Part shown: positions 1-42,463 of the stretch, piece after piece | How positions within the stretch are numbered: position 1 is the first letter of the stretch | How the letters are laid out: every line of letters begins with the position of its first letter | From: Nitrospirales bacterium | GTDB lineage: Bacteria > Nitrospirota > Nitrospiria > Nitrospirales > UBA8639 | Reading direction: 5' to 3' | DNA length: 42,463 nucleotides | NCBI GenBank assembly: GCA_029261295.1 | Contig: JAJDBP010000011.1 | Location: 1-42,463, forward strand | Notes under the pieces: model-generated | Seen by the model: only the letters and a program-made list of their open reading frames with translations | The model's database searches: none | Told to the model about the DNA's origin: nothing | Position numbers and translations under genes: made by a program

Positions 1-141
1 ATGAGAACGTTCTGGGCTAGCGGGCGCTCTAAGCCGGTCGGTGGGCGTGGGCAACTGCGAATTTTAAATCATCGGCTACACACGTAGGGCTGTTGTGCTG
101 AATGTTCTCGGACAGGGGTTCGATTCCCCTCACCTCCACCA
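1..141 (+). ncRNA. ssrA: tmRNA (transfer-messenger RNA), 3' part only
   Basis: tmRNA rescues stalled ribosomes: its alanyl-tRNA-like half enters the A site and its short reading frame adds a degradation tag. Only the 3' part lies in the window. It shows the T-arm (GACAGGGGTTCGATTCCCCT) and an acceptor strand ending in CCTCCACCA with an encoded CCA, the typical tmRNA 3' end. Upstream, the stretch around 72-92 (GGCTACACACGTAG) matches the helix region usually found just before the tRNA-like 3' half. The tag reading frame and 5' half are cut off by the window edge. A terminator follows at once. This tRNA-like end is a common integrase target, which matters for the accessory DNA that follows. Confidence 0.93.
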
Positions 142-146
142 ATACG

Positions 147-182
147 GCCCCTGGATCATACGATTCAGGGGCACTTTTTTTT
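147..182 (+). terminator. Rho-independent terminator of tmRNA
   Basis: The perfect arms GCCCCTG (147-153) and CAGGGGC (166-172) extend inward through a G-U pair and ATC/GAT to leave an ATAC loop. A run of nine T follows (174-182). It begins five bases after the tmRNA CCA end, so it is clearly the ssrA terminator. Confidence 0.93.
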
Positions 183-294
183 GATTAAAACACAACAGCC
201 TTTCCATTGGAAATTTGGAAAAATGGTGTCTAGTCTCGTGTTTCATGATATAGCCCCTCATGGGTTGAATCGTTTAAGAGACGTCCTTGGTTTT

Positions 295-308
295 TTCCCC
301 TCACCTCC
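295..308 (+). repeat. 14-nt direct copy of the tmRNA 3' end (att-like)
   Basis: TTCCCCTCACCTCC at 295-308 is identical to tmRNA positions 124-137, in the same orientation and 171 bp downstream. Integrases that insert at ssrA recreate the gene's 3' end and leave such a copy at the distal junction. The copy stops before the CCA. It could be the remnant of an attachment site or a chance match; the length makes chance unlikely so close by. Confidence 0.5.
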
Positions 309-1222
309 CTAACTGGGTCGTGATAAAACTCACTCATCCAATATTCGATTGTCAAATTTTCATGTGGTGACTACCAAACAATAATCGTCTCGATGCTGAC
401 ACCAGTAGATCCCCATCTTGCATCGTAGCTCCCTCCCGGTGATTCCTTGACCATCTACGTTCAACACTGCACGATCTTGAGCCGTGTAGGACATTACCGA
501 CCCTATATTATAAATAACGCAACCTGACCCCTTATTCTAGAGCATTTCTAGCCAAGCCATGACCCAAAGGAACGAGACGGCATACACGAAGAGCAAATAG
601 AATCGGGGGAAACGCTCGGGTTAAGAGGAAGATTGGGCGAGGGTGACAATGGAAGGAAGGGTTTTCCCATTCGAGTGATAGTGCGAAGAATCTGAACCTT
701 CCATGTTGGAGGAGAGGTAAATTCCTTAGCAGTTTTTTAATGGTCCGCTAAGATCATTTCGGCCCCTGGGATTTGGACTCCTTCAGGGGTCGTGGTATTG
801 TTCAGTGATGTGACCTCACATTCCTATTCCAGCACTAAAGTTCTCGACATATTCTAGCCAAACACTATTCCGACGGTACCCAATAAGGCCAACAGGAAAT
901 GATTGAATTGCAAGCGTCCTCAATGAAACCGACAAGTTGAGGTATTATAAAGAATTTGCTGTAATGGATAATTTCAATGGAACCAGGGAGCCATCGGCAT
1001 TGAAAACAATATTTCAAACTATCAGACTGAGGCGACATTTTCCCTTGGGTAATACCTGATTGAGATCAGTCCAGTTTTAAAAAAAAATCTATAATTGTAT
1101 TCTGCAATGTGCGCGAATAGACATTTTGATAATTAGCGTGATGGAGAAGTCCCCTTGCCAAAGGATACGCCAAATTGCAAAATGTTTATTTTAATTTCTG
1201 TTGTGAGCCATATTGGCTTTAT

Positions 1223-1314
1223 GGGGAGTGTTGAATAATGAGGATATCAAGGGGCATATTTCGCCAGGAAGCCATTGAAGGTCATAGGCTTCGGGTCTGT
1301 TCAAAACACTCCCC
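1223..1314. repeat. MITE-like inverted-repeat pair
   Basis: GGGGAGTGTT at 1223-1232 is the exact reverse complement of AACACTCCCC at 1305-1314. The match continues inward (GAA/TTC) if two bases are skipped. The pair bounds 92 bp with no coding capacity. This resembles a small non-autonomous transposon or the two ends of a collapsed insertion sequence. I see no target-site duplication and no second copy in the window, so the call stays tentative. Confidence 0.35.
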
Positions 1315-1531
1315 CCAGCAAAGCTACAAATTGTTTATTAGATCCTTAAAGGTCTCTCCTATTGCTTACTGCATCCCGGAGGGTGCGAATTGCTTGGCTC
1401 ATCCAGAAGGGTGAACCCTTTGTGTTGACGTGCAGAGCGTATATGCCGTACGTGAGCACGGAAAACTAGCGAAAACGCCGTTTTGCCTGCTTCATCCTGA
1501 AAGGTGGGTCATTTGTTTTCAACAGACCCTT

Positions 1532-3004
1532 ATGAGTAGCTATGGAATGAGTGATAAAATTGACCAAAAAGAGATTACCGAGAATCTTTTAGGACTACCT
1601 GAAAAAAACCAAAATAACGTCTGGTACCCACCCTTCCTAGATACGAACAACACGGTTCTTGTTTTTGTTCATGGTATTTTGGGCGACAGTCGTGAAACCT
1701 GGTTTTATGAAGATAAGACGGACTCTAAGCAAAATACCTATTGGCCACGATTGATTTCCGAAGACGAGCAATTTAAGAATGCGTCCATATTTCTTGGTGG
1801 CTACATGACAGAATTTGATAGTTTAAAATATGACGGAAGACATGCAGCTAGAGAGCTTTTCACGGCATTGAAATCAAATAAGGGGGCTCTTCCCAATCCT
1901 GAAATACACAAAGTTTCCAAGACAGTGATGGAACATAAGAACCTACTCTTCATCACCCATAGTACCGGCGGGATTATTGTTCGCTATTTGCTTTACCATG
2001 AACGGGAAGCCTTTAAAGATAAAACGGTCGGACTTGCCTTAATTGCTTCCCCATCTTATGGCTCTCAGTGGGCTGACAGACTCACACCCTTGTTGGGTTA
2101 TTATGGGAACAAGCTAAGTAAACAGCTTCAATGGAATTCAGGTTTTCTCAATCAATTGCACGATAATTTTAAAGATCTGGTAGGTGCAGGAGGGAAGCGA
2201 TTGCCCTACATGGTTGGCCAAGAAGCCATTGAAAATCAGTTCGTCATTCACTCTAAATGGTGGTGGCCCAGTAAAAGTCTCATTGTAGAACCCGAGTCAG
2301 CAGCACAATATTTCCCATCGCCAAAAATGTTGCCGGGTACCGATCATTTTTCTACCGTTAAACCTGATGGCACGGCTCATCCGGGCTATGATTTTGTATC
2401 AACATTTTTCGTTGAGAAGTATAAGCCATTGATATCGGAGCGTGCGTACAGCGATCTTAATACATTAGTCGTCCAGGCAAAGAGTTTAAAGGAAAAATTT
2501 GAGTCGATAGATGACTACCCGCTTCATCGCCCAATTATATTAAAAGAAGCAGAACCTCTGGCAGAACAAATATTAGGCCTTGATGATGCTGAACTACTAT
2601 TTGGTGATCAAATAGACAAATACCGATATGCGACTCTTTGTTTTTTAATGAGTGCGACATTTGACCCAAACGAAGAGAAAAGAACGTCTTTAGGGGTAAA
2701 GGCCAAACAATATGCAGAGGAAACCTTATCTCTAATTGAAAACGCGGAAAACCTAACCCCTAACAGAAAAGGGTACAGCAAAAAAATAGTTAAATGGATT
2801 GGTGAGGAACGGTTAAAGGATTATACGTTACATCTGAAGGCCATCGCCCTTGCGATTTTGGCCCAAAAAACAGGAAGTGGGGTCACGATTGAAATGGTCA
2901 AACAAACCTTCTCTGAAATTAGTTCTGGCTTTCAGGAACTCTATCCAGCCAATTCTAATCCTGACCTAAAGCGGGCATTTGAATCAATTAAACCTGAGGA
3001 GTGA
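1532..3004 (+). CDS. Alpha/beta hydrolase (lipase/esterase-like) with C-terminal helical domain
   Basis: A serine hydrolase of the alpha/beta fold, probably cytoplasmic because no signal peptide is visible. Counting from ATG 1532, an oxyanion-type HGIL lies at residues 48-51 after a hydrophobic strand (TVLVFV). The nucleophile elbow HSTGG (142-146) places the catalytic serine at 144, and the late segment GTDHFSTVKP supplies a likely catalytic histidine. The layout resembles PGAP1/SERAC1/DUF676-type esterases. The last 150 or so residues are charged and helical with no recognised domain. The frame is open back to GTG 1430, but the extra residues do not look native and no start has a good ribosome site; ATG 1547 is an alternative. 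A small exported protein follows, 2 bp after the stop. Substrate unknown. Confidence 0.75.
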   Translation: MSSYGMSDKIDQKEITENLLGLPEKNQNNVWYPPFLDTNNTVLVFVHGILGDSRETWFYEDKTDSKQNTYWPRLISEDEQFKNASIFLGGYMTEFDSLKYDGRHAARELFTALKSNKGALPNPEIHKVSKTVMEHKNLLFITHSTGGIIVRYLLYHEREAFKDKTVGLALIASPSYGSQWADRLTPLLGYYGNKLSKQLQWNSGFLNQLHDNFKDLVGAGGKRLPYMVGQEAIENQFVIHSKWWWPSKSLIVEPESAAQYFPSPKMLPGTDHFSTVKPDGTAHPGYDFVSTFFVEKYKPLISERAYSDLNTLVVQAKSLKEKFESIDDYPLHRPIILKEAEPLAEQILGLDDAELLFGDQIDKYRYATLCFLMSATFDPNEEKRTSLGVKAKQYAEETLSLIENAENLTPNRKGYSKKIVKWIGEERLKDYTLHLKAIALAILAQKTGSGVTIEMVKQTFSEISSGFQELYPANSNPDLKRAFESIKPEE

Positions 3005-3006
3005 TT

Positions 3007-3309
3007 ATGCCTAGATTTTTTTTGAGGAGCGGTTTTACGCTGATTGTTTCAATTACTTTTATTTTTATATTGGGAACGGTCTACGGAAAGGATTCATCGC
3101 CAAATCGGCAGAAGCAGGAAAAGGCGAAACAAGCTGCCCCCATAGGAAAAATGCGAGGCATGCCTGCACCAACCGAGGCGCCAGATCCTTCGGCACACCA
3201 AAGTCCAACTCCTTCAGTTGGCAAAAAAATTGAGGGGAAACTTCGTGAAAAACAAGGCGTTATTGCCTCTGATCCCACAGGAGCCCCCAGGCCGGATCTC
3301 TCTCAATGA
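3007..3309 (+). CDS. Small exported proline-rich protein, unknown function
   Basis: About 100 residues. The first 25 form a signal peptide (basic MPRFFLRS, hydrophobic core to VYG). The mature part is rich in Pro, Lys, Ala and Gln and looks disordered (for example PAPTEAPDPSAHQSPTPS). ATG 3007 is preceded by GAGGAG at 2996-3001, inside the last codons of the hydrolase gene, so the two genes are probably translated from one mRNA. A GTG at 3001 overlapping the hydrolase stop is a possible earlier start. I do not recognise the family; a periplasmic partner or substrate of the hydrolase pathway is speculation. Confidence 0.6.
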   Translation: MPRFFLRSGFTLIVSITFIFILGTVYGKDSSPNRQKQEKAKQAAPIGKMRGMPAPTEAPDPSAHQSPTPSVGKKIEGKLREKQGVIASDPTGAPRPDLSQ

Positions 3310-3473
3310 TTTCAGAGTATCTTCCCTAAAAAAGGAAATAGAATTAGGGATCAAACCTGTTGTGAAATTACCTCCTAGGTTTAGTTAGGAACGAGGCCTG
3401 TCTCTTGATTCTGTGATTTCAGGGTGTAAGCTTCCCCGTCAAGCGAACAGTTCATTAATAGAGTTTTCGGGAA

Positions 3474-3823
3474 GTGATTTGTGATAGAGACAAGGAGCGG
3501 CCCCCTGTAAGGCTTCGGGAGGCCGTTGTTCATTGTAGAAAAAACGAATTCACATCCGCCCAGTGTAAATACCTGAATAATATCATTGAACAAGACCATC
3601 GTCGCATCAAAAGACTGACACGACCCATGCTCGGATTCAAAAACTTTCATACGGCTCAACGGACCTTAGCGGGCATTGAAGTGATGGCGATGATCAGGAA
3701 AGGACAGCTGAATGAATCGTCGGGAGAAGCTAAAAGTCCTGCCGAACAGTTCTAATCGCTCGTGGCCTAGTGCACACCATCCTTCAAAACTTTTTGGTCT
3801 TACCGACCTATTTGCAACAGAAC
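3474..3823 (+). mobile_element. Remnant of an IS6-family insertion sequence (3' end)
   Basis: The frame at about 3540-3755 encodes the C-terminal end of an IS6-type DDE transposase: CKYLNNIIEQDHRRIKR, then RPMLGFKNF, AQRTLAGIEVM and MIRKGQL. The catalytic glutamate region and the conserved tail are present; the N-terminal helix-turn-helix and the two aspartates are gone. About 55 bp after the frame, TTTGCAACAGAAC (3811-3823) matches the right terminal inverted repeat typical of this family. The left end is missing, so the element is dead. It marks the right part of the accessory region that begins at tmRNA. Confidence 0.82.
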
Positions 3824-4164
3824 AATTTTTTTTCTTCAATTGCTCGGCTTAGGTCTTTCTCGCCAGAATTGCTCCAATCCTCTTTTTCAGATTAGTCGGG
3901 TGAAGTCTAATCCCTACGCCACTCTGAATGGCTTTTCCTACATAATTTGGCAAACACTTACTGGAGCATCAAGGAATGTTCGCAGATCAATTTCGTCCGA
4001 AATCATTTTAAATTCAATGACATAAATTTTTTATGATTCTTCGAAGGAGGCTTTGGAATAGGTTTTGCTTAGACCTATGATTCACTAAACCACACCTGAC
4101 TTGAAGGCTCATAACCCGATAGCTAGGTGGCTTCAACATCATTCAATTTTTGGAGGGTAGAATC
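3824..4164. other. Intergenic stretch after the IS remnant
   Basis: About 340 bp, AT-rich, with no convincing gene. A 61-codon frame (3840-4025) lacks a ribosome site and protein-like composition. The last part carries the upstream region and Shine-Dalgarno GGAGG (4152-4156) of the next gene. Confidence 0.5.
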
Positions 4165-4386
4165 ATGGTTAAAGCTTTCACACTTCTCTTAGCCTTATTA
4201 ATTGGCTTGAGCTTCAGCGGAATGACCTTTGCAAAGTCCTTGGGATCCTCAAGCGATCAACTGACTATTCAAGCACCTCTTGGTGGCGACACCAAAGATG
4301 ACAGCAAGGATGACGAAAAGGGCGACGCCCCTAAAATGGACGATGATAAAGGCGAAGACAAAGGCGAGGAAAAGGACAAAAAGTAA
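4165..4386 (+). CDS. Small exported Asp/Lys-rich protein, unknown
   Basis: 73 residues. ATG 4165 is chosen over TTG 4150 because GGAGG (4152-4156) sits 8 bp upstream. MVKAFTLLLALLIGLSFSG plus MTFA forms a clear signal peptide, cleaved near TFA-KS. The mature part starts SLGSSSDQLTIQAPLGG and ends in about 28 residues made almost only of Asp, Glu, Lys and Gly. Such a charged tail could bind cations or stay disordered in the periplasm. It is a monocistronic gene with its own strong terminator. I do not recognise the family. Confidence 0.7.
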   Translation: MVKAFTLLLALLIGLSFSGMTFAKSLGSSSDQLTIQAPLGGDTKDDSKDDEKGDAPKMDDDKGEDKGEEKDKK

Positions 4387-4420
4387 TTTTTATTTTTTGA
4401 TTCCTTTTCGTATCTAACAT

Positions 4421-4478
4421 GAGCAGCCCTTTGGAGTATTCAGGGATGGAACACTCTAGAGGGCTGCTCTCTTTTTTG
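4421..4478 (+). terminator. Rho-independent terminator of the small charged exported protein
   Basis: The arms GAGCAGCCCT (4421-4430) and AGGGCTGCTC (4460-4469) are perfectly complementary. The interior can pair further (GAGTaTTC with GAAcACTC). TCTTTTTTG follows directly. It lies between the gene ending at 4386 and the convergent SDR gene. Confidence 0.92.
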
Positions 4479-4510
4479 TAGAATCTTCTTCGTCACTATT
4501 CAATGGTTCT

Positions 4511-5233
4511 TTACCAGTCGGCACCCAATCGGTCTACTACCACCTGTTGCACCACAGCATGAGGCCCTAGCACCGCTAAGAAGACAGCTGTTTCCGCAAT
4601 ATCAAACGGATCAATCTTTTCATTCCGAAGAATCTCTTCAGAGGTCGCCTCAACCAGTTCATCCGCCACGCCCGCTGGACAGATGGCACTCACTTTTATT
4701 TTGAAGGCTCGGCCTTCATCGGCCAATGATTTGGTCAACCCCATGATGGCATGCTTCGACGCACTATACGTTCCCGTTCCCGACCATCCTTGAACTCCAG
4801 CGACACTCGACATATTGATGATGAGGCCTCCATTTTTTTGTTGCTTCATGTGTTGAAACCCTGCACGACAACACAAAAAGGTTCCTCGTACATTTGTCGC
4901 CATCACCTCATCAAAGGTTTTGGTATCTGTGTCGGCAACACGTCTTCCTCCAAAAATTCCTGCATTATTGACAAGAATATCCAAACGCCCATGGCGTGAA
5001 ACGGTCTGCTGCATAAGACTGTTCACCTGGTCTTCCTCGGAGATATCCGTTTGAATAGCATGGGCCTCTCCCCCCTTCTCCTGAATACATGTTGCGACTT
5101 GTTCGCATTGAGAAAGGCGCCTTGCTGCCAGAACCACCTTCGCACCTTCTTCCCCGAAACGCAGGGCGATCGCCTTCCCTATCCCACTACTACTCCCCGT
5201 GACGATCGCGACTTTTCCAGACAATCTTTTCAT
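4511..5233 (-). CDS. Short-chain dehydrogenase/reductase (SDR family)
   Basis: A classical SDR of 240 residues, the usual length, using NAD(P)H to reduce or oxidise a carbonyl/alcohol. It shows the nucleotide-binding TGSSSGIG (12-19), the structural NNAG (89-92), and the catalytic triad Ser142/143, Tyr156 and Lys160 in YSASK. The basic residues at 38-39 (AARR) after the second strand suggest NADP preference. The last section (GPHAVVQQVVVDRLGADW) is the family's C-terminal strand and loop. AGGAGG lies upstream (about 13 bp from the ATG). It stands alone, so the substrate cannot be inferred; 3-oxoacyl-ACP reductase-like or polyol dehydrogenase-like functions are both possible. Confidence 0.88.
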   Translation of the reverse strand: MKRLSGKVAIVTGSSSGIGKAIALRFGEEGAKVVLAARRLSQCEQVATCIQEKGGEAHAIQTDISEEDQVNSLMQQTVSRHGRLDILVNNAGIFGGRRVADTDTKTFDEVMATNVRGTFLCCRAGFQHMKQQKNGGLIINMSSVAGVQGWSGTGTYSASKHAIMGLTKSLADEGRAFKIKVSAICPAGVADELVEATSEEILRNEKIDPFDIAETAVFLAVLGPHAVVQQVVVDRLGADW

Positions 5234-5332
5234 GATGTTCGATACTTCCTCCTAGTGATATTTGCCAATCATTGATATACTTGATTTTTTTCTGTACTGA
5301 AATTACTTCTTTTTTGTTTCTCAAGGTATTCA

Positions 5333-6274
5333 ATGAAACTTGCTTTTTCAACTATATTTCCCCCAGTCCTCGCCCTCGTATTGTTTGTTACCATTGGGTG
5401 CACCAGCCACACATTTGACACGAAAAACTATGAGGATAGTCTCTATAACCTCCTGGTCGTGCCGCCGCCTCGTGGGAATGTCCAAGATTCATCAACAAGT
5501 GTCCTAGGCCAAGTAATTGAATCAGCTATCGGCATTGGCGCGAACGTCCCAGCGGGAGCCTTTGCCGACTATGGATCCCTTTTACATTTTCAAGGAAAAA
5601 ACCAAGAGGCTTTTAATGCTTGGGGTAAAGAGGTCGAACTGCATCAGGAATCTGGGAAATTTATAAACCAACTTACGTCAAAATATTACACTGGCTCCAC
5701 GTCGAGTACAGGTCTCATTAAGCAAAATTCCAATAAGAACAAATCCCATAGTAAACGACGCTCAATTTTAATTTGGCCTCCCTTTAACAAGACAAAACAA
5801 TCCGCTGCACCCGCAGCATTTCATGCCACCATTAGTGATCCTCTCATTAAAAAAGGTTACTACGTTTTCCCCATCGTTACGACAAAGGTCTTCCTCAAGA
5901 ATCTTGGCTTACTTGAAGATCAAACCATGCCTTCTGCTACTCTAGAGAAAATCCAGAACCAAATTGGAGCCGATGCAATATTGACTATTACCATCACCAA
6001 ATGGGTTGAATCCCAACCTTTTATGGGACTAATGGGGCAAGAAGTAAAAGTTGGCGCATATTATCAACTTCTTGAAGTACCCTCTGGGAAAGAACTTTGG
6101 AGAGTATCCTCTTGGACGAAAGTCAATGAGCAAACCACAAGCGGAGCAGGAGGTCCTATTATAGCTGTTGAGCATGACCATCGAATCCCCGCCCGGGCTC
6201 TCAACAAACAGGTCATACAGTCTTTTACATGGAATCCTCCCGGCACCTCTTCCACTACCCCAACTGCCAATTAA
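5333..6274 (+). CDS. Lipoprotein: fusion of DUF4810 and DUF799 (GNA1162-like)
   Basis: A 313-residue envelope lipoprotein. A signal sequence ends at Cys23 (TIGC), an acceptable lipobox. Residues about 30-120 follow the DUF4810 pattern: YEDSLYNLL near the start, then VPAGAFADYGSLLHFQGK and EAFNAWGKEVELHQESGKF. A basic Ser/Asn/Lys linker (about 125-145) leads to a DUF799/GNA1162-like domain: ILIWPPFN, DPLIKKGYYVFPI, IGADAILTITITKW, YYQLLEVPSGKELW. In proteobacteria these two lipoproteins are normally separate genes next to a CsgG-like porin; here they are one protein and no CsgG homologue is in the window. The start has AAGG at 5323-5326. The role is probably in the outer membrane, unproven. 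Confidence 0.82.
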   Translation: MKLAFSTIFPPVLALVLFVTIGCTSHTFDTKNYEDSLYNLLVVPPPRGNVQDSSTSVLGQVIESAIGIGANVPAGAFADYGSLLHFQGKNQEAFNAWGKEVELHQESGKFINQLTSKYYTGSTSSTGLIKQNSNKNKSHSKRRSILIWPPFNKTKQSAAPAAFHATISDPLIKKGYYVFPIVTTKVFLKNLGLLEDQTMPSATLEKIQNQIGADAILTITITKWVESQPFMGLMGQEVKVGAYYQLLEVPSGKELWRVSSWTKVNEQTTSGAGGPIIAVEHDHRIPARALNKQVIQSFTWNPPGTSSTTPTAN

Positions 6275-6454
6275 CAATGAGGCCTAGATTTCTTCTAATC
6301 CCTCCCAAGACTGAATACCTCCTCTGAATAATAAACTATTTTATTTTCTAAATGCTTTTAATAAATTAAATAGTAAAGGAAAGAAGGATATCGAAAATTG
6401 AAGATAGGGCTATATCAGAGGTTACTTCCAATCACAAAACACATCATAGAGCCT

Positions 6455-6478
6455 CAAGAATCTTTATTGAGATTCTTG
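6455..6478 (-). repeat. Hairpin spanning the stop codon of the CBS gene
   Basis: Perfect 9-bp arms CAAGAATCT (6455-6463) and AGATTCTTG (6470-6478) with a 6-base loop that contains the TAA of the minus-strand CBS gene. No strong T-run follows on that strand, so it may be an mRNA 3'-end stabiliser or weak terminator. Confidence 0.45.
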
Positions 6479-6868
6479 CCAATTCGCTAAAATGTCCCGA
6501 AGAGAAACCAAACCAATCACCACCTTCTTTTGCGTCACAAGAAGATGACGCACTCCGCTGTCCTTCATCATTTGATAGGCTTCTTGAATCGGCCACGATG
6601 CTTCCACGGTAATCATGGGATTGGTCATAACGTCATCAACTGTAGTAACCGTTAGACTCCGTTCTTGTGCCACCACTTTTCGAATGATGTCCGTTTCAGT
6701 AATCAATCCAATAATTTCTTCCTCCAGATCACGCATCAATTCTCCTTGGCGAATCACCACGAGCGATCCCACCTGCCCATCTCGCATCATCCGGGAAGCC
6801 GTGACGATATTCGCCTTTACCTCAATCTTTTGCAGTGTGGTCGTCATGACGTTGGCTAAGGTTTTCAT
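6464..6868 (-). CDS. CBS-domain pair protein
   Basis: 134 residues consisting of two CBS domains, a module that binds adenosine nucleotides and senses energy state. The first (VMTTTLQKIEVKANIVTASRMM to EEIIGLITETDIIRKVV) and the second (VDDVMTNPMITVEASWPIQEAY to KKVVIGLVSLRDILANW) show the usual GLxTxxDI and GLVSxRDI ends. The start at 6868 is preferred because AAGGAG (6876-6881 on this strand) lies 7 bp upstream; an in-frame ATG at 6898 has no such site. It is a stand-alone gene with no effector domain, so it probably acts by protein contact. Divergent from the HDOD gene. Confidence 0.87.
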   Translation of the reverse strand: MKTLANVMTTTLQKIEVKANIVTASRMMRDGQVGSLVVIRQGELMRDLEEEIIGLITETDIIRKVVAQERSLTVTTVDDVMTNPMITVEASWPIQEAYQMMKDSGVRHLLVTQKKVVIGLVSLRDILANWQESQ

Positions 6869-7168
6869 TGCTGCTCTCCTTGTTACAGGGCCATCCACCT
6901 TTTACACTCAACGCTGTTTCGTTTTCCCTATTTCGTTACACCCACCTCTCGCTCAGCCTTCCAGGCGTTGCCAGTTTTTTAAATTTTCAATGCTGGCTCC
7001 TATGGAATTTTGATCAGATTCCTATACTCTAACAAGGTTTATAGCTAACAACAGTCTTGTGAAAAACCCGCTACTGATAGCCTCTTCCCTTTACGGCTCA
7101 AAATTCTTCGGTTCCTTTCCTATGGTCCATTTCTAAAGGTTAACCCCTAGAAACCGACAAGTTAGGAT
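6869..7168. other. Divergent promoter region between the CBS and HDOD genes
   Basis: 300 bp separating two divergent genes, so it must hold promoters for both. I see no hexamer pair with good spacing on either strand; TATACT at 7023-7028 is a possible -10 without a matching -35. No reading frame here has a credible start. Confidence 0.4.
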
Positions 7169-8044
7169 ATGCCTACGACCGCAACTCAGCCCACTCAAGA
7201 AGAAGAGTGTCAAACCCTACGCACATTCATCACCACCAGCTTAGAACACGGAACGGTGGACCTTCCCCTCCTTCCGCAGGTGGCGAACCAAGTCCTTCAG
7301 CTATCTGACGACCCCAACGCAGACGTCACTAAACTTTCAGCGCTCATTCAACAAGATCAGGCCTTAGCTGGAAAGATTCTGCACGTTGCGAATTCACCAG
7401 CCTATCTTCCCAGATCTCCCATTGTTTCTCTCCAACAGGCGGTGGCTTGGTTAGGAATGAATATGCTGGCTGGACTCGCATTTTCTGTTTCGGTCCAAAG
7501 CGGGATTTTTACAATCAAAGGATACGAAAGAGAAGTTCGACTCTTATGGGGTCATGCTCTGGCTACAGGCTTGTTCGGAAAAGAAATTGCTCGCCGGCTT
7601 CGTCATAATGTGGAAAATGCCTTTCTTTGCGGCTTGCTTCATACCATCGGCAAACCTGTTCTCTTGCATCTTCTTTTGACCTCTCCGTTACACAAACTAC
7701 ATTCTCTTTCCTGGCAAGCTCTTGAACCACTTATTCAAGAGTTTCATATTTCGGCAGGGACCAAGTTGGCAGAAAACTGGAAATTACCTAGCCCAGTTCA
7801 AGAAGCCATTCGCCTCTATCCCGATCACACTTACCGGGAAGCAACTTCTCCCACCAAGGGCACTGTTATCACTTGTCTAGCGGATCATTTGGCTTCCTAT
7901 ACCTTGGGGAGGAATCCCCTTGAGGAAGAGACCCTTCGGGCCTTACCAGTAATCCAAGATTTAAATTTTTATCCCGATGATATTGACGCCCTCTTAGACT
8001 TGGGTGAGGGGATTCAGAAAAGCGTAGAAGCCTTCCTCGTATGA
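7169..8044 (+). CDS. HDOD-domain signalling protein
   Basis: 291 residues, almost all one HDOD domain (about 30-235), a relative of HD phosphohydrolases that usually lacks catalysis and works in signalling. The opening LPLLPQVANQVLQLSDDPN and DVTKLSALIQQDQALAGKIL is diagnostic, followed by SLQQAVAWLGMNML. Where an active HD enzyme would have His-Asp, the segment reads LLHTIGK (156-162), so catalysis is unlikely. The stop overlaps the start of the transhydrogenase gene by ATGA, implying translational coupling. No receiver or EAL domain is attached. ATG 7169 has AGGA just upstream (7164-7167), unusually close. Confidence 0.87.
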   Translation: MPTTATQPTQEEECQTLRTFITTSLEHGTVDLPLLPQVANQVLQLSDDPNADVTKLSALIQQDQALAGKILHVANSPAYLPRSPIVSLQQAVAWLGMNMLAGLAFSVSVQSGIFTIKGYEREVRLLWGHALATGLFGKEIARRLRHNVENAFLCGLLHTIGKPVLLHLLLTSPLHKLHSLSWQALEPLIQEFHISAGTKLAENWKLPSPVQEAIRLYPDHTYREATSPTKGTVITCLADHLASYTLGRNPLEEETLRALPVIQDLNFYPDDIDALLDLGEGIQKSVEAFLV

Positions 8045-9435
8045 CAGCCATCTCTCCCTATGACCTCATTGTGATCGGCAGTGGCCCGGCTGGGCAGAAA
8101 GCCGCCATTCAAGCTGCCAAATCCGGCAAACGCGTGGCTCTCATCGAACAAAACCGTGAAGTTGGTGGAGCATGTGTCTACCAAGGAACGATCCCCAGCA
8201 AAACATTACGGGAAAGCGCATTACAAATGGTGCAATTTCTCCAAGCCACCGATGTCTTTGAATTTCGTATGCGTGATGATGTGAAAATCGCCAATCTCAT
8301 GACACGTCTTGATAAAGTCGTTCGCGCACACGGGGCGTTCATGACCGAACAAATAGCTCGTAATGGGATCGAACGATTACATGGACGCGCTCAGTTTGTT
8401 TCGGATCGAGCCATACAAGTGCAAGGCCTGGATGGGACAACCAGAACGATCGAGGGAAATTATATCGTCATTGCGACAGGATCTCGTCCACGCGTTCCTG
8501 ATCATATGCCCATCGACCATGAACACATCTTGGATAGTGATTCTATTTTATCCTTGGTCTATTTGCCTAAATCGTTGACCGTGTTCGGAGGCGGAGTCAT
8601 TGCATGTGAATACGCCTCAATCTTTGCGCTCCTCGGGGTCCAGGTCACCATGATTGATACGGCTGATCGACCACTCAAATTTTTAGATCAGGAACTCACC
8701 GAACAATTTTGTCACGCTTTTGAACAAACGGGAGGGAATTATCGCGGACAATTAAAGATCCAATCTGCCCAATGGGACGGATATTCAAAAACCATGACAC
8801 GTTTAGAAAATGGGGAAGTCTTAGAGAGTGAAAAAATATTGGTAGCACTCGGGCGAGTGGCAAATATTGAACAGTTAAATATTCAAGCTGCTGGCCTGGA
8901 AGCCACGCCTCGAGGGCTTATCGCCGTGAATGCACATTGCCAAACAACGGTCCCACACATTTATGCCGTAGGCGATGTGATCGGCCCGCCCTCTTTGGCT
9001 TCTTGCTCAATGGAACAAGGACGTCGAGCCACCTGTCATGCGTTGGGCTTAGAATCCGGAGACGCCCCTGAGCATATTCCCATGGGCATTTACACAATTC
9101 CCGAGATGTCGAGTGTGGGACTCACCGAGCAGGATGCTGTAGAAAAATTTGGTGGGGCACTGGTTGGTCGGGCTCGATTTCATGAAATTGCCAGAGGACA
9201 AATTTCAGGAACGACGAATGGTCTCTTAAAAATGGTAGCTGATGCTCAGGGCAAAAAACTCCTTGGTGTGCATATTGTAGGAGAAGGTGCCACTGAACTC
9301 ATTCACATCGGACAAATGGGGCTGTTGCATAACATTGCAATCGACCGTTTTGTCGACAATATCTTTAACTTCCCAACCCTCGCCGAAGCCTACCGCGTCG
9401 CCGCCCTCGACATCGCCAAACAACGAAAAAAATAA
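8041..9435 (+). CDS. sthA: Soluble pyridine nucleotide transhydrogenase (Si-specific NAD(P)+ transhydrogenase)
   Basis: A cytoplasmic FAD enzyme that exchanges reducing power between NADPH and NAD+. 464 residues, the normal length. GSGPAG (13-18) binds FAD. The segment GGACVYQGTIPSK has Cys45 but Thr50 where disulfide reductases have the second cysteine, the SthA hallmark. A second Rossmann segment (VFGGGVIACEYASIFALLG) binds NAD(P); DVIGPPSLASCSMEQGR is the FAD GD motif region. The C-terminus (GATELIHIGQ, FNFPTLAEAYRVAALD) matches SthA and lacks the catalytic His-Glu pair of dihydrolipoamide dehydrogenase. Its start ATG overlaps the HDOD stop. A different SthA-like flavoprotein remains possible. 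Confidence 0.88.
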   Translation: MTAISPYDLIVIGSGPAGQKAAIQAAKSGKRVALIEQNREVGGACVYQGTIPSKTLRESALQMVQFLQATDVFEFRMRDDVKIANLMTRLDKVVRAHGAFMTEQIARNGIERLHGRAQFVSDRAIQVQGLDGTTRTIEGNYIVIATGSRPRVPDHMPIDHEHILDSDSILSLVYLPKSLTVFGGGVIACEYASIFALLGVQVTMIDTADRPLKFLDQELTEQFCHAFEQTGGNYRGQLKIQSAQWDGYSKTMTRLENGEVLESEKILVALGRVANIEQLNIQAAGLEATPRGLIAVNAHCQTTVPHIYAVGDVIGPPSLASCSMEQGRRATCHALGLESGDAPEHIPMGIYTIPEMSSVGLTEQDAVEKFGGALVGRARFHEIARGQISGTTNGLLKMVADAQGKKLLGVHIVGEGATELIHIGQMGLLHNIAIDRFVDNIFNFPTLAEAYRVAALDIAKQRKK

Positions 9436-9594
9436 CAGCGCTTTCCGAGAGTGCAATAGCTGCACTACGAGTGATGCATGATACTAGCTTTGGCTTCTTT
9501 TGCAGGAGAGAAAGGACTTCTTAAATGGAAATTCTTCGAACATAAGGACACGTGATGGAGAAAGGATAAGATATCGGAAGAAAAAACATACGAA

Positions 9595-10167
9595 TTAGAA
9601 CCCGTACCTGAGTTCAAGAAAATGAAGATCGACCCCACGGTTATTTGTCCCATAGATCGTGGCATCGGAAAAATGCTGGAACCTCCAGCCAACGGTGATC
9701 TTTTGCGGAAAATGATAACTCAATCCTCCATGACCCAGAATTTGCACAGGACCTCCAAAATCTTGATCGCCAAAGGTTTCATCGCCGACAAATACGGCCC
9801 CTGTCCCAATCTCAAAAGTAAGGTTCCAATCCCACTTCGTGATCCCGAGTCCCGGCCCTAATGATGCAATAAATCCTTTGTCACCAGCGGCCTTTAGGAC
9901 TCCCGCTGAGCCATACCACCGATACTGGACTTCCCATCCCCTGGGCCACTCCCAACTTCCAGGAAACCCAACAATAGCGACAACATCATATTGTTGAAAA
10001 TCTTCTTTCTCTCCTGGAGGAATTCCCCCTGGGTCTAAGTTAAGTCCTCCCCGAACCCCTAGCGAAATGATCTCTAACTTTTTTGGTTCTTGACTGTAAC
10101 TCTCAGGAGGTAAACAGAGAAGGGCCCCAAATGATAGGAGGACACAAAGTTTTGTAAGTTGAGACAT
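9595..10167 (-). CDS. PagL-like lipid A 3-O-deacylase / acyloxyacyl hydrolase family, outer membrane
   Basis: 190 residues from ATG 10167, chosen because AAAGGAA lies about 5 bp upstream and the protein then starts with a signal peptide (MSQLTKLCVLLSFGALLCLP, cut near SYS-Q). An upstream in-frame ATG at 10254 adds an unlikely leader. The mature part has the alternating hydrophobic pattern of a small beta barrel (YDVVAIVGF, GWEVQYRWYG, WNLTFEIGTGAVFVG). The C-terminal QHFSDATIYGTNNRGVDLH corresponds to the PagL motif with catalytic His and Ser, followed by a terminal Phe (LELRYGF), the usual outer-membrane ending. PagL removes the 3-O-linked acyl chain of lipid A and so alters surface properties. 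Confidence 0.82.
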   Translation of the reverse strand: MSQLTKLCVLLSFGALLCLPPESYSQEPKKLEIISLGVRGGLNLDPGGIPPGEKEDFQQYDVVAIVGFPGSWEWPRGWEVQYRWYGSAGVLKAAGDKGFIASLGPGLGITKWDWNLTFEIGTGAVFVGDETFGDQDFGGPVQILGHGGLSYHFPQKITVGWRFQHFSDATIYGTNNRGVDLHFLELRYGF

Positions 10168-10523
10168 AGAATTTCCTTTGCGCATTGATCTCTTCTGAGT
10201 TGCCATATCTAGATAGCTATAGGCTTCTGGCTCACACGCACCCACATTCGCCAATATTAATGTAGACCAATCATCGCAAGAGGGGAGTCAAGGCATGAGC
10301 AAAAACGAGAGGGAATATTGCGGAAGCGTCACCGTCCCTAAAACGTCTCGAGAGCCACAACGAACTTAGAAAGCGCAGCTCATCTAAGGTTGATTCTCAT
10401 CTACGGTACCATACATTTCAATCCAGACAAGAAAAATCTCAATACCTTCCACGGACGAACTCTGGAAAAGTCCTTTATTCTCGATACTGTTGCGATTGAA
10501 TCTCAAAGATTTCAAAAAGACGA
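10168..10523. other. Intergenic stretch between two minus-strand genes
   Basis: About 350 bp upstream of the PagL-like gene and downstream of the 186-residue unknown protein gene. No credible reading frame or terminator is visible. The promoter of the PagL-like gene should lie in 10190-10300, but I cannot point to clear hexamers. Confidence 0.4.
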
Positions 10524-11084
10524 TCAACCAATTCCTGGGGCCGTATCTTGATCACGTCGTTCTTTAAGAGATTCCTCATAGGCCTTTTCATCCTTTTCCA
10601 GGAATTGGCTTGCCTCAATCTCAAGAATCTCAACAGGAGTCAGGTACTTCAAGGCCGTGGCACCTAATATTTTCTGACTCGGCGTCCCTTTCATTTGAAT
10701 ATGGACCAACGCATCAGCACCCATTATTTGGGCTTTCTTGATTAACTCAAAATGAAGTTCGTCCCAATTAACTTTCGGCTTTTCCGAATCTTGCTCTACG
10801 TTGATTTCATCCATGGTCTCATAGGGAACCACCGGCTCTTCTTCAAGAATCTCAATATGTTTATCGGCATTAAGATTATCGCCGCGAATGGCAGTGTCCT
10901 CGACCGCAGGCTCCACCCGCGGGGCACGGGCAGTCTCAACATCAAAGCTTTTGAGCCGCATGGCGGCTAAAGCCGCTTCATGTTGATTGCTACTGTGGGA
11001 AAGCCGCTCAAGTTTACCCACACGATCCAGGGCCTCCTGAAGACTCATCCTGGCCCCATTTTTTCGAAGCATATTGACTGGCAT
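10524..11084 (-). CDS. Unknown cytoplasmic protein with a short YbjQ-like segment
   Basis: 186 residues, no signal peptide or membrane segment. The N-terminal third is helical (LQEALDRVGKLERLSHSSNQ), the middle (50-105) is acidic and probably disordered. Residues 113-150 (ELIKKAQIMGADALVHIQMK to ATALKYLTP) resemble the core of YbjQ/DUF74-like domains, where a helix with GADAV/GANAV precedes a strand and a GTAV strand. The similarity is by eye only. AGAGGAG about 8 bp upstream supports the start. Function unknown. Confidence 0.65.
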   Translation of the reverse strand: MPVNMLRKNGARMSLQEALDRVGKLERLSHSSNQHEAALAAMRLKSFDVETARAPRVEPAVEDTAIRGDNLNADKHIEILEEEPVVPYETMDEINVEQDSEKPKVNWDELHFELIKKAQIMGADALVHIQMKGTPSQKILGATALKYLTPVEILEIEASQFLEKDEKAYEESLKERRDQDTAPGIG

Positions 11085-11303
11085 ACAACCAACTCCTCTA
11101 GAAAATCCGCTTAAGCATCATCCCCTTTACTCTATGCCTTAGCAACACCTTCCGGTAGGGAAAGAAAAGAGGCGACGAAATATCTACCTGCTCAAGAATC
11201 AGCTTGTCAATTGATCTTTTGGTAACATTGGTTTTTCATTACGTCAAAATCCCCGTGGCTTTGATGACCTTCATATTCTGAGTGTAAAGGAAATCCCTAT
11301 TTT

Positions 11304-11321
11304 GACTCGAGAAGTCGAGTC
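11304..11321. repeat. Perfect 7-bp hairpin upstream of the caspase gene
   Basis: GACTCGA-GAAG-TCGAGTC at 11304-11321, about 50 bp before the caspase start. A four-base loop and no T-run make it more likely an operator or mRNA leader hairpin than a terminator. Confidence 0.4.
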
Positions 11322-11372
11322 GCATTAAAATTTTTTGTTCCTACAAACCACCTTATCTCCAGGAGCCCCAAA

Positions 11373-12647
11373 ATGCCCAGACCAATTTCACGACTCAAAG
11401 GTCAAAGTCTACAAATTATTTGGTGGACAATGGCATGCTTCATGTTGATAGAAGGTTGTGTGAACTTTTCCCCATCGCGTTCATACGAGAATACCCTGAT
11501 TAACTATGAAGCAGCCTCGGGATTATCGACAAATGGCCTTGCAGGACAAACTCTAACGATTCAAGCAAACCAGCCGTGGCAAAAATCAGGTATGCATGTT
11601 TCTCCAGGAAGTACCATTAAAATCCTTGCCATAGGAAAATGGAGCCAAGCTCCAGCCTTCAATGTCTGGAGCGGACCAGAAGGACTCGCCGGGACGGGAA
11701 AAGAAGTTCCATGGGTCAAGGCGAATGCACTCATGGGAAAAATTGGAACTGAAGGACACCCTTTTGAAGTGGGGCCTGAGCGTGAGCTTCGTGCCACCAG
11801 AGAAGGAGAACTGTATTTTACCATTAACGATCCCTTCGACTGGGTAAAAGATAACTCAGGATCAATGCAAGTGACCGTCTATTTGCAATCAGGGACAGGG
11901 GCTATGCCAAAAGATCAATCTCCAATACAGGTTCAAACCCCTACTCCCAAACGCACAATAGAACAGACCAAACGCACCGCCTTGATCATTGGAAATAGCC
12001 ACTACGAAATCGGCGAATTAAGAAACCCTCAGCACGATGCCCAAGACATTGCCCATACTCTCAAACAACAGGGCTTCGCTGTCACTCTTCAGCTCGATAG
12101 CACACAGGAGCAAATGGAAAAAGCTATCAGTGATTTCGGCAGAACACTCTATCAAGGAGGCGTGGGGCTGTTTTATTATGCCGGACATGGTGTCCAGGTA
12201 GATGGAGAGAATTACTTAATTCCAGTTGGAACATTCATCGAAAGTGAAAGCGATGTGCGCTATAAAGCCGTCAATGTGGGCCAAATTTTAGGAAAAATGG
12301 GCGAGGCGAGAAATGGACTCAACATCGTGATCTTGGATGCCTGCCGGGACAATCCCTTCTCTAGTGGGTTTCGATCGAGTACTCGTGGACTTGCCGTGGT
12401 TGGTAGTGTTACGGCCAAAGGCACTCTCATTGCCTACGCCACCAGTCCTGGCAAAGTCGCCAGTGACGGCGAAACTCGAAATGGGCTCTACACCAAACAT
12501 CTCTTGAAAAACATCCAAACCCCAGGGTTACCCGTCGAGCAGGTCTTTAAACGTGTGTTACAAGGAGTCGAACAAGAAACCAACGGCAAACAATCTCCAT
12601 GGACCTCCTCGTCTTTTTCCGGCGATTTTTATTTCGTAAAGGAATAG
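11373..12647 (+). CDS. Lipoprotein with LecA-like lectin domain and caspase (C14) domain
   Basis: 424 residues. The signal ends in the lipobox LIEGC (Cys29), so it should be membrane anchored outside the cytoplasm. Residues about 57-172 follow the PA-I galactophilic lectin (LecA) fold: VSPGSTIKILAIGKWSQ, NVWSGPEG, ALMGKIGTEGHPFEVG and INDPFDWVKDNSGSMQVTV. The last retains the ND...DNSG pattern that in LecA binds calcium and sugar. Residues about 200-424 are a peptidase C14/caspase domain: ALIIGNSHY, LRNPQHDAQDIAHTLKQQGF, catalytic His272 in YYAGHG and Cys324 in LDACRDNP, then ATSPGKVASDG. AGGAG (11361-11365) lies 7 bp before the ATG. Bacterial caspases cut after basic residues and act in stress and cell-death pathways; an extracytoplasmic, sugar-binding version is unusual. 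Confidence 0.87.
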   Translation: MPRPISRLKGQSLQIIWWTMACFMLIEGCVNFSPSRSYENTLINYEAASGLSTNGLAGQTLTIQANQPWQKSGMHVSPGSTIKILAIGKWSQAPAFNVWSGPEGLAGTGKEVPWVKANALMGKIGTEGHPFEVGPERELRATREGELYFTINDPFDWVKDNSGSMQVTVYLQSGTGAMPKDQSPIQVQTPTPKRTIEQTKRTALIIGNSHYEIGELRNPQHDAQDIAHTLKQQGFAVTLQLDSTQEQMEKAISDFGRTLYQGGVGLFYYAGHGVQVDGENYLIPVGTFIESESDVRYKAVNVGQILGKMGEARNGLNIVILDACRDNPFSSGFRSSTRGLAVVGSVTAKGTLIAYATSPGKVASDGETRNGLYTKHLLKNIQTPGLPVEQVFKRVLQGVEQETNGKQSPWTSSSFSGDFYFVKE

Positions 12648-12872
12648 TTAGTCTCTTATCACCTTTTTCCCAGTTCCCAATAATCCTCCCCATCCTTCAT
12701 GGCCTTGTTTCCCTTCAGCTTTTTGACCCCACTCTTTATGATAGTTTGGGCCTTTCATGAAATAATTGTGTACTGAACAGGATGATGTCTATAATTGATG
12801 GTGCTTTGAAGCCTTTTACATTCTGCAATTTATCATTATTTCAAAGCGAATGATTGATGGGAGGGTTGAAAA

Positions 12873-13220
12873 ATGGGGTTAGCGGATAATACCTGTGTCC
12901 CCTGTCGAGGCGGGGTTCCTTCACTAGAACCTGTGAAAATCCAAGAATTATTGAGCCAGCTAGAATCAGGGTGGATTCTCAATGACCAAGGACATATCGA
13001 ACGAACATATGAGTTTCCTAATTTTGCCGATGCCTTAGCGTTTACCAATAGAGTGGGAAATGTGGCAGAAATTGAGGGGCATCATCCTGATATATATTTG
13101 GCTTGGGGCAAATGCAAAGTAGAAGTTTGGACACATAAAATTCAAGGGCTGACCGAAAGTGATTTTTTTCTTGCCGCCAAAGCTGATCGTGCCTTTGCCG
13201 TTCCTCCTCTGAATTCGTAA
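12873..13220 (+). CDS. phhB: Pterin-4a-carbinolamine dehydratase
   Basis: 115 residues, the family size. The enzyme dehydrates 4a-hydroxytetrahydropterin, recycling the cofactor of aromatic amino-acid hydroxylases; homologues are also linked to molybdopterin metabolism. The signature EGHHP (68-72) with His70 and His71, the later WTH (His88) and GLTESDFFLAAKAD are all present. GGGAGG lies 7 bp upstream of ATG 12873. No amino-acid hydroxylase is in the window. Its stop is 6 bp before the radical SAM gene, so they very likely form an operon. Cys8 and Cys11 at the N-terminus (CVPC) are an extension also seen in some homologues. Confidence 0.9.
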   Translation: MGLADNTCVPCRGGVPSLEPVKIQELLSQLESGWILNDQGHIERTYEFPNFADALAFTNRVGNVAEIEGHHPDIYLAWGKCKVEVWTHKIQGLTESDFFLAAKADRAFAVPPLNS

Positions 13221-13226
13221 CAACTC

Positions 13227-15173
13227 ATGGCTACCAGTCCTCCCCTTATCCAACCCGCTTCTTTCGGAGCGAATCAGGTTGACCAAATTTCTCCTGACCC
13301 TACAGCCGATTTCAGCGCATTTGGGACAAGAGTCGCGCTAGTCACCATGCCGTTCTCGTATTCAAAGTTTCCCTCCATTCAATTGGGTACCCTTTCAGCC
13401 CTCCTAAAATCACAAGGAATCGGGGCCAAAACTTACCACTTCAATTTGCAATTTGCCCATAAAATCGGGGTGCCCCTCTATGAAATATTGTGCGAAAAGC
13501 GCGGCCTGTTTGGCGAGTGGCTCTTTTCAGCCCTCCTTTTCCGTGACAACCCTAAACATACCCAATATCCTCAGGTTTTCAAACCCATCTTTGAAGACAC
13601 CGCTCGCGAAGCTGGCTGCTCCATTGGCCATTTGGAAGAGATCGCTCGAACCATTGCTCCACAATTTTTAACGTCGATTCTGACCACCGTAGAGTGGGAT
13701 CAATACGACGTCGTAGGGTTTACCTCGACCTTTGATCAAAACGTCGCCAGCCTTTCCTTGGCCAAATTAATTAAAGATGTATATCCAGACATTCGCATTG
13801 TCTTTGGTGGGGCCAACTTTGATGGGGAGATGGGACTCGAACAATTTCGCGCGTTTTCTTGGATTGACTACGTGGTCAGTGGAGAGGGAGAGCACTCCTT
13901 TCCTCCTTTAGTCAAACAAATTTTGCTGAAACAGGAAACTGATATTCCCCCGGGAATTGCTCATCGAAAAGAAAACGAGATTTGCTTTACTCCCAATGAC
14001 GAGTTAGTCACGAAATTTGACCAGGCTCCACCACCAGATTACGACGACTACTTTGCCGATTTGAACGAATTAGACCGCCAGGGATCAACAGGACTTAATC
14101 GGATTTTGCTCTATGAAGGATCTCGAGGTTGTTGGTGGGGCGAGAAACATCATTGCACCTTTTGTGGGCTCAATGCACAAGCGATGGATTTTCGAGCCAA
14201 GTCTCCGACACAGGTTGCCTCCGAGCTGGAATATCTCTCAAGCCGATACGACACCAGTCGATTCCGATTGGTGGATAATATTATTGACATGAAATATGTA
14301 GACGGGTTGTTTGCCCAGTTTGCCGAACGGCACGTGGACCTTGATGTCTTCATGGAGACCAAAAGCAATCTGAATAAACGGCAAATAAAAACGTTAGCTC
14401 AGGGTGGAGTCAAATGCATGCAACCCGGGATTGAAAGCCTCAGCCAAGCGCAACTCAAGGAAATGGATAAGGGAGTCAGCCCCCTACAGAACCTTCAGTG
14501 TTTGAAGTGGAGCCAGTATTACAATATCGATCTGTCTTGGAATATCTTATTGGGTTTTCCTGGCGAAACGAATGACGATTACGAGCGTCAAATGAAATTA
14601 ATTCCTCGTTTACTTCATTTCCAGCCGCCAGAATCTACCTCAAAGTTATGGTTGGAGCGGTTCAGCCCTTATTTTAAATGGCCAGAACGATATGGCATTC
14701 GTCTCACTGGGCCTGGTCTCGCCTATGAATATGTCTACGATGCGCGAAAAGTGGATTTGAACAAAATCGCGTATGATTTTGAATATGACATTGATTGGAA
14801 GGTGGACCCTCGTGTTTACGAAGAATTTGTCCGCCTCGTTCAGGGGTGGAAAGAACGATATCACTCCCCGAACCGACCCTTTCTCTTTTTTTCAAAAGCT
14901 CTGAGCTATCTCACCGTGTACGATGGACGCGGGGTAAATCCAACCAGTGAACGATTTGACCAGCCATATGCCTTTATTCTGGAGTTTTGCAACGACCAGC
15001 CCAAGTCCTTTGAGCAAATTCGAAAAGGCCTTCAAGACCAACCACATGCTGATTCAGAGCAAGAAATACGACCACTCGCGGACCTTCTCACTACCCTTCA
15101 AAACAAACAATTGGTATATGAAGAAGGGGGCCGATATTTCACATTGGCCTTGCCAGTTAACCCACACCGTTAA
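13227..15173 (+). CDS. B12-dependent radical SAM enzyme, RiPP-maturation type (C-methyltransferase-like)
   Basis: 648 residues. The N-terminal part (about 35-235) is a cobalamin-binding-like domain: RVALVTMPF, QLGTLSALLKSQG, YDVVGFTSTFDQN, IRIVFGGANFDG, YVVSGEGE. The radical SAM part starts at YEGSRGCWWGEKHHC with Cys302, Cys310 and Cys313 for the 4Fe-4S cluster; the C-x7-C-x2-C spacing and the string CWWGEKHHCTFCGLN are those of the RiPP maturation radical SAM protein 1 family (TIGR03975-type). RLVDNIIDMKYV and WNILLGFPGET are further family motifs. These enzymes methylate or otherwise modify precursor peptides. It follows the pterin dehydratase by 6 bp. No precursor peptide gene is evident nearby, so substrate and product are open. 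Confidence 0.88.
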   Translation: MATSPPLIQPASFGANQVDQISPDPTADFSAFGTRVALVTMPFSYSKFPSIQLGTLSALLKSQGIGAKTYHFNLQFAHKIGVPLYEILCEKRGLFGEWLFSALLFRDNPKHTQYPQVFKPIFEDTAREAGCSIGHLEEIARTIAPQFLTSILTTVEWDQYDVVGFTSTFDQNVASLSLAKLIKDVYPDIRIVFGGANFDGEMGLEQFRAFSWIDYVVSGEGEHSFPPLVKQILLKQETDIPPGIAHRKENEICFTPNDELVTKFDQAPPPDYDDYFADLNELDRQGSTGLNRILLYEGSRGCWWGEKHHCTFCGLNAQAMDFRAKSPTQVASELEYLSSRYDTSRFRLVDNIIDMKYVDGLFAQFAERHVDLDVFMETKSNLNKRQIKTLAQGGVKCMQPGIESLSQAQLKEMDKGVSPLQNLQCLKWSQYYNIDLSWNILLGFPGETNDDYERQMKLIPRLLHFQPPESTSKLWLERFSPYFKWPERYGIRLTGPGLAYEYVYDARKVDLNKIAYDFEYDIDWKVDPRVYEEFVRLVQGWKERYHSPNRPFLFFSKALSYLTVYDGRGVNPTSERFDQPYAFILEFCNDQPKSFEQIRKGLQDQPHADSEQEIRPLADLLTTLQNKQLVYEEGGRYFTLALPVNPHR

Positions 15174-15418
15174 TTAATTTTTCCACCATTTTCAGTCATA
15201 CCGTGTTCCAAAATTTTAAGGCTATTATGTAACTGAGATAGAATGAGGCACCTACCCTCCCAGACACCCTCGAATTCTTAAAAAGACTTGATTGACATCC
15301 TTTGGGTCTATGGGTAGCCTATCAAGATATGCAAAGATCTGCCGAAAAGTAGTAGAATATGCTTTACTTAAGAAGAACCGCACACAGTTCTTCATCGCTT
15401 TCATAATTACGGAACTTC

Positions 15419-17431
15419 ATGCCCTTCCCTCAATATCTCTTAGCCGGAAGTTTTATCCTGGGCATAAGTGCCCTGAGCCCGGTTCCAGTATGGTCAGATA
15501 GCACGGCTCCCCTTCCAAAAATTTCTTCTGAATCCCTGACCGTTAATTACTCATTGGCTATTGGAAGTAGCCATCCCCATCTTCCATTGGATACGCCATT
15601 CCGTTTACTGAATACAAAGGGTGACTCCAAAAAATCAGCAATATTTCACCATGCTTTAAATGCGCAATCATCTAGTGCTAGCAGTGAAAGTTTTCAAGAA
15701 AAATCTCCCCCACAGGACTCTGTTATCATTATTGACGAAGAGGTTCCCTCATATATTGTTCATGAGCCTGCCTTCCGGCATCGAGAGGGCAAGAACCAAG
15801 ATGAGGCCCAGGCCACGCCTCCAGCTCTTGAGGAGCAACAAGTCAAAGACCAAGACATTCCTGATATAGCCCACGGCTATACCTACTCTTTTGTCGCCCC
15901 AACACTCCTACATAGGCACCCTATTGAATTTGATCGCTTCCCTTCCATTGCTCGCTTTGATTGGGCAACGCTAGAACAGACCCAACAGCTTGCCCTCTGG
16001 GAACAATCGGTAAATATTTCTTTACCCTGGTCAACAGAAAAATCTCTCACCAGGCCATCCAAGGCTCCTACATATTTCGCCCGCTTTGTCGATACCTTGG
16101 GCACTCGTTCTGAAGCGACAGATACAGCCTATTCCTCAGAATATGGGACAATCCCTCTAATCATCAATGATGCTGTGGCCAAAAATTTACGGTATTTCCA
16201 AGATGGCATTACTGATCGGTTTCAATCCTATTTAGACCGTTTTCACCACTATAAAGAAATTGTTGAGCCCATTTTTAAGGAATTTGGTCTGCCCACTGAT
16301 CTGATGTATCTGTCCCTTGTAGAGTCTGGGTTCAACCCTCGAGCATTTTCCCGGGCACGTGCCTCTGGCCCTTGGCAATTTATGAAAGCCACCGGCCGCA
16401 TGTATAAGCTCAATGTGAGCTGGTATGTCGATGAACGACGAGATCCCATAAAATCGACCGTCGCGGCAGCCCATCATCTTCGTGATCTCTATGATCGGTT
16501 TGGATCGTGGCCGCTCGCTCTCGCCGCCTATAATGCGGGCAGCGGAAAAGTATCTCGAGCCATTCGAAAGACCCGATCGCGAGATTTTTGGAAAATTCGG
16601 CGAACTTGGTATATTCGACGGGAAACCAAAGACTATGTCCCCCGCTTCATTGCAGCTACACTCATTGCCAAAAATCCTACCGCTTATGGGTTTCTTCTTC
16701 CAGACGGGGATCGGCATGAATTCGAAGAAATCTTAATTTCAAAACCCGTACAACTGGCTTCTATTACAAAACAAACTGGAATTTCGCTGGAGGAGCTCAA
16801 ACGATTAAATCCTGAACTCCGCCGTAATATCGTTCCACGAACCAAGGGACCAGGGTACCATCTGAAAGTCCCGGTGGGGATGGCCTCATTAATTGCGGCA
16901 CAGCAAGCAACCTTTCCAGTCTGGACCCAACCCCCTCCGCCGCCTACCCAGTGGTACCGGGTACGGAGAGGGGATAGCCTATCTGTGGTGGCACGTCGCT
17001 TTCGCATGAAAGTTCGCCAACTCAAGGCCATGAATAATTTATCCAGCAATCTGATTCGAGTCGGTGCACGACTACGCGTGCGTGGGGGAGATGAAGATTA
17101 TGCTGATGATCAAATAATCCGATATCGGGTTCGGTATGGAGATTCCTTGGGGAAAATTGCCAATCGATTTGGAACCTCGATCAGACAACTTAAAAAGCTC
17201 AACAAACTCTCAACGCATTTAATTTATCCGGGAGATCGTTTACGAGTCAGAGGGACGCCGCCAACGAAAAAGTCTCCAACAGGAGATTCGAAATGGTACC
17301 GAGTGCAACGTGGCGATAGTTTGTGGAGCATTGCTCAGCAGTTCAGGGTGAGCGTGCGAGATTTGCGATCACTGAACAATTTATCTTCCAGCATTATTCG
17401 GGCTGGACATATGTTAATGGTGAGCCAGTAA
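15419..17431 (+). CDS. mltD: Membrane-bound lytic murein transglycosylase D-like, SLT plus LysM repeats
   Basis: 670 residues. A signal peptide (MPFPQYLLAGSFILGISALS) leads to a long, poorly conserved region (30-240). The transglycosylase SLT domain spans about 285-410: LPTDLMYLSLVESGFNPRAF with catalytic Glu302, then SGPWQFMKATG, WPLALAAYNAGSGKV. It cleaves the MurNAc-GlcNAc bond to 1,6-anhydro products. A degenerate LysM (about 445-490) precedes three good LysM repeats near 514-560, 572-618 and 625-670, each opening WYRVRRGDSL or similar; they bind peptidoglycan. The signal lacks a lipobox cysteine, unlike E. coli MltD, so it may be soluble in the periplasm. The ribosome site is weak. Confidence 0.9.
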   Translation: MPFPQYLLAGSFILGISALSPVPVWSDSTAPLPKISSESLTVNYSLAIGSSHPHLPLDTPFRLLNTKGDSKKSAIFHHALNAQSSSASSESFQEKSPPQDSVIIIDEEVPSYIVHEPAFRHREGKNQDEAQATPPALEEQQVKDQDIPDIAHGYTYSFVAPTLLHRHPIEFDRFPSIARFDWATLEQTQQLALWEQSVNISLPWSTEKSLTRPSKAPTYFARFVDTLGTRSEATDTAYSSEYGTIPLIINDAVAKNLRYFQDGITDRFQSYLDRFHHYKEIVEPIFKEFGLPTDLMYLSLVESGFNPRAFSRARASGPWQFMKATGRMYKLNVSWYVDERRDPIKSTVAAAHHLRDLYDRFGSWPLALAAYNAGSGKVSRAIRKTRSRDFWKIRRTWYIRRETKDYVPRFIAATLIAKNPTAYGFLLPDGDRHEFEEILISKPVQLASITKQTGISLEELKRLNPELRRNIVPRTKGPGYHLKVPVGMASLIAAQQATFPVWTQPPPPPTQWYRVRRGDSLSVVARRFRMKVRQLKAMNNLSSNLIRVGARLRVRGGDEDYADDQIIRYRVRYGDSLGKIANRFGTSIRQLKKLNKLSTHLIYPGDRLRVRGTPPTKKSPTGDSKWYRVQRGDSLWSIAQQFRVSVRDLRSLNNLSSSIIRAGHMLMVSQ

Positions 17432-17447
17432 TCCCGCTCTCTGCTCT

Positions 17448-18269
17448 TTATTCTTTATCTCCTTCCTTCTGAATTGGTTCATTGTCCCCATCCTGTTTCT
17501 TAGGGCCTTCTATCCGTTCCTCACCCTCGGTTTCATTTTCCAATTCGTTCGACTCCGTGGCTTCTTCAGGAGCTAAGACCTTCACTCGAAGATTCGCTTC
17601 TGTCGAAAGAGGGGAAAGGGGAAATTCTTGAATAAGCTGTTTATAGCGTTTGACTGCATCATCCATGTTCTCATTAGATTCAGCGACTTTGGCCAATTCA
17701 AAGATGACCTGATCTTTATTCAAGGCTTGTGGGATTGCCAACACCGCTTCAAAGGCACTCAAAGCCTGGTCCCCGTTCCCATTCTGTAAATGAGCTAAAC
17801 CTAATCGCTGCTGCACCAACGCGACCAATATCTGGTCTTGCGAATACTCTTGAACAAAAGAGGTATAGGCCGTGATCGCCCCTTGATAGTCTTCTGCTTC
17901 CACCAAACTATTGCCCAACAAAAACGCAGAAACTTTGGCACTCGGTGTAGAAGGGTACTGATCGAGGATATCCTGAAACATGCCTGATGCCTGTTGAATG
18001 TTTTTCTTACTTTTCTCAGGATCATCGAGTGGACGATCCAAATAGACCTGTTGAGCTTGACCTTGTAACTCCCAAGCTTCTTGCTGTTTCTGCTTGGAAA
18101 GCCAATTGAACGTGATAAGTCCCCCAATTAACACGACGATCAATAAAATCCCGCCCCACACTAAACCCCGATGCTCCTCAACAAAAAACAAAAACTGTTC
18201 TTTGCTGGATAAGGCGACTGGTTCAACTGGAGCTGTTTTATCAAAGTGGTCTTTAATTTTATAACCCAT
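17448..18269 (-). CDS. YfgM-like membrane-anchored tetratricopeptide protein
   Basis: 273 residues. A cytoplasmic head (1-34), one membrane helix (35-56, GLVWGGILLIVVLIGGLITF), then a periplasmic TPR region (about 60-225) with pairs such as AFLLGNSLVEAEDYQGAITA and AKVAESNENMDDAVKRYKQL. The last 45 residues are acidic and charged. This is the YfgM plan; YfgM assists folding with PpiD and the Sec machinery. GAGAGGA lies upstream of the start. The gene converges on the transglycosylase gene with 16 bp between the stops and points away from the tRNA-Val promoter. Exact orthology is inferred from layout. Confidence 0.75.
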   Translation of the reverse strand: MGYKIKDHFDKTAPVEPVALSSKEQFLFFVEEHRGLVWGGILLIVVLIGGLITFNWLSKQKQQEAWELQGQAQQVYLDRPLDDPEKSKKNIQQASGMFQDILDQYPSTPSAKVSAFLLGNSLVEAEDYQGAITAYTSFVQEYSQDQILVALVQQRLGLAHLQNGNGDQALSAFEAVLAIPQALNKDQVIFELAKVAESNENMDDAVKRYKQLIQEFPLSPLSTEANLRVKVLAPEEATESNELENETEGEERIEGPKKQDGDNEPIQKEGDKE

Positions 18270-18412
18270 GTCCTGTCGGTCCTCTCCGCAGATTAAACAT
18301 TCTGCTTCATTTTTTTAATTATATTCCCTTGCATGCTCAATCAAAAGTTGTGGTGCCTTATACCCACGTCCATTGATCCTGTCAAACAGTATTCCACACT
18401 ATTTTCACCAAG

Positions 18413-18440
18413 TTGACAAGGTCTAACTCCCTGTTATAAT
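18413..18440 (+). promoter_or_regulatory. Consensus sigma-70 promoter for tRNA-Val/tRNA-Asp/tol operon
   Basis: A perfect -35 TTGACA (18413-18418) and a perfect -10 TATAAT (18435-18440) are separated by 16 bp. Transcription should start near 18447, about 23 bp before tRNA-Val. No terminator is visible between here and tolQ, so the transcript may run into the Tol-Pal genes. Confidence 0.88.
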
Positions 18441-18469
18441 GAGGAAATTGCTGATTTATTCTGATTTTT

Positions 18470-18545
18470 AGGCGGATAGCTCAATTGGCAGAGCACTGCT
18501 TTTACACGGCAGAGGTCACAGGTTCGATCCCTGTTCCGCCTACCA
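18470..18545 (+). tRNA. tRNA-Val (anticodon TAC)
   Basis: A full cloverleaf of 76 nt with encoded CCA. Acceptor AGGCGGA pairs with TCCGCCT; D stem GCTC/GAGC; anticodon stem CTGCT/GGCAG around TTTACAC, giving anticodon TAC; T-arm ACAGG-TTCGATC-CCTGT. It lies directly behind a consensus promoter. Confidence 0.95.
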
Positions 18546-18660
18546 TTTTTTTTGTTTGGCATAAGGTCGTCTCAATCTGATATATTGACCAGCCCACACC
18601 AAAATTCACTTCCCATGCGGAAGAACGCTGTGGGCTGTTTGCCCAGAACCAGACTATTAC

Positions 18661-18738
18661 GGGGCCGTCGTTCAGCCAGGTTAGGACGCCAGATTGTCAA
18701 TCTGGAAGTCGCGGGTTCAAATCCCGTCGGCCCCGCCA
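18661..18738 (+). tRNA. tRNA-Asp (anticodon GTC)
   Basis: Acceptor GGGGCCG pairs with CGGCCCC, discriminator G and encoded CCA. Anticodon stem CCAGA/TCTGG encloses TTGTCAA, giving anticodon GTC. The T-arm is GCGGG-TTCAAAT-CCCGT. It lies 115 bp after tRNA-Val and 89 bp before tolQ with no terminator between, so one primary transcript is likely. Confidence 0.95.
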
Positions 18739-18827
18739 CCCCATCTCTCGTTCATTTGTTCTGTTCGGTTTTTTCCATCCCCCATGTTGCTCTTGTTCAG
18801 CCTTTAAAGGAGGTCTAAAAACTTATT

Positions 18828-19544
18828 ATGCCCTTTGCCAATCCTTCTGAGCTTCTGGGATCCCTTGGGTTATTGTCTATTGTCATTTTGCTGATTCTTT
18901 CCGTTTTCTCCATTGTTTCGTGGGGAATCATCGTGAATAAGTTTCGGCAATTTAGGCAAATTAACCAACAAGACGCACAATTCCTACAACTGTATGAAAA
19001 AAACCCCTTCGATCAGGAAGCCTTAAGACAACAGTCACAGAATTTTTCGCAAAGTCCCAGCTCTGCCGTTTATCTTGGCATTACCGACCGGTTACCTTCA
19101 TCCTCTGACCTCTTCACTGCTCAACAAGAAATCGACGACCAAAGTGGCGATCAATTACCAAACCGCCAATACTTAGAAAAAGTTTCCCAATACATCATCC
19201 AAAATCAAATTAACCGCCAAGAAGCCTATTTGCCTTTTTTGGCAACCACAGGAAATTTAACACCCTTTATCGGTCTCTTAGGAACGGTATTGGGAATTAT
19301 CAATGCCTTTGGGGAAATTGGGGTCCAGGGGTCGGCCAGTATTGCTGCGGTTGCCCCGGGCGTTTCTGAAGCCTTGGTTGCTACAGCCGCTGGTCTATTT
19401 GCTGCCATCCCGGCGGTTATGGCTTATAACTTTTTTCTTTCAAGAATACGGAAAATGTCATTTCGGGTAGAAGCATTTACGATAGAATTTCTCAATACGC
19501 TTGAAGAATCTGAAAAAGCCCTTGAAGTGGAAGTCACAAGATGA
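18828..19544 (+). CDS. tolQ: TolQ/ExbB-type proton-channel protein
   Basis: 238 residues. With TolR it forms the proton-driven inner-membrane motor that energises the TolA/TonB-type protein. Three membrane helices are visible: about 13-35, 137-160 ([20 protein letters not shown]) and 172-200 ([20 protein letters not shown]). The long cytoplasmic stretch (40-130) between helices 1 and 2 is normal for the family. AAAGGAGGT (18806-18814) precedes the ATG by about 13 bp, rather far. The stop overlaps tolR by ATGA. The downstream genes make TolQ rather than ExbB the better name. Confidence 0.92.
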
Positions 19545-19978
19545 CGACCGGTTCTCGCCCACGACAATTTCTTTCGGAAATCAACGTCATTCCCCTGGTG
19601 GACGTAGTTCTTGTGCTACTTGTTATTTTTATGGTGACGGCCCCAATGTTGCATAGAGGTTTAGATATCAATCTGCCCACTTCGGCAGCCAATAATATTA
19701 AAGCAGAAGAACGACTGGTGGTGACTATCCAGAAAGACCATAGTTTATCTTTAGGAAACGATCAGATAAGCCTCGTAAATTTACGGACAAGATTGCAAGA
19801 GGCCAAAAGTTCGAATCCTTTGATTTCAGTTTATTTACGTGCAGATCAAACCGTACCCTATGGGACCGTCGTGCAAATAATGGATGAAGTGAAGGGCGCT
19901 AAAATCGAACGACTGGGCATGGTCACCGGGCCAAAAATGGAAAACATCGAAGCAGACAATATTGGAACGTTCCCCTAA
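19541..19978 (+). CDS. tolR: TolR/ExbD-type motor protein
   Basis: 145 residues. One membrane helix (about 18-36) follows the short cytoplasmic N-terminus; [20 protein letters not shown] carries the conserved proton-path aspartate, Asp21. The periplasmic part (40-140) is the usual TolR/ExbD fold ([32 protein letters not shown]). Start and tolQ stop share ATGA, so translation is coupled. It works with TolQ and the TolA/TonB protein encoded next. Confidence 0.92.
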
Positions 19979-19990
19979 ATTTCCCGTTTC

Positions 19991-21454
19991 ATGGAACATG
20001 CTGCATCCCCAAGCCTTATTTCTCTTGGGCTCACCACTGACACTTCTTCAGAAGGATCATTTTTCCGTTGGGGTCTTATTTCGTCCTGTGTCCTTCATGC
20101 CATCATCATTATTTTGGCTATGTTTTTAAGGTTCCAATCAGATAGCGAACAACCTTTTCGAGCGATCGACGTGGCTCTGATTTCACTGCCAAGCCTTCCA
20201 ACAGCCGCGCCTACAAAGAAAGCGGCACCCGCAGTGCCTAAAAAAGCTCCACCACCACCTAGGGCACCAACAGTTGAAGAGAATTTGCCACCGTTGCCCA
20301 CCGAAACCGCTTCTGAACAATTATCTGAATCCCTGGGAGGAGCAATCAATTCAATCCAGGTCCCCCAAAAACGAGAAATGCATTCTTCATCTACTCCAGC
20401 TCAAGAAGCAGAAATCCGTCCTACTGAAGATCAATCGCCTTTAATTGATAAACTGCGCTTACCCTCGGCTCCCCCAACAATTGCTCGGCCAAAACGGTTA
20501 CAGCCGACACAAGCACCACAACCTTCACCATCACGAATACCGGTACAAACACCAGCACCAAAAAAAACACCAGCCCCAATGAAATCACAATCGCAGCCCC
20601 CTCCTCCTCAGCCTGTAAAGAAAATTCAACGAGTGGTCAAACCTGCGCCAACCCTTCCGGCCTTGAGCGATGTCACGCCATTTACCAAACCCAATCAGGC
20701 GCAGTCATTTCCCAAGAAGCCTAAAACCCCTAATATTGAACAAGCCCTGAAAAGGAATCGGCCTACTATCCCAACGCCATCCTCAAAATCCACAGTCCCG
20801 AACGTCTCTCGAGATCGAGCACAATTACGGCCCAAACCTAAGTCAGAAGTTCCAAAAATTTCAGCTCCACTCATGGCAAAAATTCCAAAAACACCGAAAT
20901 CTCAAACTTCGCCTCCGTCAAAACCTAAAATGTCCGATACGGTTAAGAAATTAATGGAGGGATTGAAATCAACGACACAAACACGAGTCCCGCAAAAGGC
21001 GCCTCAGGTACCAACACGGACCGCAAGCCCAACGCCACCTCCTCCATCAGCTCTAGATCAGCGCATTGCCAAGCTGTCCATACCTGAAGTTGCCCCAGTT
21101 GAATCAATTAAACAACGCCTTCAAGTGCTTGAGGTGCAAACAACCGGGAACCCTGGAGGTTCTACGGCCAAACCCTCTCCAGGGAAGAACCGATATCTGG
21201 CCATGGTCGAAGATAGGATTGACAATCAATGGGTAGCCCCGCCTTTGCTAGCGAGTGATCCCATCGTGGTGCTGAACTTCCATATCTCCCGCTCTGGAGA
21301 AATTTCAGGTATTCGAATTACTGAAAGTTCCGGACATGCTCACTATGATTCTTCGGCCCAACGTGCGGTTCAAGCAGTCAATCCACTCCCCTCATTTCCA
21401 TCTGATATTTCCGATTCATTCTTTGATGTCACATATCGATTTATTAAAGATTAA
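19991..21454 (+). CDS. TolA/TonB-type energy transducer, Pro/Lys-rich
   Basis: 487 residues. One membrane helix near 26-46 (WGLISSCVLHAIIIILAMFL) with its histidine is TolA/TonB-like. A very long, Pro-, Lys-, Thr- and Gln-rich region (about 65-385; motifs such as PKKAPPPPRAP and KKTPAPMK) can span the periplasm. The C-terminal domain (about 395-487; KNRYLAMVEDRIDNQWVAPP, VVLNFHISRSGEISGIRI, YDSSAQRAVQAVNPLPSFP) is the TolA/TonB C-terminal fold. Its place between tolR and tolB argues for a TolA role, though the Pro-rich spacer is TonB style rather than the helical TolA style. The start lacks a clear ribosome site; the gap to tolR is 12 bp. Confidence 0.88.
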   Translation: MEHAASPSLISLGLTTDTSSEGSFFRWGLISSCVLHAIIIILAMFLRFQSDSEQPFRAIDVALISLPSLPTAAPTKKAAPAVPKKAPPPPRAPTVEENLPPLPTETASEQLSESLGGAINSIQVPQKREMHSSSTPAQEAEIRPTEDQSPLIDKLRLPSAPPTIARPKRLQPTQAPQPSPSRIPVQTPAPKKTPAPMKSQSQPPPPQPVKKIQRVVKPAPTLPALSDVTPFTKPNQAQSFPKKPKTPNIEQALKRNRPTIPTPSSKSTVPNVSRDRAQLRPKPKSEVPKISAPLMAKIPKTPKSQTSPPSKPKMSDTVKKLMEGLKSTTQTRVPQKAPQVPTRTASPTPPPPSALDQRIAKLSIPEVAPVESIKQRLQVLEVQTTGNPGGSTAKPSPGKNRYLAMVEDRIDNQWVAPPLLASDPIVVLNFHISRSGEISGIRITESSGHAHYDSSAQRAVQAVNPLPSFPSDISDSFFDVTYRFIKD

Positions 21455-21469
21455 AAGGACTTGGCCAGT

Positions 21470-22831
21470 ATGATGAAGAATTTGTTCCCTCTCATTGTTC
21501 GTTCTCTTGTCTCTACCTCTTGCATCCTCAGTTTGGGGATTCCATCTTTAGTTTTAGGAGAAGATGCTCTTTTGGAGGCAACTCGCTCAGAATTCCAAAA
21601 AATTCCCATTTGGGTCATGGGGTTCTCTCCGGTGCAGCAAGAAGGTCAAATCCAAGAACAGATCCATACCCAAGTACAATCGATTTTAAAAGAGGACCTC
21701 ACCCGTTCACAGGTTTTTGCAGTAGCAGATTTGCCATCGACAGAAGGGACCTTTTCTCAAAATAAATGCGTAAGCCTTTCCCCCGAACATGAAACACATT
21801 TCCAAAAAGTCACAGTGTCTACTTGGGGGAGATTAGGAATTGGAGGGACCTCAAATGGGGTAGAAGGATTAATTTTTGATGCTTGCGCTTTCGACCCTGG
21901 CCACCAAGACGTGTTGACTGGCAAACGCTATTTTTCCCTCAAGACCAACGACGCCCTCATCCGCTTAATGGCCCATCGTTGGGCCGATGAGCTCGTCTAT
22001 CGATATACAGGAGAACAGGGTATTGCGAGAACGAAGATTGCCTTCGTTGGGGAGAAAGAAAATGGGCGGGAACTGTTTGTCATGGATTATGACGGTTATG
22101 ATCCACAACAAGTGACCGCAGATGGATATCTCAATCTAATGCCGACCTGGTCACCTGACCGAAAATCCCTCATCTATACCGCCTATCGAGACCGCAAGCA
22201 ACAAATTATGCGCCGGGAACTGGCCACGGGGCGGGAAGAAGTGTTGGTCTCCCCGGCTAGCCTCAACATCACAGCAACCTTCTCCCCGAACGGCCAGTCA
22301 ATCACCTATGCAGCCGCTCAAGAAGGGAATTCAGATATCTACCAGGTCGCATTGGACAGTAGAAGCCCACAACAGTTAACCTCTCATCATAGTGCAGACC
22401 TGTCACCGTCCTGGTCGCCAGACGGGCGGCAACTGGCCTTCACCTCAGACAGGGGAGGCCGCCCCCAAATTTACATCATGGATGCTGATGGCTCCAACGT
22501 GAGTCGTCTTACCTACGACGGAGACTACAATGCCGCCCCTGCATGGTCCCCAAAAGGGGATTGGATTGTCTATGTATGTCGAATTCCTGGGGAAGGATTC
22601 AAACTCTGTCGGATCAGTCCAGATGGGAAAGAGCGAAGCCAAATCACCACTGGAAATAGCATAGATGATTCACCCTCATGGGCCCCAAATGGACGCCACT
22701 TAGTTTACAGTTCCATTAGAAGAGGAGAAAGTCAGATCTATATCATCACGAGCGAGGGAGCAGGAATGGAGAAAATATCGTCGGTGGGCGCTCACCTCAG
22801 CTCACCTTCTTGGTCGCCGTTTCAGCCCTAA
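21470..22831 (+). CDS. tolB: Tol-Pal system beta-propeller protein TolB
   Basis: 453 residues, normal for TolB. It is a periplasmic protein that binds Pal and TolA and helps outer-membrane constriction. ATG 21470 is chosen because AAAAGGA (21453-21459) lies 10 bp upstream; TTG 21461 is too close to it. The signal peptide ends near LVLG. The N-terminal alpha/beta domain is followed by the six-bladed propeller with repeats MPTWSPDRKSLIYTA, ATFSPNGQSITYAA, PSWSPDGRQLAFTSDRGG, PAWSPKGDWIVYV and PSWAPNGRHLVYSS. The repeat IYIMDADGSN is a family hallmark. Confidence 0.95.
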   Translation: MMKNLFPLIVRSLVSTSCILSLGIPSLVLGEDALLEATRSEFQKIPIWVMGFSPVQQEGQIQEQIHTQVQSILKEDLTRSQVFAVADLPSTEGTFSQNKCVSLSPEHETHFQKVTVSTWGRLGIGGTSNGVEGLIFDACAFDPGHQDVLTGKRYFSLKTNDALIRLMAHRWADELVYRYTGEQGIARTKIAFVGEKENGRELFVMDYDGYDPQQVTADGYLNLMPTWSPDRKSLIYTAYRDRKQQIMRRELATGREEVLVSPASLNITATFSPNGQSITYAAAQEGNSDIYQVALDSRSPQQLTSHHSADLSPSWSPDGRQLAFTSDRGGRPQIYIMDADGSNVSRLTYDGDYNAAPAWSPKGDWIVYVCRIPGEGFKLCRISPDGKERSQITTGNSIDDSPSWAPNGRHLVYSSIRRGESQIYIITSEGAGMEKISSVGAHLSSPSWSPFQP

Positions 22832-22873
22832 TTAACAGTAGCAACTATGATATCTCAGCAAAGGAGTAACCGT

Positions 22874-23884
22874 ATGTATCCGAACCTTCGTCTACTAACA
22901 CTACTTGGAATTCTTAGTCTTACCTTCATCACTCTGGCCGGATGCGGGGAAAAACGAGTTCATGTCGCTACCCTTTCAGGCGCTCCTGGAGAAAACTCAG
23001 CCCTAGATCCAATGCCAGCTAATTTGGCGGACCAATCAACCTCTGGTCTAGACGATGCTGCCATCGACGAATCCGCATTGTCATCTCAGAATTCTGTCGG
23101 TGAAGCCACGTTGGTCGAGCCAACGTCCTCCGTTAGTGGCGAAGAGCCTATCCACATGAACCATGAACCCGCCAATCTTTCTTCTCTAGAAAATTCTGCG
23201 GGGTCCTCCTCATCGAATTCCATGCCCAACTTATTAGATTCTGAATTCTCGGATGGCAATAGTCCTTTGGGCAATGGACAAGATTTTTCCGCTCAATCCA
23301 GTTCAACAGCAAATGACCAATTAAATGGCGCCACAACAAATAATGTTCAGGAACCCATATCCGATCAATATGCTGATTCAATGGGAGCCTCAATTTCCCA
23401 AGACACCTCATCTGGGTTACAGGATACGTTGGGAAGAGATAACCTGGAACCGCTTCCAGATACACTTCAGATTGCCAAGGTTGAGCCTTCTAGTAGCCTA
23501 CAAGATCGAATGGACAAACTTAAAAATGAAGAATTAGCGGCAGCGGCGGCTGGGTTGGAGGATGTCTTTTTTCAATTTGATAGTTGGGCACTCACCCAAG
23601 AAGGGAAACAATCCCTCGAACGGACCCTCGGCTGGTTTGAACAAACCTCTACCTCGAATCTTCTTGTTGAAGGCCATGCGGACCAACGAGGGACACAGGC
23701 CTACAATATGGTTCTCGCAAAAAAACGTGCGGTGGCTGTCCAAGAGTATCTTTCGCAATTGGGGGTGCCTGCGTCACGAATAGCCGTTATCTCCTACGGG
23801 AAAGATAAGCCATTTTGCCAAGATGCGACCGAAGTCTGCTATCAACTCAACCGGAGAGGACACCTTCTGGTCCCAGTTCAGTAA
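22874..23884 (+). CDS. pal: Peptidoglycan-associated lipoprotein Pal, unusually long
   Basis: 336 residues, about twice the usual 150-180. AAGGAG (22861-22866) 7 bp before ATG 22874 fixes the start; an upstream in-frame ATG at 22847 lacks a site. The lipobox TLAGC places the lipidated residue at Cys24. Residues about 30-220 are a low-complexity Ser/Asn/Asp/Gln linker with no fold visible. The OmpA/Pal domain is about 230-336: VFFQFDSWALTQEG, LLVEGHADQRGTQAYNMVLA, RIAVISYGKDKP and NRRGH, carrying the residues that bind diaminopimelate. Cys315 and Cys322 sit in the loop before the last helix and could form a disulfide. It anchors the outer membrane to peptidoglycan. Confidence 0.93.
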   Translation: MYPNLRLLTLLGILSLTFITLAGCGEKRVHVATLSGAPGENSALDPMPANLADQSTSGLDDAAIDESALSSQNSVGEATLVEPTSSVSGEEPIHMNHEPANLSSLENSAGSSSSNSMPNLLDSEFSDGNSPLGNGQDFSAQSSSTANDQLNGATTNNVQEPISDQYADSMGASISQDTSSGLQDTLGRDNLEPLPDTLQIAKVEPSSSLQDRMDKLKNEELAAAAAGLEDVFFQFDSWALTQEGKQSLERTLGWFEQTSTSNLLVEGHADQRGTQAYNMVLAKKRAVAVQEYLSQLGVPASRIAVISYGKDKPFCQDATEVCYQLNRRGHLLVPVQ

Positions 23885-23935
23885 CCGTTTCGCTCTTGGC
23901 TTAAATGTTTTCAATTAGGGAGGATTGAATACGCT

Positions 23936-25729
23936 GTGAAATCTGGAGAATTTGCTAAGTCAGTTTTCAAAGGAATACTCCTCACTGGGCTGTTCGGTGT
24001 CCTTGAAATAGGCTGCGTGGCCCAACAAGCCGATGTGGCCCGAATTCAAAAAGATCTCGAGCAACAAATCGGTCAACTGAAATCCGAAAAAGCGGCTCTC
24101 GGCAAACAAGTTGATGAAGCCAGGTCAGCAATCACGGAGTCCCAAAATCTGATTGCTGCTCAAAAAGCGGATATGACCAAAATGCGTAGCGACCTCGCTC
24201 CATTAAATCAACAAATTAAACTCCTGCGCGAGCAAGATTTGACCAGCCTGTATGGAAACTTTGAGCAGGCGGATAAAAAAATCACTGATCTTCGACAGGA
24301 CTTTACGAGCCAGACGGAAACGCTTAAAGGGGAAATACAAGCCCTTCAGACCACTGCACAGACTCAGGAAAAACGGCAACAGTTGACCCAAGCGCAAGCG
24401 GATGCTCTCGCCCAACAAATTGATGAAAAGAACCAAGCCTTAACAGAAAATATGACCCTATTTCAGACTTCCTTGGGTGAATTTAAAGGCACCCTGGGTA
24501 GCTTAGGAAGTGATATTACTCAGGCTCAAACGAGCATAGACGCGCTTCAAGTTGATAACACCACGCAAGATCAAACGCTGAATACCGTGCAAGGCCAGAT
24601 CGGCAGCTTGAAACAAGCCATAGCTCAGGTCAAGCAGACCTTAAAACAATCTGGAACTGCGTTAGGCGGTCAAGTCGAACAACAAGCTGACCAGCTCACC
24701 ACGCTTCAACAGCAAGTGAATGTCCTTCAAGACAAACTCACGACTGACACTCAAGCTCTGAGAACATTTCTGGAGCAAGATGTCAAAACCGCCATAGGAC
24801 AAGCCGTCGCCACTATGGATGCCAAGCAGCAGCCCATGGATCAAAAAATTTCTGCGCTACAGTCCGACATTGAAGCCTTAGGCATTCATGTCCAAGCCGA
24901 TGCCACTCAGGTCCAGGAACTGTCGCATTCAGTCGTCAAACTTCGGGAAGCTCAAGATGTCATGGGAAGTCTTCTAGGAAAACGTGGGGATGAAATTATT
25001 CAACAAGCCGGCCGGTTGTCGGAACAGATGAATGCAGTCGAAACTCACCAAAGTTCCTTGGCAGAACAACTCCAATCCAACACGGAAAAAACGTCAGCAC
25101 ATCTGACGGAAGTGAACAGCAGCCTCACATCTATTTCTCAAAGTCTTGATCAATCCACTCAATCGCTCTCACAACGACTGGCTCAACAGGAAAAAACGGT
25201 GACGACACTGACCCAAAGCATACAAGAATTCCAACAACTCAAAGGAGAAACCCAGGGTCAGATTCAACAAATGCAAACAGTCAGCCAGGCTTCAAATCAG
25301 CTCCGCGAGACAGTCGATCAAATGAGTAAGCGAATGCAAGGATTAGAAATTCATCAATCCGAACTTGTCGGCAAACTTGATTCGGATGCCCAAATTACAA
25401 CAACCCATCTCCAAGACGTCAATAATGGGATCAAATCTGTGGCCCAGGCATTAGAGAATGTCAGTGCGAAGTTGAATACACGGATTGCCAATCAAGAACA
25501 ACATCTCAATCGTGCCGTTACCAGATTCCAAAGCGTCCAAAATACCGCTGAGATCTCTCAAACCAATGTCCAGCACCTGAATGATTTATCTGGGACCATG
25601 AATCAATTACAGGAGGTTATCAGCACAATTGGGACGAAATTGGGAGAACGAGTTGACGAACACGAGAATCGCCTAGGCCAATTGGCCCAGCGGGTAAATA
25701 AGCTTCAAGGGGTAAAGACCAAAAAGTAA
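23936..25729 (+). CDS. Long coiled-coil envelope protein in the Tol operon
   Basis: 597 residues, GTG start with AGGGAGG (23917-23923) 12 bp upstream. A short hydrophobic segment (11-26) ends in LEIGC; Cys27 could be lipidated, but Glu at -3 is atypical for a lipobox. From residue 35 to the end it is nearly continuous heptad coiled coil, very rich in Gln, Thr, Leu and Ser. Residues 362-433 and 461-532 are a recognisable internal duplication (both with HQS-L, T--HL--VN, then R-A-QE). It lies between pal and cpoB, 51 bp after pal, so it is probably part of the Tol-Pal machine in this lineage. A periplasm-spanning tether or scaffold is plausible but inferred. Confidence 0.8.
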   Translation: MKSGEFAKSVFKGILLTGLFGVLEIGCVAQQADVARIQKDLEQQIGQLKSEKAALGKQVDEARSAITESQNLIAAQKADMTKMRSDLAPLNQQIKLLREQDLTSLYGNFEQADKKITDLRQDFTSQTETLKGEIQALQTTAQTQEKRQQLTQAQADALAQQIDEKNQALTENMTLFQTSLGEFKGTLGSLGSDITQAQTSIDALQVDNTTQDQTLNTVQGQIGSLKQAIAQVKQTLKQSGTALGGQVEQQADQLTTLQQQVNVLQDKLTTDTQALRTFLEQDVKTAIGQAVATMDAKQQPMDQKISALQSDIEALGIHVQADATQVQELSHSVVKLREAQDVMGSLLGKRGDEIIQQAGRLSEQMNAVETHQSSLAEQLQSNTEKTSAHLTEVNSSLTSISQSLDQSTQSLSQRLAQQEKTVTTLTQSIQEFQQLKGETQGQIQQMQTVSQASNQLRETVDQMSKRMQGLEIHQSELVGKLDSDAQITTTHLQDVNNGIKSVAQALENVSAKLNTRIANQEQHLNRAVTRFQSVQNTAEISQTNVQHLNDLSGTMNQLQEVISTIGTKLGERVDEHENRLGQLAQRVNKLQGVKTKK

Positions 25730-25851
25730 GAAAATTTCGCCTTCTGCCCATTGCTTGACGGTTCCTACCTCTAGGTGGCAGAGCTTTTCTAATAAGGCTT
25801 CCGTTGGTAGAATAGAAGAATGTACCTTTTTTCAAAGATTTCCTAAGAACT

Positions 25852-26745
25852 ATGAGTCGTACATTTCTTTATTGTTTACCTCTGACCAGCCTCCTCATCT
25901 TGGGTGGATGTGCAACTGCACCCAACCTGACGGATTTACAAAAACAAGTTCAGACGCTCACCCTCGAGCAAGAGGCCGCTCAGGGAGAAAAAAAACAAGC
26001 CCGGGACCGCCTTTCCGCTATTGAATCCCAACTTGATGAACATGATTTTTTAGTTGGCGAATTGATCAAGACGGAAGAAGAAGCCACTTTAGACACTCGC
26101 CACTTATTAGAAAAGCTTGAACGAACGAGCAGTCTACTCCGGGATCAAATTGAGCAAACCCGCTTATCGACCCAACGGCGAGACCGGGACCTCTCGATTC
26201 GAGTCAAAGCCATAGAAGCCCGAATCGATAATATGGTGCATCGTCCTCGTCCTGGCTCTTCTCAGGTTAAAACACCGAAAAAGACAAACCCTAAGCCAGG
26301 GCCTCAAGGAAAACATCCTATCCCGCCTTCTCAAATTCAAATGATTCCAGAGAAATCAGGAGTAGAGAATGAAGCATCAGCCTTTCGATCAGCCTACAAG
26401 GTGTATCTCAACGGCAATTATGACCGAGCCTCAAGTGAATTCCAACGGTTTGTGAAGCATTACCCTTCGACAGCCTTAACTCCTCAGGCCTTTTACTATC
26501 TCGGCCAATCACTGTATGTTCAGAAACATTATGATCCGGCCAAGCAGGCCCTCCAACACATTGTCAGCAACTATCCCAATACGAAATACCGAAGTCAGGC
26601 CTTATATAAACTTGGGCAAATCATGATCGAAACCGACCAACAAGCCCAAGCCCAGAAACTCTGGAATCAAGTGATTCAAGATTATCCAAATTCTCCGGAA
26701 GCTACCACCGCGAAGGAGCAACTGAAAAAAGCCGGACTGTCTTGA
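25852..26745 (+). CDS. cpoB: Tol-Pal system protein CpoB/YbgF, lipoprotein form
   Basis: 297 residues. The lipobox ILGGC puts lipidation at Cys20, unlike soluble E. coli CpoB. A coiled coil (about 28-125) suits trimerisation and is followed by a Pro/Lys-rich linker (130-165). The C-terminal TPR domain has three repeats: AFRSAYKVYLNGNYDRASSEF, AFYYLGQSLYVQKHYDPAKQ and ALYKLGQIMIETDQQAQAQ. CpoB links peptidoglycan synthesis to Tol-driven constriction and binds TolA. The ribosome site is weak. The gene closes the Tol-Pal set, with mutL 62 bp further on. Confidence 0.92.
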   Translation: MSRTFLYCLPLTSLLILGGCATAPNLTDLQKQVQTLTLEQEAAQGEKKQARDRLSAIESQLDEHDFLVGELIKTEEEATLDTRHLLEKLERTSSLLRDQIEQTRLSTQRRDRDLSIRVKAIEARIDNMVHRPRPGSSQVKTPKKTNPKPGPQGKHPIPPSQIQMIPEKSGVENEASAFRSAYKVYLNGNYDRASSEFQRFVKHYPSTALTPQAFYYLGQSLYVQKHYDPAKQALQHIVSNYPNTKYRSQALYKLGQIMIETDQQAQAQKLWNQVIQDYPNSPEATTAKEQLKKAGLS

Positions 26746-26807
26746 TCAAAACCACTTTATTCTCTCGTTGCTTGCCCATACCAGCCATTTCATTCTGAAT
26801 CGACCCC

Positions 26808-28613
26808 ATGCTTCCCCCTGTGACTGGAATAATTCATGTACTTCCAGATGATGTATCCTGCCGAATTGCGGCGGGTGAGGTGGTTGAACGGCCAGCCTCT
26901 GTCGTCAAAGAACTCATAGACAATAGCCTTGACGCTGGAAGTTCTTTCATCACGATTGAAATAGAAGAAGGCGGACGGCGCCTCATCCGAGTCACAGATA
27001 ATGGAATAGGGATGAGCCGCCTTGATGCCCAATTGGCCTATCAACGATTTGCCACCAGCAAGCTTCAAGCGGAAGAAGATCTGTTCAAGCTCACCACGTT
27101 AGGGTTTCGTGGAGAAGCCTTACCGAGTATCGCTTCAGTTTCCCGCTTTGCCTTAAAAACCGTCTCAACGGGATCTTCTGTTGGCACAGAAACACATTCG
27201 GAAGGCGGCACCGATTGGAACACAAAAGATTATGCTGGGCCCCATGGGACCCAAGTCGAAGTTGGTGATCTCTTTTTCAATACACCTGGCCGGCTGAAGT
27301 TTCTTAAAACAGTCTCCACTGAATTTTCTAAAATTTCCTATACCGTTCAACAGGCGGCAACCATCAATCCTCAGATTCATTTCCGCCTCTTGCATCATGC
27401 CAATAAAATTTTAGATTACCCTGCCGTCGCCACATTTCAAGATCGGCTCGTTCAAATGTATGGGCCTACCTTTCTTGAACGCTTTCTTCCGATCACCCAA
27501 AAAGCCGGCCCCTTCCAACTCACAGGGTTTACGGTGAGCCCGCACCATGCAAGAACCTCACGAACACCTCAAGAGATTTTTGTGAATGGTCGACCTATAA
27601 AAAATACCACCATTTCCCACGCAATTTATGAAGGCTATAAATCTTTTCTTCCCAAAGGGAAGCATCCTCAATTTATTGCCTGCCTTCAACTCGACCCCAC
27701 AGCATTAGATATCAACGTCCATCCAACAAAACGGGAAGTGCGCTTTTCTCATCCAGAAATGTTGCACTCAGGAATATTTCACGCGATTAAAGAAGCCTTT
27801 ATTGCCACATCATCGCTTAGCACGGATTTACAAGGACCAGGAGAATTTTCTTCTCAGCCCCCAATCCCTGAAGCCAGACCCTCCGTGCAATCATTAGCGG
27901 TGACCCCTTTGGCATCTCAGACATTCCTTCCGAACAAGGGAAACACCAAGCCTACTCATTTATCTCTCTTTGTCCAAGAACCTCCAGAAGCTTACACCGT
28001 ACAAAAGCTAGACCTTCAGGTGGTTCCCCTCGGACAGATTCAGCAAACCTATCTTTTGGGTCACATCAATCAGGATCTCTATATCATTGATCAACACACC
28101 GCTCATGAGCGGGTGTTGTTTGAACGCCTGAACCAATCTTGGAAAGAAAAGAATGTGGCGCAACAAGGCCTGCTCATCCCTGAACCCATCGATTTGCTTC
28201 CTCATCAAGGGACATTGCTCAATGAATGGCTGCCTGTATTATCCCAAGTAGGACTCGAGATTGAACAATTTGGCTCAACATCATATGTCGTGCGATCCGT
28301 CCCGGCCATGTTGGGAACCGTAGCCGTGGGGGCATTGGTCCTGGAACTGTTGGATGAATTGTCTGAATGGAAATCCACAGATTCCTTAGAACGGTTAATT
28401 CAGCCTATTCTCGCGACAATGGCTTGCCAGAGTGCAGTCCAAGCAGGACGAACAATGGCGCTTCCAGAAATTTCTACTTTGCTTCTGGACTGGGCACGAG
28501 AAGGGTACCCAATGACATGCCCACACGGGCGACGAGTAGCCATTCGACATTCGGTAGAAGAATTGAATACCCTGTTTGCACGGGCGTCAGAAAAACAACC
28601 CACAGCCTCATGA
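26808..28613 (+). CDS. mutL: DNA mismatch repair protein MutL (endonuclease type)
   Basis: 601 residues. The GHKL ATPase domain shows VVERPASVVKELIDNSLDAG, DNGIGM and GFRGEALPSIAS. The transducer region contains FVNGRPIKN and the conserved DINVHPTKREVRF. The C-terminal dimer domain has DQHTAHERVLFE, which fits the endonuclease motif DQHAx2Ex4E with Thr for Ala, plus ACQSAVQAG and CPHGRRVAI, the metal-binding set. So this MutL probably nicks DNA itself, as in organisms without MutH. The ATG is 62 bp after cpoB; miaA follows 3 bp after the stop. Confidence 0.95.
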   Translation: MLPPVTGIIHVLPDDVSCRIAAGEVVERPASVVKELIDNSLDAGSSFITIEIEEGGRRLIRVTDNGIGMSRLDAQLAYQRFATSKLQAEEDLFKLTTLGFRGEALPSIASVSRFALKTVSTGSSVGTETHSEGGTDWNTKDYAGPHGTQVEVGDLFFNTPGRLKFLKTVSTEFSKISYTVQQAATINPQIHFRLLHHANKILDYPAVATFQDRLVQMYGPTFLERFLPITQKAGPFQLTGFTVSPHHARTSRTPQEIFVNGRPIKNTTISHAIYEGYKSFLPKGKHPQFIACLQLDPTALDINVHPTKREVRFSHPEMLHSGIFHAIKEAFIATSSLSTDLQGPGEFSSQPPIPEARPSVQSLAVTPLASQTFLPNKGNTKPTHLSLFVQEPPEAYTVQKLDLQVVPLGQIQQTYLLGHINQDLYIIDQHTAHERVLFERLNQSWKEKNVAQQGLLIPEPIDLLPHQGTLLNEWLPVLSQVGLEIEQFGSTSYVVRSVPAMLGTVAVGALVLELLDELSEWKSTDSLERLIQPILATMACQSAVQAGRTMALPEISTLLLDWAREGYPMTCPHGRRVAIRHSVEELNTLFARASEKQPTAS

Positions 28614-28616
28614 CAG

Positions 28617-29666
28617 ATGAACCACCGCGAACAGATATACACACACACACCTCTTGTAGCCATTGTCGGTCCCACCGCTATTGGAAAAAGCCGTATCGGG
28701 ATCGAAGTTGCCAAAACCCTTAACACAGAAATTTTGACCGCCGATTCATGCCAGGTGTATCGGGGCATGGACATCGGAACTGATAAGCCCACTCTTCCTG
28801 AACGCCAAGGGGTTCCTCATCGATTAATCGATCTCGTCGAGCCAGACCAATCATTTAATGTTGGTGATTTTCGACGCCATGCCTTAGAAGAAATCACTCG
28901 GCTACATAGGCAGGGATTGCTACCCCTCGTTGTTGGAGGAACAGGACTTTATATTCGTGGCCTATTACGAGGATTGTGCCCGGGACCACCAGCCAATTGG
29001 CCTATTCGACAGGCATTAACGCAAGAGGCCACAGAACGAGGATGGCCTTTTTTGCACAAAAGGTTGAAACAGGTCGATCCTGTTCTTGCAGAACGCTTGC
29101 ATCCTAACGACCAACCCAAAGTGCTTCGAGGTCTGGAAGTTTATCAAACGCTGGGCATACCATTGTCAAAAGTGCAGCAACAACATCAGTTCCAGGAAGC
29201 CCCATATCCCTTCCTCCTCATTGGCCTCACGATGGAACGTCAAAGCCTGTATCGACGGATTAACACTCGCGTGGAACTCGAAATCGAAAAAGGCTTATTG
29301 CAAGAAACCCAACAGCTCATGGAACAGGGCTATTCAAGAACGTTAGGGTCAATGAAAGGATTAGGGTATCGTCAATTGGCTGGCTATCTGGCAGAAGAAT
29401 ATTCTTATGAAGAAGCGATACGCTTGCTTAAGCGTGATACCCGACACTTTGCCAAACGCCAACTGACCTGGTTTCGAAAAGAACCAGGAATTCATTGGAT
29501 CACTGTTGAAGAATCCGATATCCCAACACAAGCGGCTGATCGAGTTTTGAAAAAAATTAATAAATTTCTCTGTGGGTTTCCAATGTCGCAACCCATTCCA
29601 GGCAATACACAGACCTACTATCCCTCAACCGCTTCCGAAGGGGTGGAGCAGACGAAATGCTTCTAA
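28617..29666 (+). CDS. miaA: tRNA dimethylallyltransferase MiaA
   Basis: 349 residues, a little longer than the usual 300-320 owing to a C-terminal tail of about 30 residues with no known motif. It transfers a dimethylallyl group to A37 of tRNAs that read UNN codons. The P-loop GPTAIGKS (18-25), DSCQVYRGMDIGTDKP, VGGTGLYIRGLLRG and KRDTRHFAKRQLTWFR are the family's key segments. It starts 3 bp after mutL, the common mutL-miaA arrangement. No separate ribosome site is visible, so coupling is likely. Confidence 0.95.
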   Translation: MNHREQIYTHTPLVAIVGPTAIGKSRIGIEVAKTLNTEILTADSCQVYRGMDIGTDKPTLPERQGVPHRLIDLVEPDQSFNVGDFRRHALEEITRLHRQGLLPLVVGGTGLYIRGLLRGLCPGPPANWPIRQALTQEATERGWPFLHKRLKQVDPVLAERLHPNDQPKVLRGLEVYQTLGIPLSKVQQQHQFQEAPYPFLLIGLTMERQSLYRRINTRVELEIEKGLLQETQQLMEQGYSRTLGSMKGLGYRQLAGYLAEEYSYEEAIRLLKRDTRHFAKRQLTWFRKEPGIHWITVEESDIPTQAADRVLKKINKFLCGFPMSQPIPGNTQTYYPSTASEGVEQTKCF

Positions 29667-29698
29667 ACATACTTTCAAATATATTATAAGGAGTCACA

Positions 29699-30607
29699 GT
29701 GCCTTCACCGAAAATCCGAAAGCCTAAAGCTGACGTCGCTATCATCGGCGGAAGTGGGCTCTATCAAATGGATGGACTGACCAAACTCAAGGAAATAAAG
29801 GTCACCACACCATTTGGAAAGCCATCCGATTCGATAATGCTGGGATCGCTTGAGGGGTTACCCATCGCATTTTTGGCACGGCATGGTCGAGGCCATCGAA
29901 TCTCCCCATCGGGAATCAATTATCGGGCGAATATCCATGCGCTGAAATCCCTGGGAGTTTCCCGTGTATTATCAGTAAGTGCCGTAGGGAGCATGAAAGA
30001 GAATATTCGACCAGGGGACTTTCTTTTGCCCGATCAATTCATTGATCGGACCACCCAACGTCTTTCCACATTTTTTGACCAAGGTATTGTGGCGCATGTG
30101 GCATTTTCCGATCCTCTCTGTCCAACCTTGTCTTCTCTTTTTTGGGAAGCCAGCCAACATGTCTCAGTCAAAGTCCACCGCCCTGGGACATATCTGTGCA
30201 TGGAAGGACCGCAATTTTCCACTCGGGCTGAATCCCTGCTTTATCGAAGTTGGGGTGTGGATGTTATTGGCATGACAAATTTAACGGAAGCCAAACTCGC
30301 ACGCGAGGCCGAGCTGTGTTATGCCACATTGGCCTTGGTAACCGATTATGACTGTTGGCATGAAACCGAAGAGGCCGTATCCGTTGGCGCTATCTTAGAG
30401 ATCATGCACAAAAATGTCGTAACAGCGAAACAAGTCTTACAGCATGCGTTGAAAATGACCAAAAGTCTCGGCCCCTGCGGCTGCCAGTCCGCTTTAAAGC
30501 ATGCCGTCATTACGCCATTGACCCGATTAAGTCCAACGCTCAAGAAACGTTATGAAGTTCTACTCCATCGACAATTATCAAACATTCGTCAAACCAAGAA
30601 AAGGTAA
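29699..30607 (+). CDS. mtnP: S-methyl-5'-thioadenosine phosphorylase
   Basis: 302 residues, PNP family. It cleaves methylthioadenosine with phosphate to adenine and 5-methylthioribose-1-phosphate in methionine salvage. GTG 29699 has AAGGAG (29688-29693) upstream. Motifs: ADVAIIGGSGLY (phosphate loop), RHGRGHRISPSGINYRAN, SAVGSMKENIRPGD, MEGPQFSTRAES and the MTAP-specific REAELCYATLALVTDYDCWH. The Asp in TDYD contacts the purine and favours adenine-type nucleosides. A kinase gene follows by 5 bp. A broader purine phosphorylase role is possible. Confidence 0.93.
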   Translation: MPSPKIRKPKADVAIIGGSGLYQMDGLTKLKEIKVTTPFGKPSDSIMLGSLEGLPIAFLARHGRGHRISPSGINYRANIHALKSLGVSRVLSVSAVGSMKENIRPGDFLLPDQFIDRTTQRLSTFFDQGIVAHVAFSDPLCPTLSSLFWEASQHVSVKVHRPGTYLCMEGPQFSTRAESLLYRSWGVDVIGMTNLTEAKLAREAELCYATLALVTDYDCWHETEEAVSVGAILEIMHKNVVTAKQVLQHALKMTKSLGPCGCQSALKHAVITPLTRLSPTLKKRYEVLLHRQLSNIRQTKKR

Positions 30608-30612
30608 TCATT

Positions 30613-31527
30613 ATGGGAAACTTGTTAGTCGTCGGGTCCGTGGCCTTTGATTCTGTGCGTACACCTTTTGGTGAAGCCGCTAATGTCCTGGGAGGCTCAG
30701 CCACCTATTTTTCCACTTCAGCCAGCTTCTTTACCGATGTCAATTTGATTGCAGTCGTGGGCGAAGATTTCCCTGAAGAACATATTGAATTTCTTCGAAG
30801 TCGTGGAATTGATTTAGAAGGCTTGGAACATCGCCCTGGGAAAACCTTTCGCTGGAAAGGCGAGTACTCTTACCAATTGAATGAAGCCCAAACCCTCGAA
30901 ACTCATCTGAATGTGCTGGAAACTTTTCGTCCCAAAATACCTGATCGGTACACCAACCCATCGGCCTTATTCCTTGGGAACATTGACCCGGAATTACAGC
31001 TAGATGTGCTCAATAAAGTCACACGGCCTTCTATTGTGGCCTGCGATACCATGAATTTTTGGATTGATGGGAAACGGGACGCCTTATGGAAAGTCCTGGA
31101 ATTAATCGATGTCCTCGTCATTAACGATGGAGAAGCCCGAGCATTGGGGGATGACGCCAATTTAGTCCAAGTCGCCAAACGAATTTTAGCGCGGGGACCG
31201 AAAACCCTTATTATTAAACGAGGGGAATATGGGGTCTTAATGTTCCACAAAGACGGAACCTTCGGAGCACCGGCCTATCCTTTAGAAACCGTGAAAGATC
31301 CAACCGGGGCGGGCGATACATTTGCGGGTGGGTTTATGGGATATCTGTCTGCCTCAGGAAATTATTCGGAAGCGGGACTTCGACAAGCCATTATTTTTGG
31401 AAGCGTGATGGCTTCCTTCAATGTAGAAGAGTTTAGCCTTGATCGATTGAAGCGGCTCACCCGGGAAGAAATTGATTCCCGGTATCACTCCTTTAAGAAA
31501 CTCACCCATTTTGAATCGTTATCCTAG
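30613..31527 (+). CDS. PfkB-family carbohydrate/nucleoside kinase
   Basis: 304 residues, ribokinase fold. The N-terminal GSVAFDSVRTPFGEAANVLGGSATYFS includes the GG substrate motif; the C-terminal signature DPTGAGDTFAGG (229-240) carries the catalytic base Asp235 and the anion hole. TLIIKRGEYGVLMF is the typical central strand. It begins 5 bp after mtnP with AAGG upstream, so they are cotranscribed. That neighbour makes adenosine, ribose or a salvage sugar a likely substrate, but the sequence alone does not settle it. Confidence 0.88.
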   Translation: MGNLLVVGSVAFDSVRTPFGEAANVLGGSATYFSTSASFFTDVNLIAVVGEDFPEEHIEFLRSRGIDLEGLEHRPGKTFRWKGEYSYQLNEAQTLETHLNVLETFRPKIPDRYTNPSALFLGNIDPELQLDVLNKVTRPSIVACDTMNFWIDGKRDALWKVLELIDVLVINDGEARALGDDANLVQVAKRILARGPKTLIIKRGEYGVLMFHKDGTFGAPAYPLETVKDPTGAGDTFAGGFMGYLSASGNYSEAGLRQAIIFGSVMASFNVEEFSLDRLKRLTREEIDSRYHSFKKLTHFESLS

Positions 31528-31548
31528 AATCTCAATTTAGGAAGCGCG

Positions 31549-32424
31549 ATGGATTCAATAGGAGACTACTTCAAGGAGACGCGGGAGAAAAAGGGATTAT
31601 CCTTAGAACAGATTTCGTCACAAACTCGAATCCCAGAGTACCATCTCCAGGCTCTAGAGGCGGAAGACTTTGCCAATCTTCCGGCCAAAGTCTTTACCAA
31701 AGGTTTCGTCCGATCGTATGCCAAGGTCCTGGAATTAGACGAAGAAGAAGTCCTTCAACGTTTTCTTCAATCTTCTAGCTCCTTTTACGACCATCAACAA
31801 CCAGACGCCCCTCAGCCGCATATGCAAGTCACATTAGAAGCGCCTCCTTCACAGGGGCCGAACTGGGGTCTTGTCATCGGCATTATTGTCGTCCTTGGAG
31901 CTTTTGCTGTGTGGTTTGGATTTCCTGAAAAACAAGATGCGCAAATTACTGGATCCGAAGCAGAAGCTCCCTCAGTTATTGAAGAGGTCGAAGAACACAT
32001 TCCAGTCGTAGACGAAACCAATGAACCCGTGGGGGTCAACAAACCCGTAGAAGTGGTTCCCACAACACCTCCCATTGCCGAACCCCTTCCCCAGAAAACG
32101 TTGCCCACAGCTCCCACTCAGATGGCTCCGCAACCAACGCCTCCCGTTCCTCCTCGCCCATCAACAGTTGAATCACCTGCTGAAGAAATTCATACACTTG
32201 AGATCGAAGCGACGCAATTAACCTGGGTGGTGGTCAAATCAGATACACAAGCCCCAAACGAAGCCTTGCTGCAACCCGGACAACGAATGACCTGGAAAGC
32301 CAACAACCAGTTTATGCTGACTCTCGGCAACGCGGCAGGAGTGTTAGTTCGGCTTAACGGCGTTTCTCAGGGCCCATTTGGTAAAGCCGGACAAGTCGTC
32401 CGTGATATCCGGCTTCGCCCGTAA
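31549..32424 (+). CDS. rodZ: RodZ-like protein: HTH, membrane helix, DUF4115
   Basis: 291 residues. A cytoplasmic RodZ-type helix-turn-helix (1-70; GDYFKETREKKGLSLEQIS, RIPEYHLQALEAEDFANLPA, FVRSYAKVL) binds MreB in model bacteria. One membrane helix lies at about 102-122 (NWGLVIGIIVVLGAFAVWF). An acidic and Pro-rich periplasmic linker (130-210) leads to a DUF4115 domain (211-291; LEIEATQLTWVVVKSD, LLQPGQRMTWKA, GVLVRLNGVSQGPFGKAGQ). RodZ links the cytoskeleton to wall synthesis. AGGAAG sits close upstream of the ATG; the gene is 21 bp after the PfkB kinase. Confidence 0.9.
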   Translation: MDSIGDYFKETREKKGLSLEQISSQTRIPEYHLQALEAEDFANLPAKVFTKGFVRSYAKVLELDEEEVLQRFLQSSSSFYDHQQPDAPQPHMQVTLEAPPSQGPNWGLVIGIIVVLGAFAVWFGFPEKQDAQITGSEAEAPSVIEEVEEHIPVVDETNEPVGVNKPVEVVPTTPPIAEPLPQKTLPTAPTQMAPQPTPPVPPRPSTVESPAEEIHTLEIEATQLTWVVVKSDTQAPNEALLQPGQRMTWKANNQFMLTLGNAAGVLVRLNGVSQGPFGKAGQVVRDIRLRP

Positions 32425-32548
32425 AAGCCTATCTTTGTACAGAATTAATATCTTCCCTATTTCTTCATATTACTCCCAATCTGATTTGGTCTTGTAAACC
32501 CCAGGAATATCGTATTTTTTTCTTAAATTTATGGGATACCCTTGTTTC

Positions 32549-32578
32549 TTGACAGGCTAAAAAATTCGTTGATATGAT
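32549..32578 (+). promoter_or_regulatory. Sigma-70 promoter for the cytochrome c gene
   Basis: -35 TTGACA (32549-32554) and -10 TATGAT (32573-32578) with 18 bp between. Transcription would start near 32585 and give a leader of about 138 nt before the ATG at 32723. Confidence 0.8.
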
Positions 32579-32583
32579 TAAAA

Positions 32584-32688
32584 GGTTTGGGTGGTTGAGG
32601 GATAATTATTTATCCCTACCCTCTCAAATACCCCGAACCAGAAAAAATGACGCTAAGGGGGTGTCAATAACACCTCAATTATTTTTTT
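32584..32688 (+). promoter_or_regulatory. Structured 5' leader with possible attenuator
   Basis: The first element is a perfect 8-bp hairpin AGGGATAA-TTAT-TTATCCCT (32598-32617), enclosed by an imperfect outer helix pairing GGTTTGGG (32584-32591) with CCCCGAACC (32631-32639). The second is GGGTGT-type pairing, GGTGT (32660-32664) with ACACC (32670-32674), extended by two more pairs. It is followed after five bases by seven T (32682-32688). This resembles an intrinsic terminator ahead of the Shine-Dalgarno AGGAGG, so readthrough may be controlled. I do not recognise a known riboswitch. Confidence 0.5.
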
Positions 32689-32722
32689 GTTCTCATCAAC
32701 GAGTTTAACCCAGGAGGCTTAC

Positions 32723-33184
32723 ATGAAGTTTTCGATGAAAGTGCTTGTACTGGCTATTGCAGCCATGTTTTTGACCACCGGCTTGGCCATTGGTGGAGAA
32801 GAAAAAAACCCATTAAAGGCCCGTGTGCCTGCTGATAAGCGAGCAAAAGCTAAAAAGAACAAATCTCCTTACGGCAAAAAATCAAAAGATGCGACTCCTG
32901 AAATTATTGCCGAAGGAAAAGCCATCTTTGAAGGAAAAGGCACTTGTGTCAACTGTCACGGGAAAAAGGGTGACGGGCAAGGTCCTGCTGGGAAAGTCCT
33001 TAACCCAGGTCCCCGCAACTTCACCAATTGTAAATTCCACAAGAAGCGGAAAGAGGGCGAACTCATGTGGGTGATCAAAAATGGTAGCCCAGGTACCGGC
33101 ATGGTTCCTCTCATTCCAAACACGATTACCGAAGAAGAAGGCTGGAAAGTGATTGCCTACGAAAGAAGTTTCTGTAAGAAATAG
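32723..33184 (+). CDS. Periplasmic monohaem c-type cytochrome
   Basis: 153 residues from ATG 32723, chosen because AGGAGG (32712-32717) lies 5 bp upstream. A signal peptide (MKFSMKVLVLAIAAMFLTTG) is cut near AIGG. The mature N-terminus is strongly basic (KARVPADKRAKAKKNKSPYGKK). CVNCH (75-79) binds haem covalently and Met127 in GTGMVPL is the probable sixth ligand. A class I fold with GKGDGQGPAG-like loop residues is evident. Two extra cysteines (103 and 151) could form a disulfide. It has its own promoter, leader and terminator, so it is expressed alone, probably at high level, as an electron carrier. Confidence 0.92.
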   Translation: MKFSMKVLVLAIAAMFLTTGLAIGGEEKNPLKARVPADKRAKAKKNKSPYGKKSKDATPEIIAEGKAIFEGKGTCVNCHGKKGDGQGPAGKVLNPGPRNFTNCKFHKKRKEGELMWVIKNGSPGTGMVPLIPNTITEEEGWKVIAYERSFCKK

Positions 33185-33204
33185 TTACAGACCTTTCAGT
33201 GTTT

Positions 33205-33240
33205 AAAACCCCGCTGGGTATGGCCCAGCGGGGTTTTTTT
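33205..33240 (+). terminator. Rho-independent terminator of the cytochrome c gene
   Basis: Perfect arms CCCCGCTGGG (33209-33218) and CCCAGCGGGG (33224-33233) with a 5-base loop, extended by AAAA/TTTT and ending in seven T (33234-33240). It lies 21 bp after the stop. Confidence 0.97.
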
Positions 33241-33380
33241 ATGAGGAAAGCCCGTGTTTCACGTCCTTTCACCATTCTGATGATTGACACCTTTCCTGGC
33301 CCTTGACTAGACTCTCTCAAGTAAATGTCCCCTTCTCACGGGGTATGGAATCATCTGTTATCTAGGAGAATGCTTGTCTC

Positions 33381-33584
33381 ATGGCTAAACGACGATCTCT
33401 TCAGGAAGATACTGTTGCCCTTAAAACAAAAGTGACGGAAGGCTCAGCCAAAGATGAAAACCCTGAAGGGAATCCGGCTATTCGGGCCCTGCGAAAACGA
33501 CTAAAACGGTCGCAACGAAAAATTCGCATTGAGAAAAGACGCGAAGCTGATCGGGCTGCAAAAATGGCTAAGGCCGCGAAATAA
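33381..33584 (+). CDS. Small basic protein, unknown
   Basis: 67 residues, no cysteine or membrane segment. The C-terminal half is highly basic and helical (RALRKRLKRSQRKIRIEKRR, then EADRAAKMAKAAK), suggesting nucleic acid or ribosome binding. GGAG about 12 bp upstream of the ATG is a modest ribosome site. It lies 41 bp before the HEAT-repeat gene and is probably cotranscribed with it. The very different charges of the two products (basic here, acidic N-terminus there) could allow contact. Family not recognised. Confidence 0.6.
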   Translation: MAKRRSLQEDTVALKTKVTEGSAKDENPEGNPAIRALRKRLKRSQRKIRIEKRREADRAAKMAKAAK

Positions 33585-33625
33585 CACAGAAGCCATGACA
33601 CGACAGAACTTTGGAGGAAATCCGC

Positions 33626-34495
33626 ATGCGTGACGACAACAAAAATATTGATGATGAATTTTCAGATCAAACCGAATTCGTTTCCCTAGACGGCAAAGAT
33701 AATTTGCCAAAAGATGAATTAGTCGATGAAGTCGCAGACGCGATCACGGAAGAATCCGAAGAAGAAATGACGGATGTCGTGGCCTCGGCTGAAGCCGAAG
33801 TAGAAGCGGCATTGGCCGAAGAAGAATTCGTTGAAGAACAAGTCAAAGATGAGATCGATATCCAAATCGATCTGCTCAATGACACCGAATGGGTCGTTCG
33901 CCGTGAAGCCATCATTACCTTGGGTGAAATGGGTGATGAGCGATGCGTCGAACCCATCGTGCGATGCTTACCTGACGGCGATTGGCAGGTACGAGAAGCC
34001 GCCATTGAAGCGCTTGCCATGATTGGCTCGCCAGCCGTCGACCTTTTGCTCCGCTACGTACGAGACTATGACGCGAGAAAACCTGCCATTAAGGCATTGG
34101 GGAAAATTAACGATGAACGAGTCCTCGATCCCCTGATTACGTTTATGCGGAGTGACGAATTTAAAGATGATGCAACCTGGGCATTAGCCGAGCTAGGAAA
34201 ACCAGCGGTGGGTCGATTATTAGAATTGTTGAAGGACCCCGAAGAAGTCACAAGAAAACAAGCCATCCTTGCATTGGGAGAAATCAAGGATGAGAGTTGC
34301 GTCGATGCGTTAATTGAAAGTTTGAAAGATCCCGATTGGTTTACCCGTCTTTCTGCGGCCTCGGCATTGGAAAAGATGAACAGCCAGCGTGGCCGAGACG
34401 CGATAAAACCCCTGATGAAAGATCCGGATTTGGTTGTGAGACTGCGGATTGAACGGATGCTGGCTGCCTGGAAGAAAGAAGCCGTTAGCGCCTAA
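33626..34495 (+). CDS. HEAT-repeat protein with acidic N-terminal tail
   Basis: 289 residues. ATG 33626 follows TTGGAGGAAA (GGAGGAA, 33613-33619) by 6 bp. Residues 1-85 are very acidic (EESEEEMTDVV, AEVEAALAEEEFVEEQ) and probably unfolded. Residues about 85-285 hold six HEAT/PBS-lyase-type repeats, for example VRREAIITLGEMGDERCVEP, VREAAIEALAMIGSPAVDLL and TRKQAILALGEIKDESCVDA. Such solenoids bind proteins or act on phycobilins; here a scaffold role is more likely. Convergent with the next gene. Confidence 0.85.
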   Translation: MRDDNKNIDDEFSDQTEFVSLDGKDNLPKDELVDEVADAITEESEEEMTDVVASAEAEVEAALAEEEFVEEQVKDEIDIQIDLLNDTEWVVRREAIITLGEMGDERCVEPIVRCLPDGDWQVREAAIEALAMIGSPAVDLLLRYVRDYDARKPAIKALGKINDERVLDPLITFMRSDEFKDDATWALAELGKPAVGRLLELLKDPEEVTRKQAILALGEIKDESCVDALIESLKDPDWFTRLSAASALEKMNSQRGRDAIKPLMKDPDLVVRLRIERMLAAWKKEAVSA

Positions 34496-34502
34496 ATCTT
34501 CA

Positions 34503-34931
34503 TCAGGGCACGACATCCTGCAATTCTTGTCGAAGATCTTCTAATAAATGGGGAGGGAGAGTTCGGCCCTGCGCCAAGCTGGCTTGAGCCTCACGAAATT
34601 TCGCTTTGACCGTCTCAAGTTTTTTGGCCATTGGGCCATTAGGATCCAGGGCGACCGCTTCATCTAAATATTGGAGGGTGCGTTCAAATTCTCCGGATGC
34701 CCCCTCGAAATCGTGATCTAACAGATACGCCCGCCCCTCAACAAACCCATCCTTCGCATTCAACATTTTCCGTTGCAATTTGGCGGTTTGATCAAAACCA
34801 ATCGTATTTTCTAGCACTTCTCCTGACAAATCTCTCAACGTTTGCTTCACCACATCTGGCTGTTGTCCCGTGTAATAGCCAGCTCCAAACACCACAGCCA
34901 GCAACAAACACCATCGAATAAATTTCATCAT
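34503..34931 (-). CDS. Small membrane-anchored helical protein, TPR-like
   Basis: 142 residues. The N-terminus forms one membrane helix or uncleaved signal (5-22, IRWCLLLAVVFGAGYYTG). The rest is helical; FVEGRAYLLDHDFEGASGEF and LQYLDEAVALDPNGPMAKKL look like a degenerate TPR pair facing the periplasm. GAGG about 6 bp upstream supports the first ATG. The stop is 7 bp from the convergent HEAT gene. Function unknown. Confidence 0.7.
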   Translation of the reverse strand: MMKFIRWCLLLAVVFGAGYYTGQQPDVVKQTLRDLSGEVLENTIGFDQTAKLQRKMLNAKDGFVEGRAYLLDHDFEGASGEFERTLQYLDEAVALDPNGPMAKKLETVKAKFREAQASLAQGRTLPPHLLEDLRQELQDVVP

Positions 34932-35228
34932 AGGCGACCTCGCTTACATGTCCACCATGCATGTTGTAAATTTTCGTTCTGGCTTTTCATCAGAAATGAC
35001 ACAGAGAATAATGGAACATACTCAAGAAAGAAGAATAACAAGGAAGGGAAACTTACGACTTCATACAATCGTAACACCCGTTTCTCTGTCACACAAGGAA
35101 ACGTCCACGGCTATCACTGTCAGACGATTAAAACTAAGGCGAAGGGAAAAGGGGAAAAAAGACTGAGAGAGAAAAGTCCTACGTAAGGCGCCCAGAAGAA
35201 TCTAGTCTATCGCATATCGCCACAACCA

Positions 35229-36131
35229 TTACGCATTCCCAACTGGTCGACTGACTCCAGCTTTCGCGAGTGAGACCACAACCGCATATCGCTCCCCGAC
35301 TATACGCGTGACACGATTCATATGCTTGGCTAATTCTTTCGCCTCCGCTGCAGGAAGATCAGTGCGAAATTTGGGATGCAACCCCCACCATGTCTCCACT
35401 TCCTCGTCGCCTTGAATACGAGAAACCACACTGATGAGTTTAATCAATGCCTCACCGCTGGTCCCTTCAGGAGCGGACAGAGGGGTCGCCGATCCAGATG
35501 AGACGGCTGGCTCAGTACCTTGAGAGGTTGCAGTCTCACCTTCAGCCGCAGGTGTAGCCGAGGACACTTCGTCTTTGGGTTTTCCAGCATCCTCAAAAAG
35601 ACTTTTGAGAGCAGGCACAACAGCAGACCCGCACAAAAACGCCGCCGAGGTAATTTCGGTCTTGCCCGAGGCTCCGGCCTTAGAAGCCACCCGCTCGGAG
35701 AAAAATTTAAAGTATTGATCCCGTTCTTTCGTTTGATCGGTCACCACAAATTTAAATCGCTCATAGATTTCTCGACTCTCAGAAACAGTTTGGCCAACCG
35801 ACAACATCACTTCCATTTCGTCAATTTCAGTGGAACTAAGGGATGGAGCCAACACGGTTTGCAATTCATGCGAGACGGAATCTTCCAAACTATTCATAAA
35901 GTCACGTTGAGCCTGAATAGGAACGTAAAAAGCCGAAAGTCTGTCTACCAGGTTAAACAGCATGCGGAGAAATTCTAAATAAATATCCCATTCTTGTTTC
36001 CGCTGAAGCTTCAGCGCTTGCTGCTGGTCAGAACGCTTAATGAGGTTGACCGATTCACGCGACACGCTCATCATCGTATGTGCTAAATCTTTTAATATAC
36101 CGGTAAAATTATCTGCGGGATTATTTGCCAT
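35229..36131 (-). CDS. Unknown cytoplasmic protein with disordered middle
   Basis: 300 residues from ATG 36131, chosen because AAAGGAA lies about 7 bp upstream; an in-frame ATG at 36191 has none. The N-terminal 155 residues are helical (QEWDIYLEFLRMLFNLVDRL, SLSSTEIDEMEVMLSVGQTV). Residues 175-230 are Ala/Ser/Thr/Glu/Pro-rich (SSATPAAEGETATSQGTEPA) and probably disordered. The last 70 residues are helical again. No signal peptide, membrane helix or catalytic motif. It is divergent from the helicase gene by about 150 bp. Family not recognised. Confidence 0.65.
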   Translation of the reverse strand: MANNPADNFTGILKDLAHTMMSVSRESVNLIKRSDQQQALKLQRKQEWDIYLEFLRMLFNLVDRLSAFYVPIQAQRDFMNSLEDSVSHELQTVLAPSLSSTEIDEMEVMLSVGQTVSESREIYERFKFVVTDQTKERDQYFKFFSERVASKAGASGKTEITSAAFLCGSAVVPALKSLFEDAGKPKDEVSSATPAAEGETATSQGTEPAVSSGSATPLSAPEGTSGEALIKLISVVSRIQGDEEVETWWGLHPKFRTDLPAAEAKELAKHMNRVTRIVGERYAVVVSLAKAGVSRPVGNA

Positions 36132-36284
36132 GAAATGATTCCTTTGGTGAATAGTGGTGAAGTATACCCGAGGATTTGGAAGCCTGTCCAAGTGTCAATT
36201 TCTCACATTGCAACCCACCACTGCCTATGCTATATCGAATGAAACTGATTGACCAACCGCCTACGATATTACCCCTAGAAAATC

Positions 36285-38297
36285 ATGGATTCGACGCCTG
36301 CCAATTCAAAAAACTATGTGCTCAAGCGCCTTCCGGATGAAGCCGCTCCCCCTCCGCTCTCCCGGAACTATGCCGAAGAACTCAATGCCCAACAATTAGC
36401 CGCCGTTGAGGCAGTGGATGGGCCAGCCCTGGTCATTGCCGGAGCGGGAAGCGGAAAAACGCGGACATTAGTCTACCGAGTCGCCAGACTGATTGATTTG
36501 GGCATTCCGCCTAGCTCCATTCTGTTGCTGACCTTTACCAGAAAAGCCGCACAGGAAATGCTGGAACGGGTAGGCCTCCTCATCGGGCTCCGCAGCCAAC
36601 AGGTCAGCGGAGGGACATTTCACTCGACGGCGAATCTCCTCTTGCGGCGATATGGCCAACCGGTCGGCTTGGAATCTGGGTTTACCATATTGGATCGAAG
36701 TGATTCCGAGGATTTAATTAGTCTCTTACGAGGGCAGCTTGGGCTCAACGACATGGGCAAACGCTTTCCCCGAAAACATACCATTGGCGAAATGTTTGGC
36801 AAAACCGCGAATACCTTAGCTAGCTTGGAAGACATTGTCCTGGATGAATATAGTCATTTTGGGAACTTTTTGGATGAGCTGACAAAACTGCAAACGGCCT
36901 ATGAGTTAGCCAAACGGCAACGGCAACTCGTGGACTATGATGATCTCTTGGTCAAGTTATTAGAACTCCTCGTCGTCGACGACTATTCTCGAGAAACCAT
37001 CAGCCAAGCCTTTCGCTATATTTTGGTGGATGAGTATCAAGATACGAACCGTCTGCAAGCCTCACTCGTCCGTAACTTAGCCGCCACACATCAAAACGTC
37101 ATGGTGGTCGGGGATGACTCGCAATCCATTTACGCCTTTCGCGGTGCCACCTTCCGCAACATCATGGAATTTCCTGATTTATTTCCAGGCACAACCATTT
37201 ACAAGTTGGAAGAAAACTACCGGAGCACCCAGCCTATTCTCCAGCTCGCGAACAAGCTCATTGCCGCGGCCCCGGAACGATATAGCAAGACGCTTTTTAC
37301 CCGCATAGAAGAAGGCCCCTTGCCCGGCCTGGTCCAAGCCATGGGCGAAAATGCTCAGTCCAGGTTCATCGCGCAAAAAATCTTGGAACTTCGAGAAGAA
37401 GGCATCGCCTTAGATGAAATTGCGGTGTTATTCCGATCCAGCTTTCATGCCTTTGATTTGGAACTTGAACTGACACGACGAAATTTGCCTTTCATTAAAC
37501 GAGGCGGGTTTAAGTTCATCGAAACCGCCCATGTCAAAGACCTCATGGCCCATCTGCGTGTGATACACAATCCATTAGACACCGTGAGCTGGAATCGGCT
37601 GCTTCTCCTTCTTGAAGGCGTTGGTCCCAAAAAATCCAAAGATCTCATCGCGATGATCTTGCAAGCCCACGGCAGCTATGAGGGACTCAAACACGGAACC
37701 GGCCGTTCCGGACCAGGCTTGCGCCATTTAGCGGCGACCCTTGAACAACTAACGGAGGAACCCCTCAGCCCAGCAGTGCTGCTTGGGGAAATGCTGGAAT
37801 ATTACCTGCCCCTCCTCAAAGACCAATACGATGACTATCCCAAACGCATACGCGACCTGGAACATTTATCGGTGATGGCCGAACGCTATGAAGACCTCAA
37901 TCAATTCCTGGCCGATCTTACACTGGAACCACCGAATGAAAGTGTGTCCGATGTGGACGCCCCTGATAATGATGATGAACGCCTGATTCTCTCCACCATT
38001 CACTCGGCCAAAGGGTTGGAATGGCGCTGTGTCTTTGTGATTTGGTTGGTTGATGGCCGCTTTCCATCGGCCTATTCCTTTTCAGACGACGATGGGCTGG
38101 AAGAAGAACGCCGGCTCCTTTATGTCGCCATTACGCGGGCCAAACAACACCTCTTCCTCACCTACCCTATAAATGTGTACGATAAGATGACCGGGGCAGT
38201 CCTTTCGAAACCCTCACGGTATTTCGATCATATTCCCCCGTCACATTTCGAAACCTGGAATTTAGTGGAAGAAGATCAATCCTACTCCTGGAGATAA
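36285..38297 (+). CDS. UvrD/Rep-family ATP-dependent DNA helicase (SF1A)
   Basis: 670 residues. A 3'-5' helicase that unwinds DNA in repair and replication restart. Motifs in order: Q-motif area LNAQQLAAVEA (33-43), Walker A AGAGSGKT (52-59), TFTRKAAQEM (83-92), DEYQDTN (249-255), GDDSQSIYAFRGA (276-288), then LEENYRST, TIHSAKGLEWRCVF and YVAITRAK. It is shorter than PcrA/UvrD (about 720) and ends soon after the last motif, without the usual Tudor-like tail, closer to Rep. No RecB-type nuclease motif is visible. A secreted metalloprotease-like gene follows 4 bp downstream. Confidence 0.93.
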   Translation: MDSTPANSKNYVLKRLPDEAAPPPLSRNYAEELNAQQLAAVEAVDGPALVIAGAGSGKTRTLVYRVARLIDLGIPPSSILLLTFTRKAAQEMLERVGLLIGLRSQQVSGGTFHSTANLLLRRYGQPVGLESGFTILDRSDSEDLISLLRGQLGLNDMGKRFPRKHTIGEMFGKTANTLASLEDIVLDEYSHFGNFLDELTKLQTAYELAKRQRQLVDYDDLLVKLLELLVVDDYSRETISQAFRYILVDEYQDTNRLQASLVRNLAATHQNVMVVGDDSQSIYAFRGATFRNIMEFPDLFPGTTIYKLEENYRSTQPILQLANKLIAAAPERYSKTLFTRIEEGPLPGLVQAMGENAQSRFIAQKILELREEGIALDEIAVLFRSSFHAFDLELELTRRNLPFIKRGGFKFIETAHVKDLMAHLRVIHNPLDTVSWNRLLLLLEGVGPKKSKDLIAMILQAHGSYEGLKHGTGRSGPGLRHLAATLEQLTEEPLSPAVLLGEMLEYYLPLLKDQYDDYPKRIRDLEHLSVMAERYEDLNQFLADLTLEPPNESVSDVDAPDNDDERLILSTIHSAKGLEWRCVFVIWLVDGRFPSAYSFSDDDGLEEERRLLYVAITRAKQHLFLTYPINVYDKMTGAVLSKPSRYFDHIPPSHFETWNLVEEDQSYSWR

Positions 38298-38301
38298 TCG
38301 C

Positions 38302-39210
38302 GTGGAAAGACTGAAGCAAGCCATAACCGGAATCATCGTCATCATCGGCCTCAGCCTGTCCCTCAACGGCATCGCATGGGCCCAAGACGACTCACCCGCG
38401 AAGAGACCCAATCCACGGAACCCTTGGCCCGCTTTAGTACAGCAAGCCGAATCGTTAGGGCTCCCCACGGATTTCTTGAAACACATCGACCCCACTTTTG
38501 TGAACATTACGTTTGAAGACCTCCGGACCTACGCGGCCGAATATCATCCCGAAGACCACCGAATGATTCTGAATATGCGATTGTCGTTCAATGAAGCCGG
38601 TGGAGCCTTAGCCGACCTGGATCGCATGACCCACCATGATCTGGCCCTGCTCTATCATGAACTGCTGCATGCGTATATGGATTACCTGTACGCCGACCAG
38701 CAGCTCACCCCACTCAATACAGAAGACCAGCAAGTGCTCAACTTTGCGAATAGCCAAATGGCCTGTCACTACCGATTTGTGCGGATTAACCCCATACGAC
38801 AACTCAAAGGGGCCACCGAATTGCGCTTCCTCTCCGATCAAGATTCCTGGGAAGTCATGAACGAAACCTGGGCGGTCTTTGTGGGGTGGGTCCTCTGGAC
38901 GAAACTCGAATTGTTTGAGGGAAAACTTTCAGACATTACCTGGACGGATGCACTCATCCACCAATATACCGACCGATTACAGAAAGCCATCGAATCCGGG
39001 GAATTGCTAGGCTACTATGAACCAGACGATCCTGAAGAACGAAAGGTGGCGCGCAAACGCTTCATCGCCCCTTCGAATGGGCTGACTCCCCAAGATGTAG
39101 AACATCTTCTGGGCCATGTCTTACAGGAACCTGACGGCATGGTGGAAACCTCTAAAATGATAGTTGAAGCCTATCGAAAGAACCTCGAACCACCCCCATC
39201 TTGTGAATAA
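38302..39210 (+). CDS. Secreted protein with HExxH motif, putative zinc metallopeptidase
   Basis: 302 residues with GTG start; GGAG (38290-38293) lies 8 bp upstream, inside the helicase gene's end. A signal peptide (MERLKQAITGIIVIIGLSLS, cut at AWA-QDD, 27/28) sends it to the periplasm. HELLH (119-123) in LALLYHELLHAYMDYLYADQ fits the HExxH zinc motif; Glu188 in NETWAVFVGWV is a possible third ligand, as in gluzincins. The rest is Asp/Glu/Trp-rich and helical. I do not recognise a named family. Its 4-bp gap to the helicase gene implies one transcript although the functions look unrelated. Confidence 0.68.
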   Translation: MERLKQAITGIIVIIGLSLSLNGIAWAQDDSPAKRPNPRNPWPALVQQAESLGLPTDFLKHIDPTFVNITFEDLRTYAAEYHPEDHRMILNMRLSFNEAGGALADLDRMTHHDLALLYHELLHAYMDYLYADQQLTPLNTEDQQVLNFANSQMACHYRFVRINPIRQLKGATELRFLSDQDSWEVMNETWAVFVGWVLWTKLELFEGKLSDITWTDALIHQYTDRLQKAIESGELLGYYEPDDPEERKVARKRFIAPSNGLTPQDVEHLLGHVLQEPDGMVETSKMIVEAYRKNLEPPPSCE

Positions 39211-39282
39211 ATTCGGTCCTGAAATCGGCTAGACTTCACCCAAACAACCATGCTAGCTTCAAAATCTTTTCCCTCTAAAAGT

Positions 39283-39305
39283 TCATCGCCCCAGCGGGGA
39301 GATGA
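39283..39305 (+). repeat. Hairpin upstream of tRNA-Arg
   Basis: TCATC-g-CCCC-agc-GGGG-a-GATGA forms a 5+4 bp stem with one mismatch. It lies 72 bp after the metallopeptidase stop and has no T-run, so it may be a weak terminator or processing site. Confidence 0.35.
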
Positions 39306-39353
39306 CTACGGTGAGGGGAAAACCATCAGAAAACCAGGACACAGAGAACATGT

Positions 39354-39429
39354 GCGCCTGTAGCTCAGTGGATAGAGCACTTGCCTCCGGAGCAAGGGGC
39401 CACAGGTTCAAATCCTGTCAGGCGCACCA
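39354..39429 (+). tRNA. tRNA-Arg (anticodon CCG)
   Basis: 76 nt with encoded CCA. Acceptor GCGCCTG pairs with CAGGCGC; anticodon stem CTTGC/GCAAG encloses CTCCGGA, giving anticodon CCG; T-arm ACAGG-TTCAAAT-CCTGT. Confidence 0.95.
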
Positions 39430-39467
39430 TGAATACAGTTAAAAGTTCGTAGCAAAATATACAAAGA

Positions 39468-39501
39468 TTCCCCTCATTTGTAAGGAGGGGCTAGGGGAGG
39501 T
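39468..39501. repeat. REP-like palindromic element between two tRNAs
   Basis: CCCCTC (39470-39475) pairs with GAGGGG (39485-39490) around a 9-base loop, followed by CTAGGGGAGGT. The form resembles the short palindromic repeats (CCCCTC...GAGGGG + GGGGAGGT) dispersed through many bacterial genomes. Only one copy is in the window, so dispersal cannot be shown here. A CTCAGT/ACTGAG hairpin follows at 39518-39535. Confidence 0.5.
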
Positions 39502-39573
39502 AGAAGCCTCAAAATTCCTCAGTCGTGAAACTGAGCAATTCAAATAAACTGATTCCAACAACTTCATCTCGGT

Positions 39574-39649
<76 letters not shown>

Positions 39650-39714
39650 ATTAAATCAACGACTTAGGTCATCTACGCCAGCACCCCCTTCGTGGCAAAA
39701 CCTGTTTTAAATCT

Positions 39715-39739
39715 GTTTCTGAAAATCGGGTTCAGAAAC
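39715..39739. repeat. Perfect 9-bp inverted repeat downstream of tRNA-Lys
   Basis: GTTTCTGAA (39715-39723) and TTCAGAAAC (39731-39739) with a 7-base spacer AATCGGG. No T-run follows. It could be a recombinase or regulator site at the edge of the insertion, or a transcript hairpin. Confidence 0.5.
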
Positions 39740-39888
39740 TAAATGTATTCTTCATCTAAATTTTATTCTATTTCTTCTAGTTTTTAGGCTCCTACCATAT
39801 TTTTTTAGGCATTATGAATAGATTTAATTAAAATCCAGCGGTAGGATTTCACTGGGTTTTGACATTAGCTTTCTATCTTGTGGTTTAA

Positions 39889-40782
39889 ATGAAAACTCTA
39901 ATTTTTATTGATACCAACATCTATCTCGATTTTTACCGGGCCCGCGGAAAAGATATGGATCTGTCGCTTTTGCCCAAGCTGGCCAAGCACCAGAGCCAAA
40001 TAATCACTACTTACCAGGTAGAAATGGAGTTCAAAAAAAATCGCCAAAAAGTAATTTTAGAAGCTCATAAAGACCTAAAACACGATGGTTCCAATCGACA
40101 GTTCCCGGCATTTCTTACAGAATCAAAACAATCAACTGCTTTAACTCAATATGAAAACGCAATCAAGAGATTAGCTAAAAAGTTACAGGAGCGCACCGAG
40201 AAAGTTCTATCAAATCCTACCCAGGCAGATCCCATATACAAAGCTACTCAACGTATTTTCAATATGACGTCTGATTGGAATTTAAATCGTGATAAAAAAA
40301 ATCGCTTCCCTATACGAAGTTTGGCTCGAAAAAGATTTATACTGGGCTATCCGCCCAGAAAAAACTCGGACATAACAATCGGAGATGCGGTCAACTGGGA
40401 ATGGATTATACATTGCGCCAAAGAAAGCACCTGTGGAGTTGTTATTGTTACGCGAGACAGTGATTATGGCGAGTTATTCTGTGGCAAACCGATTCTGAAT
40501 GATTGGCTTAAACAGGAATTTAAACAACGAGTTAGTCGAACAAGATCGATCATCCTAACGAATCGATTGTCTGAGGGACTAAAAGCTGGTGATATTGCAG
40601 TCTCTAGAGTTGAAGAGAAACAAGAAGAAGAATTTTTAAAAAATACTCCTTCGCCTCAAATTCAAATCGATAAAACTATTCTTGAAGCATTTAACCGAAT
40701 GAATCTCAATACAAAAATTTTTGGAGCGGAAATGAAGAAAGTACGTTTCGATCTGGCGTTAGAAAGTGATGAAGACAACTAA
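39889..40782 (+). CDS. PIN-domain protein (DUF4935-like), probable nuclease
   Basis: 297 residues, no signal peptide. IFIDTNIYLDFYR (5-17) has the first PIN acidic residue Asp8 with Asn10. A conserved acidic pair follows in SDITIGDAVNWEWII, and VVIVTRDSDYG supplies the last acidic cluster (Asp-x-Asp). Together they form the four-acid metal site of PIN ribonucleases. The helical insert between (60-150; TQYENAIKRLAKKLQERTEK) resembles the DUF4935 subset rather than VapC, and the length is twice that of VapC. No antitoxin-like gene is adjacent. No ribosome site is visible before the ATG. The gene is AT-rich compared with its neighbours and sits directly behind tRNA-Lys, so it is likely acquired. 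A role in phage defence or as a toxin is inference. Confidence 0.8.
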   Translation: MKTLIFIDTNIYLDFYRARGKDMDLSLLPKLAKHQSQIITTYQVEMEFKKNRQKVILEAHKDLKHDGSNRQFPAFLTESKQSTALTQYENAIKRLAKKLQERTEKVLSNPTQADPIYKATQRIFNMTSDWNLNRDKKNRFPIRSLARKRFILGYPPRKNSDITIGDAVNWEWIIHCAKESTCGVVIVTRDSDYGELFCGKPILNDWLKQEFKQRVSRTRSIILTNRLSEGLKAGDIAVSRVEEKQEEEFLKNTPSPQIQIDKTILEAFNRMNLNTKIFGAEMKKVRFDLALESDEDN

Positions 40783-41322
40783 CCTTAAATTGCATAGTGA
40801 AGCCTCACTGGGGAACAGGAAAACCATAAAAAAGGGATTCGACTTTGCTCTGCAAAGATTATTCTGGCAGTAAATCCACACTAAACACCATACTAAAACA
40901 GATCCCACAACCGGTTTTTTTCAAACTAGCATCAAGTAAAAGCCTTCACCGGCAAGGAGTTTTCACTCCCAGGCCCACTGACTATGAATCAGCTGCTCTG
41001 ATTCTTAGTGAACTTTACACGGGCCAGAGGGATTCAAGCCTTATTTCCCATCAGCCCTCCTTTTAGTGCGCCTATCACCTCTGGGGTTAGTCCTCATCCA
41101 GCTCGCTTCAGGGCCACCTGGTCTTGTGCGGTTTTACACCTTAGGTACAGAGCGAAATCGCACACATCAACTTCAATAACAATAGATCGCACATCAATAA
41201 AACAGATAGAAAACTAAAATAATATAATTTTTCAACGTGTTAGAAATAATGCAATCTGAATCAAAGAATGAAAGGATCTAGGAACACACTTTGCAGATCA
41301 TTATTTGTAAGCGAGATAAAGG
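40783..41322. other. AT-rich stretch without a gene, right flank of the PIN insertion
   Basis: 540 bp with no credible coding frame. It contains the tRNA-like remnant on the minus strand (about 40950-41022) and two near copies of ATCGCAC-ATCAA (near 41156-41203). Frames here (40845-41066 and 41008-41217) read through the tRNA-like sequence and lack ribosome sites. Confidence 0.5.
40950..41022 (-). pseudogene. Degenerate tRNA-like sequence (anticodon CAT position)
   Basis: On the minus strand a D-stem GTTC/GAGC (41013-41010 with 40998-40995), a full anticodon arm GCTGA-TTCATAG-TCAGT (40993-40977, anticodon CAT) and a T-like arm GGGAG-TGAAAA-CTCCT can be drawn. The D-loop lacks GG, the T-loop is one base short without TTC, and the acceptor strands do not pair. 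So it is a decayed tRNA, not a working one. Positions 40972-40998 match 23 of 27 bases of tRNA-Lys 39595-39621 in inverted orientation. Confidence 0.45.
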
Positions 41323-41520
41323 ATGAATCCACTATTTGATCTCATTGTCATCGGTGTTATCGTCAGTATGGTCCTGGTAAATTTGTGGTCCGTAAGGGAG
41401 TCACAAAATGCTGGTTCGCCTTGGACTAAGCTGAAAGAGAAGATACATCACATAAGTCCATGGGGACCTAGCCCAGCGCTTTCTTCGCCCCAAGGACAGG
41501 TACGCCTCACTCAAGATTAA
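41323..41520 (+). CDS. Possible small membrane protein, unknown
   Basis: 65 residues. An N-terminal membrane helix (5-23, FDLIVIGVIVSMVLVNLW) is followed by a short basic, Pro/Ser-rich tail. AAAGG lies directly against the ATG, which is too close for a normal ribosome site, though GAGA further up may serve. The hydrophobic start looks protein-like. I do not recognise it and it could be a chance frame. Confidence 0.4.
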   Translation: MNPLFDLIVIGVIVSMVLVNLWSVRESQNAGSPWTKLKEKIHHISPWGPSPALSSPQGQVRLTQD

Positions 41521-41928
41521 TCCTCATCCGTCTAACAGGATGTCCTTCGGTCAGCGGGGCTCTCAATTCTTCAATCATTCCCGCCTGGTAAAATGGCCCC
41601 CTACCTTCTATTCAGCTTCAACACACTCCCCGTATCTAGATAGTCCTCCTCATCCTATTTGTTTTTACCTGATTAGTCGTCGGTTCACCTCCATGTATTT
41701 ACCTACAGAATAATTAGCTACGGTATGAACTGTTCACTCTCCAATACCCTCATTGCTCAAACTGGCCTGTTCCTCAAGCATTTCCACCAAGAACTCACTT
41801 ATTGACATGACATCGACTATGATAAAACTAAACAATTTGATACATTCCTCCTCCTCCGCTACAGCCTTGGAGTTGATGAAAAGTTAGATGCAAGGGCTTT
41901 CAGGATAGATAATTTTTCGAGGGTTGAG
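41521..41928. other. Intergenic region upstream of the chemoreceptor gene
   Basis: About 410 bp without a credible gene. It should hold the chemoreceptor promoter. TTGACA at 41802-41807 and TATGAT at 41818-41823 are separated by only 10 bp, so they are not a standard pair. GAGGG (41919-41923) is the ribosome site of the next gene. Confidence 0.45.
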
Positions 41929-42463
41929 ATGTTTAATTTTCGGTATATGTCGATAGGGAAAAAAGTGGGCTTGGGTTTTGGGTTCACCACCCTTATTTTA
42001 ATGGGAGTGGTATTGCTCACCATTCAGCAAGTAAAAACTATGGAGACAATCACGAAGAGGGTTGTGGACCTTCGAACTCCCACGGCTCATGCCAGTCTAA
42101 TGATGCTAAATGGTATCAACCATTCCCTGGCTTCGCTGCGTGGGTGGATACTCCTTGGAGATCCAAAATTTCAGACAGAACGAGCTCTTGCCTGGGCAGA
42201 ACAAATCAATCCATCCCTGAAGCAGATGCATCAACTTGCTCCCCACTGGACAGATCCGGAAAATAAAGCTCGATTAAAAAGCATCGAAAAAGAAATTGAT
42301 GATTTCCACAAAGCCCAACAAAAGATCGAAGATATCGCACGGACCCCGGAAAATTCTCCTGCACAGAAAATTCTATTTGATCAAGCGGAACCGTTGGAAA
42401 AAACCATCGTGGCTACCGTTTCTAAAATGATCAAGCAGAACATGAAAGGCAAAAGCACTCCCC
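41929..42463 (+). CDS. Methyl-accepting chemotaxis protein, N-terminal part (cut by window end)
   Basis: 178 complete codons are present. ATG 41929 is preceded by GAGGG (41919-41923) at 5 bp. The start MFNFRYMSIGKKVGLGFG leads to a membrane helix (about 15-34, FGFTTLILMGVVLLTIQQ). After it comes a helical sensor region (TITKRVVDLRTPTAHASLMM, HSLASLRGWILLGDPKFQ, LKSIEKEIDDFHKAQQKIED) that fits the four-helix-bundle MCP ligand domain. The Leu-Arg-Gly-Trp and Leu-Gly-Asp-x-x-Phe pattern is common in such receptors. The second membrane helix, HAMP and signalling domains must lie beyond the window. Confidence 0.8.
   Translation, partial: MFNFRYMSIGKKVGLGFGFTTLILMGVVLLTIQQVKTMETITKRVVDLRTPTAHASLMMLNGINHSLASLRGWILLGDPKFQTERALAWAEQINPSLKQMHQLAPHWTDPENKARLKSIEKEIDDFHKAQQKIEDIARTPENSPAQKILFDQAEPLEKTIVATVSKMIKQNMKGKSTP

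Follow-up and report, generated by a model that had tools for sequence, protein, structure and literature searches.

LecA (PA-IL) from Pseudomonas aeruginosa and PllA from Photorhabdus are single-domain, tetrameric galactose lectins. A 2024 study described EclA from Enterobacter cloacae as the first case of a LecA domain joined to a second domain (PMC11875179). The LecA domain of EclA (EclA-N) is the N-terminal half of a two-domain protein, and the second half is a fucose-binding CBM-like lectin. Although EclA-N retains its calcium, it fails to bind galactose, and no specific ligand has been identified for it (PMC11875179). The closest solved relative of the protease discussed below is the paracaspase MALT1 (C14B), which is eukaryotic and cytoplasmic and also carries death and Ig domains. 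Its acidic residues Asp365, Asp462, and Glu500 read the P1 arginine (PMC4357240). In prokaryotes, a survey of 671 metacaspases reported many extracellular-type domains (PMC3501461).

Here we describe a protein that carries a LecA fold and a C14 caspase in one chain. It is encoded in the window, the stretch of 42,463 nucleotides that was analysed, which makes up contig C3 in a Nitrospirales genome of 4.06 Mb. Like EclA it begins with a LecA domain; unlike EclA, which has no protease and for which a lipobox is not reported, it continues into a caspase. The reading that we favour, by a modest degree, is that of an envelope-tethered, Arg/Lys-specific C14B protease whose position would be set by a calcium-dependent LecA-fold module. 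Each of the two parts is known already; their combination appears to be undescribed in the open-access literature.

Architecture of the LecA-caspase protein

The reading frame is intact from its ATG at 11373 to the TAG stop that ends at 12647. The features are listed below, all on the plus strand.

11361..11365, plus strand: AGGAG, ribosome-binding-like as read from the sequence, 7 nt upstream of the ATG
11373..12647, plus strand: LecA-caspase ORF, whole gene, 424 aa and stop, with signal peptide, LecA-fold domain, linker, and C14 caspase
11373..11456, plus strand: signal peptide, residues 1-28, with an R3/R7/K9 n-region, hydrophobic I15-M24, then LIEG before the Cys
11457..11459, plus strand: Cys29, candidate lipidated cysteine, followed by Val; G28-C29 invariant in 7 orthologs
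11541..11888, plus strand: LecA (PA-IL)-fold domain, residues 57-172, with a profile match to 1l7l and a model match to LecA
11700..11714, plus strand: K-E-V-P-W loop, residues 110-114, at the position of the LecA sugar-specificity loop in the ortholog alignment
11826..11861, plus strand: calcium-site loop N152-D153-PFDWVK-D160-N161-S-G163, with the spacing of EclA Asp114/Gln118/Asp121/Asn122 and of LecA
11889..11969, plus strand: flexible linker, residues 173-199, pLDDT 45-68, variable in length
11970..12635, plus strand: caspase (Peptidase_C14) domain, residues 200-421, with a PF00656 match and a MALT1 fold match
12036..12038, plus strand: Asp222, counterpart of MALT1 Asp365 (S1 pocket, P1 Arg) in the phmmer alignment, invariant
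12186..12188, plus strand: catalytic His272, aligned with the MALT1 catalytic His, invariant
12336..12344, plus strand: Asp322 (counterpart of MALT1 Asp462) to catalytic Cys324 in the MALT1 alignment, invariant

When the full-length protein was compared with the PDB by phmmer, residues 66-175 matched LecA-family lectins (6ygq, 30ew, 5odu) independently of a match of residues 200-377 to MALT1 (E 4e-17). A single-sequence search with the N-terminal domain alone returned LecA-family proteins in the first three places (E 7.5e-4 to 2.4e-3), with EclA-N (6ygq) as the best match, and a profile built from 18 relatives ranked LecA 1l7l (E 9e-5), LecA 3zyb, PllA, and EclA-N ahead of all other PDB sequences. 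The resemblance to LecA clearly exceeds chance. An AlphaFold model of the domain (129 residues, pLDDT 91.5, pTM 0.86) superimposed on LecA with a Z of 15.9 and 1.7-1.8 Å over 112 residues, on PllA with a Z of 14.6, and on EclA-N with a Z of 13.9; Foldseek concurs. All six LecA-family entries outranked the other folds, the best of which was an M60 peptidase at Z 8.7, and the LecA-like fold that the initial annotation had proposed for residues 57-172 was thus recovered. Identity to LecA and PllA is ~26%. The PF07828 score of 16.9 bits (20.7 for the best ortholog) lies below the gathering cut-off of 22.5, so LecA membership rests on the profile and fold evidence; together with the calcium site these argue for a divergent relative of LecA and not a standard Pfam member. 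A wider PF07828 search across the order gave weak matches only, and these were to the orthologs.

The caspase domain was recognised by PF00656 with 138 bits against a cut-off of 21.4 (E 5e-40, residues 200-420), and the full-length model matched MALT1 with a Z of 27.5 and 2.5 Å over 213 residues. The catalytic residues had been assigned correctly in the initial annotation: His272 (YYAGHG) and Cys324 (LDACRD) are invariant in the 7 orthologs, as are Asp222 and Asp322. The two aspartates correspond to Asp365 and Asp462 of MALT1, which belong to the acidic trio responsible for reading P1 arginine, and would fit cleavage after Arg or Lys. No clear counterpart of MALT1 Glu500 was found in the alignment; a residue nearby, Asp365 in the numbering of the LecA-caspase protein, is invariant. 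Among exported prokaryotic homologs (metacaspases/orthocaspases), a "caspase family protein" on roseobacter plasmids shares 47-49% identity over the caspase domain and also has a signal peptide, but it lacks the LecA-fold domain and carries a C-terminal extension.

The full-length model (pLDDT 82.9, pTM 0.58) falls below a pLDDT of 50 at residues 185-195, and the two modelled domains are therefore beads on a flexible string whose mutual position is not predicted. Among the orthologs the linker varies in length by up to ~11 residues, and one of its 27 residues is invariant. Profile, fold, and conservation thus bear out the proposal of one protein with a LecA fold and an intact caspase dyad. The independent modelling of both folds and the invariance of the catalytic and the two S1 acidic residues speak for the envelope protease proposed above.

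Calcium site, sugar loop, and the role of the LecA-fold domain

The pattern N152-D153...D160-N161-S-G is present with the spacing of LecA, and D153, D160, and N161 are invariant in the 7 orthologs. The ND...DNSG motif pointed out in the initial annotation therefore holds, the ligands being kept at the same D-x6-D-N spacing as D114, D121, and N122 of EclA. These residues make a calcium site likely, and a site for a ligand is plausible. The sugar loop differs from that of LecA. The stretch is shorter (GLAGTGKEVPW), and KEVPW is invariant in the orthologs. The sugar-reading residues of LecA are His50 and Gln53, which lie in the stretch that matches residues 104-115, and no His or Gln of this kind occurs in residues 104-115 here. 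PllA, a galactose binder, likewise has no His in that stretch in the phmmer alignment. The domain had been called galactophilic, a description that is not supported because the sugar-reading His and Gln are absent from a loop replaced by the conserved K-E-V-P-W, and because EclA-N, which has the same D...DN calcium pattern and likewise does not keep the galactose-reading residues, does not bind galactose. The lack of a clear ligand for EclA-N despite its bound calcium, in the best-studied LecA fusion domain, also counts against an envelope protease that is positioned by ligand binding.

The conservation within the domain is uneven. In the binding-face loops, whose borders were our own choice, 19 of 31 residues are invariant, compared with 26 of 97 in the rest of the lectin domain (Fisher p 6e-4), as expected of a kept ligand site. 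Over the whole domain 45 of 128 positions are invariant, against 142 of 221 in the caspase domain. This lower conservation, and the commonness of exported caspases in Nitrospirales, would fit an ordinary exported C14 protease in which the N-terminal domain acts as a passive spacer and has no function of its own; since calcium ligands and binding loops have been selectively kept among orthologs that are 60-70% identical, we consider a spacer improbable.

The main rival has the same anatomy as the positioned envelope protease, minus the sugar. Here the LecA fold would be a calcium-stabilised dimerisation or structural module that pairs and activates caspases, as with MALT1. EclA-N is dimeric, with calcium bound but no ligand identified for it, and LecA and PllA form tetramers (PMC11875179). 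In MALT1, which is the nearest caspase of solved structure, dimerisation and the binding of substrate bring about activation (PMC4357240). The loop at residues 104-115, devoid of sugar-reading His and Gln, fits a dimerisation module as well, but the conserved surface consists of the ligand-side loops, and we regard this alternative as less probable. It is more doubtful that calcium-dependent glycan binding brings copies of the tethered C14B protease together as clusters or dimers and thereby activates them. Such a protein would be a receptor-protease with sensor and caspase in one chain outside the cytoplasm, and its processing of envelope or neighbouring-cell proteins is equally doubtful. The kept calcium-ligand spacing, the conserved binding face, and the long, variable, low-confidence linker are in favour of an envelope-tethered protease that is positioned by its LecA-fold domain.

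Export, lipidation, and the exported caspases of Nitrospirales

The N-terminus begins with basic residues, continues into a hydrophobic stretch, and scores with the exported controls from the window (TolB, Pal, PagL). In the hydrophobicity test it lies above the cytoplasmic controls, of which MiaA came near the threshold. A helix is predicted at residues 11-27 in the full-length model, and a hydrophobic N-terminus is present in all orthologs. The lipobox that had been proposed is a more mixed case. The strict PROSITE-type pattern, [LVI][ASTVI][GAS]C, fails at Cys29 of the window copy, as LIEGC has Glu27 at position -2, and it matches this copy solely at Cys22, which is not conserved. The aligned Cys satisfies the pattern in 4 of 6 orthologs, and Gly28-Cys29 is invariant. 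The signal peptide and the Gly-Cys pair thus stand, and the lipobox of the window copy is imperfect; across the family lipidation is likely, but it is less certain in this copy, since Glu27 breaks a pattern that most orthologs fit. The Glu at -2 also speaks against the tethering of the protease to the envelope. Cys29 is not followed by Asp, which by the E. coli rule would send the protein to the outer membrane. A lipoprotein can face the periplasm, and the outward-facing LecA-caspase protein of the initial annotation is a putative one.

The initial annotation had considered bacterial caspases to be usually cytoplasmic, which fails in this order. Signal-like N-termini were found in 22 of 29 caspase loci sampled across Nitrospirales, several of them with lipoboxes. 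The other caspase ORFs of the window genome all start with hydrophobic signals, and the roseobacter caspases, which are the nearest in the plasmid collection, start with signal peptides. An exported caspase is therefore not odd but the rule in Nitrospirales, and this is in favour of an envelope protease. Two adjacent exported caspase ORFs were observed at 143000-153000 of contig C22 in genome G000 (locus L061), where one reading frame, open over 1626 codons, has two matches to caspases and a weak one to DUF4384.

For the protein studied here, the signal peptide would carry the chain through the inner membrane, and Cys29 would probably be lipidated, most likely leaving the protein on the outer membrane. 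The flexible linker would then keep the metacaspase/paracaspase-type (C14B) cysteine protease beside the LecA-fold domain, with the protease cutting after Arg or Lys via the His272-Cys324 dyad. The LecA-fold domain may take one calcium and an envelope or matrix ligand through its conserved face, a glycan being the first guess, and may in this way set the position of the protease and possibly the pairing of two copies.

Distribution of the gene, its locus, and LecA-like domains elsewhere

Six relatives share the architecture, with 60-70% identity over the full alignment. Those relatives that are named are MAGs with the label Nitrospirales or Nitrospirota, one of which is a nitrite-oxidiser bin. 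Among the 48 family genomes, 7 (including the window genome) have an intact LecA-caspase gene and 2 have rearranged relics; no full-length match was found in 295 genomes sampled from the rest of the phylum. In the two relic genomes, G013 and G017, the first third of the gene is present at the same site, followed by a break that overlaps an inverted piece of the region around the HGVQVDGENYLIPV active site (L028 8900-10500 and L029 2890-3772). The inverted fragment is common to the two species. Stand-alone lectin versions in these genomes were considered and ruled out, as both relics have the inverted piece of the caspase active site at the break. The gene is dispensable. The same genes for a pterin dehydratase, a radical SAM enzyme, and MltD adjoin it in most loci, and from this shared synteny it is read as vertically inherited. 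A phage origin of the lectin domain was rejected, with no match in phage records, and so was a plasmid-borne LecA-caspase, with 266 matching plasmid records and none that covers 80% of the query.

In the window the neighbours are a PagL-like gene and genes for the pterin dehydratase, the radical SAM enzyme, MltD, and Tol-Pal. No conserved operon partner lies beside all orthologs, which counts against the favoured envelope protease. The PagL-like lipid A deacylase gene (9595-10254, minus strand) adjoins the locus and keeps its synteny in several relatives. The radical SAM gene (13227-15173, plus strand) directly follows the pterin dehydratase gene and encodes a RiPP-maturation radical SAM C-methyltransferase (TIGR03975, 616 bits against a cut-off of 282). 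It is syntenic in most LecA-caspase loci and is a remnant of ~70 aa in G013. Three DUF4384 proteins are encoded near the LecA-caspase gene in G001 and G010 (L024 8034-11780 and L027 3137-6820) and not at the other loci; of the L024 genes, which were tested, two have lipoprotein-like starts. The roseobacter caspases also adjoin DUF4384 or OmpA-family genes, a possible association of envelope caspases with DUF4384.

The locus bears on two further alternatives. The predicted lipid anchor, the lectin fold, and the protease could together form a surface protease that is gated by sugar and directed against neighbours, phages, or foreign proteins, and a PADLOC caspase model gives a weak match (32 bits). 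That match is confined to the caspase domain, the annotated neighbours include no gene for defence, secretion, or immunity, and the location is conserved with housekeeping-like synteny, all of which makes an attacking role quite improbable. A check for a caspase-type anti-phage defence system likewise found no defence gene or sensor partner among the annotated neighbours. The initial annotation had further suggested that the protein triggers cell death from the periplasm. The caspase domain with its intact dyad would fit an executioner of programmed death, and extracellular or fratricidal roles have been speculated for prokaryotic metacaspases (PMC3501461). The window locus, however, has no regulator, toxin-antitoxin, or STAND partner, and most of the family either lacks the gene or carries a broken one (7 of 48 genomes have it intact). 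A cell death role is unlikely, a periplasmic executioner is the least credible of the alternatives, and the suggestion found no support.

LecA-like domains were also found on other proteins, in a scan of the collection with two peptide patterns. They are C-terminal on GMC oxidoreductases of Pseudomonas and a gammaproteobacterium (L039, L040, L041, L043, L044) and inserted within tyrosinases of Hymenobacter and Flavobacterium (L045, L047, L049). These domains share 25-44% identity and the ND...DN.G pattern with the one described here, but they belong to redox enzymes and have 11 residues between ND and DN instead of 6. A more distant C-terminal LecA-like domain occurs in related Nitrospirales on Tle1-like phospholipase proteins with membrane segments, which were found by a family-level search (L074 1248-3233, minus strand; also L075 and L077). 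The survey of domain pairing that had been proposed found the caspase joined to a LecA-like domain only in Nitrospirales proteins, within the reach of the two patterns, and further LecA-caspase fusions may exist outside the order. The LecA-like domain is a mobile accessory domain, of which we found no mention in the literature, and a LecA fusion is moderately odd. Its occurrence on oxidoreductases, tyrosinases, and a Tle1-like phospholipase is as expected of a positioning module.

Given the fusions to several enzymes, LecA is better viewed as a single branch within a positioning module that is widespread. Should ligand binding gate the caspase, the LecA-caspase protein would offer a simple one-chain system in which to ask how caspase control worked before death domains. 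Exported caspases are normal in the whole order, and this weakens the default link of bacterial caspases to intracellular cell death.
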